Shown here: one piece after another, positions 1-64,000 of the stretch
Numbering within the stretch: the first letter of the stretch is position 1
Layout: the number at the start of each line of letters is the position of its first letter
DNA from: Planococcus maritimus
GTDB lineage: Bacteria > Bacillota > Bacilli > Bacillales_A > Planococcaceae
Length of the DNA stretch: 64,000 bases
Direction: 5' to 3'
Assembly (NCBI RefSeq): GCF_001687625.2
Contig: NZ_CP016538.2
Location: 3,192,501-3,256,500 of the forward strand
The notes under the pieces: model-generated
Database searches by the model: none
What the model was told of the DNA's origin: nothing
The model's input: only the letters and a program-made list of their open reading frames with translations
Made by a program: the position numbers and the translations under genes

Positions 1-536
1 CTATCAAGTGCGGCCGTCGGTTCGTCTGCAATGACGAGCTCCGGCTTGGTTAACAGAGCTAAAGCTATCGAGCTGCGCTGAAGCTGACCGCCGCTCAATT
101 GAAACGGGTAGCGCGTATACAATTCTGGTCGCAAACCGACTGACTCGAGCGCTCGTTCTGCCATTTCGCGCCTGCGCTTTTTCGGCAACCGGAAATGAGT
201 TTTCAAGAATTCATCAAAATGGCGACCAATGGTGTGAAACGGCGTGAAGGAACCTTGGTAGTCTTGAAAGATGTAAGAAATGGCCGTCCCTCGCAAACGA
301 CGCATTTGTTTTCCGTCCAGCTGCAGCAAATCCACACCGTTGTAAATTGCTTTGCCGCTGGCGTTTAGATTGGGTGCAAGCAAGCGGCCGATTGCTGAAG
401 CGGTGACGCTTTTGCCGCTGCCGCTCTGCCCGATGATCGCAAGCCATTCGCCTTTTTGGATATCAAAGGAAATATTTTTTGCGAGTGAGGCTTCTCCGGC
501 CTGGACTGTTAAGTTTTGTACGGAAAGCAAAGTCAT
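1..536 (-). CDS. Nickel/peptide-type ABC transporter ATP-binding protein, NikD/OppD-like (3' end outside window)
   Basis: ATPase subunit of the Nik/Opp importer encoded just upstream. About 178 N-terminal residues are visible and the reading frame is open to the left edge. Seen: Walker A GQSGSGKS near residue 36, Q-loop in FQDYQGSF, ABC signature LSGGQLQR and Walker B LVIADEP, in the expected order. The start ATG at 536 overlaps the permease stop as ATGA, which implies translational coupling. Families of this type usually have a second ATPase (NikE/OppF) next, which would lie outside the window. The substrate cannot be told from the ATPase; the Zur-like boxes upstream of the operon point to zinc or a zinc-metallophore complex rather than nickel or peptides. 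The ATPase call is secure, the substrate is inferred. Confidence 0.93.
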   Translation of the reverse strand, partial: MTLLSVQNLTVQAGEASLAKNISFDIQKGEWLAIIGQSGSGKSVTASAIGRLLAPNLNASGKAIYNGVDLLQLDGKQMRRLRGTAISYIFQDYQGSFTPFHTIGRHFDEFLKTHFRLPKKRRREMAERALESVGLRPELYTRYPFQLSGGQLQRSSIALALLTKPELVIADEPTAALD

Positions 537-1369
537 TCTGCCACTTCCTTTTTCACGTCAAATTTATCGCGTAAATAATCGCCAAGCAAATTGGAGAACA
601 AGACGACCGTTACGATGGCGAGTCCCGGGTAGATCATTAAGGCAGGCACTGTCTGAAAATATGGGCGGGCTTCATTGAGCATCGCGCCCCATTCTGGTGC
701 CGGCGGCTGTGCGCCAAGCCCAATATACGAAAGGGAAGAAATCAATAAAATGATTTTTCCCAGGTCCAGGCTCGCGAGCACGAGAATATGGCCAATCAGA
801 TGGGGAAATAAATGCTTGCGCATGATGCGCCCTTCACTCAGGCCATTGATTCTGGCCATGGTGATGTAATCCTTTTGCCGTTCCGTGACCACGGTGCTGC
901 GGGCGAGGCGTGCGTAATTTACCCATCTAACCAACACGATCGCCAATAGCAGATTTTCGAGTCCGGCACCGAGCAAACCGCTCAGCACGATCGCGACAAC
1001 CGTATCCGGGAACGCCAAAAACGCATCCGCCACTCTCATCAGGAGGCGATCAACGATACCACCTTTAAATCCGGCAATAACGCCGATCGACACGCCAATA
1101 GCTGATGCTAGTAGCAACGCCACAAAGCCATAGCCCACTGTCAATTGAAATCCAAGCAAAATGCGTGTCAGCATATCGCGGCCCAAATGATCGGTGCCAA
1201 ACGGATGCTGCCAGCTCATTGGAAGCAATCGCCCATTCAAATCGACAAATTCCGGATCATGCTTCAATACGAGAAACGCATACGCCGCAATCACAGTGAT
1301 TAGCAACAGGATGGCCGCTAAGGAAATTTGGGTAAGGCGTGCTTTGTAACTGGCAAATTGACTCTTCAT
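533..1369 (-). CDS. ABC transporter permease, NikC/DppC-like
   Basis: Inner-membrane permease of the Nik/Dpp/Opp family, about 278 residues, normal for the family. I place the start at 1369 (MKSQFASYK) because it is preceded by GGGAGAGC and its ATG overlaps the stop of the upstream permease as ATGA; an 18-residue upstream extension is possible but unlikely. It has an N-terminal membrane segment, the OppC-type extracytoplasmic motif HPFGTDHLGRD, several hydrophobic segments and the EAA-type cytoplasmic loop around ARINGLSEGRIMRKHLFPH, which contacts the ATPase. It forms a heterodimer with the permease encoded at 1366-2313. Same operon and same inferred substrate as the binding protein at 2314-3843. 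Confidence 0.93.
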   Translation of the reverse strand: MKSQFASYKARLTQISLAAILLLITVIAAYAFLVLKHDPEFVDLNGRLLPMSWQHPFGTDHLGRDMLTRILLGFQLTVGYGFVALLLASAIGVSIGVIAGFKGGIVDRLLMRVADAFLAFPDTVVAIVLSGLLGAGLENLLLAIVLVRWVNYARLARSTVVTERQKDYITMARINGLSEGRIMRKHLFPHLIGHILVLASLDLGKIILLISSLSYIGLGAQPPAPEWGAMLNEARPYFQTVPALMIYPGLAIVTVVLFSNLLGDYLRDKFDVKKEVAE

Positions 1370-2313
1370 CTTGCTCTCCCCTTTCCTTTTAAGCGCAGCT
1401 CCGGATTCAAGTAGCGATAGCACAAATCGACAAGGCTATTAAGGGCAAACACCAACATGGCCATGACGAAAATATAGCCCTGGATCATCGGGTAATCCCT
1501 GCTGCGAATGGCATCAACGACCATTTTGCCGATTCCGGGATAAGCGAAAATCACTTCAATGACCACCACGCCACCGATCAAACTGCCGAGGCTGACGCCG
1601 AAAACGGTGATGACTGGAGGCAAACTCGCGCGTAGCACATGGCTGAAGAAAATTCGCGGTTCTGGAATTCCCCGGGCACGAGCAGCTCGGATATTCTCCT
1701 GGTTCAAGGCATCGATCAAACTCGAGCGCAATAGCCGGACATAGACACTCGACATCGCAAGGCCCAACGTAATAGAGGGAAGGACGGCAGAATGCAAGCC
1801 GTCCCTCCCCATAGTCGGCAGCCACCCCAGGCGAACGCCGAACAGATCGATCAAAATAAGGCCCAGCCAAAAACTTGGAATGGCCGCTCCGATTAGTGAG
1901 ACGCCGCGGCTTACCTGGTCGATCCAGCTGCCTCTGTGCAGGGCGGAAAGGGAACCGAGCGGTAAAGCAACGAGTACCATGACGAACAGCCCGCCGAGCG
2001 TCAATTCTAAAGTTGCCGGAACACCGCCTCGCAGCATGTCCATGACCGGCTGGTTGGAAATATAGGAATTTCCGAAATCCAAACGAACAAAATCGGCCAA
2101 CCACTCGCCGTATTGCACAAGCAAGGGCTCGTTAAATCCCATGTCCTCGCGTAGTTGCTCCACTTGATCGGCCGAAACCGATAAATCATCGACGCGCAGG
2201 ATCGATAGCACCGGATCTCCCGGAGCCATGCGGGCGAACAGGAAACTGACGAACGTAATCAGTAAGAGAAACACCGCAACTTCGACTAAACGGCGCGTGA
2301 TGATCCGGATCAC
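1366..2313 (-). CDS. ABC transporter permease, NikB/DppB-like
   Basis: First permease of the Nik/Opp-type importer, 315 residues, full length for the family. It begins with a membrane anchor (RRLVEVAVFLLLITFVSFLF), followed by the typical APGDPV motif near residue 31, an extracytoplasmic region and an EAA loop around ARARGIPEPRIFFSHVLRA. The start is GTG at 2313, directly after the TAA stop of the binding-protein gene, so translation is probably coupled. The stop overlaps the start of the second permease. Gene order binding protein, permease B, permease C, ATPase is that of nikABCD and cntABCD operons. Family assignment is firm; metal specificity is inferred from the operon's upstream region. 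Confidence 0.93.
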   Translation of the reverse strand: MIRIITRRLVEVAVFLLLITFVSFLFARMAPGDPVLSILRVDDLSVSADQVEQLREDMGFNEPLLVQYGEWLADFVRLDFGNSYISNQPVMDMLRGGVPATLELTLGGLFVMVLVALPLGSLSALHRGSWIDQVSRGVSLIGAAIPSFWLGLILIDLFGVRLGWLPTMGRDGLHSAVLPSITLGLAMSSVYVRLLRSSLIDALNQENIRAARARGIPEPRIFFSHVLRASLPPVITVFGVSLGSLIGGVVVIEVIFAYPGIGKMVVDAIRSRDYPMIQGYIFVMAMLVFALNSLVDLCYRYLNPELRLKGKGRAR

Positions 2314-3843
2314 TTACTGCACATCCAATTCGTTCGTCAGCATATAATACTCGCTTCTCGTCGTCGTCCAATTTTTCACCTTGTCGGAGTTGTAGGCGAC
2401 GAGCGTATTTGGATGCAACACAAACGAGTTGTACATCTGTTCATCGACGTAGCTAGCAATGTCTTTGGCAATATCCGAACGCTGCTCCTGTCCGACCACC
2501 TGGTTCAATTCATCAATCATCGCCGTCAGCTGTTCATCATCTGCCCCACTGAAATTCAAGGCACCTTCCGGATGATAGGTCGCGTTCAAATAATAACCCG
2601 CATCCCCGCGAGGCGCCGTTAAATTGCTGTAAGTCGCCAAATCCCAGTCACGGTTAGTAGCCATATGCTCTTCCGGTATTTCGATTTGCTCAATTACCAC
2701 TTCAACACCAAGCTCACCGGCTGCTGATTGAAACACTTGGGCAATCAAAGGCAAATCAGCACGTGCGCTATACGTCAACAACGTCCATATCAACGGCTCA
2801 CCGTCTTTTTGCATAACACCATCTTGCTCTGTATAGCCTGCCTGTTCCAATAGCTTGCGCGCTTCATCGATTCCATATTCTTTTTCAGGGTAATCCGGCG
2901 AAAAGGAGAAGGAAGATGGGAATGGCCCGTTTGCCACTTCCGCATGGCCGCTTAAAATTGTCTCAGCGATCATATTACGGTCAATCAGTGCATCGATTGC
3001 CCGTCGGACATGGACGTCTTTCAAGGATTCGCGTTCGAGATTCATCGTCAGCTGATGGACACGGAAAGTCGAAGTCGACTCGACCGTCACGCCTTCAATC
3101 GCTTCCAATTGCTCGACCGATTCCACTTCCGGGCGGAACACGATGTCCGCGCCTTTTGACTCCAGCGCAAGCGAACGGGCATTGGCGTCTTCGTTAAATG
3201 AAAATCTCGCTTTTTCCAGTTTTGCAGCGCCGTCCCAATAGTCTTCAAAGCGCACCAAGTCTACAGCCGTGCCAGGCGTAAATAATTCGACGGCAAACGG
3301 CCCTGTGCCGACAGGTTTATTGATGAAGTCGGTTCCGTCCACATCGATGATCGCCGTATTGGGATGCACCAGTTCGGACGGGAATTCCGGGAACGGCTTC
3401 GTCGTTTTGATGGTCAGTTCCGATGCTTCTGCTGTAATCGATTCGATGCGCAAGGCATTCTTGATAGCAATATTATCGGCCATGGCCCGTTCTAGAGAAG
3501 CTTTCACCGCTTCACCGTCCATCGCCTTGCCGTTTTGAAACTTCACGTCTCCGCGCAGCTGGAACGTCCAAGTCTGGCCATCCTCACTCGACCAGCTCTT
3601 TGCCAGCCATGGTTCAATCTCCAAAGTCTCGTCGTTCAAATAAACCAAAGTCTCGGCAATTCCTGCCCGCACCGGTACATAACTGGTGTCGACATGAGGG
3701 TCCAGTGAATTGGTCGCAAAATTAAACAATAAATTCACTTCTTTGACGTTCCCTTCCTCATTTTTTGCCGCCGAATCGGAACAGGCGGATAGCACTAGCG
3801 CCGTAACGGCGACTGTAGCAAGTAAAAGCAATAATTTCTTCAT
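2314..3843 (-). CDS. Metal/peptide ABC transporter substrate-binding lipoprotein, NikA/CntA-like (SBP family 5)
   Basis: Solute-binding lipoprotein that captures the ligand outside the membrane and delivers it to the permeases. 509 residues, with a lipoprotein signal (MKKLLLLLATVAVTALVLSAC; Cys at residue 21 would be lipidated). The family 5 signature is clear: WLAKSWSSEDGQTWTFQLRG near residue 80 and KPVGTGPFAV near residue 175. The NFATNSLDPH opening resembles NikA/CntA-type proteins more than oligopeptide binders. The start at 3843 has AAGGAGAAG upstream. It is first in the operon, with two Zur-like operators 85-225 bp upstream of the start codon. Known: CntA of Staphylococcus aureus binds metal-staphylopine and is zinc-regulated. 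Inference: this system imports zinc, perhaps as a metallophore complex; no metallophore biosynthesis genes are in the window. Confidence 0.85.
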   Translation of the reverse strand: MKKLLLLLATVAVTALVLSACSDSAAKNEEGNVKEVNLLFNFATNSLDPHVDTSYVPVRAGIAETLVYLNDETLEIEPWLAKSWSSEDGQTWTFQLRGDVKFQNGKAMDGEAVKASLERAMADNIAIKNALRIESITAEASELTIKTTKPFPEFPSELVHPNTAIIDVDGTDFINKPVGTGPFAVELFTPGTAVDLVRFEDYWDGAAKLEKARFSFNEDANARSLALESKGADIVFRPEVESVEQLEAIEGVTVESTSTFRVHQLTMNLERESLKDVHVRRAIDALIDRNMIAETILSGHAEVANGPFPSSFSFSPDYPEKEYGIDEARKLLEQAGYTEQDGVMQKDGEPLIWTLLTYSARADLPLIAQVFQSAAGELGVEVVIEQIEIPEEHMATNRDWDLATYSNLTAPRGDAGYYLNATYHPEGALNFSGADDEQLTAMIDELNQVVGQEQRSDIAKDIASYVDEQMYNSFVLHPNTLVAYNSDKVKNWTTTRSEYYMLTNELDVQ

Positions 3844-3928
3844 AACATCTTCTCCTTTTTAAATAACCTCGTCGAAACTGATTCGATATACAAATATTTT
3901 TTCTGAATGGCTGCTCAACATAAGCCAC

Positions 3929-3949
3929 CAAAAGTAACCGTTACGATTT
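3929..3949. promoter_or_regulatory. Zur-box-like palindrome, distal copy
   Basis: About 15 of 20 informative positions agree with the Bacillus Zur operator (two AAATCGTAAT-type half sites as an inverted repeat). The right half GTTACGATTT is nearly perfect and the left half is degenerate. It lies about 85 bp upstream of the nikA-like start. Confidence 0.5.
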
Positions 3950-4048
3950 ACAAAGCAAAAAAATTTCGGCCTCCTATAACAGCGGGCTAAAACATTCTAT
4001 GTAGGGCAAAACTTCCGATCAGAGCGAATAGCCATGCAAACGGCATAC

Positions 4049-4069
4049 AAAGAGTAATAATTACGATTT
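4049..4069. promoter_or_regulatory. Zur-box-like palindrome, near-perfect copy
   Basis: About 18 of 20 informative positions match the Bacillus Zur operator; the core reads GTAATAATTACGATTT. Together with the weaker box at 3929-3949 it would give zinc-dependent repression of the transporter operon reading leftwards. The rest of 3844-4364 contains no credible gene. Confidence 0.65.
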
Positions 4070-4364
4070 AAATCATATCCTTTTGTGCTTTATTGCGCAA
4101 GTGCGTTTTTAAGCTTTTATTTATTCTCAAATAAAAAAGGCTAGCTAAAACTTCAGCCTGCCCTTGTAGCGAATGCCTATGTATTTATATAGCCTTTCCG
4201 TTGTTCCGCGAAAAAGCGAGTGGTTTTTCGGTAACTTTGTTGATCATTACTCAGCTGTACTTGTAGCAGGTGCAGCAGTTAGTATGCCTACAAGCCCTCA
4301 GCAGCACATTGAAAGCATTATGCGAACATTGACTTTTAGCGATCTGCTTATATTGGAGGCTTCT

Positions 4365-4535
4365 TTATGTTTTGTTGTTAGCACATGCATCGCACGTAAA
4401 CCGAGCTTCCAGTTTTAAATAGGCTTTGATTTCGGTGAATCCTCTTCTCTTCGGGTAGCGCATCTCGAGATGGACCGGTTCGCCGCCTTCGATCTCTTTG
4501 CCGCACACTCGGCACTTCGATGATTCATTGAACAC
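4365..4535 (-). CDS. Small conserved CxxC...CxxC protein (56 aa)
   Basis: Short gene of 56 codons with GTG start at 4535, a strong GGGAGGGA site just upstream and TAA stop at 4365. The product begins VFNESSKCRVCGKEIEGG and has two CxxC knuckles (CRVC near residue 8 and CDAC near residue 48), so it is probably a small zinc-binding protein. Between them is a basic stretch, MRYPKRRGFTEIKAY. I recall close relatives in Bacillales databases mislabelled as Fe3+-hydroxamate transporter binding proteins; nothing in the sequence supports transport. It starts 22 bp after the lipoprotein gene upstream, so the two are probably co-transcribed. Function unknown. Confidence 0.8.
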   Translation of the reverse strand: MFNESSKCRVCGKEIEGGEPVHLEMRYPKRRGFTEIKAYLKLEARFTCDACANNKT

Positions 4536-4557
4536 AAGTATCCCTCCCTCTCAATCG

Positions 4558-5103
4558 TTATTGTTTTAACCGTTCTGATAAGCCTTCGTCGTCTGTATAA
4601 ATAAACTTGCCGATTTTGCCTTTCTGGACGGACGAAAATAGGACGACGCCTTTCACTTCAGCGTGCTGCTCTTTTCCCCCTGCTTTTTGAAACGCCACCC
4701 CTGCTGTGAACGTATAGCGGTTCGCTGTCGTTTCACTCAATTCGATGTCCACTTTTTCTAAGCGCAGCTCATAGCCATAAATATCAGCCAGCCCCGGGAA
4801 ATAGGTACCGAAAACTTTCATGAATTGATCCAATTCCTGATCCGTGAAATATTCTCCGTATTTTTCATTCACTTGTTGTTCAAAGGCCTCATTCACTTCA
4901 ACTCCGTCCACGATTTGTTTGTTGGCCGGATTCCACATCGCCTTTAAGAATTCCTCATCAGGCCCGTTGAATTGCTGCTCCAATACCCGCTCGATCGCCG
5001 CCATTTTCGGGTCATCCGCTTTTGCTGCCAGGCACCCGCTTAAGATAACTAAAGCCAAGAGCACAGCGAGCGCAAATTTCAGTTTCCTTTCCCCTTCCTT
5101 CAT
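4558..5103 (-). CDS. Predicted lipoprotein of unknown function
   Basis: 181-residue protein with a lipoprotein signal peptide: a basic start (MKEGERKLKF), a hydrophobic core and lipobox LSGC, so it should be anchored on the outer face of the membrane. I choose the ATG at 5103 because AAAGGAGGCGG precedes it; an upstream in-frame ATG would add 17 residues and spoil the signal peptide. The mature part is charged and mixed alpha/beta, with no motif I recognise. It appears to form a two-gene unit with the small CxxC gene that follows. Cellular role unknown. Confidence 0.75.
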   Translation of the reverse strand: MKEGERKLKFALAVLLALVILSGCLAAKADDPKMAAIERVLEQQFNGPDEEFLKAMWNPANKQIVDGVEVNEAFEQQVNEKYGEYFTDQELDQFMKVFGTYFPGLADIYGYELRLEKVDIELSETTANRYTFTAGVAFQKAGGKEQHAEVKGVVLFSSVQKGKIGKFIYTDDEGLSERLKQ

Positions 5104-5209
5104 ACCGTCCGCCTCCTTTACCCTTAGTACGAAAAAGCCGGACACAAGTTTCAATTTTCTGTCATATAAGGGAATTCACTTGAAACCCTAAATTTTTTTC
5201 TAAAAAAAT

Positions 5210-5251
5210 GCCTTTCAACGTGCTTACCCGAAGGTTCGCAAATTGAAAGGC
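5210..5251 (-). terminator. Rho-independent terminator of the M42 peptidase gene
   Basis: Inverted arms GCCTTTCAA and TTGAAAGGC; in the minus direction they are followed by a run of seven T. It sits directly downstream of the stop at 5265. Confidence 0.75.
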
Positions 5252-5264
5252 GTTCATAACTTTT

Positions 5265-6344
5265 TTAAGTATCCAGGAAGGTCTTCCCGTTTAATTCAGT
5301 GGCCGATAAAATGAAGTGTTTCACTAATTCGACAGTGTGCGCCAAATCCTCAAGGTCCACGATTTCAATCGGTGTATGCGTATAGCGTGAAGGAATCGAG
5401 ACGACACCGGACGAAACGCCTTTATGCGTCATATGAATTGCTCCAGCGTCCGTTCCAATACCCATAAAAATTTCATGCTGATACGGAATCGCTTGCTCGG
5501 TAGCCACTTTTTCCAATAGGCCCGTCACCAATGGATGTGAGATCAAGGATTTGTCCGTTAGCTTGATGCACGGCCCTGCACCGAGTTTACGGGTGCCCGT
5601 CATTAACACATCATTCGTGTCGCTTGTCGGCGTCGTATCGATCGCTAAGGCAAAATCTGGCTGCAGGTTCGCACTCAACACAGATGCACCTCGGAGTCCG
5701 ACTTCTTCCTGGACGGTAAATACGAAATGAACATCGCCATGCACCAAATTTTCTTTTTGATGGAATTGGTCGATTAACTCCATCAACACCGCACAACCTG
5801 CCCGGTCATCTAAGGCTTTTCCAACAACGCGGTTTTGCTTGGCATCGCCAATGAGCTTTAATTCGCTGCCATAACTGATTGGCTGGCCGACCCTGACGCC
5901 CATTTGCGCGACTTCTTCAGGCGAAGCTGCCCCGATATCGATATAAAGCTCGCGGTGTGAGGCAATCCTCTTCGGATCATCCCATTTCACGTAATGGACA
6001 GCAAGTGTCCCGATGACGCCATGAATATAGCCGCGATCGCCTTTAATCGTCACCGGCTGGGCCAGCAAGGTGCGGTTGTCGAATCCTCCGAGCTGCTCAA
6101 AGCGCAGCGTGCCGTTCGCTTCAACCTTTTTGACGATAAAGCCGATTTCATCTGAATGCGCGGCGAGCAGGATCGACGGCAAGGAAGGATCGGTCGCTGG
6201 AATCGTCGCGATGATGTTGCCGAGCGGGTCCACCTCGCAAGACGCCACCTTGTCTTCTATTTTGCCTTTAATATAGCGCTGTACATCTTGTTCAAAGCCA
6301 CTTGGCCCCACTAATCCACATAATTCCTTCAATACTTCATACAC
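5265..6344 (-). CDS. M42 family metallopeptidase (glutamyl/deblocking aminopeptidase-like)
   Basis: Cytosolic dinuclear-metal aminopeptidase, 359 residues, typical M42 length. Expected metal and catalytic motifs are present in order: AAHSDEIGF near residue 62 (first metal His), KALDDRAGC near residue 176 (bridging Asp), QEEVGLRGA near residue 212 (general base Glu-Glu), AIDTT near residue 234 and a late HMTHKG / RYTHTP region. The start is GTG at 6344 with GGAG upstream. A peptide-type binding protein gene starts upstream on the same strand with only a 20-bp gap, so the two may work together in peptide use: the binding protein helps capture peptides and this enzyme trims them. Related to FrvX/YsdC; substrate specificity cannot be predicted. 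Confidence 0.9.
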   Translation of the reverse strand: MYEVLKELCGLVGPSGFEQDVQRYIKGKIEDKVASCEVDPLGNIIATIPATDPSLPSILLAAHSDEIGFIVKKVEANGTLRFEQLGGFDNRTLLAQPVTIKGDRGYIHGVIGTLAVHYVKWDDPKRIASHRELYIDIGAASPEEVAQMGVRVGQPISYGSELKLIGDAKQNRVVGKALDDRAGCAVLMELIDQFHQKENLVHGDVHFVFTVQEEVGLRGASVLSANLQPDFALAIDTTPTSDTNDVLMTGTRKLGAGPCIKLTDKSLISHPLVTGLLEKVATEQAIPYQHEIFMGIGTDAGAIHMTHKGVSSGVVSIPSRYTHTPIEIVDLEDLAHTVELVKHFILSATELNGKTFLDT

Positions 6345-6364
6345 TGCGGCTCAACTCCAATTAC

Positions 6365-7993
6365 TTAATTTGATAGATAGACATCCGTCATTAAATCGTT
6401 GCTCATCGGATGTGGATTGTAGTCTTCCACAAAATCGCTTTGCGCTAATGGCGGTGTCGTATACGCAAGCATTGTCCATGGTGCGTCTTCCTGGAACAAT
6501 TGCTGGGCTTGCTGGTACAGTTCTGTACGCTTGTCCTGGTCAATCGTTTCACGCGCTTCTGTGATCAAAGACGTGAATTCATCGCTCTTGTAAAACGCAA
6601 TGTTTTGCGCAGGCACTTCGGCGTTCGTTTTACTGAGATTCGGATAAAGGAAATTGTCCGGGTCCGCCATGACACCAGTCCAGCCGTACATGGCCATGCT
6701 GTGCTTGCCATTCTTCGTATCTTCTAAATAAGTTGCCCATTCAGACGACACGATTTCCGCGGTAATGCCGATTTCAGCCAAATCCGACTGAATCGCTTCC
6801 GCAATTTTCATTGGCTCCGGCAAATAAGGACGCGGATTGCTCATCGTATGCAGCTCCGTCGTAAACCCGTCTTCCAATCCCGCTTCCGCCAATAGCTTTT
6901 TCGCTTCCTCTACGTTGTAGTCGTATTTCTCAAGCGAGTCGTCATGGCTCCAAAGAGACGGTGGCAGCGGGCTTGTCGCGGGATCTGCCAATCCGTTATA
7001 AAATGCATCAACGATTTCTTCTTTATCAATCGCCATATTGATGGCCTTGCGCACTAATGGATCGTCGAACGGTTCTTTTTCCATATTGAATGCCATATAC
7101 CCGATATTGAAGCTCGGGCGTTTTAGCAGCTCGATGCCTTCAGTGTCTTCCACAATCGTCGTATCGCTTGCGTTCATTCCATCCACAATATCGATTTCCC
7201 CTGTCTGCAAGGCATTCAAGCGTGCAGAGTTCTCCGGGACGACCTGATAGATGACTTGATCGAGGTAGGGTTTGCCGTCCATCCAATACTCTTCGTTTTT
7301 GGAAAGCGTGATGGTGTTATTGCGGTTCCATTCTTCGAACTTGAATGGCCCCGTCCCGACCGGATTCTCGCCGATGTCAGTCCCGTATTGTTCAATCGCT
7401 GCAGGGCTTGCGATCCCAAACATGGAAATCGCCAAATAGCTGAGGAACGGCGCAGTTTTTCGCTTCAAGACGATTTCTAGTTCATGCTCACTTGTAGCTG
7501 TCACCGATTCAATCAAGTGGTTGTCGTCTCCTTTAAATCCACCGTACAGAAATGGATAATAAGGAAAATCCCCTTCATGGTATGGGTTTTCCGGATCCAT
7601 CCAGCGTTCGAAATTAAAGACCACAGCTTCTGCGTTAAAATCGGTGCCATCGTGGAACTTGACACCTTCACGCAGCTGGAACGTCCAGGTCAGACCATCT
7701 TCGCTTGAGCTATAATCCGTCGCCAGTTTCGGCTGAAGTTCCAAATTGTGGTCGTACTCCAATAATGTTTCATAAATATTGTGCGTGACCCGAATCGATT
7801 CACCGTCCGTTACATTGATTGGATCCAAACTGACCGAATCGGCGCCGCGTCCATATACTAAAGTCCCTCCGCTTTTTTCATCTTCCGATACAGCACCGGA
7901 ACTACTTTTTGTCTCGTCACCTGAACATCCGGCCAGCAATGCGATGCCGAACGCGATAAAAAAATAGAACAAGTTACGCACTTTCTTCTCCAT
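6365..7993 (-). CDS. Peptide ABC transporter substrate-binding lipoprotein (SBP family 5, DppE/OppA-like)
   Basis: 542-residue solute-binding lipoprotein. The start at 7993 (MEKKVRNLF) has GGAGGCGG upstream; the seven-residue longer form is not supported. The lipobox is LLAGC, followed by a Ser/Glu-rich linker. Family 5 signatures: LATDYSSSEDGLTWTFQLRE, FHDGTDFNAEAV, and NPVGTGPFKF near residue 215. It has no permease or ATPase next to it, so it presumably feeds a dipeptide or oligopeptide transporter encoded elsewhere. Its co-directional neighbour is an M42 aminopeptidase, which fits peptide scavenging. The ligand (di- or oligopeptide, perhaps glutathione) is not determined by what can be seen. 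Confidence 0.88.
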   Translation of the reverse strand: MEKKVRNLFYFFIAFGIALLAGCSGDETKSSSGAVSEDEKSGGTLVYGRGADSVSLDPINVTDGESIRVTHNIYETLLEYDHNLELQPKLATDYSSSEDGLTWTFQLREGVKFHDGTDFNAEAVVFNFERWMDPENPYHEGDFPYYPFLYGGFKGDDNHLIESVTATSEHELEIVLKRKTAPFLSYLAISMFGIASPAAIEQYGTDIGENPVGTGPFKFEEWNRNNTITLSKNEEYWMDGKPYLDQVIYQVVPENSARLNALQTGEIDIVDGMNASDTTIVEDTEGIELLKRPSFNIGYMAFNMEKEPFDDPLVRKAINMAIDKEEIVDAFYNGLADPATSPLPPSLWSHDDSLEKYDYNVEEAKKLLAEAGLEDGFTTELHTMSNPRPYLPEPMKIAEAIQSDLAEIGITAEIVSSEWATYLEDTKNGKHSMAMYGWTGVMADPDNFLYPNLSKTNAEVPAQNIAFYKSDEFTSLITEARETIDQDKRTELYQQAQQLFQEDAPWTMLAYTTPPLAQSDFVEDYNPHPMSNDLMTDVYLSN

Positions 7994-8121
7994 TGATTTC
8001 CGCCTCCATTCCACTCTCTTTCTCTAATACAATAAAGCGTTAGAGGAGCAAGATAATTCCAAGTATAAAGTTAGTGGAATAAATTTTCAAATCTAATTTT
8101 TCAGATATTTTAACAAATATT

Positions 8122-8150
8122 AAAAAAACACCCACTATTTACGCAGGTGT
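8122..8150 (-). terminator. Terminator downstream of the YxjI-like gene
   Basis: Short stem ACACC...GGTGT; on the minus strand it is followed by seven T. It lies 30 bp past the stop of the gene at 8182. Confidence 0.6.
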
Positions 8151-8181
8151 CGAACTCTTGAGTACATGATTAAGTTTTTTA

Positions 8182-8667
8182 TTATTCTCTCGAAGAAGAT
8201 TGATCCGCCTTCACACAATCAATCGCCACGACCAGCGAAATGATCAGATGTTCCATTGTTTCATCTAAAATATCCACTTGGTAGGTGTCTCCCCAACTGA
8301 GCCATTGCTTGCTGACCGAACCGATGACCGTTCCGTGCCGAAGAATATCAAAACTCATCTCCCACCAATTCCCTTGTACATCGATGCCTTCTGCTTCAAT
8401 GGCGTAGCGAGGCTTAAAAAAAGTAAATTCTTTTTTAATCATGACCGATTCCCGACCATCCACTTCCACAAAAAATGTTGGCAGAAAACTGAACGTCTTT
8501 TTCGTGATCATTCCGATTTCCTGATTTTCAGTATCTAAGATTGAAAAGGTTTTGGGAATTTTGAAAAAGCTGCCTTCTATAAAATATTGATCCCTTTCCT
8601 GTTCGTCTTTAACCGTGAATTTTTCGCTCAAGCTAAATATTTTTTGCTTAATGAATAATTGTTTCAT
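8182..8667 (-). CDS. LURP-one-related (YxjI) family protein
   Basis: 161-residue protein of the LURP-one-related/YxjI family, a tubby-like beta-barrel fold. Visible family features are the opening MKQLFIKQKIFSLSEKFTVKDE, the strand pair around YFIEGSFFKIPKTFSILD, the central KKTFSFLPTFFV, and the C-terminal VSKQWLSWGDTYQVDI. AGGGAGTC lies upstream of the start. It is a single gene with its own terminator. The family is thought to bind lipids or to have a scaffold-like role, but no biochemical function is established for bacterial members. Confidence 0.88.
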   Translation of the reverse strand: MKQLFIKQKIFSLSEKFTVKDEQERDQYFIEGSFFKIPKTFSILDTENQEIGMITKKTFSFLPTFFVEVDGRESVMIKKEFTFFKPRYAIEAEGIDVQGNWWEMSFDILRHGTVIGSVSKQWLSWGDTYQVDILDETMEHLIISLVVAIDCVKADQSSSRE

Positions 8668-8723
8668 CCTGACTCCCTTTCTGTTTTACCTTCTTAACCA
8701 GTAAAAATGTCGAAATCACATGT

Positions 8724-8739
8724 AGTTCCACGTGAAACA
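8724..8739. other. parS-like site (15/16)
   Basis: AGTTCCACGTGAAACA differs from the ParB/Spo0J binding consensus TGTTNCACGTGAAACA only in its first base. It lies in the gap between the YxjI-like and DUF4256 genes. Confidence 0.7.
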
Positions 8740-8750
8740 TCGTTCACTGC

Positions 8751-9317
8751 TTATACTTTTACTATTCCCCTGAATCCTCTTGCAGCATAATAAGAATCGG
8801 CTCCATTGTGATAAACAAAAACTTGTCCGTATCGGCAGTCGCCGAAAATCGCTCCTCCGCGTTCTCGAATTTCCTCGGGTGTCTCTAACCAACTCGAGGT
8901 CTTTAAGTCAAACTCTTCCAAAGTCTGGAGAGTGCGGTATTGATCTTCTGTCAATAATTCGATGCCGAGTTCAACGGCCATATCGACTGCCGAACTTTCT
9001 GGTTTGTTCTTTTTACGCGATTCCAGCGCTGCTCGGTCGTAGCATAGGCTTCTGCGTCCTGTAGGGCTTTCTTTTGAACAATCACAAAACAAGAACATCC
9101 CGGTTTCCACTTCATAGCCAACCACATCGGGCTCCCCGCCGGTTTCTTCCATGCGATGCAAAACCGCTAACTTCTCTGGGTTTTCGTTCAGCTTCAAGAG
9201 AATATTGTCCCAGCCCATTTTCTCGTGGCGCTGTTCATTTTGTTCAAAGCGTTGTTTCAAAATCCCGAGCAATTCTTCGCTTTGTTGCTCCGTAAAGCCT
9301 TGTCCGTGCGCACCCAT
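8751..9317 (-). CDS. DUF4256 domain-containing protein
   Basis: 188-residue cytosolic protein that matches my memory of DUF4256 almost end to end: RFEQNEQRHEKMGWDNI near the N-terminus, the GGEPDVVGYE segment, FCDCSKESPTGRRSLCYD near residue 77, ELLTEDQYRTLQTLEEFDLKT, and the C-terminal FGDCRYGQVFVYHNGADSYY. GAAGGAGGAG precedes the start. No signal peptide or membrane segment. Function unknown. The conserved Cys and acidic positions hint at a ligand or metal site but this is not established. Confidence 0.88.
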   Translation of the reverse strand: MGAHGQGFTEQQSEELLGILKQRFEQNEQRHEKMGWDNILLKLNENPEKLAVLHRMEETGGEPDVVGYEVETGMFLFCDCSKESPTGRRSLCYDRAALESRKKNKPESSAVDMAVELGIELLTEDQYRTLQTLEEFDLKTSSWLETPEEIRERGGAIFGDCRYGQVFVYHNGADSYYAARGFRGIVKV

Positions 9318-9525
9318 CTAAACTCCTCCTTCATAAACTTATATTCTTGAAACTCCGTTCTGCCTAGCGTTCGCCCTCTCTTTACTTTTGACACTTTGCA
9401 CGCTTTCTCCTGCTTATCGACTCTCGCCCATTTTAATGAATTCAAAAAGCGTTTTTTGATGAGTTCTCGGTATAAAATCAGCTTTCACAGGGACTGTCGC
9501 AAGTTTCAGGCTGCTCTCTATAAAA

Positions 9526-9555
9526 AAGTGGGCTTAGCCTCAGCTAAACCCACTT
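9526..9555 (-). terminator. Terminator of the lipoprotein gene at 9606
   Basis: Long stem with arms AAGTGGGCTTAGC and GCTAAACCCACTT. The T run lies on the minus-strand side. Confidence 0.75.
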
Positions 9556-9605
9556 GATGATTTCATTAACTTTTACATACTATAACGACAGCCCGTAAGA
9601 CGGCT

Positions 9606-10271
9606 TTATTTACTTCTAATAACAACGATTTCTACGACCGGGCCATCTTCTGTTTCAGCAGAATACGTAATTTTATAGTTTTCGACGTAATGGATATTCA
9701 AATAATACTGAGTTTCCGATTCGTCGTATCCTACTTCGCCTTTTGCTCCCAGAATTTCATCAATTTCTCCAAATGTCATGCCAATGCGGGTATCGAAAAC
9801 AGAGATATCCGGATTCCCGATATAAAATCCTTTCGCCACATTCTGGTCATCCAAGAAATAACCGTCCTCTTTGTTAAATACGACAAGTCGGCTTCCAAGA
9901 AAGAAATCATCGTAAGTCGGTTGTCCATAATGCTCAATTAAATCCGCTAGAGGCGTTCCGAGTCGTAGCGGCATCGTAATGCCCATTTGATCTGCAGGCA
10001 CCGCTTGCTCATCTTCGCCAGTGGCAGCAGTCTCGGCTTCTGCTTCTTCTTCCTCCTCCTGAACTTCTTCCGTTTCTTCCATTTCTGCGTCGTCTTCCGA
10101 TTCTTCTGTTTCACCGGAGCCATCCGAAGCAGTTGTTGCTATATCGGCTTTTTCACTAGTTGCCGGATTTTCAGCAATGGGATCTCCAGTTCCACATCCT
10201 GCCATGAGCAAAGCGGAACTGAGCACCCCTATGCTCAAACTCTTTTGGTACACACTTTTTCTTTTCGGCAA
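9606..10271 (-). CDS. Predicted lipoprotein with acidic linker and DUF4309-like C-terminal domain
   Basis: 221-residue lipoprotein. I choose a TTG start at 10271 because AGGGAGAGG sits 6 bp upstream; the nominal longer ORF begins at another TTG with no such site. The signal is MPKRKSVYQKSLSIG... with lipobox LMAGC. Residues of about 35-90 form a strongly acidic Glu/Asp/Ala/Thr-rich low-complexity linker, probably a spacer across the cell wall. The C-terminal about 130 residues (LGTPLADLIEHYGQPTYDD, FYIGNPDISVFDTRIGMTFG) resemble DUF4309 proteins such as YjgB in general pattern. Role unknown; an envelope-exposed sensor or binding function is a guess. Confidence 0.7.
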   Translation of the reverse strand: MPKRKSVYQKSLSIGVLSSALLMAGCGTGDPIAENPATSEKADIATTASDGSGETEESEDDAEMEETEEVQEEEEEAEAETAATGEDEQAVPADQMGITMPLRLGTPLADLIEHYGQPTYDDFFLGSRLVVFNKEDGYFLDDQNVAKGFYIGNPDISVFDTRIGMTFGEIDEILGAKGEVGYDESETQYYLNIHYVENYKITYSAETEDGPVVEIVVIRSK

Positions 10272-10441
10272 TGCAATCCTCTCCCTACTGTTTTTCAAAT
10301 AAAAACCCGTGGCATCGTCGGATAAGCTGCGCGAAAAATTTATTCTAAGGTGATTGCTCTTATTTCCAGTTTACCATTAAACCCAACAAGAAATTACATT
10401 TTTCTGAAATCTTTTTCGGGAAGCGAAATTCCTGCATAAAA

Positions 10442-10470
10442 AAACTGGCCAGCACGAAGCTGACCAGTTT
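10442..10470 (-). terminator. katG terminator
   Basis: Arms AAACTGGCCAGC / AGCTGACCAGTTT with a T run in the minus direction, 11 bp past the katG stop. Confidence 0.75.
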
Positions 10471-10480
10471 ATCCATTGAT

Positions 10481-12733
<2,253 letters not shown>

Positions 12734-12796
12734 TTAAAAACCTCCTAATGAATGTATTGCTAGTTAATGCTCACGTGGTTTAAAGCAATCAACTAC

Positions 12797-12828
12797 GTAT
12801 AATCATTCTTACATTAGAATTATACTAA
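12797..12828. promoter_or_regulatory. Two PerR-box-like sequences upstream of katG
   Basis: 12797-12811 and 12814-12828 each match about 11 of 14 informative positions of the PerR consensus TTATAATNATTATAA. They lie 67-98 bp upstream of the katG start, where a peroxide-responsive repressor would act. Weak individually, better as a pair. Confidence 0.4.
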
Positions 12829-12903
12829 ACTAGAACCGAACTGAACAGCAATATGGTAAAAAACACGATACTTTTTTTGCAGCCCTCTGCAACTCGCGCT
12901 TTT

Positions 12904-14007
12904 TCAATAACTGGCACAGACTTTGTTTCGGCCTGTTCGCTTCGCTCTATACAAATACTCATCTGCTTTTTCAACAATATGAGCGGTATCAGCCACAGTT
13001 TCTGGGTAGGTGGCAACGCCGATTGAGATGGTAATGGAGATGGAATGGCTTGGAGATACTCTGAATTTATGGTTTTCGACTGCCTTCCTGATGTTTTCTG
13101 CAATAACAATTGCTTTTTCATGCGGACAGTCTGGAAGAATAACGGAGAATTCCTCTCCGCCATTTCTTGAAACGATATCTACTGAGCGGCTGGCGCTTTT
13201 CAACACTTTGCCGAGCTCAATTAGAATTTTGTCTCCCACCGGATGCCCATAAGTATCGTTGACCGTTTTGAAATGGTCGATATCAACGATCAGCAACGAT
13301 AATTTTTCATCTTTCTCAACGGCACTCCGAATCAGTTCATTCCAAATTGCATCAAATTGACGGACGTTGTTCAAGCCTGTCAGGAAGTCAGTAGTCGACT
13401 CTTGTTCGTATTTCATTAACAGGTATTGGGTTTTCCGAATGTATTCCACGAAAAAAATTGCGGTGATGCCGCCAACAATTGAGACCAGCCAATAAGACGG
13501 CAGTAAGTCCCTCAATATTACGGGATCCTGTATAAGCACGGTGATGATGATGCTGAAGACAATATTGGAGAAAATAATCATCACAAATCCCATTTGATAG
13601 GGAGTTGCACGCTGCTGACGGCTGCTAAAAAATTTCCGGATCGCCAGAAAGCCGATGATTAAAATAACCATTAAAATCGTTGCAGCCAGTGCAGAGGTAT
13701 TGACCCCGAGCAAAAAGCGTCCCAGGATAATGAGCACCGCACTGAGCATCGCTTGTGGCGGCCCTAGGAAAATCAGCAAGAGCATGACCGGGATAAAGCG
13801 TAAATCGACAATCGTTTCGGTACCTACTTGAATGGAAAAATACATTAGCAACAGTCCTAAGAGGCCACCGGCAAACCCATCAATCGCGATCGCCTTTTTA
13901 GCAGGCATAGTCTCCAGGCCGATTCTGTTCCTCAATTGCAAATAAATGAAAATCAATGCAATGAGCACAGACAAATTGATAAACAAATCTTCAAATAACA
14001 ATAGCAA
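12904..14007 (-). CDS. Membrane diguanylate cyclase (5TM-LYT sensor + GGDEF)
   Basis: Makes cyclic di-GMP from two GTP at the membrane. About 367 residues from a TTG start at 14007, chosen because GAGGGGAGA lies 8 bp upstream and the protein then starts directly with membrane segment LLLLFEDLFINLSVLIALIF; the nominal ORF is 23 residues longer without support. Residues of about 1-190 contain six or so hydrophobic segments with the 5TMR-LYT pattern (VDLRFIPVMLLLIFLGPPQA). The GGDEF domain follows, with DFLTGLNNVRQFD, the metal and substrate region DIDHFKTVNDTYGH, and active-site motif GGEEF. No inhibitory RxxD site is obvious. The gene is alone; tandem palindromes at 14239-14307 lie in its upstream region. 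Confidence 0.92.
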   Translation of the reverse strand: MLLLFEDLFINLSVLIALIFIYLQLRNRIGLETMPAKKAIAIDGFAGGLLGLLLMYFSIQVGTETIVDLRFIPVMLLLIFLGPPQAMLSAVLIILGRFLLGVNTSALAATILMVILIIGFLAIRKFFSSRQQRATPYQMGFVMIIFSNIVFSIIITVLIQDPVILRDLLPSYWLVSIVGGITAIFFVEYIRKTQYLLMKYEQESTTDFLTGLNNVRQFDAIWNELIRSAVEKDEKLSLLIVDIDHFKTVNDTYGHPVGDKILIELGKVLKSASRSVDIVSRNGGEEFSVILPDCPHEKAIVIAENIRKAVENHKFRVSPSHSISITISIGVATYPETVADTAHIVEKADEYLYRAKRTGRNKVCASY

Positions 14008-14230
14008 TGCGTATTCTCCCCTCAGCGGCAAATGGCTCTTTTCTATTTTACGATCACAGGCTTCGCGTCCTATCATTGTTTCTGACTATAAAACTGAAGC
14101 GTGTGGTTTGCAGGTCTTTCTCAACCCTTACACTTATTTTACTTCAAAATCGATTTTTTAGTTTCTTTTGTATGTAAATTTGTTAGATATTTCATTTTCT
14201 CTACTCTCATTTTCAAGTCCACACTCATAT

Positions 14231-14313
14231 TCGCAAAGTTCTACCTTTGTTAGGTGGATATTTCTACTTTTGTTAGGTAGATATTTCTACCTTTGTTAGG
14301 TAGAAGTTTGCGA
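14231..14313. repeat. Three tandem 23-bp palindromic repeats with outer dyad
   Basis: Copies at 14239-14261, 14262-14284 and 14285-14307, period exactly 23 bp, unit TTCTACCTTTGTTAGGTAGA plus TAT. Each contains the dyad CTACCT-N5-AGGTAG (one arm mutated in copies 1 and 2). Outer flanks CGCAAA and TTTGCG add a further inverted repeat around the whole array. It lies about 230 bp upstream of the diguanylate cyclase start; the rest of 14008-14356 shows no gene. Confidence 0.85.
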
Positions 14314-14356
14314 GGATGAAAACTCATCAGGAAACCGTGGTCTCCACTGAAAACCG

Positions 14357-14401
14357 AAAAAGGCATCTTCTCTGTTTTCGTAAACAGGAAGATGCCTTTT
14401 T
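14357..14401. terminator. Bidirectional-looking terminator of the esterase gene
   Basis: Arms AAAAAGGCATCTTC and GAAGATGCCTTTTT with an inner GTTT/AAAC stem. It directly follows the stop of the gene at 14400. Confidence 0.85.
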
Positions 14402-15182
14402 ATGCATATAATGAATTCTTTGCAGCATCAGCTGGGGCGACGGTCACCCGTTCGATCCATTCTAAGGACTTGGCAACGATGACATCCAACTCGTAGTCCA
14501 TTGACGCAATATGGTAGGAGTTATGCAGTTCATGCTTGCCCGCCTGTTCTGAACTGATCTTGCCGAGAAGGTAATCGGTGTTAGAAGGCGGCACGACATG
14601 GTCTTCAAGTGACTTGAAACACAAGACCGGGCAGCGAACTTCGCCAAGTTTTGCGCGGACAGCATCCAGATAGCCGAGCAATTGCTGATACGCTTTGACC
14701 GGCGCCTGCTCATAAGTGATTTCCACCGCGTCCACTTTTTTGATATCGGGCGCATCTTCTGTGACGTAAGTGTGGGCCGGCTGATGGCGGAAAGTTTCAA
14801 ACTGGGGAATATCGATCGCCGGATTGATCAACGCGATCCCTTCAATTTCAGGATGGCGACTGGCCAGATCCAAACTTAAAGTGCCCCCCATTGATTGCCC
14901 GACGACAAAGACCTTTGCGCACGATTTTCTGAGTTCGGTATAGGCCCGCTCGACAGTCCCGAACCAGTCGTCATAAGAAAACTGTTCCAGATCCTTGTAA
15001 TGAGTACCATGGCCCGGCAACCGTGGACAGGAAACCGTATAGCCTTGTTTTCCGAGCGCTTCGCCTAACTCTCTGACGCTTTGCGGCGTGCCAAGAAAAC
15101 CATGGCACAATAAGATGCCGATGCTATGGCCTTTCAGAAAGAAAGCTTCCGCCCCTTCTATGACAGGATATTGTTCGTTCAT
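14400..15182 (-). CDS. Alpha/beta hydrolase, carboxylesterase / monoacylglycerol lipase type
   Basis: 260-residue cytosolic hydrolase of the Est30/YvaK class. Seen: oxyanion region LLCHGFLGTPQSV near residue 25, LPGHGTHYKDLEQFSYDDW, the nucleophile elbow GQSMGG near residue 94, acid in SLEDHVVPP near residue 195, and catalytic His in NSYHIASMD near residue 223. The triad is complete. Known relatives cleave short-chain esters or monoacylglycerols. GGAGGAGG lies upstream of the start. It seems to be a single gene ending in a strong terminator, and nothing nearby explains its natural substrate. Confidence 0.92.
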   Translation of the reverse strand: MNEQYPVIEGAEAFFLKGHSIGILLCHGFLGTPQSVRELGEALGKQGYTVSCPRLPGHGTHYKDLEQFSYDDWFGTVERAYTELRKSCAKVFVVGQSMGGTLSLDLASRHPEIEGIALINPAIDIPQFETFRHQPAHTYVTEDAPDIKKVDAVEITYEQAPVKAYQQLLGYLDAVRAKLGEVRCPVLCFKSLEDHVVPPSNTDYLLGKISSEQAGKHELHNSYHIASMDYELDVIVAKSLEWIERVTVAPADAAKNSLYA

Positions 15183-15325
15183 GCAAGCCCTCCTCCAGTA
15201 ATTTCAAAATAAAGCCAATTAGTTTCAGCCTTCAGTGCAACGAGTCAAAAAGCTTATTCATATTAGACTATATTTAAAACCTACTTGTCAACTAGGTTTT
15301 AAAAACCAGACGAGCAGGCGATGCT

Positions 15326-16279
15326 TTAAACTTCCGAAGCCTTCCCTTGGCGCGCCCACGACGCGATCGCTGCAATATCAGCGGGCGTCGTGCTGCAACA
15401 GCCGCCGATAATGTCAGCACCCGCTTGATACCAGGCTTTCGAATTGGCTGAAAACGCACTGGCCGATGGTTCTTCGCTCCAGGTTTTGCTTACCGGGTCG
15501 TAAGTGGCGCCGGAATTTGGATAGACGATGACCGGTTTCGAAGACGTGCTTTTCACTTCCTGGATCAAGGATTCGATAAACTGCGGCGCTGTGCAATTAA
15601 TGCCGATCGCCGCCACTTGCGGTTGTTCCTCGAGCCATTTCGCACAATCCGCAATCAGCTTCCCGTCGCTGATATGGAACTCATCTTTCGCGCTGAATGT
15701 GAACCAGGCTGACACTTGCGGAAATTCTTCCAGCACGCTCACGATCGCTTTCGCTTCCACTAGGCAAGGCAAAGTTTCACAGGCCAAAATATCCGCCCCT
15801 GCTTCCACCAGCACCCGGATGCGCTCTCTATGAAATGTGGCCAATTGCTCTTCGCCGATTGCATAGCCGCCGCGGTATTCGGAACCGTCCGATAAAAACG
15901 CGCCATACGGGCCGACAGATGCCGCCACTAAAGGCTTCGGCCTGTCCGTTCGATTCGCCGCATCGTCCCAAAACTCATCGCGCGCTTGCGTCGCCAATTG
16001 GACGGACTTCGCGATCAACGCGATCGCTTGTGATTCTGTCAGCCCTCTTTCCCGGTAGCCTTCAATGGTCGCCTGGTAACTGGCTGTAATGGCACAGTCC
16101 GCCCCCGCCTGGAAATAATCCGCATGCACTTGCTTGATTAACTCCGGTTTTTCCATCAATATTTTCGCTGACCATAAGGAATCATTCAAATTGCATCCAT
16201 AGTTTTCAAGCTCTGTCGCCATGGCCCCGTCCACGATCAGGACCGGGAACTCGTTCAATACCTGTTCAATCGGGTTCAT
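15326..16279 (-). CDS. mmuM: Homocysteine S-methyltransferase
   Basis: Transfers a methyl group from S-methylmethionine (or SAM) to homocysteine, giving methionine. 317 residues from ATG 16279 (MNPIEQVLNEFPVLIVDGAM); GGAAGG is upstream. A GTG at 16312 with GAGGGA upstream would add 11 residues and cannot be excluded. The zinc ligands are present: GINC near residue 233 and GGCC near residue 300. Substrate region ITASYQATIEGY is typical of MmuM/YbgG. It is the last gene of an operon starting with a SAM-I riboswitch and a polar amino acid ABC transporter, so the neighbouring transporter may supply its methyl donor. Confidence 0.95.
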   Translation of the reverse strand: MNPIEQVLNEFPVLIVDGAMATELENYGCNLNDSLWSAKILMEKPELIKQVHADYFQAGADCAITASYQATIEGYRERGLTESQAIALIAKSVQLATQARDEFWDDAANRTDRPKPLVAASVGPYGAFLSDGSEYRGGYAIGEEQLATFHRERIRVLVEAGADILACETLPCLVEAKAIVSVLEEFPQVSAWFTFSAKDEFHISDGKLIADCAKWLEEQPQVAAIGINCTAPQFIESLIQEVKSTSSKPVIVYPNSGATYDPVSKTWSEEPSASAFSANSKAWYQAGADIIGGCCSTTPADIAAIASWARQGKASEV

Positions 16280-16321
16280 CCCAAACCATCCTTCCGCTCT
16301 CAGTCGTTTCACTTTATTCCC

Positions 16322-17062
16322 TCAGCCTTGGACGGCTTTTCCTAAAAATTGTCTCGTTCTTTCGACGGCGGGCTCGGTGAAGATTTGCTCAGCCGTTCCT
16401 TGCTCGATGATGACGCCGTCTTCCATAAAGATGACGCGGTCCGAAATTTCCCGCGCAAAACTCAATTCATGGGTCACGATGAACATCGTTTTTCCGGTGT
16501 CCGCGACGCGGCGGATGGTGGCCAATACTTCATCGACCAGTTCGGGGTCCAAGGAAGACGTTGGTTCGTCGAATAACAGCACTTCAGGATCCAAAGCGAG
16601 CGCCCGGGCGATGCCGACGCGCTGTTGCTGGCCGCCGGATAATTGGGCGGGGTAATGGCTCAGTTTATTCGACAAGCCGACTTGTTCCAGCATCTCGATG
16701 CTTTTCTTGTCAGCCGTGTTTTTTTTCATCCGCTTAACGCTCGTCAAACCGACGGAGACATTTTGTAGCACGGTCAGATTCTTGAACAGGTTGTATTGCT
16801 GGAACACCATCCCTGTTGCTGTTCTGAGCGCGAAGACTTCTTTTTTCTTAGCGGCCGCCGCATCCACCCGCTTTCCACCGATTTCCACGATGCCGCTCGT
16901 CGGATCTTCCAGAAAATTGATGCAGCGCAACAGCGTCGACTTCCCAGAACCGCTTGGCCCGAGGACCGCCACCACTTCGCCTTTTTCGACGGTTAAATCG
17001 ATGCCTTTCAACACATGCTGGCGGTCGTAATATTTATGCAAGTTCTCTAATTTAATCATCAA
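16322..17062 (-). CDS. Polar amino acid ABC transporter ATP-binding protein (GlnQ/TcyC/YxeO type)
   Basis: 246-residue ATPase energising the adjacent permease. Walker A GPSGSGKS near residue 34, Q-loop FQQYNLF, signature LSGGQQQR, Walker B VLLFDEPTSSLDPE and H-loop THE are all present and typical of the polar amino acid family. The start at 17062 or 17059 overlaps the end of the permease gene (ATGATGA-type junction). Homocysteine S-methyltransferase follows after about 40 bp with no terminator. Riboswitch control makes a sulphur amino acid the probable cargo: methionine, S-methylmethionine or a methionine derivative. Confidence 0.94.
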   Translation of the reverse strand: MMIKLENLHKYYDRQHVLKGIDLTVEKGEVVAVLGPSGSGKSTLLRCINFLEDPTSGIVEIGGKRVDAAAAKKKEVFALRTATGMVFQQYNLFKNLTVLQNVSVGLTSVKRMKKNTADKKSIEMLEQVGLSNKLSHYPAQLSGGQQQRVGIARALALDPEVLLFDEPTSSLDPELVDEVLATIRRVADTGKTMFIVTHELSFAREISDRVIFMEDGVIIEQGTAEQIFTEPAVERTRQFLGKAVQG

Positions 17063-17778
17063 GCAATCCCTCTTTCATATCTGCGTGCACGCTTCTCGAT
17101 CTTCACCAATAAGCGCTCGACGGCAATGCACAAGATCCAATAGACGATCGAGACGGCGATATACACTTCAAAGAACGCCAAACCCCGGGAGCCGAGGATT
17201 TTTGCCTGCCCCATGATATCGATGACGCCGATGATGAACACGAGCGAAGTGTCTTTGATGGTGCTGATGAACATATTGCCAAGGTTCGGGATCGCTACCG
17301 TCAGAGCTTGCGGAAAGACGATCTTCAGCATCATCTGAACAGGCGTCATGCCAATCGCTTTGGCGGCTTCGAACTGCCCGCGGTCGACCGATTCGATTGC
17401 CGAACGGATCGTCTCGGATAGATACGCGCCCAAATTGATGGAAAAGGCCATCAGCGCATAGAATTCCGGGGCAATGCTATTGACATCCGCCGACTGAAGC
17501 CAGCCGTATTCGCTCTGAAGAAAATAAATGATTTTCGGAATCCCGTAAAACACCAGGTAAATCTGAACCAATAAAGGCGTCCCTCGGATAAAGGAGATAT
17601 AGATCGACGTGATGACGCTCAGCACAGGCACTTTGTAGATTTTGATCAATGCCGCAGCCACGCCGATGAGTAAACTCAATAGCAGCGAGCCGACTGCGAT
17701 GCCGATCGTAACCGGCAGCCTGGAGAGGATGGCGGGAAAGCTCTCGATTAAGAAATTCACATCCAGTAAGTTTTCCAT
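17059..17778 (-). CDS. Polar amino acid ABC transporter permease (TcyB/YxeN type)
   Basis: 239-residue membrane permease. The HisM/GlnP-type pattern is clear: N-terminal TVGIA-like segment (RLPVTIGIAVGSLLLSLLIG), SFIRGTPLLVQIYLVFYG near residue 87, LGAYLSETIRSAIESVDRGQFEAAKAIGM with the EAA loop, and FPQALTVAIPNLGN. Only one permease gene is present, so it probably acts as a homodimer. GGAAGG lies upstream of the start. The stop overlaps the ATPase gene. Part of the SAM-riboswitch-controlled operon. Confidence 0.94.
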   Translation of the reverse strand: MENLLDVNFLIESFPAILSRLPVTIGIAVGSLLLSLLIGVAAALIKIYKVPVLSVITSIYISFIRGTPLLVQIYLVFYGIPKIIYFLQSEYGWLQSADVNSIAPEFYALMAFSINLGAYLSETIRSAIESVDRGQFEAAKAIGMTPVQMMLKIVFPQALTVAIPNLGNMFISTIKDTSLVFIIGVIDIMGQAKILGSRGLAFFEVYIAVSIVYWILCIAVERLLVKIEKRARRYERGIA

Positions 17779-17799
17779 TGTCTCTGTCCTTCCGCTAGC

Positions 17800-18612
17800 T
17801 TATTCAGGGATGTAGTCGCCGCCGGTCCATTTCTCGGACAGTTCGGACAAGGTGCCGTCTTCTTTCAGCTGTTTCAAGATCGGGTCAATCAAGGCCTTCA
17901 ATTCCTGGCCTTTTTCTTCGTCTTTCAAGACGATTCCCATGTCGTCATTGACTAAGGATTGGCCGACAATCTCCACGCCGAGTTCATTTTTTTCCAGTAC
18001 CGCGTTCATCATGATCGGGTCGTTGACGTATGCGTCGACACGGCCGTTCTGCACATCCTGCAGAATTTCCGACGGGTTACCGCTTTCGCTGTATTTCAAT
18101 TCAATCGGCTCGGCGGCGGTTTCGTTATATTCCTCCAGCAATAAGGTGTAAGAATCGCCCGCCAACGCCCCGACCGCTTTGCCTTCCAAATCTTCAATCG
18201 TTTGGATGTCTTCGCGGCCTTCTTTTACTGCAATGACCGTTTCCGCTGCGAAATACGATTCATCGGTGAACAAATACTTTTCTTGGCGTTCCGGCGTTTT
18301 CGCCACTTGGTCGGCGATGGCCTGGATTTTATTCGACTCGAGTGCGAGGAACATGCTGTCCCACGGCACAGCGACATATTCGAACGTGTAGCCGTCCAAT
18401 TGTTCATCGACGGCTTTCATCATGTCCACGTCGTAGCCCGTCAATTGGTTGGCGTCATCCGCGAAAGCGAAAGGCGGATAGTCATTTTGTGTCCCAACGC
18501 GTATCACTTGGTCTCCGTCAGCGTTTGCTGTCTCTCCCGACGAACAGCCGGCTAGTGCCCCGGCAAGCCCCACTAAGCAGGCGGTTGCGATTACGTAAGC
18601 ATTTCTTTTCAT
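17800..18612 (-). CDS. Polar amino acid ABC transporter substrate-binding lipoprotein (TcyA/YxeM type)
   Basis: 270-residue family 3 solute-binding lipoprotein. Signal peptide MKRNAYVIATACLVG... with lipobox LAGC near residue 23. The family 3 signature GYDVDMMKAVDEQL lies near residue 63 and VPWDSMFLALESNKIQAI near residue 82. AAGGAG precedes the start. It is the first gene after the riboswitch terminator and so directly under its control. The ligand cannot be read from the sequence; the riboswitch and mmuM imply a methionine-related compound, while cystine is possible because close paralogues (TcyA) take it. Confidence 0.92.
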   Translation of the reverse strand: MKRNAYVIATACLVGLAGALAGCSSGETANADGDQVIRVGTQNDYPPFAFADDANQLTGYDVDMMKAVDEQLDGYTFEYVAVPWDSMFLALESNKIQAIADQVAKTPERQEKYLFTDESYFAAETVIAVKEGREDIQTIEDLEGKAVGALAGDSYTLLLEEYNETAAEPIELKYSESGNPSEILQDVQNGRVDAYVNDPIMMNAVLEKNELGVEIVGQSLVNDDMGIVLKDEEKGQELKALIDPILKQLKEDGTLSELSEKWTGGDYIPE

Positions 18613-18698
18613 GGTTCAAGCTCCTTTTTGAATGCGATTTTTTATGGTTTCAGTAGACTTCCTGGCCTTTTTCAAGCGCCCTTCCCGTTTTTGGATGC

Positions 18699-18730
18699 AA
18701 AAAAGCCTCTTTCAATAGGAAAGAGGCTTT
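18699..18730 (-). terminator. Riboswitch-controlled transcription terminator
   Basis: Arms AAAGCCTCTTTC / GGAAAGAGGCTTT with a T run in the minus direction, just 3' of the SAM-I aptamer and upstream of the binding-protein gene: the expression platform. Confidence 0.85.
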
Positions 18731-18739
18731 GACCAATTT

Positions 18740-18841
18740 CTTATCTCTCAGAATGAATACATCCTGCAGGAATTAGCACCTCTCATGAACATGATGGTTG
18801 CTGGACGTCATAGGGCCTGTCCCTCAGTCTCTCTGGATAAG
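18740..18841 (-). ncRNA. SAM-I (S-box) riboswitch aptamer
   Basis: Minus strand reads CTTATCCAGAGAGACTGAGG, then GGACAGGCCCTATGACGTC, CAGCAACC, GAGGTGCTAATTCCTGC and closes with GAGAGATAAG. These are the S-box landmarks: the P1 stem CTTATC/GATAAG, the GAGGGA and GGCCC elements, TGA kink-turn and CAACC. SAM binding should favour the downstream terminator and switch off the transporter-mmuM operon when SAM is plentiful. Confidence 0.96.
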
Positions 18842-18868
18842 TTATTTAATTTTTTTAACATATTAACG

Positions 18869-18897
18869 ATAGTATTTGAGATAGCCCTTGCTGTCAA
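18869..18897 (-). promoter_or_regulatory. Sigma-A promoter of the riboswitch operon
   Basis: Minus strand -35 TTGACA (18892-18897), 17-bp spacer, -10 TACTAT (18869-18874), about 28 bp upstream of the riboswitch aptamer. Confidence 0.8.
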
Positions 18898-19046
18898 ACT
18901 CTTTTTGAAAATAAATCAAAATTCCGCATAAAAATTCAGGAGGAAATTGACAAAGCCTGCCGGATTGCATACCATCGATTTAATATTCCATTGCTGCCGG
19001 GCTTCGGGGCGGCATGTATCCAATACAAGAGCGGAGTGAACACAAG

Positions 19047-20186
19047 ATGAGCGAAGAAACTGTTTTTGATGTCGCCATTGTCGGTGCCGGCACGATGGGC
19101 ATGGCCGCCGGCGCCTTTTTGGCACAGCAAGGCAAGAAGACATTGGTGATCGATGCATTCGACCCACCCCATGCGAACGGCAGCCATCACGGAGACACAC
19201 GATTGATCCGCCATGCCTACGGGGAAGGCAGGCATTACGTTAGGTTAGTGTTGCGCGCGCAGCAATTATGGGAAGACTTGGAGAAGCAGACCGGCTACAA
19301 GGTGTTCGACAAGACCGGGGTCATCGGACTCGGCCCGCAAGACTCCTCTTTTCTGCTCGAAAGCATCGCAGCCGCCAATAGCTACGGCTTGCCGCTCGAA
19401 ATATTGAGCAGCGGCGCCATCCAGGAAAGGTGGCCTGGCTTCACTGTGCCCGAGCATTTCATCGGCTGCTTTGAGGAACAGGCAGGCGTGTTGTACAGCG
19501 AAAATGCCATCCGTGCTTACAAAAAACTGGCGCTTGAAAACGGCGTTCACTATGTGCCGAATACACCCGTCCAGCACATCGATATACAGGAAGGGGATCA
19601 CGTGAAAATTTCTACCGCGCACGGTGTTTTCTATGCTGAAAAAGTGATCGTTACAGCTGGGGCTTGGGCGAAGAAACTGTTGCCGGACCTGCAATTGCCG
19701 ATCCAACCGACGCGCAAAGCGGTCGGCTGGTTTGAAGCACCGGAGATGTACGATGCCGATCAATTTCCGGGGTTTTTTGTGGAAGGTCCCGAGATGATGT
19801 TCTACGGCTTCCCGAGCATCGACGGCGCTGGCGTAAAAGTCGGACGGTCGGACGGCGGGCAGCCAATCGACCCGGACGAACAAACCCAGAACTTCGGGCA
19901 ATACGAATTGGATGAAGGCGACTTAAGAAGATTCTTGGACCTGTATATGCCGGAAGCGAGCGGAGAGTTGAAACAAGGCAAAACTTGTTTATACACTGTC
20001 TCGGACGACCATAACTTCATCATCGACCGCCATCCGGACAACGAGCGCGTCATTTTCGCCTGCGGCTTTACCGGCCACGGCTTTAAATTCGGCAGCGTCA
20101 TGGGCGAAGTGTTGAGCCAATTGGCCACAGACGGCCACACCGAATTCGACATCGGCCCCTTCTCACTCAACCGTTTCAAACTATGA
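19047..20186 (+). CDS. Monomeric sarcosine oxidase / N-methyl amino acid oxidase
   Basis: Flavoenzyme that oxidatively demethylates sarcosine or related N-methyl amino acids, giving the amine, formaldehyde and peroxide. 379 residues from ATG 19047, preceded by GCGGAGTG; an 11-residue longer ORF is not supported. FAD-binding VAIVGAGTMGMAAG at the N-terminus, SHHGDTRLIRHAYGEG near residue 45, covalent-flavin Cys in GKTCLYTVSDDHNFIID near residue 320, and FTGHGFKFGSVMGE at the C-terminus match MSOX and SolA closely. It stands alone on the plus strand, ends in a strong terminator and is divergent from the SAM-riboswitch operon. Sarcosine versus N-methyltryptophan specificity is open. Confidence 0.93.
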   Translation: MSEETVFDVAIVGAGTMGMAAGAFLAQQGKKTLVIDAFDPPHANGSHHGDTRLIRHAYGEGRHYVRLVLRAQQLWEDLEKQTGYKVFDKTGVIGLGPQDSSFLLESIAAANSYGLPLEILSSGAIQERWPGFTVPEHFIGCFEEQAGVLYSENAIRAYKKLALENGVHYVPNTPVQHIDIQEGDHVKISTAHGVFYAEKVIVTAGAWAKKLLPDLQLPIQPTRKAVGWFEAPEMYDADQFPGFFVEGPEMMFYGFPSIDGAGVKVGRSDGGQPIDPDEQTQNFGQYELDEGDLRRFLDLYMPEASGELKQGKTCLYTVSDDHNFIIDRHPDNERVIFACGFTGHGFKFGSVMGEVLSQLATDGHTEFDIGPFSLNRFKL

Positions 20187-20190
20187 GCTA

Positions 20191-20229
20191 AAAAGAGTCT
20201 CTCCTTAATGATGAAGGAGAGACCCTTTT
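20191..20229 (+). terminator. Terminator of the sarcosine oxidase-like gene
   Basis: Arms AGTCTCTCCTT and AAGGAGAGACC followed by CTTTTG. An almost identical hairpin (20472-20510) lies 280 bp away at the end of the opposing gene. Confidence 0.85.
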
Positions 20230-20233
20230 GATT

Positions 20234-20417
20234 GTCGAGAAAGTTAAGAAGACGTATTTTCCGAAGCTTATCGCTCGCTTTCCGTGGGGCGGGAATCGAG
20301 CCTCCTCGTCACTGCGTTCCTGCGGGGTCTCTCAAACCCGCTAGTCCCACAGGAGTCGAGCAAACGCTTCTCCAAATACTCAACTAACACATTGATTTTT
20401 GATTGATTTTTGAATGT
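20234..20417 (+). repeat. Dispersed palindromic repeat, family A, copy 1
   Basis: Copy of an interspersed element also at 32656-32776 and, inverted, at 40139-40311. The core runs 20261-20391 and contains GTGGGGCGGG...CCCGCTAGTCCCAC arms that can pair. Copies 1 and 3 share longer flanks (GTCGAGAAAG at one end, GATTTTTGAATGT at the other). No ORF of note. It fills the gap between two convergent genes. Confidence 0.85.
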
Positions 20418-20471
20418 ATAAAAGGAGAGCCTTTTTTATTTGTAGCAATTTGTAGGTTTTTTCAACACTCT

Positions 20472-20510
20472 AAAGAGTCTCTCCCTATTGATAAAGGAGA
20501 GACTCTTTTT
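20472..20510 (-). terminator. Terminator of the Gfo/Idh/MocA gene
   Basis: Hairpin with arms AAAGAGTCTCTCC and GGAGAGACTCTTT; the right arm overlaps the end of the reading frame at 20485. Confidence 0.75.
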
Positions 20511-21543
20511 CGATAGTGACCACTTGCTTGGTTTCGGCTGCTTCCATGATGCCCAAAATGACTTTCAGTGATTTCAAGGCATCTTCTCCCGTAACGATTG
20601 GCTCTTGGTCCAAGCGTATCGAATCGACGAACGCATCAATGACGCCGCTCGGAGTCTGGTTGTCATTCGTTTGGATCGCTTCCAGCTGGTAGTTCACTTT
20701 CTCGCCGGATTCCATGATGAGTTCCAGCTGATACTCGTCGTCGTGGTAGATTTTCATGATGCCTTTCTCGCAATAAACAACGGTGCTATTGTCCTCTTCC
20801 CCGTAATAGGTCCAGGAGAAGGCGGCGTTCCCGAGGCGCCCTTTTTCGGTCGCCAAGCTGCAGACAAGATTGTCGCATACTTCAATCGGCTCACCGTTTT
20901 CATCCGTTTTGTGCAAAGCTCCCTGGAAGGCGCTCACTTGAATGATTTCATCATCGAGCAAGTAATGCAGTAAATCGATTTTGTGGATGCCGAGGTCGCC
21001 GCCGACACCAAAACCTGAACGCTCTTTTTTAAAGAACCACGTCGAGTTTGTTTTATTGATGCCCCAAGATTCAGGGCCCGAATGGCCAAAAGCTGTACGG
21101 AAGGTCAAGATTTTCCCGAGCTCCCCTCCTGCCAGGATGTCCCGTGCTTTCTGGTGTGCAGGTGTGAACCGCTGATTGTGGTCGACCATCAGTTTCTTGC
21201 CGGATTTTTTCTGTGCTGCCAAAATCTCTTTGGCATGTTCGACCGTCAAGGAAATCGGTTTTTCGCACAGCACGTGCTTGCCGCTCAATAGTGCCTGCGT
21301 GGAAAATAAACGATGGTTTTCATTCGACGAACAATCGCTGATGGCGATAATATCCGGATCGTTGAATAAGTCTTCGACATTCTCGACATTCCTGCCGCCG
21401 AACAATTCCACCATCGCTTCGGAACGATGGAGGTTGCGGTCGTAAAAGACGATTTCATCCACGTATGGATTGGCTGTATATTCCGGTGCGTGGCGCATTT
21501 TCGTAATGGCCCCGCAACCGATGATGCCTACCTTGATGCCCAT
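20485..21543 (-). CDS. Gfo/Idh/MocA family NAD(P)-dependent oxidoreductase
   Basis: 352-residue oxidoreductase, probably of a sugar or inositol-like substrate. The start at 21543 has AAAGGGGGG upstream. Rossmann motif VGIIGCGAITKMRHAPEY at the N-terminus, the family signature VLCEKPISLT near residue 95 (catalytic-site Lys), DHNQRFTPAHQKARD near residue 127, and GVGGDLGIHKIDLLHYL near residue 184, where Asp and His are the usual catalytic pair. No transporter or kinase gene lies next to it, so the pathway is unclear. The beta-glucoside locus lies two genes away and in the same direction but not in the same operon. Confidence 0.9.
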   Translation of the reverse strand: MGIKVGIIGCGAITKMRHAPEYTANPYVDEIVFYDRNLHRSEAMVELFGGRNVENVEDLFNDPDIIAISDCSSNENHRLFSTQALLSGKHVLCEKPISLTVEHAKEILAAQKKSGKKLMVDHNQRFTPAHQKARDILAGGELGKILTFRTAFGHSGPESWGINKTNSTWFFKKERSGFGVGGDLGIHKIDLLHYLLDDEIIQVSAFQGALHKTDENGEPIEVCDNLVCSLATEKGRLGNAAFSWTYYGEEDNSTVVYCEKGIMKIYHDDEYQLELIMESGEKVNYQLEAIQTNDNQTPSGVIDAFVDSIRLDQEPIVTGEDALKSLKVILGIMEAAETKQVVTIEKESLLYQ

Positions 21544-21679
21544 GCGATCCCCCCTTTTGTCTCTCATAGATTGCGATGCGCTCCCAACATACTCGAATTC
21601 GACTCAAGCACAATAGCTGCTGTTGGTAGAAAATAAAGCAAAAAAACCACGAAAGAAAATGTTCCGCAGTCTTTTTAGC

Positions 21680-22162
21680 TCAGTGCTTCTTTTCGTGAAG
21701 ACGCCGGTGGAGCGCATGTACCTGTTCGGCAAGTTCTGGCACCGGCCCGTCTACGCGCGCCTCTACAAGTATGTCCCCGATCGATAAATTGCGCACAGGC
21801 GAAGGCGCGGCTCCAAGTTCTTTCATCCACTCGCCCAATTGCTTCGAGGAACTCGCGTAAACGATGCGGCCGAGGCCAACCCAGCCATGCGCCGCTGCGC
21901 ACATAGGACAATGCTCGCCGGACGTATAGACAGTTGCATGTGTCCGTTCTTCCGGGGCTAGATGTTCAGCAGCCCAGCGCGCAATTGCGAATTCTGGATG
22001 CTGCGTATGGTCGCCTGATGCCACATGGTTATGGTCTTCAAACAGCACCTCTCCTTGTCCCGACACGAGGATGGAACCAAAGGGCTCGTCCCCTTTCTCA
22101 AACGCCTGTTCGGCAAGTTTTACACAGCGCTTTAAATGCTGTAGATCGGTCTCATTGATCAC
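21680..22162 (-). CDS. Nucleoside/nucleobase deaminase, CDA superfamily
   Basis: 160-residue zinc-dependent deaminase. Zinc and catalytic motifs are HPEFAIARW near residue 56 (zinc His and proton-shuttle Glu; HPE rather than the commoner HAE) and SGEHCPMCAAAH near residue 81 (two zinc Cys). Start GTG 22162 with GAGGAGTGG upstream. Size and pattern fit the guanine deaminase/cytosine deaminase-like group labelled nucleoside deaminase, not TadA, which normally has PCxxC and acts on tRNA. It appears monocistronic; substrate unknown. Confidence 0.85.
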   Translation of the reverse strand: MINETDLQHLKRCVKLAEQAFEKGDEPFGSILVSGQGEVLFEDHNHVASGDHTQHPEFAIARWAAEHLAPEERTHATVYTSGEHCPMCAAAHGWVGLGRIVYASSSKQLGEWMKELGAAPSPVRNLSIGDILVEARVDGPVPELAEQVHALHRRLHEKKH

Positions 22163-22361
22163 CTATACCACTCCTCCATTCTTTTCTCTATCCAATACAT
22201 ATAACCTGTTTCTATCATTTTCACGCTCAATTGCTGAAAACTCAATTTCCCTATCTTATCTCCCCCGTGCAAATGCAGGAATTCAGATTTTGTTTCTTGA
22301 ATGGTATAAAGGCTAAAGAGGACGAATTGTTAAGTACTTCACACGAAACGGAGGGATTTAT

Positions 22362-22733
22362 ATGCAATTAGGCGCTTTTTCCATTAGCTTGAACGTCAAG
22401 GACATCCAAGCCTCAAAAGACTTTTACGAAAATATCGGCTTTACCGTTTATGGGGGCGACATCGAGCAGAACTGGCTGATTATGAAAAACGGCACCACCT
22501 CCATCGGCTTGTTTCAAGGGATGTTCGACAAAAACATCCTGACATTTAATCCAGGCTGGGATGAACAGGCACAGGAACTCGGTACATTTATCGACATTCG
22601 GGAGCTGCAACAAAACCTAAAATCCAAAGGTGTCTCGTTCATAAGCGAAGCAGATGCAACGGGTTCAGGCCCCGCGAGCTTTACGCTCGAAGACCCGGAT
22701 GGCAACCCGATTTTGTTCGACCAGCACCTGTAA
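22362..22733 (+). CDS. VOC (glyoxalase/bleomycin-resistance fold) family protein
   Basis: 123-residue protein with paired beta-alpha-beta-beta-beta modules typical of the vicinal oxygen chelate superfamily: MQLGAFSISLNVKDIQASKDFYENIGF at the N-terminus and the C-terminal SFTLEDPDGNPILFDQH. Potential metal ligands are sparse: the first strand has Ser where glyoxalase I usually has His. It may be a binding protein or an enzyme with other chemistry. CGGAGGGA lies upstream of the start. Single gene with a strong terminator. Confidence 0.9.
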   Translation: MQLGAFSISLNVKDIQASKDFYENIGFTVYGGDIEQNWLIMKNGTTSIGLFQGMFDKNILTFNPGWDEQAQELGTFIDIRELQQNLKSKGVSFISEADATGSGPASFTLEDPDGNPILFDQHL

Positions 22734-22737
22734 CATA

Positions 22738-22781
22738 AAGAAGCGTTCACACCAGCCTACTCGTGTGAACGCTTCTTTTTA
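22738..22781 (+). terminator. Terminator of the VOC gene
   Basis: Arms AGAAGCGTTCACAC and GTGTGAACGCTTCT followed by TTTTT. Confidence 0.9.
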
Positions 22782-22826
22782 TGTTTACTCCAATTACTTT
22801 ATAAAGATATATTTTTTGAAGCAACA

Positions 22827-22855
22827 AGCTCCTTACGGCTTCTCCGTAAGGGGCT
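22827..22855 (-). terminator. Probable terminator of the GH1 gene
   Basis: Stem CCTTACGG/CCGTAAGG extended by AAGC/GCTT, directly past the stop at 22861. The T run in the minus direction is weak. Confidence 0.45.
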
Positions 22856-22860
22856 TGGAA

Positions 22861-24210
22861 TCAGTAATTCATATCGAACCAGCCGTTGCTGATCGTTTGT
22901 TTATACCAATAATAGCTATCTTTTTTCGTTCGTTCCAATGTGTTGAAATCGACGTGGATGATGCCGAAGCGCTTGTCGTAGCCTTCTGCCCATTCGAAAT
23001 TATCCATGAGCGACCATGTCAGGTAGCCTTTGATATTGACGCCGTAATCCATGCTTCTCTTCAAGGAAGTCAAATGCTGCTTCAAGTATTCGATTCTTCT
23101 TTGGTCGCGCACACGCCCGTTTTCCGGCTCGTCATTATAGCAAGCCCCATTTTCCGTTATGTAAATCGGAATGGCGCCGTATTGGTCTTTGATCTTTGCC
23201 AATACGCGGTAGAAGCCTTCAGGGAAGATAGCCCAGCCGAAATCCGTTTTCTCGAAACCGATATCCACACGCTCCAAGTCGAATAGATCCGCGTCTTTTT
23301 TATACCTTCCAACACTGCCGGTATAGTAATTGATCCCTACGAAATCGATTGGTTGATTGATGATTTCCATATCACCTTCTTCAATTTGAAGCGTGGCGCC
23401 TTTTTTCTCGAACCACTCGACCATGAAGGCCGGATAGCTTCCTTTGAAGACCGGGTCGAAAAACCATTCCATCAAGAAGCCCATGCTGCGGTTGCAAGCA
23501 TCGATGTCTTCTTGCTTATTACTGAAAGGCTCGAGCCATTCGACGTTCGGTGCATAGCCAATGCCGCCTTTGATCTCCAAGTCTCTGAACCGACTCACTG
23601 CTTTCCCGTGAGCGAGTAATAGGTGATGGGAAATGTTTGTGGCCAGTTGCAGATCCTGGTTACCCGGGGCATGGATGCCGATGAAATTGGACAAGAACGA
23701 TACGCACCAAGGCTCGTTAATCGTCACCCAGTTATTGATCTTGCCATCGAATTCCTTGAACATCAACTCAGCATAATCCGCAAAAGCGTCCACAGTTTTA
23801 CGATTGGCCCATCCGCCTTCATCTTGCAAGGCTTGCGGCAAGTCCCAATGGTATAGCGTACACATCGGCTCAATGTTGTTCGCAAGCAAAGCGTCGACAA
23901 AGTCGTGATAGAATTTCAAACCTTTTTCATTCACTTCGCCGGTGCCTGAAGGGAAGATTCTCGGCCAAGACACCGAGAAGCGGTACGTGTCGATGCCCAG
24001 TTCCTTCATAAGCTTGATGTCTTCCTCGTAGCGATGGTAGCTGTCAGCTGCGACATCCCCATTGTCTCCGTTCAATACGTTTCCGGGTGTGTGTGAGAAC
24101 GTATCCCAAATCGATAGCCCTTTCCCGTCTTCAAATGCAGCGCCTTCTATTTGATAAGCGGCCGTCGCCGCTCCCCATTTCATGTCTTTCGGAAATTCCA
24201 TAATCGCCAT
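22861..24210 (-). CDS. Glycoside hydrolase family 1 beta-glucosidase
   Basis: Retaining beta-glucosidase of the BglA type, 449 residues, full length for GH1. The start at 24210 (MAIMEFPKDMKWG) has GGAGG 8 bp upstream. Diagnostic motifs: FPKDMKWGAATAAYQIEGA with the GH1 N-terminal signature, acid/base Glu in WVTINEPWCVSF near residue 160, and nucleophile Glu in IYITENGACYND near residue 350. No signal peptide, so it acts on imported glucosides. There is no phosphate-binding signature I can rely on, and the adjacent ABC (not PTS) importer implies an unphosphorylated substrate such as cellobiose or an aryl-glucoside. Confidence 0.95.
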   Translation of the reverse strand: MAIMEFPKDMKWGAATAAYQIEGAAFEDGKGLSIWDTFSHTPGNVLNGDNGDVAADSYHRYEEDIKLMKELGIDTYRFSVSWPRIFPSGTGEVNEKGLKFYHDFVDALLANNIEPMCTLYHWDLPQALQDEGGWANRKTVDAFADYAELMFKEFDGKINNWVTINEPWCVSFLSNFIGIHAPGNQDLQLATNISHHLLLAHGKAVSRFRDLEIKGGIGYAPNVEWLEPFSNKQEDIDACNRSMGFLMEWFFDPVFKGSYPAFMVEWFEKKGATLQIEEGDMEIINQPIDFVGINYYTGSVGRYKKDADLFDLERVDIGFEKTDFGWAIFPEGFYRVLAKIKDQYGAIPIYITENGACYNDEPENGRVRDQRRIEYLKQHLTSLKRSMDYGVNIKGYLTWSLMDNFEWAEGYDKRFGIIHVDFNTLERTKKDSYYWYKQTISNGWFDMNY

Positions 24211-24264
24211 TCCTACTACCTCCAATTGCCGCATGATGCGGCTCCACTCACTCTTCTTTCAAGT

Positions 24265-25296
24265 TCACGCTTTTGATTTTTGAATTGCATTACCGCAAGA
24301 TTCCCGCACAATCAGTTCGGAATCGATAAACACTGGTTTCAATTTCGATTTATCGTTAATTAAATCATTAAGCATATAAGCGGCTAGTTTCCCCAACCGT
24401 TCTTTATCTTGCCGAACCGTCGACAAGAGCGGCGCACTGTATCGACAAGCATCAATATCATCACAGCCGACCAATCGGATATCACTGGGCACTTGAAGTC
24501 CTGCTTCTTTAATCGCCCTCAATGCACCGAATGCCATCAAGTCAGATGCGGCAAAAACCGCTTCTGGCCGTTCAGGAGCCGCCAGGATTTTTTTCATCGC
24601 AGCATAGCCGCTGTCTTCGTGGTAATCCCCGTATTGCATCCATTCTTCTTTTATTTCAAGACCGAATTGGTTCATCGCTTGCAGATAGCCCCGGCCTCGC
24701 AGCTTGGTGACTTCCGAATTCGGTTGGCCTCCGATAAAGCCGATTGTTCTCACCGAATTCAAGTACAGATGCTGGATGACTTTAGCCGCTAGATTAATAT
24801 TATCGGTCATGACATAGCTCGAATGCGGCCCATCCAGGACTAAGTCGATGCCCATGCAAGGGATTTCGCTATTGACCAAGTCATGGATTGAATCTTCAAT
24901 TTCCTCTCCCGTGATGATCAAACAACCATCCACGTGGAAATGTTTGCAGCGGGCCAAATAGCTGCCATTGTCCTGGGAGAAATTTTCGTTGGAAAACATG
25001 AGAATGTCGTAGCCCAGCAACCCTATATTCTTTTTGAACGCCGTCACGACTTCGTTGAAAAAAGGATGGGTAAATTCGACATTCACTTTTCCGGCATAGA
25101 TCAAGCCAATCAAATTGGACTTTTTTGTCGCCAAGGATTTCGCTGAAAAATTCGGCTGGTAACCTGTCTCCTTGATGACGTCTAATATTTTTTTCTTCGT
25201 GCCTTCGTTAATGCCATGGTAATTATTGATCGTTTTGGACACAGTGGCCGGCGAGACACCGGCCATTTTTGCGATATCTTTTATGGTTAGGCTCAT
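24265..25296 (-). CDS. LacI family transcriptional repressor of the beta-glucoside locus
   Basis: 343-residue repressor. The N-terminal helix-turn-helix LTIKDIAKMAGVSPATVSKTINNY with the hinge GYQPNFSAKSLATKKSNLIGL is classic LacI/GalR, followed by a periplasmic-binding-protein-like ligand domain with VGCDDIDACRYSAPLLSTVRQD near residue 275. Genes for the GH1 enzyme (downstream) and a sugar ABC transporter (upstream) flank it on the same strand, and LacI-type operators AAACCGGTTT lie in front of the transporter operon. The inducer is probably the glucoside that the transporter brings in. Confidence 0.94.
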   Translation of the reverse strand: MSLTIKDIAKMAGVSPATVSKTINNYHGINEGTKKKILDVIKETGYQPNFSAKSLATKKSNLIGLIYAGKVNVEFTHPFFNEVVTAFKKNIGLLGYDILMFSNENFSQDNGSYLARCKHFHVDGCLIITGEEIEDSIHDLVNSEIPCMGIDLVLDGPHSSYVMTDNINLAAKVIQHLYLNSVRTIGFIGGQPNSEVTKLRGRGYLQAMNQFGLEIKEEWMQYGDYHEDSGYAAMKKILAAPERPEAVFAASDLMAFGALRAIKEAGLQVPSDIRLVGCDDIDACRYSAPLLSTVRQDKERLGKLAAYMLNDLINDKSKLKPVFIDSELIVRESCGNAIQKSKA

Positions 25297-25371
25297 ACGT
25301 ACCCCTCTTTACTGTCTTTAATTTAAGGTTATTGTAACGAAGATAGTGAGCCAATGGTTACAATGAAGCGT

Positions 25372-26214
25372 TTATTTTACTGAACCTTCTGCAATGCTTG
25401 AGATAAACAAGCGGTTGAACAGGAGGAAAATAATGATTAATGGCATCGTCGCCCAAAAGACGCCGGATAAGATCATCCCGAAATCGACATTGACCGTGTT
25501 GCGAAGTGACGCTAACGCAACTTGGATTGTGTAGTTATCAGGGTCTCTGAGAATCGTGAACTGCCATAAAAACTCACCCCATACCGCGGTAAATACAATG
25601 ATTCCAAGCGTCGCAAAGGCCGGTAAGATGATTGGCAAGACGATGCTCCGGTAGATCTTGAAGTTCGAACAGCCATCCAACTTTGCCGCTTCGATCAACT
25701 CGTCCGGTACCGAGTCCCCGATATATTGCCTCATCAGGAAAATACCTAGTGGATTCAAAAAGAACAAAATCATGACACCTGCCAAGGTATCTAACAAGCC
25801 CGCATTCGCAATCAGGAAATACTGAGGGATTAACCCAAGCTGCGGCGGGATGATCATCGTCAGCAAGATCGTGATGAACAGGACGTTTTTAGCCGGAAAG
25901 TAGAACTTGGCGAAAGCGAACCCTGCCAACGAGCTAATAAATAATACGACCAATGTGACGATGGAACACAGAACAAAAGATGTCCACAACGCACCGAAGA
26001 AATCAATTTGGTTCAATACTTTCTGGAAGTTTTCCACCAGTAGATTCCCTGGAGCGATTGTCGGGGGAATCGAGTTATACGCGGAACTGGTTTGAGTAGC
26101 CATCACGAACATCCAATAAAACGGGAACAAGGATAGCAAGGAAGCAAGGGACAAGAACATATAGACGAACAACTTATTCATGGAAAATTTTCGTTTGCTT
26201 GCAGTTTCGTTCAT
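25372..26214 (-). CDS. Carbohydrate ABC transporter permease (MalG type)
   Basis: 280-residue permease of the CUT1 family. Membrane segment LFVYMFLSLASLLSLFPFYWM at the N-terminus, periplasmic NLLVENFQKVL, then the EAA motif in DELIEAAKLDGCSNFKIYRSIVLPIILP near residue 175, typical of MalG/AraQ. It follows the MalF-type gene with a 4-bp gap. It pairs with that permease to form the channel. The operon has no ATPase gene, which is common in Bacillales, where a shared MsmX-like ATPase serves several CUT1 systems. Confidence 0.94.
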   Translation of the reverse strand: MNETASKRKFSMNKLFVYMFLSLASLLSLFPFYWMFVMATQTSSAYNSIPPTIAPGNLLVENFQKVLNQIDFFGALWTSFVLCSIVTLVVLFISSLAGFAFAKFYFPAKNVLFITILLTMIIPPQLGLIPQYFLIANAGLLDTLAGVMILFFLNPLGIFLMRQYIGDSVPDELIEAAKLDGCSNFKIYRSIVLPIILPAFATLGIIVFTAVWGEFLWQFTILRDPDNYTIQVALASLRNTVNVDFGMILSGVFWATMPLIIIFLLFNRLFISSIAEGSVK

Positions 26215-26218
26215 CCGT

Positions 26219-27172
26219 TCATCCCCTCCCTTTCTTTTTGCTAAGTCGCCCGGATGCTACATACGTGTTGATGGCTGCAAAAATGACGATGATAATTAAT
26301 AAAATGATCGCCGTCGCAGAAGCCGTGCCAAACGACTGAAGCCTGAACGCATCTCGGTACAAATACATGACCACGGTCATCGCTTCGTCTCGTGTAAACG
26401 CCGCAGCTCCGAGGAACACCGTCGGTTCAGAAAACAGCTGCAAGGCGCCGACTGTCGAGAAGAACACCGTTAAAATAATGAACGGCTTGAGCAATGGCAA
26501 TGTGATGTGGATGACCTGTTGGAATTTATTGGCGCCATCGATCGTGGCCGCCTCGTACACATCATTTGGAATGCTTTGAATTCCAGCTAGGTAGATAATC
26601 GTGTTGTATCCGACCCAGCGCCAAAATACCATGACCGAGATAGCGATTTTGGTGCCCCACTCAGATGTCGCCCAGCTAACAGGCTCCATCCCGAACAGTC
26701 CCAGCACGTAATTGGCCAATGACGATTCGTGATTGCTGAAGATGACGCTAAAAATCAATGCCACGGCTACCATCGACGTAATATATGGCATGAAAATCGT
26801 TACCCGGAAAAAACTTCTGAAGCGAAGAAAAGCCACATTCAACAAAATCGCCAGAATGATTCCGATGACGATTTGAGGGGCCGTTCCGATCAGGCCAATA
26901 ATGATGGTATTGTACAAAGATTTCCAGAACAGCGGATCTTCCAAGACGATCCGAAAGTTGTTCAAACCGACAAAGCTCATATCCCCTAGGCCGTTCCAGC
27001 TCTGGAAAGCCAAGTAGAAACTAAAAAGCGCTGGATAGAGGCCAATGACCCCAAAAATAATAAAGAAAGGCGCTATGTATAAATAAGAGGAAATCATATT
27101 CTTTCGTTTTTCGGACGACTTTTTCTTCCCGCCTTTGTTTCCTTTTCGGTAAACAGAGTCCATTTCACTCAC
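26219..27172 (-). CDS. Carbohydrate ABC transporter permease (MalF type)
   Basis: 317-residue permease. A very basic N-terminus (KGNKGGKKKSSEKRKN) precedes the first membrane segment YLYIAPFFIIFGVIGLYPALFSFYLAFQSWNG, typical of UgpA/MalF. The EAA loop is YEAATIDGANKFQQVIHITLPLLKP near residue 220. Located between the binding-protein gene and the MalG-type gene, it is part of the same predicted transcription unit and acts as partner of the 280-residue permease. Confidence 0.94.
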   Translation of the reverse strand: MSEMDSVYRKGNKGGKKKSSEKRKNMISSYLYIAPFFIIFGVIGLYPALFSFYLAFQSWNGLGDMSFVGLNNFRIVLEDPLFWKSLYNTIIIGLIGTAPQIVIGIILAILLNVAFLRFRSFFRVTIFMPYITSMVAVALIFSVIFSNHESSLANYVLGLFGMEPVSWATSEWGTKIAISVMVFWRWVGYNTIIYLAGIQSIPNDVYEAATIDGANKFQQVIHITLPLLKPFIILTVFFSTVGALQLFSEPTVFLGAAAFTRDEAMTVVMYLYRDAFRLQSFGTASATAIILLIIIVIFAAINTYVASGRLSKKKGRG

Positions 27173-27246
27173 CCGCTTTAATTTAAAATAAGGGCATGGA
27201 TTCTACAAAGTCACCATACCCTTTGAACTGCCAGCAATGCCTATTG

Positions 27247-28530
27247 TTATTGACGGTCGATCAAATCTTGTGCACGTTTGACAGCGGCATCCCATTCTTC
27301 TTCAGGGTCTGCCCCATTCTGCACATTTTTCAACGCGTTCAACACTTCATTATTTACCGGGAAATATTTTACGCCTTTGAAGACAGCTGTATCGATATCT
27401 TGTGCTGCTTCTGCGAATACAGATGATGTGACTTGGCCGCCAAAGAACTCGTCTTCGTTGCCTGTGAACTCGTCCATTTCATACACAGCAGGAGCTGAAG
27501 GGAACAAGCCTTTTTCCTGGAATGACGTCAATTGGTTGTCAGCTGACACTAACCATTCCGTAAAGTCGTAAGCTTCCTGGGCATTTTCCGTTTCGCTTGG
27601 GATAGCTAAGTACGACCCGCCCCAGTTTGCAGCAAACTCAGTCGGCAATGTGGCCACTCTCCATTTGCCAGCAGCATCCGGCGCATTTCCTTCCATCCAG
27701 CCTTTCAGCCAGCCTGCGCCCAATTCGACCGCAAACTCACCTGTGTTGACGGCGTTGGCCCATTCAGGCGTCCACATTTCAAACTTCCCTACGACACCCG
27801 CTTCGTTCAGTTCGACCGCGTAATCATAGGCTTTTTTCACATCGTTGCCTTCTTGGCCAATCAATAATTCGCCTTCGGGATTCAAGTATGTTTCTTCCGA
27901 GGCATCCAGGTAGGCTCTAAACGCCATTTCGATGCTGTCGACAAAAGGTTTCCCGGTTTCTTCCAAAACTTGCAAGCCAGCTTCTTTGAAGGCTTCAGGG
28001 GAATCGATCATCGCCGAGACTTCTGCAGGATCTGTTGGCAAGCCAGCTTCTTCAAAGACATCAGCACGGTAGTACAAAGCTTTTGGCCCGATGTCAGTCG
28101 GCAAACCGAAGAGGAAATCACCTTCTTGGTTCGCTCCGGCATTCCATTTCCAATCCAAGTATTCCGCTTGAACATCTTCTGCCCCTAGCTCATACAAGTT
28201 TTCAAAGCTTCCTTGAGCTTCTTTGAATCGATCGAACTGGTCGACTTCTAGCATCGCAATATCAGGCGCGCCGCTTCCAGCAGATAAAGAAGTAAATAGC
28301 GCATCATGGTGTTCCGCCGTTTCTGAAACTTTTACATTGATGGTGACGTTCGGGTTTTCTGCTTCATACGCTTCAGCTAGTTCTTCATAGTTCGTAGCCC
28401 CAAAAGACCAAAAATCCAGTGTCACTTCGCCATCCTCGCCAGAAGTCGACTCTTCATCACTGCATGCTGCCAGTGTTGCAGAAAGTGCCAAAGTCATTCC
28501 AAGTACAGGCCATTTTTTCATGTTCTTCAT
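27247..28530 (-). CDS. Carbohydrate ABC transporter substrate-binding lipoprotein (SBP family 1)
   Basis: 427-residue sugar-binding lipoprotein. Signal MKNMKKWPVLGMTLALSAT with lipobox LAAC near residue 23, then an acidic Ser/Glu linker. Family 1 features: VTLDFWSFGATNYEELAEAYEAENP near residue 38, APDIAMLEVDQFDRF near residue 95 and NAQEAYDFTEWLVS near residue 330. AGGGGGAA precedes the start. First gene of the transporter operon, behind the LacI-type operators. Likely ligand a beta-glucoside or beta-gluco-oligosaccharide, judging by the GH1 gene; not proven by sequence. Confidence 0.93.
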   Translation of the reverse strand: MKNMKKWPVLGMTLALSATLAACSDEESTSGEDGEVTLDFWSFGATNYEELAEAYEAENPNVTINVKVSETAEHHDALFTSLSAGSGAPDIAMLEVDQFDRFKEAQGSFENLYELGAEDVQAEYLDWKWNAGANQEGDFLFGLPTDIGPKALYYRADVFEEAGLPTDPAEVSAMIDSPEAFKEAGLQVLEETGKPFVDSIEMAFRAYLDASEETYLNPEGELLIGQEGNDVKKAYDYAVELNEAGVVGKFEMWTPEWANAVNTGEFAVELGAGWLKGWMEGNAPDAAGKWRVATLPTEFAANWGGSYLAIPSETENAQEAYDFTEWLVSADNQLTSFQEKGLFPSAPAVYEMDEFTGNEDEFFGGQVTSSVFAEAAQDIDTAVFKGVKYFPVNNEVLNALKNVQNGADPEEEWDAAVKRAQDLIDRQ

Positions 28531-28623
28531 TTTATTTCCCCCTTATATGATAATCGACGTGCCTCCACTAAAATGATGATTACTGATTCGTGTTGAGCGA
28601 AAATAAAGCCTGTTCTAATTAAC

Positions 28624-28738
28624 GAAACCGGTTTCTATAATCGCTAAAAAAAATGAATTAAACCGCTTACATTTACAATAATAACTCAATTTTTTCATTA
28701 ATCAATCATTTATTTTATTAAATATGTAAACCGGTTTC
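28624..28738. promoter_or_regulatory. LacI-type operators upstream of the sugar transporter operon
   Basis: Two strong palindromes: GAAACCGGTTTC at 28624-28635 and TAAACCGGTTTC at 28727-28738, about 103 bp apart centre to centre, with a weaker AAACCGCTT at about 28660 between them. The spacing would allow repressor-mediated looping across the promoter. The rest of the 28531-28878 gap holds AT-rich promoter DNA and the next terminator. Confidence 0.75.
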
Positions 28739-28819
28739 GTTCATCCGGCGTGGTTACTGGTAATTATGGAATAAAAAATTTTTTACGACCCCTATATTAG
28801 CCAATAATCGAACAGCTAC

Positions 28820-28870
28820 AAAAAAAGCGTTAGCTTTGGAAGATTCTACGTTCCCCAAATCCTAACGCTT
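28820..28870 (-). terminator. Terminator of the DUF4317 gene
   Basis: Arms AAGCGTTAG / CTAACGCTT with a T run in the minus direction. Confidence 0.8.
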
Positions 28871-28878
28871 CAACTAAC

Positions 28879-30066
28879 CTACTCCAATTCTTCTTCCGCC
28901 AACAACTTAAATCCTTCCACGACTGTATCCTCTTCCACTTCGATCAGGATGCAGCGCCGGCCCTTGTAATTGACTTGTTTGACGTAACGTAAGTCTTCGG
29001 GGCCGATCTTAATTTCGGCGACTTTCGTGTTGATCTTAATCGATTTTGCCCCATATTTCGGCACGATGTGACTCGCTTTCATCTCGTACTTGCGGTCATC
29101 CGTCACTTGCTGGAACGCTTGCTCCACTTTCTCGGTGCTGATGTCTTTGATGCCGCTCGCTTTCAAGACGCGCTCGACTTCCTTGGAATCGAGCATTGGC
29201 GCCGGCTCGTCCTCGTCTTCTGCTTCCACTTCGAGCATGCTGTTGATCTCGTCGTAGACGCCCGCGAGCGTTCTCGAATTGACCTCATCGCCGATCACTT
29301 GCTTGACGATTTCTTCAAACACCACTTTATCATCTTCTGCGGTGGTGATTTCATCGCCATTCAGCACGTTTTCGATAAACTGGAAATCCGGCTTATTGGC
29401 TTTGGCCGCAGAATACAAGATGCGGTTGACGTCTGCCGCGTTGTTCGTGAAGCTCGGGAACAAGAAGCCGCCGACCGGCGACGACAGCTTAATGACCGGG
29501 TCCGCCATAATGTTCGACTTAAATTCCTTTTCGATAAAATCAAATACCAGCGACGATTTCGGCAGTTCGGTTTGGTTCATGCTGCTGAGGACGAACGGCG
29601 TCGTATAGACTTCGTCGCGCATGGCCGCTTCTGTCTCATCCGGCTCGCGTTTCGTCGTCTTGAAATACGTGCCGCGGATGAACGTGATGACCATGTCCTT
29701 GTCGTATGGCGTTTCTTCGACCATCTTCAAGGCGACGCGCTGCATATTGTCTTTCCAGCCTTCTGCATCGTCTGCATGAAGCCCTTCGTACAATAGCGTC
29801 TGCGTATGGTCGGCCTGCCCTTCTTCCGGGCGCTGGAACTTCACTTCAAATAGCTTGATATCGAGCTTGCCTGCGAGCACTTTCTTGAAATTGGCCAAAA
29901 ACAGCTCTTGCTGCTCGCGCTCGAGCATCGCAAACGAGCGGCTCTCCTCGTGGAAGATCTCACTTGTCTCTTGCTTGATATATACATTGTAAATCTCGGC
30001 GATTTTTAGTAAATCCGTCTCCAACTTAAACTGCTTGCGGATCTCGGCAATGTCTTTTTTGTTCAT
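28879..30066 (-). CDS. DUF4317 domain-containing protein
   Basis: 395-residue cytosolic protein that I recognise as DUF4317 from the N-terminal MNKKDIAEIRKQFKLETDLLKI, the central VYTTPFVLSSMNQTELPKSSLVFDFIE near residue 170 and the C-terminal ASHIVPKYGAKSIKINTKVAEIKI. The start is set at 30066; the longer ORF upstream runs into the terminator of the next gene. It is acidic in the region around residues 290-310. No membrane segment, no catalytic motif that I can identify. Function unknown. Confidence 0.88.
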   Translation of the reverse strand: MNKKDIAEIRKQFKLETDLLKIAEIYNVYIKQETSEIFHEESRSFAMLEREQQELFLANFKKVLAGKLDIKLFEVKFQRPEEGQADHTQTLLYEGLHADDAEGWKDNMQRVALKMVEETPYDKDMVITFIRGTYFKTTKREPDETEAAMRDEVYTTPFVLSSMNQTELPKSSLVFDFIEKEFKSNIMADPVIKLSSPVGGFLFPSFTNNAADVNRILYSAAKANKPDFQFIENVLNGDEITTAEDDKVVFEEIVKQVIGDEVNSRTLAGVYDEINSMLEVEAEDEDEPAPMLDSKEVERVLKASGIKDISTEKVEQAFQQVTDDRKYEMKASHIVPKYGAKSIKINTKVAEIKIGPEDLRYVKQVNYKGRRCILIEVEEDTVVEGFKLLAEEELE

Positions 30067-30103
30067 CTCTATTTCCAACTCCCAGCTAATAAAATCCATG
30101 TGT

Positions 30104-30148
30104 TTGCAAAAAAAGAGCATCCAAGCCAAGTTGCTTTGGACACTCTTT
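30104..30148 (-). terminator. Terminator of the AEC transporter gene
   Basis: Arms AAAGAG..CCAA and TTGG..CTCTTT with a long T run in the minus direction. Confidence 0.75.
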
Positions 30149-30211
30149 CATTATAACAAGAATTCAGCAGGAAACCGGGATTGCCCTTGTGGATTTCCAA
30201 ATCCTCGGCAT

Positions 30212-31117
30212 TTACAAAACCAGCAGCAAGACCGGAATCGTGACGATGCTCGCCAAGGTACTGACGAACATCGCGCTCGACACCATTTCAGGATTCATAT
30301 TGAACTTGATGGCAAGCAGTGTCGTTGTGACGGCCGCTGGGGTTGCCGCAGAAACCAACAACACTTTTGCTTCTAGTGAGCCCCCGGGATATAGCCAGGC
30401 CAATAGAACGAAAGCGATGGCTGGAAAAGCAACCAATTTCAGCACGGCCGCTGTCCCGATGAACTTCAATACCGTCTTGATTTGAATCGAAGCCAAGGTG
30501 ATCCCGAGCAGCGTCAACAGCACTGGCACCGCCGCCTGCCCCAGTAAGCCTGTTGCATTGCCGAGCGCTTCAGGAACCGCAATGCCCGTTATTTTCAGGA
30601 TCAGGCCGGTAGTGATAGCGATAAAGCCGGGCATGCGGATGATGGTAATGAAAATCGCCGTCTTGGAAACATCTGCGTGATTCGATGCGTAAAAAATGCC
30701 AGCTGAATTCATCAGCAAAGATTGCATAACCACATAAATAATCGCGATCGCCATGCCTTCATCCCCGAAGGCGAACAACACGATCGGCAAGCCATAGTTT
30801 CCCGTGTTTGGAAACGCGCTCGCGAGCATCATCGTATTGCGGTATGACAGATCCCATCCGAGTACGAAGCCTAGAAATGTGATCACCCCCGCAAACAAGA
30901 CAAACAGCAAGACCGCAAACAGCACAATTCTCCCTAAATCCCCCAAATCCAATGAAGACGTCGTGACGGAATGGAAAAATAGAGCCGGGCTGAACACGTA
31001 GATGCACAAATCCGACACCGGTTTTTTGTCGACGTCCATAAATTTCCCGACAAAAAAGCCGATGCCAAGCAAGACAAAGACCGGCAAAATGACATTGATG
31101 ATTTCACTGACAATCAT
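30212..31117 (-). CDS. AEC family transporter (malate/auxin efflux carrier type, YwkB-like)
   Basis: 301-residue integral membrane protein, ten or so hydrophobic segments in two halves, as in the AEC family. Start ATG 31117 (MIVSEIINVILPVFVLLGIGFF), preceded by GGAGAG; a GTG three codons upstream is the nominal ORF start. Family marks: FVGKFMDVD after the first helix, ASAFPNTGNYGLPIVLFAFG near residue 98 and LVSAATPAAVTTTLLAIKFN near residue 255. The neighbours (2-hydroxycarboxylate carrier, CitA-type sensor and regulator) suggest transport of malate or a related dicarboxylate. Direction of transport is not determined. Confidence 0.9.
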   Translation of the reverse strand: MIVSEIINVILPVFVLLGIGFFVGKFMDVDKKPVSDLCIYVFSPALFFHSVTTSSLDLGDLGRIVLFAVLLFVLFAGVITFLGFVLGWDLSYRNTMMLASAFPNTGNYGLPIVLFAFGDEGMAIAIIYVVMQSLLMNSAGIFYASNHADVSKTAIFITIIRMPGFIAITTGLILKITGIAVPEALGNATGLLGQAAVPVLLTLLGITLASIQIKTVLKFIGTAAVLKLVAFPAIAFVLLAWLYPGGSLEAKVLLVSAATPAAVTTTLLAIKFNMNPEMVSSAMFVSTLASIVTIPVLLLVL

Positions 31118-31178
31118 GGCGTTCACTCTCCATCAGAAAGAGGGAAAGGATTTCCCCCCTCCCCCAAAGTCTACTTTA

Positions 31179-32486
31179 TTAAATGAAAAACGGGATAAAG
31201 ATGCTGGCCAATAACAAGATCAATGCGCCACCGAGGCGGGAAGAAATCTGCGCAAATGGCATCAATTCCATGCGTCTTGCCGCAGACAGTACCGCAACAT
31301 CACCGGTTCCGCCCATATTCGCCATACATAATCCTGCCGTGATGGCTGCTTCGATTGGATAAAAGCCCATGAATTTCCCGACGACTCCTGCTCCCACAAC
31401 AGCCCCGAGAACGACAGCCAAGACAATGAGCACATACTCAATGCTCAAGGCATTCAGCACGGCTTCGAGATCTGTATAGGCTACCCCAATGCCCACTAGC
31501 AAGGCATTAGTCCAGTTGCGCGCCACGAACTCATACCACTGGCTCGCGCCTTCTACGATGATTTCTGGCATGACGTTCGCAACTTTGAGAGCTGCCACTA
31601 AAATGATCATGATGGCATAAGGGTGCAATGGAATAAAATCGCCCAATAGATTGCCTAAAATATAAAACGATACAGCCGCCAAGACGCCGATGCCCATTTT
31701 CGCCAAATCGTAACTCGGCGTTTCTTTTTTCTCGTAATGGAAATTGCGTATCAATTGGCCATTACCCGTCAAGCTCGGATATTTATTGCCGATCAAGTTC
31801 AATACGCTCGCCAAGATGATGGCGAAGACATTCCCGAGCGCCAAGGCCGGAACGAGTATCGATAAATAATAGCCCGGTTCATTGCCGAGCATTTCCGAAT
31901 ACACTTGAGACATCGGCACAGCGCCTGCACCCATGCCGCCGCCCATGATCGGCATGGCGATGACAAGCACCGCTTCTTGAACACTAAACCCTAATACCAT
32001 GCCGACTAAGGCAGCCAGACCAACCGCTCCTGCAACCGCAGCGAGTAATGGCAACGCATAGCGGACGCCTGCTTTTACCAAGATCTTCGATTCCATCCCT
32101 AAAATACTGCCTGTAATCAAAGCCGCAATATAGAAGTTGAGAAAGTCTCCGTCTTTCATGAATTCCGTAATCCCCGCCGTCGTGCTTTCGGGCATAAGAC
32201 CACTATAGACCATATAAGCAGACCCGAAAATAGCGACAATCGCACCGCCTCCAAGGAACGTGCGAACGATTGGCATATGATTACCGAACCAGCCCAGTAA
32301 TTCCCCGAGCACCATCGTAATGAGCAATGCGCCGATCATGCCAGCTGGCAAATTTTCAGTATACATCGCATAAAGTGCGATTGCGGCGAAAACCCCAAAC
32401 CACAGAATCGGCATATTGAAAATCGTGAATTTGTCTTTCAAATTTCGAGCCGGCAGCTGCGGCGGGATCTTATTCGTTTCCTTCAT
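31179..32486 (-). CDS. 2-hydroxycarboxylate transporter (CimH/CitS family, malate/citrate)
   Basis: 435-residue sodium or proton symporter for malate and/or citrate. Two family-specific reentrant-loop motifs are visible: the GGMGAGAVPMSQ region near residue 196 and ANMGGTGDVAVLSAARRMELMPFAQISSRLGG near the C-terminus (the Arg of the SARR segment binds the carboxylate in CitS). About 11-12 hydrophobic segments. AAGAGGTG precedes the start. A cre-like site lies 40-55 bp upstream, and a CitA/CitB-type two-component system follows upstream, so expression is probably induced by the dicarboxylate and repressed by good sugars. CimH of Bacillus subtilis is the best-known relative. Confidence 0.93.
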   Translation of the reverse strand: MKETNKIPPQLPARNLKDKFTIFNMPILWFGVFAAIALYAMYTENLPAGMIGALLITMVLGELLGWFGNHMPIVRTFLGGGAIVAIFGSAYMVYSGLMPESTTAGITEFMKDGDFLNFYIAALITGSILGMESKILVKAGVRYALPLLAAVAGAVGLAALVGMVLGFSVQEAVLVIAMPIMGGGMGAGAVPMSQVYSEMLGNEPGYYLSILVPALALGNVFAIILASVLNLIGNKYPSLTGNGQLIRNFHYEKKETPSYDLAKMGIGVLAAVSFYILGNLLGDFIPLHPYAIMIILVAALKVANVMPEIIVEGASQWYEFVARNWTNALLVGIGVAYTDLEAVLNALSIEYVLIVLAVVLGAVVGAGVVGKFMGFYPIEAAITAGLCMANMGGTGDVAVLSAARRMELMPFAQISSRLGGALILLLASIFIPFFI

Positions 32487-32525
32487 TCTTGGACACCTCT
32501 TTTTTTTGAGCTTGCGCCACTTTCA

Positions 32526-32540
32526 GGTAAGCGCTTTCAA
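32526..32540 (-). promoter_or_regulatory. cre-like site (CcpA) upstream of the hydroxycarboxylate carrier gene
   Basis: Minus strand TTGAAAGCGCTTACC fits the consensus WTGNAANCGNWNNCW at all but the last position. It lies 40 bp upstream of the start codon, suitable for carbon catabolite repression. Confidence 0.65.
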
Positions 32541-32606
32541 TGTATTTCATATTTTAGACAAATTTCAGACAACTTCTAGCTTATGAAAGTATTGGTTTTA
32601 TTGTAA

Positions 32607-32638
32607 TTAAAAAAAGCAGCCGCATTGGCTGCTTTTTT
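32607..32638. terminator. Terminator of the two-component operon
   Basis: Arms AAAAAGCAGCC and GGCTGCTTTTT, T-rich on both sides. Confidence 0.75.
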
Positions 32639-32655
32639 AGTAGAAATCGTGCTTT

Positions 32656-32776
32656 CCGAAGCTTATTGCTCGCTTTCCGTGGGGCGGGAATCGAGCCTCC
32701 TCGTCACTTCGTTCCTGCGGGGTCTCTCAAACCCGCTAGTCCCACTGGAGTCGAGCAAACGCTTCTCCAAACACTC
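32656..32776 (+). repeat. Dispersed palindromic repeat, family A, copy 2
   Basis: About 121 bp, nearly identical to the core at 20261-20391 and to the inverted copy around 40165-40284; it lacks the longer flanks that those two share. It sits between the terminator and the 3' end of the response-regulator gene. The rest of 32487-32834 holds the cre site and promoter DNA. Confidence 0.85.
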
Positions 32777-32834
32777 AGACATCTCACTGAACTTCTTTAA
32801 TGAATTAATGTTTTCCAAAGCTCCATCCTCACTT

Positions 32835-33551
32835 TCAAAGATAAGGATCAAGACGATTAGCGTTTTCCGAGACTAAACGGTATTGATAGATGGGCCGGCC
32901 GACGCCGTAGGTCAAGTCTTCCTGCAAATAGCCGATGGCACTGAGGAATTTCAGGTATTTCCGTACGGAGACCCTGGAAATATGGGCTGACTGCGCCAAT
33001 TCATCTGTCGAAAATACCCCACCTTCATTTGCCAAGATCACTTTTTGAATGGTTTGCAAGGTCGCTTTTGTTAGTCCTTTCGGCAACGATTGGACAGTCG
33101 TTGCCGCCGAAGCCGGTTGCTGTTTTCTGCCGAGCAGGCTGTCGATCTCCTGCTGGCTAATTTGTTTATTGTCATGCAGTTTATGGAAATTGTCTTGGTA
33201 TTGCAGGAGTGCTTCCTGGAAGCGGCTGAACTCGAAGGGCTTGATTAAATAATCGGAAGCCCCGAGCCTTAAGGCGTGCTGGATTTGCCGAATTTCAGAG
33301 GCCGCCGTGATCAAGATGACGTCGAGATCCAGCTGTTGTTCGCGGAGCATTTGCAAAAATTCGATACCAGTCAGGCCGGGCATATGGATGTCGAGCAGCA
33401 CCAAATCGATGTCTGATTCAGCCAGGATCGCGATGGCATGCTGGGCGTTTTCGGCAGCACCGATCACCTCGAAACCTTCCATCCGCCCGACGAATTGCTG
33501 GTTCAAGGCAGCAACCATCGGGTCATCTTCTACTATCATTACTTTAATCAT
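32835..33551 (-). CDS. Response regulator, CitB/DctR/MalR type
   Basis: 238-residue cytosolic regulator. Receiver domain at residues 1-120 with acidic pocket EDDPMV, phosphoacceptor Asp in VLLDIHMPGLTG near residue 54 and the conserved Lys in DYLIKPFEF. The C-terminal part is the winged-helix type of CitB regulators: LTKATLQTIQKVILANEGGVFSTDELAQSAHISRVSVRKYLKFL. Start set at 33551 (MIKVMIVEDDP); the nominal ORF begins 25 residues earlier inside the kinase gene. It overlaps the sensor kinase gene by 8 bp. It probably activates the neighbouring carboxylate carriers. Confidence 0.93.
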   Translation of the reverse strand: MIKVMIVEDDPMVAALNQQFVGRMEGFEVIGAAENAQHAIAILAESDIDLVLLDIHMPGLTGIEFLQMLREQQLDLDVILITAASEIRQIQHALRLGASDYLIKPFEFSRFQEALLQYQDNFHKLHDNKQISQQEIDSLLGRKQQPASAATTVQSLPKGLTKATLQTIQKVILANEGGVFSTDELAQSAHISRVSVRKYLKFLSAIGYLQEDLTYGVGRPIYQYRLVSENANRLDPYL

Positions 33552-35157
33552 CGGTTTCACCCCTTGCTTCATACGGTAACACCAACTCAAACGTCGTGCC
33601 TTCGTTTTCCTCGGAAGCCACTTCAATTGAGCCTTCGAGTTTATCTACGCTGTTTTTCACTAAATGCAACCCAAATCCGCGGTGGTAGCCCTCTTTACTA
33701 GAGACGCCCTTTTCGAACATCGTTTCCTGCAATTCTGTGTCAATGCCGGTTCCTGTATCGCTGATCGTGATCGTCAGTAATTCATCGATATAAGAAAAAG
33801 TGGCGTGCACCTGTTTATGTTCAGTCGCTTGGACATTGTCGATTGCGTTGTCGATCACATTGCCGATAATCGTAATTAGCTCGTGTGTGACCGCGGGATC
33901 GTCTGGTTTCGGGATATCGGTCTCGCAGCTGATTGAAAGATTAACTTGCGCTTCTCTCGCGAAACTGATTTTCCCGAGGATAAAGCCTGCCAACACCGGA
34001 TCTTTGATGGAGCGCGTCACATTTCCGACTTCCACAGCCTGATGTTGGACCAATTTTGCGATAAATTGCGACACTTGCTCGTATTGTTCCATTTTGATCA
34101 AGCCCAGCAAGACATGCAGTTGATTCATAAATTCGTGCGATTGCGCTCGCAAAGTTTCCGCATACATCTCGACACCGGTCAGCTGTTCGGCTAGCACATC
34201 GATTTCCGTCTTGTCCCGGAATGTCACCATCGCACCGATCACTTGGCCATTCACTAGTAACGGCACTTGATTCGATAAAATCGACATTCCATTAAGCTCC
34301 TGCTCCTCATCCAAAACGGTGCGTTTTTCAACCAGCACATGGCTCGTCACAAGGCCTGGCAGAAATTCATGGATATCCTTTCCAATCGGTTCACGGCCTT
34401 TGAATCCTGCTTTTTCGAACAGCTCTCTCGCCGACCGGTTGGCAAGCATGATGCGTGCATGTTGATCGATTGCGATAACGCCTTCATAAACGGAATGAAG
34501 CATTTGGTTGCGCTCTTCGTGAATGCGCGCAATTTCTGGAGGCTCCAATCCAAATAGGCTCTTTTTAATATAACGCGCCAAAAACAAGGCGCCGAGAATC
34601 CCGAACAATAATCCGATCAATGAGCCAATCCACAAGGTTCGTTGGTTTTGCTCAATCGCTGCTTCTACTTCCTCTAAGGAAATACCGACCGCGACTGCGC
34701 CGATTTGATTATCGCTTTCATCAAAAACCGGTGTGAACGAACGGACCGATTGCCCGAGCGTCCCTTCCGCACGCGATGTATATTCTTCGCCTGCTATCAC
34801 ACGTTGTTCATCGCCTCCGGCAAACGCCTTGCCAACATTGTCCGGATTCGGATGCGATTTGCGGATACCGTCCATATCCATGACCACCACGAACAATACA
34901 TCGGCTGCTTGTTGCACAGCCAGCGCGTAATCCTGGATATTTGCTTCCGCCGTTTCTTCCTCTAAGCCTTCTTGAATGACTTCTGACTCTGCCGCTGTCC
35001 GGGAAATGCTGATGGCTTTCCCTTCCAGTTGTCGTTCGATCCGATCGCCTGATGTATCGGCCACTAGTAGATTAGTGATTACCAGTGACATTAATACCAC
35101 TAATAACACAAACAGGATAATAATCGTATTCAATTTAAATCGTGATAAAAACGCCAT
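33544..35157 (-). CDS. Sensor histidine kinase, CitA/DcuS/MalK family
   Basis: 537-residue membrane kinase sensing extracellular di- or tricarboxylates. Start 35157 (MAFLSRFKLN) with GAGGTG upstream. Order: membrane helix at about 8-30, extracytoplasmic PASp/sCACHE-like domain with the family motif DMDGIRKSHPNPDNVGKAF, second helix around 180-200 (LWIGSLIGLLFGILGALFLARYI), cytoplasmic PAS, then the CitA-type phosphoacceptor SHEFMNQLHVLLGLI near residue 345 and HATPase motifs NVIDNAIDN and DTGTGID. Overlaps the response regulator gene. Known relatives sense citrate (CitA), malate (MalK) or C4-dicarboxylates (DcuS); the neighbouring carriers favour malate or citrate. Confidence 0.93.
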   Translation of the reverse strand: MAFLSRFKLNTIIILFVLLVVLMSLVITNLLVADTSGDRIERQLEGKAISISRTAAESEVIQEGLEEETAEANIQDYALAVQQAADVLFVVVMDMDGIRKSHPNPDNVGKAFAGGDEQRVIAGEEYTSRAEGTLGQSVRSFTPVFDESDNQIGAVAVGISLEEVEAAIEQNQRTLWIGSLIGLLFGILGALFLARYIKKSLFGLEPPEIARIHEERNQMLHSVYEGVIAIDQHARIMLANRSARELFEKAGFKGREPIGKDIHEFLPGLVTSHVLVEKRTVLDEEQELNGMSILSNQVPLLVNGQVIGAMVTFRDKTEIDVLAEQLTGVEMYAETLRAQSHEFMNQLHVLLGLIKMEQYEQVSQFIAKLVQHQAVEVGNVTRSIKDPVLAGFILGKISFAREAQVNLSISCETDIPKPDDPAVTHELITIIGNVIDNAIDNVQATEHKQVHATFSYIDELLTITISDTGTGIDTELQETMFEKGVSSKEGYHRGFGLHLVKNSVDKLEGSIEVASEENEGTTFELVLPYEARGETDD

Positions 35158-35256
35158 GTGGCACCTCATTTTTTACTGCAGAAAAGTTCGTCTAATCAGT
35201 TGTATCTACTATAAGTCATAATTTCCATAAAGAAAATCACTGGAATGAACTAAAAA

Positions 35257-35283
35257 AGCAGCTACAAATGTATGCAGCTGCTT
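35257..35283 (-). terminator. Terminator of the NAD(P)-binding protein gene
   Basis: Arms AAGCAGCT and AGCTGCTT; T run in the minus direction. Confidence 0.7.
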
Positions 35284-35297
35284 GGCTTGTTAATAAT

Positions 35298-35915
35298 TCA
35301 CGTCGCAATCCCAACAGACTTCTTGTCATAAGCTGGATCTTTCAGCGCCTTCAAAATAAAATGCGCCACGTCCGCACGTGGAATGGTTCTTGATTTCCCT
35401 GGTACACCTGTTTCTGCTTCCCGGTACTTTCCGCTAAAGGAATCATTGGTCAAGCCCATCGGCCGGACGATCGTATAATTCAGCCCTGCTTCTTCAATCG
35501 CATCAACAGCGGCGCGGTGATCGATCAGCACTTGCTTTAATACGCCCATCATCACTTTCCCGCCAATGCCTGGGAGTTCATCGTTAATGCCCGCAGATGC
35601 CGTGTAGACGATGCGCTTGACGCCATGCTGTTGCATGCCGGCCACAATGTTTTTCGCCATCGTTCGCAGGTCGTCTGATTTTTTCATACCTTGATTCGAA
35701 CCTAAGCAAGACACCACTGCGTCATGTCCGGCAATCGCTGCGGCGACTTGTTCCACGTGGAACGCATCTCCTTGGACCACTGTTAAGTTCTCCCCCGTCA
35801 CTTTTAATTTATCAGGAGTTCTCACGAACGCTGTCACATCAAAGCCTTGCTCCATAGCTTGTTGGACGACCAAACGGCCTACACCGCCCGTTGCCCCGAA
35901 TACGATGATTTTCAT
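35298..35915 (-). CDS. NAD(P)-binding, atypical SDR family protein (YwnB-like)
   Basis: 205-residue cytosolic protein with a Rossmann start MKIIVFGATGGVGRLVVQQA, then RTPDKL and the NAD(P)H-binding domain pattern VVQGDAFHVEQVAAAIAGHDAVVSCLGSN near residue 50, VYTASAG near residue 105 and NYTIVRPMGLTND near residue 145. It matches the NAD(P)H-binding (NmrA/BVR-B-like) reductase group, not classical SDR, since the YxxxK pair is not in the usual place. AGGTGA lies upstream of the start. Substrate unknown. A parS-like sequence lies inside the gene. Confidence 0.88.
   Translation of the reverse strand: MKIIVFGATGGVGRLVVQQAMEQGFDVTAFVRTPDKLKVTGENLTVVQGDAFHVEQVAAAIAGHDAVVSCLGSNQGMKKSDDLRTMAKNIVAGMQQHGVKRIVYTASAGINDELPGIGGKVMMGVLKQVLIDHRAAVDAIEEAGLNYTIVRPMGLTNDSFSGKYREAETGVPGKSRTIPRADVAHFILKALKDPAYDKKSVGIAT
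35749..35764. other. parS-like palindrome (14/16) inside an SDR gene
   Basis: TGTTCCACGTGGAACG: perfect inner palindrome GTTCCACGTGGAAC, differing at two positions from TGTTCCACGTGAAACA. Weaker than the sites at 8724 and 60533. Confidence 0.4.
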
Positions 35916-35971
35916 CAGGCTTCACCTTGCTTTCTTAGGATTTTATTCAAGTTATAACTGCTCGGAAAGAG

Positions 35972-36937
35972 TCAAAACGATTCGACACGGTCCGAAATCA
36001 CCTGAACCGCCTCTACGAATTCCGTGACGAATGCTTCTCTGTCCACACTATGCAGCACGTGGACGTTCGGCTCTTTTCCTGTCCGATTCGTATAATCCAC
36101 AACGGTCGCACCCGCTGTCACACCTTCGAGCGAAGTTTCCACAAAGCAGTCCTGTCCTTCAAACATTTCCGGTTTCAACAAACACATGACCGCACAGACA
36201 TCGTGGAAATGCAGCACCTGGTCGTAATTCTCCTCATGAAAAGGCGTTCTCTTGATAACATCCAAATAATACGTGATAAGGCCATACGCCTTATCGGCAA
36301 ATTCCGTGCCGATATCCAACATGCCTTGCGCTTCTTCTAAGGTTACGAATGCTTTATGGGTCACATCCAAGCCGCTCATGACGACTGGCACCCCTGAGCG
36401 AAAGACGATTTCGACCGCGTGCGGGTCGACATACGCATTAAATTCAGCGGACGGCGACATATTGCCGCCCACTGCCGCTCCGCCCATCCACGAAATGCGC
36501 TCGATTTTCGGCTTGACTTCCGGATGCGCCAAGAGCAAGGCCGCCACATTCGTCAACGGGCCGGTCGCGACAATTGTCACTTTCTCTTCACTCGAAAGTA
36601 GAGTTTCCCGCATCGCGGCAACCGCCGGACGAGCACTTACTGGCAAAGTCGGTGGCGGAAACTCGATATTTCCGAAACCACTTTCCCCGTGAATCTCTTC
36701 TGCCATCTCGAGTTCGCGGAACATCGGCTGCTCCAAACCGCGTGCCACTTCCACATCCGCCCCGATATAACTCAAGAACGTGCGTGCATTGTAATTCGTC
36801 TTGTCCTGTGAAATATTCCCCGAACACGTTGTCACTAAGCGCACATCCAATTTGTCCTCATGCGCAAACGCCAAGGTCAGCATCATCGCATCGTCAATCC
36901 CCGGGTCTGTATCGATTATGATCGGCAATCTGGCCAT
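35972..36937 (-). CDS. Nucleoside hydrolase (inosine-uridine preferring family)
   Basis: 321-residue cytosolic enzyme hydrolysing the N-glycosidic bond of ribonucleosides. The calcium-binding and catalytic motif IIIDTDPGIDDAMML is at residues 6-20, VATGPLTNVAALL near residue 120, the ISWMGGAAVGGNMSPSAEFNAYVDPHA segment near residue 148, and a late catalytic HDVC near residue 238. These place it in the RihA/RihB/IunH group. The start at 36937 has GAGGG immediately upstream. No transport or regulator gene is adjacent. Specificity for purine or pyrimidine is not decided. Confidence 0.94.
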   Translation of the reverse strand: MARLPIIIDTDPGIDDAMMLTLAFAHEDKLDVRLVTTCSGNISQDKTNYNARTFLSYIGADVEVARGLEQPMFRELEMAEEIHGESGFGNIEFPPPTLPVSARPAVAAMRETLLSSEEKVTIVATGPLTNVAALLLAHPEVKPKIERISWMGGAAVGGNMSPSAEFNAYVDPHAVEIVFRSGVPVVMSGLDVTHKAFVTLEEAQGMLDIGTEFADKAYGLITYYLDVIKRTPFHEENYDQVLHFHDVCAVMCLLKPEMFEGQDCFVETSLEGVTAGATVVDYTNRTGKEPNVHVLHSVDREAFVTEFVEAVQVISDRVESF

Positions 36938-37064
36938 CCCTCAAAACCACCTTTTCTTCTCTAATAATGTTCAGTTTACGCTAGTCGGGGCGCGGAGTGA
37001 ACTATTAGCCCCGGACCCCAAAAGCCACCACAGTCAGGGACGGTGATGGCTTTGCTGGTATGTA

Positions 37065-37664
37065 TTAATAAAATTCGATGATTACTTCTTCATACGCAGG
37101 AGTTTTAAGAAGTGCAGTTAAAATCTCTTCTGTATTTTTGTCTGCTTCTTCTAAAAATCCTTGCTCGATTTTCTCTTTTTCACGTTTTTCTGATTCAGCA
37201 TTTATATCTTCTACAAATTTTTGAGAAGGATAATCAGAGAATAAATCGTCTTTTACATCTCTTATTTCCATATTTTCTATATCAGCTACGTTTTCAAGGA
37301 TCACTGCTTTTGGAACTCTAACTACCAATTCCTTTGTGTTCTCATTGTATGAAGTTTCAATTTCCGAGGCTTTTGATCCCGCTTTAATATACCCATCGTA
37401 TTTGATTAATCTTATTGCTTCTGCAAATTTTATATCAGACATACCTGGCAAAGAAATGTTTTTATCGGTCTCGCTGATTATGACATTGCTATATTCATAT
37501 TCAAGTGATGCCAATTCTGCAATCTTTACTATTTGATCTTTTACCAAGGAGGCATCGGAACTACTGTTGTTGGTAACCTTGAAGAGATCCATTTGAGCAA
37601 ATGCAAATAAAGCTCCCGCTATTAAAATCAGGGCCACCAATACGCCCGCTGCAAACTTTTTCAT
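37065..37664 (-). CDS. DUF4230 domain-containing protein
   Basis: 199-residue protein with an N-terminal membrane anchor or signal (MKKFAAGVLVALILIAGALFAFA), then an extracytoplasmic DUF4230 domain: VKDQIVKIAELASLEYEYSNVI near residue 40, RLIKYDGYIKAGS near residue 85 and ELVVRVPKAVILENVADIENM near residue 112. The C-terminus is helical and highly charged. ACGGGGGAA precedes the start. Function unknown. Confidence 0.85.
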   Translation of the reverse strand: MKKFAAGVLVALILIAGALFAFAQMDLFKVTNNSSSDASLVKDQIVKIAELASLEYEYSNVIISETDKNISLPGMSDIKFAEAIRLIKYDGYIKAGSKASEIETSYNENTKELVVRVPKAVILENVADIENMEIRDVKDDLFSDYPSQKFVEDINAESEKREKEKIEQGFLEEADKNTEEILTALLKTPAYEEVIIEFY

Positions 37665-37731
37665 CGTTTCATTCCCCCGTTATGTCTCTACTTAACTGCT
37701 TTCCTATTGATAGCCCGTTGCCACAACTTGC

Positions 37732-38220
37732 TTACACGTATTGAAAAATGAGTTCGCCTTCTTCTGTTCCCGCCGGCGCAAACGCCAATTTTTCGAGCAA
37801 CTGAATGGAAGCGAGGTTTTGCGGAGAAGTTCCCGCTAAAATTTTGAGCCCCGGATACGATTGCTGGATCCACTGAATCATTGCCTGGACCGTTTCAAAC
37901 GCATAGCCTCGTCGTTTAACAGCTGGATGGATGGTATAGCCAATCCAACAGGCATCCGCTTCCTTTTTAATAAACACATCCCCAAGTAAGGAGTCGTCGG
38001 CTTTATGGATAATGGCTAATTGGGCACCCTTTTCCACCGAGGGTTCTCTCACTAAAATTTCTTTATATTCTTCTCGAGTCAACCCTTTAAAATATTGAAA
38101 TTCCATCCATTCGGGATTATTGCGGTATGTAATAAAAGCATCCAAATCGCTTTCAAGAAAAGGCCTGATGTAACACCTATCCGACTCAAATACAGCTTGC
38201 CTTTGATTGTCTTTCTCCAT
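37732..38220 (-). CDS. GNAT family N-acetyltransferase (RimJ/RimL-like)
   Basis: 162-residue acetyltransferase of the RimJ/RimL-type GNAT group: DRCYIRPFLESDLDAFITYRNNPEWMEFQY at the N-terminus, the acetyl-CoA loop HPAVKRRGYAFETVQAMIQW near residue 97 and TSPQNLASIQLLEKLAF near residue 127. GGAGGAAC lies upstream of the start. The substrate is not evident. It forms a likely two-gene unit with the GNAT gene upstream (32-bp gap). Confidence 0.9.
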   Translation of the reverse strand: MEKDNQRQAVFESDRCYIRPFLESDLDAFITYRNNPEWMEFQYFKGLTREEYKEILVREPSVEKGAQLAIIHKADDSLLGDVFIKKEADACWIGYTIHPAVKRRGYAFETVQAMIQWIQQSYPGLKILAGTSPQNLASIQLLEKLAFAPAGTEEGELIFQYV

Positions 38221-38252
38221 CTTTTGCGTTCCTCCTCGTGGGCTTCCACCGC

Positions 38253-39044
38253 TTATGAGCGCGCTTGTATCTCTTTGATGCTTTTGCCATCCAAGAATGC
38301 ATGACCCGTCTGCATATTCAAGACGGTCTCGAATCCAGCGCGGGCATACACTTTTTCGACCCGTTCGTTAATGGGATGCACCCACAATTTTTCTAGCTCC
38401 ATCGCTTGTGCTTCCTTTTGTATATATTCGAGCAACGCGCCGATTAACCCTTTTCCCCTGTACGCCTCAATGGTTGCGACACTTTCAACTCTCCCCTGGC
38501 TGCCGTGGACAAACAAGCAGGCAGAAGAACACGGGACGCCATCATATTTCAACACGTAATGGCGGTAGCGCGGATCATTGAATTCCGTCTCAAACGCTTT
38601 TTCGCGCACCGCTTTCCCGCCGAACTCTTCAATTTGGCATTCTACCGCCAACGCTTCTTCGTAATTGCGTTCGGTCACTCTTTCAATGGCAATGTGTTCA
38701 TTGTACGGAATCGGAGTCAGTTGCTGGTTCCACAACTGAATCGGCTGTGAAAACTGTTCGATCTGAAACCCGCTTTCTTTCAATGTCCCGATAAAGGAGG
38801 TCAAAGACTCGATATTTCCCAAATAAAACCGGGGCGTGATTCCTGAGGCCCGGTAAAACGAAACGACTTCGCTAATGATTTTGTCAGGCTCATCCGGCGA
38901 CCTGTTCACATAAGCGTGGTTGGCATCATAATAATCCGGCTGCTCGGGATTGCTGAACAACGCGCCCCAAGGCCGGTCGTGCTTGGTGGAGAAAGACTGC
39001 AATAACGCAAAGTCCAGCTCCTCTATCTGCTTTTCCAACTCCAT
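38253..39044 (-). CDS. GNAT family N-acetyltransferase (two-part, 263 aa)
   Basis: 263-residue protein. The C-terminal half carries the GNAT core: CSSACLFVHGSQGRVESVATIEAYRGKGLIGALLEYIQKEAQ near residue 180, with acetyl-CoA loop YRGKGLIG, then LWVHPINERVEKVYARAGFE. The N-terminal half (DYYDANHAYV, FYRASGITPRFYLGN) looks like a second, degenerate GNAT lobe. AAGGGGGAGAA precedes the start. Substrate unknown. Confidence 0.88.
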   Translation of the reverse strand: MELEKQIEELDFALLQSFSTKHDRPWGALFSNPEQPDYYDANHAYVNRSPDEPDKIISEVVSFYRASGITPRFYLGNIESLTSFIGTLKESGFQIEQFSQPIQLWNQQLTPIPYNEHIAIERVTERNYEEALAVECQIEEFGGKAVREKAFETEFNDPRYRHYVLKYDGVPCSSACLFVHGSQGRVESVATIEAYRGKGLIGALLEYIQKEAQAMELEKLWVHPINERVEKVYARAGFETVLNMQTGHAFLDGKSIKEIQARS

Positions 39045-39165
39045 GCCTTCTCCCCCTTTTTCGTTTTCATTCCCGTCTAAGTGATGGGTATCTAAATTTC
39101 CTCTAGCGAAGCGATTGCTATATACTGATTATACAGAATTTACTATGATATTTGGAGGAGATCAG

Positions 39166-39915
39166 ATGATGTTCGAAGACAAAGTGGTCATTGTAAATGG
39201 TGGAACGGATGGAATTGGCAAGGAAGTAGTTCGGTTCTTTTGCAAAGAAGGCGCTAGCGTTCACTTTACGGGAAGAGACAGTGACAAAGGCGCACAAGTT
39301 GAGAGTGACTGCGACGGAAACGCTCACTTTCACCAAGTCGATAACAAAAATCCGGAAGAAATCGAAAACTTTTTTAACACACTTGAAACTGAAGGACAGA
39401 CAATCGATATTCTCTTCAACAACGCCGGCGTTCTGTCTACCGGAATGGGACCCTTGTCTCGCGTAAAGCTAGATGACTGGAATCAGTTGATTGCCGTCAA
39501 TCAAACAGCAATTTTCCTTTACATGAAATATGCGTTAGCCGTGATGGGCAAGCAAAAACATGGCGTCGTGATCAATAATGCCGCGATCCTTGGAAACGAT
39601 AAAGTCAATCCGATGCTGCCAGCCTATAGCGGCACTAAAGCAGCGGTTGTTGCGATGACACAAAGCTCGGCCCTGCGATTTGCCAATCAAGGCATCCGCG
39701 TCAACTGCATCTCCCCCGGCCCAACAGAAACCGACCTGGCCATCAAAGCCTATGGCGGAAAAGAAAATTATGACAAGCAATCACAGGGTCATCCTAGAGG
39801 GAGTTACGGAAAAACGAGCGAGATCGCAGAAGTCGTGCTGTTCTTAGCCTCAGACAAGGCGTCTTATATAAACGGTGCGGAAATTGTTGTAGATGGTGGG
39901 TACTCGTTAAAATAA
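39166..39915 (+). CDS. SDR family oxidoreductase (catalytic Ser apparently replaced)
   Basis: 249-residue classical-type short-chain dehydrogenase. Start ATG 39166 (an adjacent ATG at 39169 is equally possible), behind GGAGGAG. Cofactor motif VNGGTDGIGKEV near residue 10, NNAGV near residue 85, active-site YSGTK near residue 151 and the PGPTETD segment after it. The usual catalytic Ser, about 13 residues before the Tyr, seems to be Ala or Ile here (VINNAAILGND), so activity may be altered. Stands alone on the plus strand among minus-strand genes. Substrate unknown. Confidence 0.9.
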   Translation: MMFEDKVVIVNGGTDGIGKEVVRFFCKEGASVHFTGRDSDKGAQVESDCDGNAHFHQVDNKNPEEIENFFNTLETEGQTIDILFNNAGVLSTGMGPLSRVKLDDWNQLIAVNQTAIFLYMKYALAVMGKQKHGVVINNAAILGNDKVNPMLPAYSGTKAAVVAMTQSSALRFANQGIRVNCISPGPTETDLAIKAYGGKENYDKQSQGHPRGSYGKTSEIAEVVLFLASDKASYINGAEIVVDGGYSLK

Positions 39916-40043
39916 ATAGACTTAGGAAACAAGATAAGATTAGTTTAACCATTTGATGTAGAGCTATATTTTGCTGTCGGATGAAGCAAATTTATTTTTT
40001 ACAGCCTTCCACAAGTAGCGCTTGATTAATTCAACAAAGCAAA

Positions 40044-40080
40044 AAGGTTCATTCTTCTCATTAAAAGAAGAATGAACCTT
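40044..40080. terminator. Strong hairpin with T run on the minus strand
   Basis: Perfect 15-bp arms (AAGGTTCATTCTTCT / AGAAGAATGAACCTT). It lies in the 39916-40380 gap; no minus-strand gene just upstream needs it, except read-through from the DUF1846 gene. Confidence 0.6.
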
Positions 40081-40138
40081 CAAAGTGTTGAAGAACTCTG
40101 ATAGACAGATATTAAATTGAAAGCTAACGATCTTTTCG

Positions 40139-40311
40139 ACATTCAAAAATCAATGACCTATTTAAGTATTTGGAGAAGCGTTTGCTCGACTCCTGTGGGA
40201 CTAGCGGGTTTGAGAGACCCCGCAGGAACGCAGTGACGAGGAGGCTCGATTCCCGCCCCACGGAAAGCGAGCAATAAGCTTCGGAAAATACAACTACTTT
40301 ACTTTCTCGAC
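40139..40311 (-). repeat. Dispersed palindromic repeat, family A, copy 3 (inverted)
   Basis: Reverse complement of the element at 20234-20417, sharing both its core (40165-40284) and outer flanks. With the hairpin at 40044 it accounts for most of the 465-bp gap before the DUF1846 gene. Confidence 0.85.
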
Positions 40312-40380
40312 AAGCTAAAGGAAAATACATCCGCCTCAGGATTCTATTATAAGAAGGAAAAGGCAGGTGTTTTCTAAAAT

Positions 40381-41889
40381 CTAATTGTAATACAGGTTCT
40401 CAGTTGGATATACCGGATCATTGGTGATGTCGATTCCAAGCTTCTTAAAGGTCTGTTCGTTTTCTCTATTCAATATAACCGTAGAGTGAGCCTGGGTGTC
40501 TTTTAAATGTGGCAATTGCTTATAAGCCAGCTCTGAAGTAGGATTGGTGACCGCACTGATTGCCAGTGCAATGAGCACTTCATTGGCACTCAATGTCGGG
40601 ACGCGGCTATTCAAATCATCAGTTTTCAACCGTTGAATCGTTTGTAAAATCACCGGCGATAACAAATCAATTTCATCGGAAATATTGGTCAATCTCTTCA
40701 ACCCATTGAGAATCGCGGCTGCCGAAGCATCCATCAAAGTGGTCGTTCGACCGGTGATCATCTCGCCATTCGGCAGTTCTATCGCAATTACGGCTTGTAA
40801 ATTCGTGCTATCAATTTGCGCTTGGACTTCTTTCGCATAATTACGCGCCGGCAATACAGGTGCCCGATCCTCTTTCTTCAAACCGGTCTCTTCTAGAATC
40901 ACTTGCATGTGGCGTACACTGTCTTCATCGGCAAGCCCTTTTTTATAATCGTTCTCTACGACGAAACCGCGCCGAATGATTTCCTGCTTGGCAGATTCCT
41001 GGACAACCTGATCGTCAGTGATACCCGATTTCAGGCGATTAACCCCCATATCAGTCGGTGAGCTGTAAACAGACTCTTTGCCGGTAATCCTTTCAATAAT
41101 CCGTTTGATGACAGGAAATGTCTCAATATCACGATTGTAATTGACCGCTACTTTCTCATACGCTTCATAATGATAATTATCAATCATATTTACGTCTTTT
41201 AAATCGACGGTAGCCGCTTCATAAGCGATGTTTACTGGGTGCTTTAACGGCAAGTTCCAAACCGGAAAAGTCTCAAACTTGGCATAGCCAACTTCATTTC
41301 CAAGTCTATTCTCGTGGTACATTTGGTTAAGGCAGGTGGCAAGCTTTCCGCTTCCTGGGCCAGGGCCCGTTACCACTACGATTGGTTTTGTCGTTTTAAT
41401 ATAAGGATTCGTCGCAAATCCTTCTTCCCCAAGGACTGCCTCCACGTTTGCCGGATAACCTTCGATTTCGCGGTGAATACTGACGTTAATTCCACTTCTC
41501 TCAAGCTTAGTCATAAATACTTTGACTGTTGGCTGCCCCTGGTAACGGGTGATCAAGACACTGTTAACAGAAATGCCGTATGCCCGGTATTCATCGATTA
41601 AGCGCAGGACATCTTGGTCATAAGTGATGCCGTAATCTTCCCGAACTTTGTTTCGTTCGATGTCTCCAGCATAGACACAGATAATGATTTCCGCCTTTTC
41701 TTTCAGTGTATGCAATAGTTTGATTTTGGCATCTTCATCAAATCCAGGCAACACGCGCTTGGCATGTTTGTCGCCTATCAATTTTCCGCCAAATTCCAAG
41801 TAGAGTTTATCGTACTGCTGCACCCGCTCCAGGATGTAGGCTGATTGTTCCTGTAAATATTTCTCCGAATCAAATCCAATTTTTTTCAT
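40381..41889 (-). CDS. DUF1846 domain-containing protein
   Basis: 502-residue cytosolic protein, full length for DUF1846. Start 41889 ([16 protein letters not shown]) with AAGGTGGGA upstream. Characteristic segments: [27 protein letters not shown] near residue 35, [23 protein letters not shown] near residue 175, and [16 protein letters not shown] near residue 280. The glycine-rich GPGPGSGK stretch resembles a nucleotide-binding loop and the C-terminal half resembles aminotransferase-independent hydrolase folds, but no function is established. It marks the chromosomal side of the left end of the island. Confidence 0.9.
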
Positions 41890-42027
41890 TAAGTTCAGTC
41901 CCACCTTCTATACTTCAAGCTCTCTTAACCCGAGTGATAAAACGCCTTAAGAGATACTTCCAAATAAAAATCCATTCTTTATCATTATAAATTTTTGAAA
42001 AAAAGTAAATCGGTCTAATTGTTTCAT

Positions 42028-42045
42028 TTACTTATGATATGGTTC
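42028..42045 (-). repeat. rlmH-3'-end-like attachment repeat (distal att)
   Basis: Minus strand reads GAACCATATCATAAGTAA, encoding EPYHK-stop like the real end of rlmH, but no rlmH body is attached. 15 of 18 bases match the staphylococcal SCC insertion sequence. An inverted half-site (ATAACTAAGTG, 42053-42063) follows on the inner side. Confidence 0.8.
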
Positions 42046-42075
42046 TCCGCAATATAACTAAGTGCAGTATGAAAA

Positions 42076-43281
42076 TTATTTTGAATCTCTAAATTCTATT
42101 CTTACTAAAGGTGTTTGATGTTCATATACTATTTTCCACCTATCTACTAAGCTTCTATTAAATGCTTCCGGCGTTTTACTTAGAAACAACAATTTAAAAA
42201 GTTCTGTTAAATCAAGAATATGTAATAATCCTGATTCTTCCGCTCCAAACCCTATGATATCTTGATAAAGCTTATCCCAATCTAGCTCATGACGCATTTC
42301 TGAAATCAAAACTATACAATGATTGGGTATATTATTATTTAATGTTAAATCAATTAAATCATTTTCTGAAGTATATACTTTTTGCTTTGTATTTACTGAT
42401 TTTACAGCACCCCTTAATTGGTTAATTGCTTTATCTATATTCTTATGAATATTTGTTATAAGCCTTTTTGAACTTAATTCTTTTTCTCTATTCAATACCT
42501 GTGAAACTTTGGATTCGATAAAAATTAAATGACTTTCTTTAAATGCTAATATATCAGTTAATTCCCTCATTTTATCTTTTTTTATAATTTGAGGAGAATG
42601 ATGACAAGTTTCATGATAATACGAATTTAACAATGAATGAATAGATAATTCTAAGCCTTGTCCTTCATCCGATTGAGACAAGATAGTTTCTCCTACATCA
42701 AGGTCAATAACTTTTGTAGGTCCGCTAGGAATAAATTTTGTTTTAACAATAATTAATTCGATAGGGAGTTTTGTATTGCCAGAAAATAATTCTTCCATAT
42801 ATGTAATAAATCTATTCTCAGTCTCTATTTTCTCTTTAACATTAAAGTTCGTTTCAATAGAGAATAATAATTCTTTATCTATTTCTTTATTTTTTTCTAG
42901 TAAAGTAAGTTTGCCAGATAGTACATTTCTTGTTAATTCATCAAAAAGATATAGCTTATTCTCTAATTGTTGGAATGCTTTATAAATGGCTTGAAGCTCT
43001 TCTGTATTATTAACTGTATGAAAAATCATAAATGGATGTTCTTTATCATCAGCTATTTCCATGCCAACTGTAAGCCGTTTTGAATTACTAGGCTCGATTC
43101 TCTCTAAACTCAAATATAGTTTAATATTACATCCCTCATATATTGCTTTAATTATATTTGACGGAAGTTTAGCTACAAAAGGAACTGTTTGATCAAAAAT
43201 TTCTTGAAAAAAAAGACCACCACTCTCATTAATCATTTTCTCTTGCATATTAAATGAAGGTATATATATCAAAGTAATCAC
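42076..43281 (-). CDS. Uncharacterised protein with PD-(D/E)XK nuclease-like motif
   Basis: 401-residue protein, not recognised as a named family. Start GTG 43281 with a poor ribosome site. Residues 243-258 read D-I-L-A-F-...-I-E-S-K, the spacing and hydrophobic strands of a PD-(D/E)XK active site (Asp243, Glu256, Lys258), and are followed by a helix with KAINQLRGAVKSV as often seen after such sites. The N-terminal 240 residues are mixed and unassigned. It is the outermost gene of the distal cassette, next to the DUF6414 gene in the same direction. Inference: a DNA- or RNA-cleaving defence protein. Confidence 0.7.
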   Translation of the reverse strand: MITLIYIPSFNMQEKMINESGGLFFQEIFDQTVPFVAKLPSNIIKAIYEGCNIKLYLSLERIEPSNSKRLTVGMEIADDKEHPFMIFHTVNNTEELQAIYKAFQQLENKLYLFDELTRNVLSGKLTLLEKNKEIDKELLFSIETNFNVKEKIETENRFITYMEELFSGNTKLPIELIIVKTKFIPSGPTKVIDLDVGETILSQSDEGQGLELSIHSLLNSYYHETCHHSPQIIKKDKMRELTDILAFKESHLIFIESKVSQVLNREKELSSKRLITNIHKNIDKAINQLRGAVKSVNTKQKVYTSENDLIDLTLNNNIPNHCIVLISEMRHELDWDKLYQDIIGFGAEESGLLHILDLTELFKLLFLSKTPEAFNRSLVDRWKIVYEHQTPLVRIEFRDSK

Positions 43282-43366
43282 CCATTTAAATTATTTTTAA
43301 ATCACCAAATCTCGCTTACTCATAAAGCTCTTCTCCCACTACAGTTTGAGAGTTTTAAAAAAAGAT

Positions 43367-44239
43367 TTATGAATAAATTGCAATTGGAATTACTAATATA
43401 GCAGGACTAGATATTCTTGAATTAATATTTGGAATTTCTAATTGTTCATCTGTTCCATTATTCATAGAATCTAACATTGTATCAAGAGCTTCTTGTTGAA
43501 ATAACTTAAATCCCGTATTTCTAAATAAATTAATATCATCTGCATCATCAGACACAATCTTAACTACCTTTCCAAAGACTGTGTAGTTTCCATCAATAAT
43601 TTCATTTGTATTTTTGTGAATAAAATAGTTTAAATACACCGGTAGAACAGCTTTCAGGCTCTCATTCTTATTAATGGTACAGATTAAATCAAAACTATCA
43701 TTTTCTGTTAAACTATTTTTCATGCTTTTTATTTGTTTCAATATTTCTTGCTCATTATTCTTTTTCCCGCTCTTCTGAGGCGACTGAAATGTCATTGCTA
43801 CCACCATCATTTGCTCAAAAGATTCTAAAAGCGAAATTAAAGGATTTCTTTCTAATTTGCTTTCAAATCTAACAAAACTACCATGTGATAATTTCTCTAA
43901 ATCACTTGTGTCATTAACTTCCATTATCAAATCATTTTCTTCTAGATATGAAAATAGTTTTGCAAATAAAGAAGTTGGAGTATGAACTCTTTCCTCACTA
44001 GAAGTTTTTTCTTCTGTTGTACTTTTTTCTATACCCATAGCAGCCTTTATTTTAGTTTTTATTCCATACATTCCAAAGCCTGCTTCACCATCTACATTAC
44101 TATTTGTACTTTTACCTTCTGTATTGGAAATATTCAAATTGTTGACTTGAGAAAATCCGTCTTCAATTACCGCTAACAAATCGAAGACAGCGTTTTGATT
44201 TAAATAAGTCGTTAATGGAAACACACTTCTTTTAATCAT
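43367..44239 (-). CDS. DUF6414 family protein
   Basis: 290-residue protein. The opening RSVFPLTTYLNQNAVFDLLAVIEDGFSQV and the following FGMYGIKTKIKAAMG region fit DUF6414 as I remember it, as does the C-terminal NGNYTVFGKVVKI-like strand (here DGNYTVFGKVVKIVSDD) and PAILVIPIAIYS. The middle (residues 45-85) is Ser/Thr/Glu-rich and probably flexible. AAGGAGAGA precedes the start. DUF6414 proteins have no known function. AT-rich gene inside the distal cassette, upstream of the nuclease-like gene, 86-bp gap. Confidence 0.75.
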   Translation of the reverse strand: MIKRSVFPLTTYLNQNAVFDLLAVIEDGFSQVNNLNISNTEGKSTNSNVDGEAGFGMYGIKTKIKAAMGIEKSTTEEKTSSEERVHTPTSLFAKLFSYLEENDLIMEVNDTSDLEKLSHGSFVRFESKLERNPLISLLESFEQMMVVAMTFQSPQKSGKKNNEQEILKQIKSMKNSLTENDSFDLICTINKNESLKAVLPVYLNYFIHKNTNEIIDGNYTVFGKVVKIVSDDADDINLFRNTGFKLFQQEALDTMLDSMNNGTDEQLEIPNINSRISSPAILVIPIAIYS

Positions 44240-44362
44240 TTAATCTCTCCTTATCTAAAATTTAATATGGAATTATAAACTTTATTTCCACTAATATTTA
44301 ACGTACTTTCTAATTATATTATAACAAAATATGGTATTTTATAGATGAGGAGGTGACAATAA

Positions 44363-44527
44363 ATGAGTGATTTAAAAAGACCCGGTACAGATAATCAACC
44401 ACCAGGAAAATACAAAGAAGTCGGTCCAAGAGGTGGTGAAGTAGTTAAACCTCGAATAGTTAAAATTGATAAGGGCGATCGACTTCCACCAACACAAGAA
44501 AAAGGACGTAAATGGGAAAAACAATAA
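44363..44527 (+). CDS. YjzC family small protein
   Basis: 54-residue protein. ATG 44363 is preceded by GAGGAGGTGA and TAA ends at 44527. The sequence pattern RPGTDNQPPGKYKEVGPRGG, then KIDKGDRLPPTQEKGRKW, is that of the YjzC family (proline-rich start, central GPRGG, GDRLPPT). No function is known. It reads towards the internal att repeat and ends in its own terminator, and it is the only plus-strand gene of the distal cassette. Confidence 0.85.
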   Translation: MSDLKRPGTDNQPPGKYKEVGPRGGEVVKPRIVKIDKGDRLPPTQEKGRKWEKQ

Positions 44528-44540
44528 AAAATAATAATTA

Positions 44541-44586
44541 AACCACCTAAAACGCTGAAAACTAACGTTCTTGGTGGTTCTTTTTA
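44541..44586 (+). terminator. Terminator of the YjzC gene
   Basis: Arms AACCACC / GGTGGTT followed by CTTTTT. Confidence 0.75.
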
Positions 44587-44590
44587 TAAA

Positions 44591-44636
44591 CCTCATTTAC
44601 TTATGATACGGTTCTCCGTACTGTATCTAAATGAGG
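44591..44636. repeat. Internal att repeat with flanking 9-bp inverted repeat
   Basis: 44597-44614 (minus GAACCGTATCATAAGTAA) again encodes EPYHK-stop. It is bracketed by CCTCATTTA (44591-44599) and TAAATGAGG (44628-44636). It marks the border between the two cassettes. The rest of 44528-44868 shows only hairpins. Confidence 0.8.
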
Positions 44637-44656
44637 TCTTATTCTACTTTAAGACC

Positions 44657-44688
44657 AAAAGAGCTTAGTCAAATGACTAAGCTCTTTT
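44657..44688. terminator. Hairpin downstream of the PD-(D/E)XK gene
   Basis: Perfect arms AAAAGAGCTTAGTC and GACTAAGCTCTTTT, loop AAAT. Confidence 0.75.
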
Positions 44689-44868
44689 GCGAGATTGCGT
44701 TACTAAATAAGTCTACTAGCTCTTCACAGAACTAATCTGTCCTTGCTTAATTCGATTTTAAGCCGAACAAAGACACCGCAAGTTCACAATAATCATAACT
44801 TAATAATAGATAATTCGAAATTTTTTAGTTTAAACATTATTGGTAAATTGCTTCATTTCTAGTCTTCT

Positions 44869-45966
44869 TTAAATTCCAACCTCTTCATCAGTCAATAGAT
44901 TTTCTTGCTCATTTACAATCCATTTTAAATCTGACAAATTTGCTTTTATTTTATTTAAGTCTGCTAATTTATCTATAAAAAACTGTTCTATAGCTTCAAT
45001 ATGATCTTTTTCGGCAAGGAACTGAATAAGTGATTTACTTGTATAAAGCAAGAACCAGTCATTTTGATCTTCTGGACGTTGGAAGATCCAACCATAATTT
45101 GTTTTTTCAAATTCTCCAAAAGCATTCATCAACTCAGCTTTATATTCACTATTTGCGTGAACTTCGATAAAAACTGCAACTTCCGGATAATCACTTTCTT
45201 CAAATGTGAAACCACAGCCGATAAATTTCCAATCACTTTGATCATTCTTAATTACATATCGATTGTTATCGCGAAGTTCAATTGCCCGGTTTCCCCAGGG
45301 TTTTGGTTTGCCGAAAAAGTTTATAAAAGCATGACTTGTTTTTCCATTCAAACATTGGTCTAACATTGATATTGTCTTTCCTAGGTTCTGAACAGAATAA
45401 ACATCTTGCGGTAAAAAAGTTCTTGATTTATTCAATTCTATCTCCTCCATATACTTTAAAATTTGTTTGCAGTATAAATCAGCTTTATAGTTTTTTTGAA
45501 GCCAAGTGAATACTTGAAACCACTGCAGCTGACAGAACGGAGTAGAGGATTTTTCTATCTGCTTAGGATCGAAATATTTTGTGATATAAAAAAGGTGTGT
45601 AGAGAAGCCCGCTTTTTTGCTTTGCTGAAGGTGTTCTTGGTAACGTTGCAATTGTAAATGTCCTTCTCCACTACTAAGCTTGTTTTCAATAAAAACCAGC
45701 TTACGGATTCCACCTTGCCTAAAGGTGATAACTATATCAGGTCTGCTGTCTGTAGAATGTGTGATTAACTTCGTGTATGTTTTTTGAGTGTGTACTTTAA
45801 TGTCATGGATATCAATCAGATCGATACTTGCAAATTCTTTGAAGAAACTAATCAATATATTTTTCTGCTCAAAAAGCGGTGCAATAATTTCAGTTAGATA
45901 GTCCTCATATGGATTAGCTGCTGTACTTCGCAATAAATTAGAAATTTTTGTAAATGAAGAAGACAT
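44869..45966 (-). CDS. PD-(D/E)XK nuclease superfamily protein
   Basis: 365-residue protein. The active site is in the N-terminal 110 residues and complete: Glu21 (YEDYLTEIIAPLFE), Asp77 (SRPDIVI), Glu94 and Lys96 (VFIENKL), with Gln/Tyr in LQLQRYQEHL, the pattern of the PDDEXK_4-type nuclease family often met in defence islands. The C-terminal 200 residues contain a domain with WKFIGCGFTF and EVAVFIEVHANSEYK, perhaps for binding DNA or a partner. GGCGGAG precedes the start. Upstream on the same strand is the 1300-residue gene (175-bp gap). Inference: effector or accessory nuclease of an anti-phage system. Confidence 0.85.
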   Translation of the reverse strand: MSSSFTKISNLLRSTAANPYEDYLTEIIAPLFEQKNILISFFKEFASIDLIDIHDIKVHTQKTYTKLITHSTDSRPDIVITFRQGGIRKLVFIENKLSSGEGHLQLQRYQEHLQQSKKAGFSTHLFYITKYFDPKQIEKSSTPFCQLQWFQVFTWLQKNYKADLYCKQILKYMEEIELNKSRTFLPQDVYSVQNLGKTISMLDQCLNGKTSHAFINFFGKPKPWGNRAIELRDNNRYVIKNDQSDWKFIGCGFTFEESDYPEVAVFIEVHANSEYKAELMNAFGEFEKTNYGWIFQRPEDQNDWFLLYTSKSLIQFLAEKDHIEAIEQFFIDKLADLNKIKANLSDLKWIVNEQENLLTDEEVGI

Positions 45967-46141
45967 TTTACTCCGCCGCTCTTATATATTTTTAGAACCT
46001 TAAGCATTAAACCTAAATTTATACTTTGCTTTTGCAGAATACATTATTAGATAGATGATGTATAAGAAACGCTTCTTCCCCCCTAGAAAACTAACGAGGT
46101 TTCGTATTCTTCAAGATATCTGTATATTCTTTAAATACTAA

Positions 46142-49100
46142 TCACTGTCGTCGATCTTGCAATCTTTTCGCAATCTTTTCTTCGGAGTCATGCCATTGTG
46201 CTTCCCAGTTATAAGAATCTGCAATTTCTTTTATAACGGTACCCACATAAGGGTATTCAAAGAACAAACTTTCAGTCCATTTATTATATTTCGCTGCAAG
46301 TTTGCGCTCTCGTTCTCCCCCTTCCCCTCCCCAATAAAATCCTTGAGAATTATGAACCCCGATTAAGAACCCTCGGGCAATTTCTGTTGATGATATGTCT
46401 TCCATTACTTCACAAACTTCTGGACAAGGCCATATGCCATTCACACCTACTGGTGCCTTAGCTAAAAGTTTCCCTATGCACCGATCCCCAGCTTCTAAAC
46501 GACCATATTTTCCGCACAATCTCCTGACTTCTGAGAGCCAGTTGGAAAGGATGGCTACATCAACCATTCCTTTAGTATCTGTACCGGGAATTTTCGAAAT
46601 ACTTTCTAGTAAAAGGTTGGCTGCATATGCTACTGCTGAATGCTTCTCGGGGTTTTCGACCTTCCACTCTAATAAGTCCTCTCTCTTATCCTGTCTGTTG
46701 TAAACAAGAGTAACCGCTTGAACAAATAAAAGTGGAGATTCAATAACTTGAGCTTCAAGATTAGGTATTCCATGCTTACTTTTATACAATATCTCTATAA
46801 ATAGAAACTCAAGTTTCGCTATTTCATTCTGAGTAATTTCCACGCTTTTACTAAGTACTTCAAATGCTTTTGAAATTTGGTGTTTTTCAAGTTTGAAATC
46901 ATTTAACGGTTCGGCATCAACTGTGGCAACATCGTGTAGTAGCAACTTCAGTCGAGATGTCTCCAGACTGTCAAGGTACCTTTGTGCAGCATGAAACGCA
47001 GCCCGAGGGCGCTGAGCCTCTAACAAACAATCAACTAATTTAATGAGCTCAGCTGAAGTATAAGAACCTCCGAATGGAAGTACCGTTTGCCAATAAAATC
47101 TATAAATTTCTTTGTTATCGTCTTCAATAAGTCTCCAAGTAGATTCGTTAAATGGTGCACATATAAATAATTTTTTTCGCGCTTCATCAGTCAAATCCTT
47201 AGCTGTTGCTTTTAAGATTTCTATACGTAAATCTTCCTCAATAGAATAAATAAATCCTTTTAAACACTGTTCTGTCTTGCTTTTAAGCTCGTCATTAATT
47301 GATAGACATTGTTCAATAAAATCTACTCTTTGCTTAAATTCAGGAATACATAACGTTATATAACGACCAATTACTTCAGGAGCATTACTACCATCCATTA
47401 ATTCTTTAATTCCCTCAAAACTAAAATCATTCCATATTTCGATTACCGCTTTCATCCGTAGACTATCGATTCTCGCCTCATATTGTTGAAAATCAAAATG
47501 ATTATCTTCTATTTCCTCAGGTGACTCATTTACCCATTGTTCAGTGAACAGCCAACTATAATTGACTATTGGATTTTGAATTCGGAGGTTATCATAAGCT
47601 ATACGAGCACGATTATGAGTTACCTCCTTAAGCTCTTGATGATTGCTTTCTCGAATAAAAGCAAATTGCCGAATACGCTCGCGTAACAATGCTTTAGAGA
47701 CTTCAGTAGCATCCTTAGACCATTGATCGATTAAATCCCAAATTCTGTTTTGATCTTCCTCGAGCATGCTTTGCAAATATTTAACTAAGTCGCTCAGTGT
47801 TTCTTCATCATGAGCTGGCCAATTAATTAGTAAATCTAGTGCATACCGTTTGAATTCGAAATACTCTCTATATGTTACAACCTGTCCAGCTCCTGATGCT
47901 TCGTTACGCCAATGAGGTCTGTGACTATAATGTCCAATTTCAGAACCAGGTTTAATCTGATCGATGGCAATATCCCAACTGATATCTGGATAGCGCTCAG
48001 TTAGTTTCTCCAACACCTTACATCGCTGTTCTAGGGTGGCTCCTGTTTGTGGCATCCAGGATCTGAAAATAGCTTTAAGACTTGTCTCGGGTGTATTAAC
48101 CCAATTGTCGTCGATTTTCGATTGAGATAGGCGTGCCAGAATTAATGATACTTGCAACAGGTTTTGAGGCTTCCAAGCTAGATATTCCAGTCCCCAAAGA
48201 AGTCCAGTGCGGGACGGTGTTCTTCCAAACAAACTATTGTCTACTGGTTTAAGGAGATTCAACACAATAGGATTTTCGTAACGCAAGTCATTTCTAATAA
48301 TCTTTAAAAATTCACTTGGAGCAGCTTCAGCGAATAGAGGAAGATCTCGTTCGTGAGAAATCAATTTCTCAAGTGTTAATGGTGTTAAAAGTTTCCTTAC
48401 TAGTATTGCAACTCGACTTTCAACTTCAACACCTAGACGGCTATAAAACAAATCACTTCCATAAACCGCCAAAATAACTAGGGTCTCGCAAATACCTTTG
48501 CGTAAAGCATCAGAGTGATTACGTGTCTTGTCATAAAGAGCAGCAGCCCATCTATCTTTTTCTGGTAATTCAAGTGCCGGATCAGATTCTGAGAGTACAT
48601 ATTCTGCTGCTGAAAAAAATTGTTCTAAGTCCTTTGCCGTTACCAATCTCTCAACCGCAAAAAGTACATCTATTTTTGAAACTACACCTCTAAAGCGACC
48701 GACAGACCATACTGGACTGTCATCAAATCTAAGAAAACGAGCTAATTCGATTTCGATTTCCTCATAATTGCAATTTGCTACTTTAGAAATAACCTCACGA
48801 TCTGCTTCTTTCTCCGATTGCCACGCACCGATTAACGCCATCGGTATTAAATTTTTTGCTGCTTTATCCTCTCCAGCCCATATCGGTTTTCTAATCGCCG
48901 CATTTTTAGAGAGACGCCGACGAAGAATTGTAGGTGATTGTCCTGACTCTCTTGCAAGTCTAGGCACTTCTTCTTCTTCGACTCCCATGGAAATGAGTGC
49001 ATTCTTAAAAGAGGGATAGTTGAGGATATCAAGCCTAACATCAGCTTCCACATCAACTGCATTACGTGGTCGAATAATAATACAATGAAGTCGAAGATGG

Positions 49101-50044
49101 GCATTTAAAATCTCGCGCTCAGTATCCTCAGAATGAATAATTGGGATAAAAGGTACCGTGGATTTAACAAGAGTACGGAGCGCTTCAGGAGATCTAAAAA
49201 TTGTTGCCACATCTTTTAGATGTTGAAATTCTTCCTCTTCAAACAAACAAGAAAGAAAAGCAAGTGCTTCCCCCTTTGAGTCAGCGGCCACAACAAAAGG
49301 TCTACTAGGAGAATTGTTAATCCATTCTTTAAATAAATCTCTACTGGCAACAATTGAAGAAGTAAAAATAGCAGTCGTTAAAGGAGGATCGCTAGCATTT
49401 GACCACCGATCCCATACCATTTCTAGTGTTTCATAGCCGCTTATGGGTAAGTCCAGCTGTTCTGCGAACCATACTTGTGCTGGTATCGATTGCTCCAACC
49501 ACTGTTCGAGATCACTTGCATCAAAAACTCTAACTGCTTTCCAGTCACTTTCCTCATTTTTTTGAGTCTCCCAAGTCTTGTTACCAGGCCAATTGCGAGG
49601 GGTAACAAATACGAAAGTGCTATTGGCCCTTACAGTAGGATCGACAGTAGTTAATCGTGCATTGTAATCCGCTTCAGCCTTACTATTTATCTTTTGATCA
49701 GTTCCGAATTCCCAATAAGACTCACCTTCAGGAATCCATGGGGTAGCGACTCCAGCTTTTACAAAACCATCGGAACCCTTCCTCTGCCCGTTATCATAAC
49801 CCGGAAAATTGACGTGGGAGAGATTCCCGCCGGTTGAATGTACCAATTTCCGTAGTAATACTGGCAGAAGACTACGAGACTCAATTTGACTATTAGCCCA
49901 TTGCTCAATTTGTCTGGCTTTAATAGTAAGGAAATGGGGGGAATGGGCATATTGCTGAGCTAAAGCTTCTTCATTTATTTGCGATGAAATGTTATTTTGA
50001 AGAGCACCGTCTCCAAGTTGAGTTGTTTTTTTAATTGACTTCAA
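46142..50044 (-). CDS. Large (1300 aa) uncharacterised protein, putative defence effector
   Basis: Start TTG 50044 with AGAGGTG 8 bp upstream. I do not recognise a named family. Residues of about 60-200 form a compact domain with HVNFPGYDNGQRKGSDGFV, TPWIPEGESYWEFGTDQKI, KAEADYNAR and VFVTPRNWPG; its conserved-looking Asp and WExG resemble a divergent restriction-endonuclease-like fold. Residues 230-330 (SRPFVVAADSKGEALAFLSCLF) look like a STAND/AAA-type domain without a proper Walker A. From about 420 to the end it is almost all helical, as in HEAT or TPR repeats. No membrane segment. Large nuclease-plus-helical-repeat proteins are common in phage defence; that role is inferred. Confidence 0.75.
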   Translation of the reverse strand: MKSIKKTTQLGDGALQNNISSQINEEALAQQYAHSPHFLTIKARQIEQWANSQIESRSLLPVLLRKLVHSTGGNLSHVNFPGYDNGQRKGSDGFVKAGVATPWIPEGESYWEFGTDQKINSKAEADYNARLTTVDPTVRANSTFVFVTPRNWPGNKTWETQKNEESDWKAVRVFDASDLEQWLEQSIPAQVWFAEQLDLPISGYETLEMVWDRWSNASDPPLTTAIFTSSIVASRDLFKEWINNSPSRPFVVAADSKGEALAFLSCLFEEEEFQHLKDVATIFRSPEALRTLVKSTVPFIPIIHSEDTEREILNAHLRLHCIIIRPRNAVDVEADVRLDILNYPSFKNALISMGVEEEEVPRLARESGQSPTILRRRLSKNAAIRKPIWAGEDKAAKNLIPMALIGAWQSEKEADREVISKVANCNYEEIEIELARFLRFDDSPVWSVGRFRGVVSKIDVLFAVERLVTAKDLEQFFSAAEYVLSESDPALELPEKDRWAAALYDKTRNHSDALRKGICETLVILAVYGSDLFYSRLGVEVESRVAILVRKLLTPLTLEKLISHERDLPLFAEAAPSEFLKIIRNDLRYENPIVLNLLKPVDNSLFGRTPSRTGLLWGLEYLAWKPQNLLQVSLILARLSQSKIDDNWVNTPETSLKAIFRSWMPQTGATLEQRCKVLEKLTERYPDISWDIAIDQIKPGSEIGHYSHRPHWRNEASGAGQVVTYREYFEFKRYALDLLINWPAHDEETLSDLVKYLQSMLEEDQNRIWDLIDQWSKDATEVSKALLRERIRQFAFIRESNHQELKEVTHNRARIAYDNLRIQNPIVNYSWLFTEQWVNESPEEIEDNHFDFQQYEARIDSLRMKAVIEIWNDFSFEGIKELMDGSNAPEVIGRYITLCIPEFKQRVDFIEQCLSINDELKSKTEQCLKGFIYSIEEDLRIEILKATAKDLTDEARKKLFICAPFNESTWRLIEDDNKEIYRFYWQTVLPFGGSYTSAELIKLVDCLLEAQRPRAAFHAAQRYLDSLETSRLKLLLHDVATVDAEPLNDFKLEKHQISKAFEVLSKSVEITQNEIAKLEFLFIEILYKSKHGIPNLEAQVIESPLLFVQAVTLVYNRQDKREDLLEWKVENPEKHSAVAYAANLLLESISKIPGTDTKGMVDVAILSNWLSEVRRLCGKYGRLEAGDRCIGKLLAKAPVGVNGIWPCPEVCEVMEDISSTEIARGFLIGVHNSQGFYWGGEGGERERKLAAKYNKWTESLFFEYPYVGTVIKEIADSYNWEAQWHDSEEKIAKRLQDRRQ

Positions 50045-50171
50045 AGTATTAACACCTCTTCATTGTTAGTATCGTCTAAAATATTTTTCGTTTTTTTAAA
50101 AGAACTATTTAGGGAAAAGGTGTGAAATGAAAGAGAGAACTCTTTACTTCAAGATTTTTTATGATCTGAAT

Positions 50172-51494
50172 TTAAGTTTTGAAAGCCCATGGCACCTGCT
50201 GTGTCTGCCATTCTTTTTGATCAGAATGGTGCAAGTAATTTCCTTTGTAACCTATAATGTATAAAAGACCGAGCTCTAGATACAAAATTCCCGTTCGTCC
50301 TATGTTATATGAATCCATTACATTCATTTTTTCAAACACGGCATTTGGCGTTGGGTGTGTAAGGTGATTGCGGTATTGAGTAAAGAGAGTTGGGAAATCC
50401 CTTATATTTGTTTCTTGTAAACGAAGCGACGGTAGATTAGGTATATCTGTATTTAGCTGAATTACTTCGGCCATTTTTTTCATTCGCATATATGCTTTTG
50501 TTTTCTTTTTTTTGAATTCCTCTTCAGTCATCGGACTTTTAGGAAGCTGTGTAAGAATAAGCCACCAAACAGTTTCTAGTCCAACTTGTGCTGGAATTGC
50601 GGGCTGACCTACAAATGAAGTTTGGTTAGCTTCGCAAAGCCAGTGAATACTTCTCGCCAACGCAGTGTGAATGTATTGGTCCTTTATAGTCTTGTGTAGC
50701 TTTGGAAGAAGTTCATACAGTAAACCATGTTGGTCTCTTACCCAATTTGGTTTCTTCTCGTATCTGTCCATAAAAATCCGCTTATATTCCTCTGCTACCT
50801 TCTCACCCTCTTTATAACCAATAAGGATTGGAAAGCCGACCCTCCTCCCTGCACATAAACTAAATCCTAATCGAAGGGTTTCAATAATGGACTCTGCGTC
50901 TTCCTTCAAAAAGAGTATATTATTGGATTTTCTAATTTCAATAATATGCGTTAAGGCATAATCCCATTCATCTTCTGAATTTTTCACTATTTTCTTTGAT
51001 TCTATGTCATATCCTCGTTGGATAGTTAACTCCCACTCTTCAATTGTTATGGTCATATGTGCGAAAGTTCTTAGGCTCCCATAATCTACTACAGATCCTC
51101 CACGCAGTTCAATGAAGTTAGAGACATGTAATTGCAAACAATCTATCATGAGCGGTTCTGAAAATGATGATATAAAGTTTGGAGTTGCACTAATGGTGGA
51201 ATGTTGTTCCCAAAGGTTAAATACTCCACCTACATGTCCTGTCTGCGCGGTTAAGTTAGTCTCAGTTCTTAAAGTGGTTCCCTTATTCTTATTATTGATA
51301 AAATCAACTAATTCTGTCTGTTGACTTGCTATGGACCCTTCCAACTGAATGAAATTAGTGTGCCCGAATAACATGCGTATTTCTCCATCCGCCGAGATCG
51401 TTGACCCTTCCACCTCTAGAATGAACGGTCCTTTATAAATCGGTACCTCTCTCTTCCCAAAAAACGAACTAAATATTGGCTGCTTTCTTGTCAT
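50172..51494 (-). CDS. HEPN-motif protein, ApeA/YopA-central-like
   Basis: 440-residue protein. The first 200 residues are beta-rich (ILEVEGSTISADGEIRMLFGH, IELRGGSVVDYGSLRTFAHMTI), like the N-terminal domain of ApeA-type defence proteins. The C-terminal half is helical, and residues 375-380 read RNHLTH, the Rx4-6H active-site motif of HEPN ribonucleases, placed in the expected last-third helix. GAAGGGAGAG precedes the start. Divergent from the XRE gene. Known: HEPN proteins such as ApeA abort phage infection by cleaving RNA. Assignment to ApeA itself is uncertain. Confidence 0.65.
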   Translation of the reverse strand: MTRKQPIFSSFFGKREVPIYKGPFILEVEGSTISADGEIRMLFGHTNFIQLEGSIASQQTELVDFINNKNKGTTLRTETNLTAQTGHVGGVFNLWEQHSTISATPNFISSFSEPLMIDCLQLHVSNFIELRGGSVVDYGSLRTFAHMTITIEEWELTIQRGYDIESKKIVKNSEDEWDYALTHIIEIRKSNNILFLKEDAESIIETLRLGFSLCAGRRVGFPILIGYKEGEKVAEEYKRIFMDRYEKKPNWVRDQHGLLYELLPKLHKTIKDQYIHTALARSIHWLCEANQTSFVGQPAIPAQVGLETVWWLILTQLPKSPMTEEEFKKKKTKAYMRMKKMAEVIQLNTDIPNLPSLRLQETNIRDFPTLFTQYRNHLTHPTPNAVFEKMNVMDSYNIGRTGILYLELGLLYIIGYKGNYLHHSDQKEWQTQQVPWAFKT

Positions 51495-51710
51495 CTGCTT
51501 CTCTCCCTTCTTCAGATACAGATATAAACATTTTCACAAGAAATTATAAATGTGATATTAAAGAATAATTTAGTAGATTTAAAAAGCACGTCCTAACTCT
51601 ATCTCCAGTATAATACTGATACATTTGTAGTTCTTCTTATTTTTCAGAACTTAATTTTTTCCTGTATTTTTAAATTTCTTTCAGTGATATAATATGTATT
51701 TTAAATATGA

Positions 51711-51791
51711 TTACATCCATTTTATGGATGTAACAAAATATTGATAAAGCGTAACTCATTTGTTACACATTTTCAAAATAATGTGTTACAC
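51711..51791. promoter_or_regulatory. Operator-like inverted repeats in the divergent promoter region
   Basis: A perfect 10-bp inverted repeat with 3-bp spacer, TTACATCCAT...ATGGATGTAA (51711-51733), then GTAAC...GTTAC (51751-51766) and a second GTTACAC 23 bp on (51785-51791). They lie between the HEPN-motif gene and the XRE gene and are good candidates for XRE autoregulation. The rest of 51495-51857 is AT-rich with no gene. Confidence 0.55.
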
Positions 51792-51857
51792 TTTCCTTAG
51801 GGAATTTTGCTCCATGAATTTAGCAACCAAATTTCCAATCAATAGGGGGCATTTAAA

Positions 51858-52193
51858 ATGATTACCAATGAATTAATTGGTCATAATTTAAAACGTAAAC
51901 GTGAAGCAATGAATTTGACGCAACAACAGGTCGCAACTTTACTAGGCCTAAAACGAGAACAAGTTTCCTTTTATGAAAACGGTCATAGAACAGTTAGCAC
52001 TTCATTATTGCAAAAATTCGCAGGAATTTATGACTGTAAAATCACAGATTTATTAAATGAAAGTGAATACAATAAAATTAATCCCGTGTCTTTAGCATTT
52101 CGAGCGAATGAGGAAATCAATGATTTTGATCTAGAAGTAATTATGAATGCCAAAAAGTTGCTTGTAACATTTAATAAGTTAAAAACTCTTTAA
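51858..52193 (+). CDS. XRE family helix-turn-helix regulator
   Basis: 111-residue DNA-binding protein. The N-terminal HTH (residues 9-65) reads LKRKREAMNLTQQQVATLLGLKREQVSFYENGHRTVSTSLLQKFAGIY, classic XRE. The remaining 45 residues may dimerise or contact the protease. AATAGGGGGC precedes the start. The next gene, an ImmA/IrrE-type protease, starts 22 bp on. In phages and ICEs such pairs act as repressor and the protease that inactivates it, so this is probably a damage- or infection-sensing switch for the cassette. Confidence 0.93.
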   Translation: MITNELIGHNLKRKREAMNLTQQQVATLLGLKREQVSFYENGHRTVSTSLLQKFAGIYDCKITDLLNESEYNKINPVSLAFRANEEINDFDLEVIMNAKKLLVTFNKLKTL

Positions 52194-52215
52194 AGGTAGG
52201 TGCTCAAGACTCATT

Positions 52216-52968
52216 ATGGATTTAAATGATAAAATCGAAAATTTAGCTGATTTTGAACGTACAGCAAATCATTTCAGCGAATTACAATCAATTGATTTAA
52301 ATGCTTTGTATGACAGAAATAATATTCATTTGCTTGAAAAGCCGTTAAGTGACGACATTTCAGGCATTTTTATGAAATACGAAGATGAGTATATGATTAT
52401 CATTAACACGAATAAAACCAAGGGCCACCAAAATTTCACTAAAGCTCATGAATTTTATCATTTTAAATATGACAAAGACTTAACAACTCAAATTTGTAAT
52501 GCTGCAAAATTTGATCCCACTAATGAGTCCGAGTTAAGTGCGGACTTATTTGCAACGTATTTTTTAATGCCTGAAAATGGAATAAAAACGATTTTATCAG
52601 AGGTACTAAAAGATACTAATGGACAAATAGACATTAGTGTATTACTTCATCTTGGAAATATTTTCAAAGTAAGCCATGCGGCATTGGTTCGTAGATTAAG
52701 AGATTTAAACTTAATTTCTCCTGAATTAGCACAACATTTTTATTCAATAAAAATTCGAGCTACTGCAAATCGTTATGGCTATCAACCTGATCTTTATAAA
52801 TCAAGTCAAGAAACTCGTTTATTTTCAGATTATAAAGTTTTAGTTGAAAAACTATACAATGAAGAAAAAATAACAGAAAAAAAATATAACGAACTTTTAG
52901 AAAATGTTAACTCTCTAGGAATAATTAATACTCCCTATGAATTAGAGGAGGAAAATTCCGATGAGTAG
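52216..52968 (+). CDS. ImmA/IrrE family metallo-endopeptidase
   Basis: 250-residue protein with the COG2856 zinc protease motif HEFYH at residues 78-82 (TKAHEFYHFKYD) and the third-ligand region ESELSADLFATYFLMPE near residue 104, which is the family hallmark. It should cleave or otherwise inactivate the XRE repressor encoded before it. The ribosome site AGGTAGGTG is rather distant (about 12 bp). The C-terminal 80 residues, after SHAALVRRLRDLN, are specific to this protein. The stop overlaps the next gene's start by 8 bp, so the protease and the PIN-like protein are translationally coupled. Confidence 0.93.
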   Translation: MDLNDKIENLADFERTANHFSELQSIDLNALYDRNNIHLLEKPLSDDISGIFMKYEDEYMIIINTNKTKGHQNFTKAHEFYHFKYDKDLTTQICNAAKFDPTNESELSADLFATYFLMPENGIKTILSEVLKDTNGQIDISVLLHLGNIFKVSHAALVRRLRDLNLISPELAQHFYSIKIRATANRYGYQPDLYKSSQETRLFSDYKVLVEKLYNEEKITEKKYNELLENVNSLGIINTPYELEEENSDE

Positions 52969-53491
52969 TATTATTTGGGATACAGATGCATTAAGTGCCT
53001 TTTTATGGATTAATAAGCTTGAGATTTTAGTGAATAAATATTCAGCTTTTGAAAATATTGTATTAGAAGCTGTCCTTGATGAATTAAAAAATCCCAAAGT
53101 TCCACATCTTTATAAACGTTTTTTAGTTTATGAAGAGAATTTTATTCTTACAGATTTAGATATTACTAACCTTGAACAAATTACTTATTTTGAAAATTTA
53201 AGCGAAGTAATGGGTTCAGGCGAAGCTGCTTGTATTGCTTACGCAAAATTTTACTCAGGACAATATATTGGAAGTAATAACCTATCAGATATATCCAAAG
53301 TATGCGAAAAAGAAAATATTATTATAAAAACTACTGGTATAATTTTATGTGAATTAGTAGAGGATTCCGAATTGTCATTAGCCGATGCTGAACAAATTTG
53401 GGCAAATATGAAACTTAAAGGTAGAAAACTACCTGATTGTTCTTTTAATGATTACTATATTCAATACCAAAAAGAGCACCAATCTATTTAA
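52961..53491 (+). CDS. PIN-like domain protein
   Basis: 176-residue protein, start ATG 52961 behind GAGGAGG. It begins SSIIWDTDALSAFLWINK with Asp residues where PIN nucleases hold metal, has LEAVLDELKN (acidic), GSGEAACIAYAKF and GSNNLSDISKVC, followed by a C-terminal helix pair; the order matches DUF3368-like PIN proteins. The last conserved Asp is not certain, so activity is uncertain. Coupled with XRE and ImmA/IrrE genes. Makarova and colleagues noted COG2856-XRE pairs with toxin-like partners; a toxin role is inferred. Its stop lies inside the terminator at 53470. Confidence 0.75.
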   Translation: MSSIIWDTDALSAFLWINKLEILVNKYSAFENIVLEAVLDELKNPKVPHLYKRFLVYEENFILTDLDITNLEQITYFENLSEVMGSGEAACIAYAKFYSGQYIGSNNLSDISKVCEKENIIIKTTGIILCELVEDSELSLADAEQIWANMKLKGRKLPDCSFNDYYIQYQKEHQSI

Positions 53492-53510
53492 TTTAGATTG
53501 GTGCTCTTTT
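53470..53510. terminator. Bidirectional terminator at the rlmH end of the cassette
   Basis: Arms AAAAGAGCACCAATCTA and TAGATTGGTGCTCTTTT, close to the att repeat. Serves the PIN-like gene and possibly rlmH. Confidence 0.85.
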
Positions 53511-53517
53511 ACCTCAC

Positions 53518-53535
53518 TTACTTATGGTAAGGCTC
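53518..53535 (-). repeat. rlmH-end attachment site (proximal att)
   Basis: Minus strand GAGCCTTACCATAAGTAA, the last codons (EPYHK) and stop of rlmH. Direct repeats at 44597 and 42028. Over a 28-bp window it shares 23 bases with the 44597 copy. Confidence 0.8.
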
Positions 53536-53997
53536 CCCCTTCATAATCCGAAAACCACGATACACCTGCTCCAGCAAGATCAACTTCATCAATTGATGCG
53601 GAAACGTCATTTTCGAGAACGACAATTTCTCATCCGCACGCTTCAAGACTTCATCGTGCAGACCAAGAGAGCCCCCGATGACGAAGACGACTTTGCTGCG
53701 GCCATAGGTCATGAGCGATTCCATGTCTTTGGCGAGCTGCTCGGAAGTCTTCATTTTGCCGTCAATCGCGAGGGCGATGACGTAGGCGTCTTGTGGGATT
53801 TTGGCGAGTATGCGCTCGCCTTCTTTCTTTTTGACGATTTCCATATCCGCTTCGCTCAATTGCTCCGGCGCTTTTTCGTCCGCGACTTCTACCTCCGTGA
53901 TTTTTGCATAAGCCCCTAAGCGTTTTGCATATTCTGCAATGCCCGCTTTCAAGTATTTCTCTTTCAGTTTTCCGACGGTCACAATGGAAATGTTCAC
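53518..53997 (-). CDS. rlmH: 23S rRNA (pseudouridine1915-N3)-methyltransferase RlmH
   Basis: SPOUT-class methyltransferase that modifies the pseudouridine at position 1915 of 23S rRNA. 159 residues, exactly the family length. Trefoil-knot SAM-site motifs: [17 protein letters not shown] near residue 72, [16 protein letters not shown] near residue 103 and the C-terminal [28 protein letters not shown]. In staphylococci the same gene (orfX) is the integration site for SCC elements; here too the 3' end is repeated at two places downstream. The coding frame is intact despite the insertion because the repeat restores the end. Confidence 0.98.
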
Positions 53998-54000
53998 AAC

Positions 54001-54413
54001 TTATCCCCCTTTACATGAAATTTACAAACAAGTTGCCCACAGACTTTATGCACATATCCACAGGCAATTCTACATCTTGTAGAATTTTATTTACTCGCCA
54101 CAAGATACAATGCCTGCTCTTCGCAGTAATTGCACTTTGTGGATAACTTTTCGCTATCTGATAATTCAGTCAGTATAGGATAGCTTTCTGTTTTGGCGAC
54201 AAATTCGTCTAGCCCTTGTCCCACATGCGTTTGGCAGCAAAATAGCTCCATTTTTACGCCTCCTTTCGATTTCCGAATATTCAACACAGTTATGCACATT
54301 TCGTTCCCTTTTATCCACAATCCATTTTAACAGATATAAAACACTACGGATAGCGAAGCTTTTGTTGCCTGTGGATTGTTAATAATCGAAATTTAACAAA
54401 AAAGTTATCCACA
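54001..54413. other. DnaA-box cluster around rlmH
   Basis: Three perfect TTATCCACA boxes (54138-54146 inverted, 54311-54319, 54405-54413), two TTATGCACA boxes (54046-54054, 54290-54298) and near matches at 54001, 54033, 54054 and 54370. Accounts for the 54252-54516 gap. Probably a DnaA-titration or control cluster, since the full origin features (AT-rich unwinding element, dnaA, dnaN) are absent. Confidence 0.75.
54087..54251 (-). CDS. CxxH/CxxC small protein (BA_5709 family)
   Basis: 54-residue protein. Start ATG 54251 with GAAAGGAGGCG upstream; the longer 77-residue frame is rejected. It has FCCQTH near residue 4 and CNYC near residue 39, giving a CxxH plus CxxC zinc-binding arrangement. 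I recall a family defined by this pattern next to rlmH in Bacillus; the location here agrees. Function unknown; probably a zinc-binding structural or regulatory protein. Confidence 0.88.
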   Translation of the reverse strand: MELFCCQTHVGQGLDEFVAKTESYPILTELSDSEKLSTKCNYCEEQALYLVASK

Positions 54414-54516
54414 TGGTCTTTTTCCGAACAATTAGGCTTTGCCAGCCCAAAATCTGAGCTGCAAAGTGCATAATATTCAGCTCGTTTTTGCTTCTTCCTC
54501 TCAATTTCAATCACGT

Positions 54517-54562
54517 AAAAAAGCAGTTCCAGTCGGTGCATAAAACACCTTCTGGAACTGCT
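54517..54562 (-). terminator. htrA terminator
   Basis: Arms AAGCAGTTCCAG and CTGGAACTGCT with a T run in the minus direction, just past the stop at 54568. Confidence 0.8.
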
Positions 54563-54567
54563 GGATC

Positions 54568-55770
54568 TTATAAGGTGGAATTGTCGGTTAGTTCAAGCTC
54601 AAATTCGAGCAATTCACCGTTTCGATATGCCTTTACTTGTAGGATATCCCCAATTTGCTTTTCGTTGTATAGATGCTTGCGCAATTCGATGATATCGCCA
54701 ATTTCTTCTCCATCCATCTCAACGATGACGTCGTATTGGCGCATGCCTGCTTGATCCGCTGCCGAAGACGATACGACCGAACTGACGACGACACCAGATG
54801 TGATATCTTCCGGTAAATTCAATGTATCTGCTCGGTAGGCGCTTGGTACTTGCGCCAAATCGATTAAGGTAATGCCCATCGCCGGTCGCACCATTTCACC
54901 CGTTGCTTCGAGCTGATTGATGACTGGCAATGCCGAGTTGATCGGAATCGAGAAACCGATGCCTTCGACTTGTGAAGTGGCGATTTTCATGGAATTGATG
55001 CCAATCAATTGCCCTGCTAAATTGACGAGCGCGCCGCCACTGTTGCCGGGGTTGATCGCCGCATCTGTCTGCAAAACTTCTGCCTGCCAGTCTTGTGTTC
55101 CGTCACCATCCAAATCGACCGGAACTGCCCGGTCGGTTCCTGATACGACACCACTCGTCACAGAACCGGAAAACTCAAGTCCGAGCGGGTTGCCGATCGC
55201 GATCACCGCTTCGCCACGCTTTAACGCATCCGAATCGCCCAGTTCCACGACGTCCTGCACTTTATCATTGCTCATTTCAAGAACCGCGAGATCAGTCCAA
55301 ATATCACTGCCGACTACTTGTGCCTCGACTTTCGCACCATCGGCCAAAGTCACTTCGATACTGTTAGCACCTTCGACCACGTGATAATTAGTCACGACAT
55401 AAGCCGTATCGCCTTCACTTTTATAAATGACGCCAGAACCCGTGCCCACTGCCTGCTCCTGGCTTTGCGAGAAGAAATCCCCGCCCGTCTGGAGATTTGA
55501 CACGCCAACGACCGCATCTGACGCTTCGTCGACTGCTTTCGTCACATCGGTCGTAATATCAAGCGACGCGCCTTGCTGTTCACGGCTTTGCTGCTGGATC
55601 TGGGTGCCGGAATCCGCTGAATCCGTCCCCGGCAATAAACCCGGTGCTTGTGAAAACAATCCCCACATCAACAGCGCCCCGACCATCACGCCGAACACCC
55701 CTGCAAAAAAACTACCCGCACGGCTCGGCTTCGGCTGCCGGCCATTCGGCGTTTGATTGTAATAACCCAT
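54568..55770 (-). CDS. HtrA-like trypsin-type serine protease with PDZ domain
   Basis: About 400-residue membrane-anchored quality-control protease. Start 55770 (MGYYNQTPNG) placed by AGAGAGGA 8 bp upstream; a start three codons earlier is possible. Cytoplasmic Pro-rich tail, membrane segment FFAGVFGVMVGALLMWGLF near residue 27, Ser/Gln-rich linker, protease domain with His in VVTNYHVVEGA, Asp in DIWTDLAVLE and Ser in AAINPGNSGGALVN, then a C-terminal PDZ domain (SSVVSSSAADQAGMRQYDVIVEMDG). The triad is complete. Known family role: degradation of misfolded proteins at the membrane-wall interface. Last gene in the wal neighbourhood, with its own terminator. Confidence 0.94.
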   Translation of the reverse strand: MGYYNQTPNGRQPKPSRAGSFFAGVFGVMVGALLMWGLFSQAPGLLPGTDSADSGTQIQQQSREQQGASLDITTDVTKAVDEASDAVVGVSNLQTGGDFFSQSQEQAVGTGSGVIYKSEGDTAYVVTNYHVVEGANSIEVTLADGAKVEAQVVGSDIWTDLAVLEMSNDKVQDVVELGDSDALKRGEAVIAIGNPLGLEFSGSVTSGVVSGTDRAVPVDLDGDGTQDWQAEVLQTDAAINPGNSGGALVNLAGQLIGINSMKIATSQVEGIGFSIPINSALPVINQLEATGEMVRPAMGITLIDLAQVPSAYRADTLNLPEDITSGVVVSSVVSSSAADQAGMRQYDVIVEMDGEEIGDIIELRKHLYNEKQIGDILQVKAYRNGELLEFELELTDNSTL

Positions 55771-55961
55771 AGCCTCCATCCTCTCTTATGCTTCTCTTTT
55801 TATCATAAGATGTACCCGTCAAAATGCAAGCAATCCTCCCCGCCTAAGCCCATCAGGAAGCTTCTATCCAACTTACTTTGTACACTTTTTAGTTGGATGA
55901 TTGGGAAGCATCGCAACGTCAGCAACAATAACCTGACCGCTTTCTTTATATTCATTTCACC

Positions 55962-56054
55962 CTAGCTGATGGGAATGTAAGCGGCAAATAAATGGGCGAA
56001 GTCACACTAAGCCCATTTATTTGCGACGCATCTGCATCGCAGATGTGGGAGCAA
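55962..56054 (+). repeat. 93-bp repeat, copy 1 (family B)
   Basis: Begins CTAGCTGATGGGAATG and contains inverted arms AAATAAATGGGC / GCCCATTTATTT and the palindrome CATCTGCATCGCAGATG. The second copy is at 56206-56298. Confidence 0.8.
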
Positions 56055-56205
56055 ATTTTTTCTGCCATACTTGAGTATCCCGAAAGTTGATCAATGCAGT
56101 TACCCGATTCGCTCCGGTAACTTTTACCCCAATCACTGTGCTTTTTCGGCATAGAGATCTTTTGACCAAGCTTATAGAACCAATCTATAGTATTGCATCC
56201 TCACT

Positions 56206-56298
56206 CTAGCTGATGGGAATGGAGGCGGCGAATAAATGGGCGAAGTCACGCTAAGCCCATTTATTTGCGACGCATCTGCATCGCAGATGTGGGAGCAA
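56206..56298 (+). repeat. 93-bp repeat, copy 2 (family B)
   Basis: Differs from copy 1 by only a few bases (for example GGAGGCGGCG for GTAAGCGGCA). Both copies have the same first 25 bp as the element at 56411. Confidence 0.8.
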
Positions 56299-56410
56299 CA
56301 TAGTTACCCGATGCCCCAGGCAGCTGGCACCACAATTGCTATGCTTTTTCAAAATGGATTCCGACTTTGAGTAAGTTTTATAAAAACAAATATCTTTTAT
56401 TTTCCCTCAC

Positions 56411-56541
56411 TCTAGCTGATGGGAATGGAGGCGGCGACTCCTGCGGGAACAGCGCGAGCTGAAGACCCTGGACTGAGCACAGCGAGGGAAGCGGCTGAAG
56501 CCGTGCCCGCGGAAAGCGTCCGCCGCAATGAGCATCAGCGG
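56411..56541 (+). repeat. Bacillales-type palindromic intergenic element (family C)
   Basis: Starts CTAGCTGATGGGAATGGAGG and ends with the complementary TCCGCCGC...CATCAG, with GC-rich arms (CTCCTGCGGGAACAGCGCGA...CCGTGCCCGCGGAAAGCG) between. Such elements are scattered through Bacillales genomes. The rest of 55780-56691 contains no credible gene. Confidence 0.75.
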
Positions 56542-56691
56542 CTAAATACGAGACTGCGGTAGCTGCATGACCCACATCCTGTGGGCCCGAAAACGTCCAC
56601 TTTCACGGACATCAGCGGCTCTAAAAACCAAAAAAACTGCCCTACAAGCCATTTCTCAGGCTTCTAGAACAGTCTCTCCTCTTACCTCTAT

Positions 56692-57480
56692 TCACACCAC
56701 AACTAAAGGCGTCGCCTCAGTCGGAGACGTATCAAACAAATCGACATAATCGCCGACGAAGATGCCTTTCGTCTGCAAGGTCTGCTCGACGCTCATGCGC
56801 GCAAGGTCTTTCATGTTGTTATCTTTACTTAAATGTGACAAATAAATACGCGTCGGCTTTTCTGCCAGTACTTCTGACATCGCCACTGCCGCATCTTCAT
56901 TCGACACGTGCCCTACATCGCTCAAGATGCGTCGTTTGACCGACCACGGGTAACGCCCCATCTGCAACATGCCGATGTCGTGGTTGCTCTCAAACACATA
57001 CGCATCGGATGCGCCGATGATGCCCTTCATACGGTCACTGACATAGCCCGTATCGGTAATCAGTGCGAGCTTGCGGCCGTTCTCGTGAAACACGTAGAAC
57101 ATCGGGTCCGCCGCATCATGCGACACGCCAAACGATTCGATGTCGAGGCCGCCGAATGATTTCGTCGTCTCCATATCAAAATGGAAACGCTGCTCGATGG
57201 GAATCGCGCCGACGAGCCCGTCCATCGCCGTCCACGTTTTGGCATTGGCGTAAATGGGCACTTTATGCCGGCGGGCGGCGATGCCAAGCCCTTTAATATG
57301 ATCGCTATGCTCATGGGTGACCAGAATGCCGTCGAGCTTGCCCATATCGCGGCCGATAGAGGCGAACAGCAACTCCAATTTCTTGCCGCTGAGCCCTGCG
57401 TCCACTAAAAATGCATGCTCGTCGTTTTCTATATAGATGGCATTGCCAGTCGAACCGCTGGCCAATACACTAAAGCGCAT
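56692..57480 (-). CDS. walJ: MBL-fold metallohydrolase WalJ (YycJ)
   Basis: 262-residue metallo-beta-lactamase-fold protein. Metal motif [11 protein letters not shown] near residue 56 with two more ligand regions at [11 protein letters not shown] near residue 118 and DTGYVSDR near residue 142. Known homologues (YycJ/WalJ) act in DNA-related quality control; WalJ is reported as a nuclease-like protein in double-strand break or mismatch pathways, and the fold is related to lactonase and RNase Z types. AAGGAGA precedes the start. Last gene of the walRKHIJ operon. Confidence 0.93.
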
Positions 57481-57493
57481 AGTTAAAATCTCC

Positions 57494-58297
57494 TTACTCT
57501 GCTGTTTCCTCGTTCTGTTTGTTCAATTCAATAACCCCATCCTTGATGGCATTAACGTAAAGATCTGTTTCCACGCCTTCGGAATCTTTGACCCGGATGC
57601 GCCAGGTTGGAACGAACATTTGCCGGTTCTCGGATACTTGTACATGAGTTGAATAGCCTAGTTCAGCTTCCGTAATGCGGCTGTTCGTTTTCAACAGACT
57701 CTTTTGGTAAAGCGTATGAATCGATTCCAATGGCGAAATCAATTTCTTCTGTTCTTCATTTTCGATGATGTTGTCGAATAGAGTTTGCTCAAAGCCGATC
57801 ACTTCATCGTCTTCGTTCCAAAAGACGGTCAATTGGCCGCCTTTGCTGTGGAACAGTGGAACGCCTGAAATCTTCTGGAAAAACACCGCATGGTTTTGAT
57901 CTTCATCAATTTGCCATAGCGAGTATTCTGAGCTTTCCGGTACTTCCTCTTCGATGAATGCCACAAGCGCATCTTCTTTGTCGCCATCGAGCTCAATCGG
58001 CTCATCGTAAGTGATTTGCAGCATTCGGCCATCGAGCACATTGACGACACCGTCGATATCCACTGCTGTTTCGGTAAACGCCTTCGATTCTCCGCGCACG
58101 TAAGGCTTGTCCTCAGATGACTCTGGCAAGGCCGAATACGTGATATTGTCGCCTCTCAATTTTTCATCGATGGTCGATTCGGGAAGCGGCTGAATCTGTT
58201 CTGCTTCCGTATAGCGATCGATATAAAGTGAGTACAAAAAGACATTGAGAATAGAAAAGACAATAATGAAAATTGTTTTTGTTTTACTCCAATCCAA
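57494..58297 (-). CDS. walI: WalRK two-component system regulatory protein WalI (YycI)
   Basis: 267-residue protein with one N-terminal membrane segment ([20 protein letters not shown]) and an extracytoplasmic YycI domain. Start TTG 58297 with AGGAGGCGTGAGG upstream. Family segments: [24 protein letters not shown] near residue 95 and [23 protein letters not shown] near the C-terminus. It overlaps the walH stop by 14 bp. Known: YycI, with YycH, forms a complex in the membrane that adjusts WalK activity. Confidence 0.93.
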
Positions 58298-59624
58298 GCC
58301 TCACGCCTCCTACTGATTCGTCAGATAGCCGTGTCCATTTGCCATTTGCTTTATAATACCAAGCCGGTTGGAACGTGATCAATTCAATCAATTGCTCGTC
58401 TTCGCTGCGTGTCAGCTCGTAGCCGATCATCACGGCCTCAACCGTCTCAAGGTCTATATCGAGGCGCGACACAGCCTCCAGAACCGCTTCGCCAGACGCC
58501 ATTTCGATGGTGCGGGTTTCTACGACCGAATCGAGCAAATAGGTCGGGCGGCTATAGCGGAATGCCTGCTCGATGCCATCATCAATGCCCCATTCTACAT
58601 CAAGGCTGACAGCCGTCGTATTGCTAAAGACCGGTGCGCCCTCGAAGAACAATTGATAACTGATTTGTTGATTGACCGATTTCATGCCGAAATACACATA
58701 TTGGTCGGTCCATCCACCATGTTCATTCACAAAGTTAATCGAATTATACACGAGGTCGGATGGAATGGCGGGATCAGACGTTTCGGCTTTTGGCTGTACG
58801 TAATTGATGCTTTTTTGGCCATTCAACTCACGCATAATGGCCCCCGAATCATCCGTAAATTCTTCGCTCTGCAAATCTCCCGCAAACTCCGCCGTCGGGT
58901 TGTCCATAATGGCATCGGCGAATGTAGCAGGTGATGTCTCGTCCAGCAAATAATCAAAGCTGGTCTTCTCTAACGGATTTTCTGGCACATACACCGGCAG
59001 TCGGCCAATTCGTGAATCCGTTACGTAACGGGCATATTCTTTTGACTGTTGCACATAATCCCCGCGGAACTCAATCAACTCAGCATCCGATACTTGTGCT
59101 TCATAAATCCGGCCGGAACCGGTATTGATAAAGTACATCGTGGACTCAGGATTTTCCTCGGTGCCCCATTCCACAACAACGCGGTTGAATGTCGATTCCG
59201 GCAAATTATTATCGGTAATGTCCATAATGACATCGAATACAGGAAACGGCACAGCACCCGGATAATACAGCACGGTGCGCCCAGGTTCTTGCAAATACTG
59301 CTTAAGGGCATCCGTTCCTGCTTCTTCTTCAAACAATTGGACATCGGAAATCTCCCATCGCTGGATGGTTTCCAGCATCGCTTCAATGTCGGCCTGGGAG
59401 GATGTACCGGTTACTTCTTCTTCGTGGTGATACAACACTTTCACAGGGCGCACCACTTCATCGGCCGTTCGATTGTCGCCAATGGCTACATCCACTTGTG
59501 TCGGCGTTTCAATCTCCTGAAGCGATGGGGTGAAGGTCCAAATGGTGAATGTCAGTGCGAGGCTGAGCATAATCAGGACGAATAAGGCAACAGATTTTAC
59601 ATGCTCCAAATACTTCAATCCCAT
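58284..59624 (-). CDS. walH: WalRK two-component system regulatory protein WalH (YycH)
   Basis: 446-residue membrane protein with one N-terminal helix (SVALFVLIMLSLALTFTIW) and a large extracytoplasmic domain. The characteristic order of YycH is present: segment LEHVKSVALFVLIMLSLALT, FIN-type TGSGRIYEAQVSDAE region near residue 180, and YYKANGKWTRLSDE near the C-terminus. Start 59624 has GGAGGTGA upstream and overlaps the walK stop by 10 bp. Known: it forms a ternary membrane complex with YycI and WalK. Confidence 0.94.
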   Translation of the reverse strand: MGLKYLEHVKSVALFVLIMLSLALTFTIWTFTPSLQEIETPTQVDVAIGDNRTADEVVRPVKVLYHHEEEVTGTSSQADIEAMLETIQRWEISDVQLFEEEAGTDALKQYLQEPGRTVLYYPGAVPFPVFDVIMDITDNNLPESTFNRVVVEWGTEENPESTMYFINTGSGRIYEAQVSDAELIEFRGDYVQQSKEYARYVTDSRIGRLPVYVPENPLEKTSFDYLLDETSPATFADAIMDNPTAEFAGDLQSEEFTDDSGAIMRELNGQKSINYVQPKAETSDPAIPSDLVYNSINFVNEHGGWTDQYVYFGMKSVNQQISYQLFFEGAPVFSNTTAVSLDVEWGIDDGIEQAFRYSRPTYLLDSVVETRTIEMASGEAVLEAVSRLDIDLETVEAVMIGYELTRSEDEQLIELITFQPAWYYKANGKWTRLSDESVGGVRLGLE

Positions 59625-61441
59625 TCACCTCCATCATCAATTTCATATGGCAAGGTGAAATAAATCGAAGTTCCTTTGCCGTAACGGCTTTCCGCCCAGA
59701 TTTTCCCACCGTGTGCATTGATCATTTCTTTTGAAATCGCCAGGCCAAGGCCTGTCCCGCCCATTGCACGCGAACGCGCACGGTCCACGCGGTAGAAGCG
59801 GTCGAAAATACGCTCGACGTTTTCTTTCGGAATGCCCATTCCTTCATCGCTGATCGACACGAGCAATTCCCCTTCTTTCTCGCGGACTGAAAAGCGGACT
59901 TTGCCGCCTTCCGGAGAATATTTCAAGGCATTGGAAATAATATTATCGATGACTTGCGTCAATTTATCGGTATCGATTTCCACAAAATACTGTGATTTCG
60001 GCACTTTTCGTTCAAACGATACATTTTGTGATTTCGACATCTCAAAACGGTCGATGATGCGGTTGAAAAATACACCGAATTCGACCATTTCGCGGCTCAA
60101 GTCCGCTTCGCTCGAATCCATCTTCGACAGTTTCAGCAAATCGTTGACGAGACGAATCATTCGCTCGGTTTCGGTTTGCGTGACGTTGAGGAAATTCGGT
60201 GCGAGATCCGGATCTTGCCAAGCGCCGTCAGCGAGCGCCTCCAAATAACTGCGCATTGTTGTAAGCGGTGTCCGCAATTCATGCGAGACGTTCGCCACGA
60301 ACTCGCGGCGCTCGATGTCGATTTTCTCTTGTTCTGTATTATCGTGCAACACAGCGATCAAACCGTTAACAAAACCGGTCTCTTTTTGAATGACCGAGAA
60401 CGTCGTGCGCAAAAGCGTCGCCTGATCATGCGAGCTGATATCGAGCGTGATCGCATCGCGCATATCGATCAAATCTTCGAACGTATACGCTTCATCCAAA
60501 CCAAGCACTGTCGTCACCGGCCGGTTAATGACCGTTTCACGTGAAACATTCAATAACTGCAAGGCGGGCTCATTGATCAGGATAATGCGCCCTCTGCGAT
60601 CGGTCGACAGAACGCCATCTGTCATATTGGCAAGCACCGATGCGAGTTTGCGCCGTTCGCTTTCTGTCGACTGCTGTGATTCCTGCAGCCGGTTCGTCAA
60701 ATGATTGAACGCCCGGGCCAACTGGCCAATTTCATCTTCACTGTAAACACGTACTTTGCGCGAAAAATTACCTTTCGCCATCGCTTGTGCTTGCCTGCGC
60801 ATATCGGCAATTGGCCGTGAAATCGTCTGTGCAACCAATATGCCGAGCACCGCCGTAATAACAAGTGCAATGGCAGTACCGCCAGCCAAAATCGAGTTGA
60901 TGGTGTCCATTTGGTCATAGACATTCTCAACTTCCGCTTTGACGTACAGCGTACCGAGCATTTCACCACCGACCGCTGTAATTGGCAAGGTTCTCACCCA
61001 TACCCGCTCTTCAAGGCTGCCATCTACATAGGTTTGCTCTAGCAGGGTCTCTCCGATAATGGACCGGCGAATCTGGTCGTCTGTCGAACGTTGGCCGACG
61101 AGCGATTGGTTCTCGCCCAGAGACGTGCCCAAAATCCGGTAGCGGTTATCAACCACGCGGATTTCATTGATGTCGCCCGAATCGAAATTCGTCAATACCG
61201 AACGGAGGCTCTGCTCAATGGTCAGGTCCTCCTCCGTCCGGTTGCGAATCATCTCTTCGCGTACGCTAAACTCGATGATTTCCATCCGGTCTCTAACGGA
61301 ATCATTGAAATTATTGCGCAGTGTTTCTTCGAGCTGCTCGGAAAAATAAAGGCCGATGATCTGCATCGCTAATAGGATCAGCAAAATATAGATCAAGACA
61401 AATTTCACATGAATCGACTTAAAAAAACTGGTTTTCAGCAT
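59615..61441 (-). CDS. walK: Cell wall sensor histidine kinase WalK (YycG)
   Basis: 608-residue membrane kinase, the only essential two-component sensor of low-GC Gram-positives. Helix at residues 10-31, extracytoplasmic sensor domain at 32-182, second helix at about 183-205, HAMP (206-260), PAS (about 265-370), HisKA with phospho-His387 (NVSHELRTP), and HATPase with NALKYSPEGG, SDEGMGIP and GTGLGLAISKEM. Known role: controls autolysins and cell wall turnover through WalR. A parS-like site lies inside the PAS-coding part (residues 298-303). CAGGAGTAGG precedes the start. Confidence 0.98.
   Translation of the reverse strand: MLKTSFFKSIHVKFVLIYILLILLAMQIIGLYFSEQLEETLRNNFNDSVRDRMEIIEFSVREEMIRNRTEEDLTIEQSLRSVLTNFDSGDINEIRVVDNRYRILGTSLGENQSLVGQRSTDDQIRRSIIGETLLEQTYVDGSLEERVWVRTLPITAVGGEMLGTLYVKAEVENVYDQMDTINSILAGGTAIALVITAVLGILVAQTISRPIADMRRQAQAMAKGNFSRKVRVYSEDEIGQLARAFNHLTNRLQESQQSTESERRKLASVLANMTDGVLSTDRRGRIILINEPALQLLNVSRETVINRPVTTVLGLDEAYTFEDLIDMRDAITLDISSHDQATLLRTTFSVIQKETGFVNGLIAVLHDNTEQEKIDIERREFVANVSHELRTPLTTMRSYLEALADGAWQDPDLAPNFLNVTQTETERMIRLVNDLLKLSKMDSSEADLSREMVEFGVFFNRIIDRFEMSKSQNVSFERKVPKSQYFVEIDTDKLTQVIDNIISNALKYSPEGGKVRFSVREKEGELLVSISDEGMGIPKENVERIFDRFYRVDRARSRAMGGTGLGLAISKEMINAHGGKIWAESRYGKGTSIYFTLPYEIDDGGEWD
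60533..60548. other. parS-like site (15/16) inside walK
   Basis: CGTTTCACGTGAAACA differs from the universal parS TGTTTCACGTGAAACA only in the first base. It is embedded in the coding region with no frame disruption. Confidence 0.75.
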
Positions 61442-61446
61442 TCAGC

Positions 61447-62154
61447 CTACTCCTGTTCAGGGTTCCGCAGGTAGTAGCCGACGCCGCGACGCGTCACGAT
61501 CCACGCTGGGTGACTCGGATTGTCTTCAATTTTTTCACGCAAGCGGCGAATGGTGACATCCACTGTCCGCACGTCACCGAAATAATCATAGCCCCACACC
61601 GTCTGCAGCAAATGCTCGCGCGTCATTACTTGGCCAATATGCTTCGCCAAATAATGCAACAGCTCGAACTCCCGGTGCGTCAATTCGATTGTCTCTTCAC
61701 GCTTCAACACCAAATAGGCATCCGGTTGAATCGTCAGCGACCCGACTTGAATATCGTTTGAGCCAATGCCTTCCTCTTCTGCCGGCACAACGTTCTGGCG
61801 GCGCAAATTCGCTTTGACCCGCGCAATCAATTCACGCGTTGAGAAAGGCTTCGTGACGTAATCATCCGCTCCGAGCTCCAGTCCGAGTACTTTGTCGATC
61901 TCTGAGTCTTTCGCCGTCAGCATGATGATCGGAAAATCGAACTTCTTCCGCACTTCGCGGCATACTTCCATGCCGTCGCGGTTTGGCAGCATGATATCAA
62001 GCAGCATCAAGTCCGGCTGAATTTCTTCTGCCACTTTGATGGCCTCATCGCCGTCGTAAGCCACTACCACATTAAAGCCTTCTTTTTTCAAATTAAATTG
62101 CAAAATATCCGCAATTGGCTTCTCATCATCCACAACTAATATTGTTTTGTTCAT
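61447..62154 (-). CDS. walR: Response regulator WalR (YycF)
   Basis: 235-residue OmpR-type regulator. Receiver with [12 protein letters not shown] at the start, phospho-Asp in [13 protein letters not shown] near residue 53 and Lys in DYVTKPF; the C-terminal winged helix ends [34 protein letters not shown]. First gene of the walRKHIJ operon, start with GGGGGAGAAG. Known: binds TGTWAH-N5-TGTWAH direct repeats at autolysin and wall-enzyme promoters. I do not assign its own promoter. Confidence 0.98.
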
Positions 62155-62367
62155 CTATCTTCTCCCCCTCTGCATCCCAATTATTTCACATGTACCTAGC
62201 CGTTTTGACATTCTTTGCTACCCTTTACTTTATCATTATTTCAAGCATTTCGCACCTTTGGGTGGTCACAGCGGGGCTCAGCGATGTGCGGGTTCTAGAG
62301 GCGTAAATGCCTGGTAAGGGTTTGCTTGTGGAAACTATTTTTGCATTCTATTGGTACTTCAGCTTAG

Positions 62368-62539
62368 TAGTCGCCGCCTTGCTTTGGGTTGGCCTCTTGC
62401 CGTAAGCCAGGAAGAGCACCTGTCTTACGGCATCGGCTCACCCTTTTACGCTGGGCGGCTTGAAGATTTCATTGATTGAGGTGTGTTCAAGCAGATTTGC
62501 TTCTTTACCTAGTTGCCGGCTAGTTGGGGAATCGCTTCC
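62368..62539 (+). repeat. 172-bp direct repeat, copy 1 (family D)
   Basis: Nearly identical to 62616-62787, about five differences. Contains the dyad GCCGTAAG...CTTACGGC. No ORF of note. Confidence 0.85.
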
Positions 62540-62615
62540 CGGGATAAGTATAGAAAAAGATAGCAAGAAGTTTCTTGTCTACTTGTTCCGATCTTCTATT
62601 TAAGCTTCTTCTCAA

Positions 62616-62787
62616 TAGTCGCCGCCTTGCTTTGGGTTGGCCTCTCGCCGTAAGCCAGGAAGAGCACCTGTCTTACGGCGTCGGCTCACCCTTTTACGCT
62701 TGGCGGCTTAAAGATTTCATTGATTGAGGTGTGTTCAAGTAGATTTGCTTCTTTACCTAGTTGCCGGCTAGTTGGGGAATCGCTTCC
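62616..62787 (+). repeat. 172-bp direct repeat, copy 2 (family D)
   Basis: Second copy, offset exactly 248 bp. Together with copy 1 and the palindrome at 62939 this fills the 1024-bp gene-free stretch between walR and the M23 gene. Confidence 0.85.
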
Positions 62788-62938
62788 TGAGATGTGACAT
62801 CTGACAAATAGCTGTTTGAACTGAAAATCACACTCTCTTTGATCCAAACGATATGAGCTACCAGACATGGAGCATCTCCTCATTTTTTGTCGAGTGGACA
62901 GAAGAAGTTGTCTTCCCCTCTAAAACTAGAGACGGAGT

Positions 62939-63054
62939 GGAAGGGGGCTGACGCCTGTGGGACCGCGCGGGCTGGCGAGACAAACGTGCCGCGCATTTTG
63001 CGGCACGTTGGCTCAACACCCGCCCCACGGCAAGCAGCCCCCTGCAACGAAGTC
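62939..63054. repeat. Large imperfect palindrome
   Basis: About 115 bp with outer arms GAAGGGGGCTG / AGCAGCCCCCTGC, GTGGGACCGCGCGGGC / CACCCGCCCCAC and an inner perfect hairpin AACGTGCCGC / GCGGCACGTT. Arms resemble the dispersed family A element. Confidence 0.75.
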
Positions 63055-63178
63055 TGATAGCGCAAGCTATTTTACTCACTTGATCGAATGTTTTACAACA
63101 CTAGAAGCATTATCTGTAAGCTATCTATATATTAAAATACAAAACAAGCTCCCAGCACGCTGGCAGCTTGTTGATCGT

Positions 63179-64000
63179 TTATTTTTTCACATAATCCAAA
63201 GGGTCACGGTCCTGGCCTTCGTAGGATAACTCGAAATGCAGGTGGATGCCTGTAGAGCGTCCTGTCGTCCCCATATCGCCGAGTTTCGTATGCGGGGATA
63301 CTTTGTCGCCCACTTGGACGTCAATCGACGAGAGATGCGCATAGATCGTCTCATAGCCGTTCTTATGGTCAACGACGACGCGGTTGCCGAATGTGCCGGC
63401 TGCCCCTGCTTTGGTGACCGTGCCGTGGTCAGCGGAGACGATATCGAATGTATCGGGCTGTGCGATGTCGATGCCTTTATGGGCACGGCCCCAGCGCTGC
63501 CCTTTTTTGCTCGACACGTAGCCGCCGTCTGCCGGCCAGGTGAATTCGCCTGTGCCGACGCCCGGCAGTTCCTTCTCGCCTTCTAGGATGATTTTGTCGG
63601 CTGGCTCTTCCAGGATTTTCTCGCGTGTCTCGGAGCGGCCGACGCGCTCACCGTTGACTTCGCGTACGGCGTAACTGACCGCTTTTTCGCCGCGCTTGCC
63701 TTTTTGGCTGACTTCCATTTCGCCGATATAGATATCCTTGCTGTCTTTTTTGACCGTTTCGTAAGGCATGTTCTTCAATGCTTTTTCGGCTTTACTGACG
63801 AGCACATCCACCCCGAGCTCATCGGTTACGTGCTCTGCGGCTTGTTTGGGCGCCATCACTTGTTTGGGCGCCATCACTTGTTTCGGATCGATTTGTTTGG
63901 ACAAGCCATTGACCGGCTGCGAAAAGGAAATGTCCGTGATGCGCGATTCGCCTGCTTTGAGCTCAGGCAAATCCGTTTCGTTTTGCTGCTGCTCGAATTG
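63179..64000 (-). CDS. G5 domain / M23 family cell wall peptidase (5' end outside window)
   Basis: Extracytoplasmic peptidoglycan hydrolase; about 273 C-terminal residues seen and the frame is open at the right edge, so the true start and any signal peptide or LysM domains are outside. Seen from the left: G5 domain (YETVKKDSKDIYIGEMEVSQ ... ETREKILEEPADKII), then the M23 catalytic domain with zinc ligands HKGIDIA and HLHFEL and the GTVTKAG strand between. The final segment DRDPLDYVKK is typical of MepM-like enzymes. An 18-bp tandem duplication in the DNA gives the repeated VMAPKQ. Position beside walR fits cell wall metabolism. Confidence 0.92.
   Translation of the reverse strand, partial: QFEQQQNETDLPELKAGESRITDISFSQPVNGLSKQIDPKQVMAPKQVMAPKQAAEHVTDELGVDVLVSKAEKALKNMPYETVKKDSKDIYIGEMEVSQKGKRGEKAVSYAVREVNGERVGRSETREKILEEPADKIILEGEKELPGVGTGEFTWPADGGYVSSKKGQRWGRAHKGIDIAQPDTFDIVSADHGTVTKAGAAGTFGNRVVVDHKNGYETIYAHLSSIDVQVGDKVSPHTKLGDMGTTGRSTGIHLHFELSYEGQDRDPLDYVKK

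Follow-up and report, generated by a model that had tools for sequence, protein, structure and literature searches.

Does an operon that annotation would assign to nickel or peptide transport in fact import zinc? The question is raised by a 64-kb stretch of the Planococcus maritimus genome (the window, meaning the whole of the DNA analysed), at one end of which lies a Nik/Opp-type ABC transporter preceded by two sites resembling the operator of the repressor Zur. The genes and sites are listed here, those outside the window by their coordinates in L009.

2314–3843, minus strand: substrate-binding lipoprotein (NF045468 Opp5A_nikA, 709 bits, cut-off 600)
1366–2313, minus strand: ABC permease 1, NikB-like (NF045470 Opp2B, 435.5 bits, cut-off 350)
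533–1423, minus strand: ABC permease 2, NikC-like (NF045474 Opp2C, 347.7 bits, cut-off 300); the true start is probably the ATG near 1369
1–536, minus strand: first ABC ATPase, NikD-like to judge from its position; truncated at the window edge (the complete gene is L009:4736–5536)
L009:3975–4739, outside the window: second ATPase
L009:2660–3961, outside the window: MATE exporter (TIGR00797, 238 bits, cut-off 147.4)
3929–3949: proximal, weaker putative Zur box (5 mismatches), within the predicted 5' untranslated leader
4049–4069: distal putative Zur box, AAAGAGTAATAATTACGATTT on the plus strand, with 2 mismatches to the Bacillus operator; it overlaps the predicted start of transcription
4072–4077, minus strand: predicted −10 element TATGAT, with a 17-nt spacer, ending 2 nt before the distal box
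4095–4100, minus strand: predicted −35 element TTGCGC, which agrees poorly with TTGACA

The binding protein and its family

The family to which the binding protein belongs is named for nickel, and the solved structures of its staphylococcal member, SaNikA, were deposited as nickel-binding. The protein falls well short of the classical NikA equivalog TIGR02294 (163.6 bits, cut-off 393) and of the CntA model NF047575 (130.9 bits, cut-off 800), and has 25% identity to a staphylococcal CntA. Among solved structures its best relative is 3t66 (695 bits over residues 26–508), from Bacillus halodurans, followed by SaNikA (269 bits). 3t66 was deposited under the name of a nickel-binding protein; to judge from its relatives, it is possibly a binder of zinc chelates too. 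A PRGDxGY stretch is common to SaNikA and the protein studied here, so that the sequence offers no zinc-specific pocket. Residues specific to such a pocket were also sought by comparison. Staphylococcal members are consistently distinguished from the others at 11 positions, from which no claim about the metal is made.

The superfamily is shared with the Opp/Dpp transporters, which would allow for an importer of peptides or amino acids placed under Zur, salvaging zinc-binding amino acids or peptides and not metal. However, the protein scores 709 bits against a metal-type family and lies far below the cut-offs of the listed peptide-family models, and we regard such a role as very improbable. A second substrate-binding lipoprotein gene is found in the window (6365–8014, minus strand), adjoining an M42-type aminopeptidase gene; its closest model is DppA, below the cut-off.

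Zur boxes at the locus and in the genome

The reference operator was the Bacillus Zur 21-mer AAATCGTAATNATTACGATTT, which has 20 defined positions. The distal box agrees with it at 18 of these and the proximal site at 15, which bears out the earlier note, where a match of about 18 in 20 and a weaker second site had been described. The distal core differs at 2 positions from the Zur core and at 5 each from the Fur and PerR cores, using what we take to be the consensus letters of the three.

A scan of the window with the 15-base core was not decisive: it gave 6 matches with up to 3 mismatches against 3.2 expected, and 10 of 100 shuffles reach 6. It was replaced by a scan of the whole 3,280,721-base genome (3.28 Mb) with the full 21-mer. 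This identifies five places with up to 3 mismatches, one of them being 4049–4069, whereas the reversed control pattern gives zero matches at that threshold in the same scan. The whole-genome result is decisive as to whether the distal box is a chance match.

The four other genomic boxes all lie by genes with a zinc connection: one precedes a znuA/adcA-type lipoprotein gene, one precedes znuC-znuB-zur, and two are found by a yciC/zigA-like gene, 153 bp apart in the gap between this GTPase gene and a divergent oxidoreductase gene. The znuA-, znuCB- and yciC-type names are those of best matches, with scores below the NCBIfam equivalog cut-offs. The Fur-family gene that ends the boxed znuC-znuB operon, one of three encoding Fur-family proteins in the genome, is called zur by its position after znuCB, its score against the NCBIfam Zur model being 29.3 bits (cut-off 167). 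The operon has at its promoter a site like AAATCGTAATNATTACGATTT, which is the operator by which a member of the Zur regulon is recognised. The same operator is shared with the B. subtilis Zur regulon (znu, yciC and ribosomal paralogues), and is found here on the znuA-type, znuCB-zur and yciC-like genes.

Two neighbouring genes may be mentioned. The divergent FAD/NAD(P)-binding oxidoreductase gene near the second of the paired boxes (L010:5127–6307; genome C1:3112626–3113806) seems to be divided between two frames, and is possibly a Zur-regulon member in decay. Just upstream of the operon promoter, an ORF at 4365–4535 (minus strand) encodes a 56-residue protein with two CxxC pairs, resembling a zinc ribbon.

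Promoter and leader

A scan of the region for consensus promoters gives no match because the −35 element TTGCGC is poor, and the promoter was taken from an alignment. In 15 loci of the genus, an invariant TTGC and either TATGAT or TATTAT are found upstream of the distal box. Of the 16 genus loci, 15 were assigned by a promoter scan a TTG-type −35 element together with a −10 element that stops exactly 2 nt short of the distal box; the spacer measures 17 nt in 14 of these loci and 18 nt in the other. For the remaining locus the scan chose a different pair, though the alignment shows the same promoter there too. Given this position of the −10 element, the distal box covers the predicted transcription start, the place expected of a repressor site.

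The distance between the boxes is 118–173 bp in the genus (loci of the type with at least 72% identity) and 26 bp in six loci of two other groups, g10 and g14. In g10, another genus of the family, it is the second box that starts 2 nt after the −10 element (5/5 loci); no −10 element of this kind was found by the scan in the single g14 locus. Because the spacings vary, a looping model with fixed helical phase is unsupported. A riboswitch in the leader was also considered, and the search gave no Rfam match up to E = 1.

Conservation of the boxes among relatives

The family model NF045468 finds carriers in 85 of 398 genomes sampled across the class and in 24 of 250 genomes of the same family, which makes 104 distinct genomes. 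When up to 5 mismatches are allowed, every one of the 25 same-family loci has a box, and 22 of them, including all 16 genus loci of the type with at least 72% identity, have two. The weaker second site of the earlier note is thereby upheld: the putative proximal box is backed by this conservation and not by its own score. At the stricter threshold of 3 mismatches, an upstream box is found in 23/25 same-family loci, 47/65 loci from elsewhere in the class and 30/38 named loci, a set that has some members in common with the others (Planococcus sp. ISL-110, for instance) and from whose counts loci of 34% identity or less (L186–L227) were left out. No box of this quality appears in 50 shuffles of each locus set, which keep dinucleotides only approximately, and 3 of 1015 control windows have one. 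With these observations and the position of the boxes, we hold it very likely that the operon is under Zur control.

Counting the best copy per genome, 71 of 83 non-staphylococcal carriers have a box with up to 3 mismatches, 9 have one with 4–5, and 3 have none. In contrast, none of 21 Staphylococcus-like carriers has an upstream Zur box; the label for this group rests on one member's 635-bit match to SaNikA and one genus label for all 21. Several second copies also have no box, for example L081, L084, L124 and L125.

Thinning of the 138 distinct proteins at 85% identity left 87, from which a tree was built with 3 outgroups. In it the Staphylococcus-like proteins group in a single clade (support 1.00), next to the other members. 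SaNikA (4ofj), a nickel importer of the same NCBIfam family, sits in a clade neighbouring that of the protein studied here. The box-less second copies L124 and L125 branch deeper than the Staphylococcus-like clade, and the box-less L122 is at the base of the non-staphylococcal rest, with weak support (0.78). This rest splits into a clade holding all the cnt-linked members and a clade holding the present operon.

YciC/ZigA-like (CobW/ZigA-type) GTPase genes are found in 7 of 59 neighbourhoods, one of them checked by model. Those in L151, L161, L164, L167, L176 and L182 (from Paenibacillus, Litchfieldia and Robertmurraya), near the transporter, again with one model-checked, are an observation pointing to zinc.

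Nickel enzymes

One reason to think of nickel is the family label, and the operon could encode a true importer of nickel (or nickel and cobalt) that is merely tied to Zur and feeds facultative nickel enzymes such as glyoxalase I. The Staphylococcus-like members fit a nickel role well, since they resemble SaNikA, deposited as nickel-binding, and accompany urease, which is found in 20 of the 21 genomes, with ureC no more than 2.5 kb away from the transporter in 10 of the 21 (by coordinates). Most other members of the family show the opposite pattern of box and enzyme: 20 of the 83 non-staphylococcal carriers have urease and 63 do not. Urease was counted only at E 9e-51 or better, and weak matches (E 1e-7 to 1e-3), which probably represent other amidohydrolases, were excluded. 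In the P. maritimus genome itself, searches for urease and [NiFe]-hydrogenase give 0 matches, with positive controls.

As far as the available text of a 2009 survey of nickel use goes, nickel transporters, for the most part NikABCDE, occurred in 10 organisms for which a nickel enzyme was not known; glyoxalase I was suggested as what such orphan Nik transporters may serve, and misassignment was judged unlikely to matter (PMC2667541). Against nickel, however, stand the negative searches for urease and [NiFe]-hydrogenase in this genome, the zinc-switch box in most non-staphylococcal carriers, and the opine-type zincophore genes linked to the transporter in 7 genomes (see below). We therefore consider a nickel importer to be distinctly unlikely here. 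Of the 20 urease-bearing non-staphylococcal carriers, 19 have a box with up to 3 mismatches, and in these boxed carriers nickel import on the side is possible.

Zur control itself argues for a role in zinc rather than in nickel transport. The proposal of the earlier note, that the supposed nickel or peptide transporter is an importer of zinc or of a zinc metallophore, gains from the boxes in this respect; the likeness that it drew to Cnt systems is not borne out in detail, as discussed next.

Relationship to cnt-type metallophore systems

The best-known comparison is the staphylopine system (CntABCDF with CntKLM and CntE), likewise a Nik/Opp-type ABC importer under Zur, as is predicted here. 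In the accessible part of PMC5666155, S. aureus CntABCDF is described first as a nickel/cobalt importer and later as importing zinc via staphylopine, with Zur and Fur both affecting its expression.

Relatives of the present transporter do sit beside cntM-like genes. The search for cntM covered 24/24 carriers in the family, 54/59 other non-staphylococcal carriers and 2/21 Staphylococcus-like ones, and of these 80 carriers 24 have a cntM-like gene above the Pfam cut-off. In Planococcus sp. ISL-110, of the same genus, and in Alkalihalobacillus macyae, the transporter comes after a synthase gene resembling cntL, an opine dehydrogenase gene resembling cntM and the gene of a small exporter of the drug/metabolite type. 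The ISL-110 CntM-like protein matches PF10100 with 456 bits, and its exporter passes the Pfam EamA model. The CntL- and CntM-like proteins of both organisms score below the staphylopine-specific NCBIfam cut-offs, which suggests that these clusters probably make an opine other than staphylopine. Five further genomes (G130, G418, G429, G435 and G601) have a cntM-like gene immediately before the transporter, with the gene order seen in ISL-110; the cntL-like gene was model-tested in G130 alone and is otherwise assigned from position and length, as is the exporter. In each of the seven cntM-linked genomes, two of which belong to this genus, one Zur box precedes the synthesis genes and another the transporter gene.

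The linkage is looser elsewhere. G320 has a third transporter copy immediately next to cntM, and the search of this locus gave no Zur box; in G368 and G330 the cntM-like gene is 4–7 kb away. In 15 of 26 fetched loci, the binding protein adjoining the cntM-like gene is only 28–31% identical to the NF045468-family protein studied here, and one such staphylococcal protein, a partial sequence, scores 798 bits as CntA. It is worth adding that G130, of the same genus, has besides its cnt-linked copy a decayed orphan operon (L030, L138), with a stop in the binding-protein gene and disrupted frames for permease and ATPase, which looks as though one copy had taken the other's place.

The P. maritimus genome differs in this respect. 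The earlier note had proposed looking for metallophore synthesis genes, and profile searches of this genome for cntL (NF033601) and the opine dehydrogenase gene cntM (PF10100) give 0 matches, while G058 and G130, both of the same genus (g1 in the case of G058), are positive for both. The binding protein belongs to NF045468 and not to the CntA family NF047575, and where Cnt systems have an MFS or EamA exporter gene, a MATE gene is found here. With no CntA-type protein and no cntL or cntM in this genome, the operon is not itself a Cnt metallophore system. The link that had been drawn to staphylopine thus survives in part: the family does occur behind cntM-like genes with Zur boxes in seven genomes, and the binding protein is not CntA.

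The MATE exporter

The MATE gene starts 13 bp after the last ATPase gene, and one follows the ATPases directly in 24 of 59 neighbourhoods, a count in which some are duplicates from the same genome, a few are incomplete, and frames overlap in some. Close MATE homologues (E <= 1e-90) are found in 28 of the 250 family genomes: 22 of the 24 that have the transporter and 6 of the 226 others (Fisher p 5e-24, uncorrected for ancestry). It is likely, though unproven, that the MATE protein is a partner of the transporter. In L278, L279 and L280, MATE homologues adjoin other Opp/Nik-type transporter genes, as read from the translations, so that the pairing is recurrent.

Such an arrangement could mean that the MATE protein exports an endogenous, non-opine chelator whose zinc complex is re-imported by the ABC system. 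Its position in the operon and its co-occurrence with the transporter both fit this, as do the opine zincophore clusters described in the available text of PMC7438024, which have MFS or EamA exporters, or in fusobacteria MATE exporters, and two types of importer. But the operon has no biosynthesis genes, the co-occurrence figure ignores shared ancestry, and in at least three genomes (G007, G124 and G212) the MATE gene is elsewhere, among unrelated genes. The prediction that unlinked MATE genes would carry a Zur box of their own failed, with 0 of 29 MATE loci, linked and unlinked together, having one. A shuttle for a self-made zincophore is accordingly unlikely.

Proposed function

The reading that we favour, and hold to be probable on the sequence comparisons above, is that the operon encodes a Zur-repressed importer of a zinc chelate, related to the cnt-linked importers and having no opine pathway of its own. 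Zur binding, zinc as the metal, the ligand and any role of the MATE protein are what we infer from these comparisons. When zinc is plentiful, zinc-loaded Zur would bind the distal box over the start of the TTGCGC-17-TATGAT promoter and block transcription, and would probably also bind the second box, which lies in the leader 120 bp further downstream. When zinc falls, Zur would leave, and the cell would make the transporter together with ZnuABC and the YciC-like chaperone. The lipoprotein would then capture a zinc chelate, which might be zinc-histidine, a neighbour's opine zincophore or plant nicotianamine. The operon as a whole (lipoprotein, two permeases, two ATPases and MATE) would thus import a complex of zinc with a small chelator, and only in zinc shortage.

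A wider proposal can be offered tentatively, as one that we would not yet back over its negation: that there is a widespread second class of bacterial zinc-chelate importer, filed under nickel, with an orphan, non-opine branch to which this operon would belong. Members of this branch might pirate the zincophores of others, including those of cnt-bearing Planococcus relatives, or cycle a home-made ligand via the MATE protein.

We found no report of Zur control of the NF045468 family among the open-access papers searched, and it may have been described elsewhere. No Nik-type operon is named among the Zur targets of B. subtilis in the available text of PMC5007448, nor in that of PMC6336718, on Zur targets in B. 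anthracis, or of the Zur review PMC6103462.

The zinc reading bears on the puzzle of the nickel survey, at least as its accessible text presents it (PMC2667541), namely transporters in organisms that have no nickel enzyme, if it is assumed that those 10 organisms overlap with the present clade. It would extend import of the zincophore type to bacteria in which no opine pathway is detected, suggesting either piracy of public goods or an unknown ligand. Outside the Staphylococcus-like genomes, most of a family curated as nickel transporters appears to serve zinc; if this is true, many annotations would be corrected.
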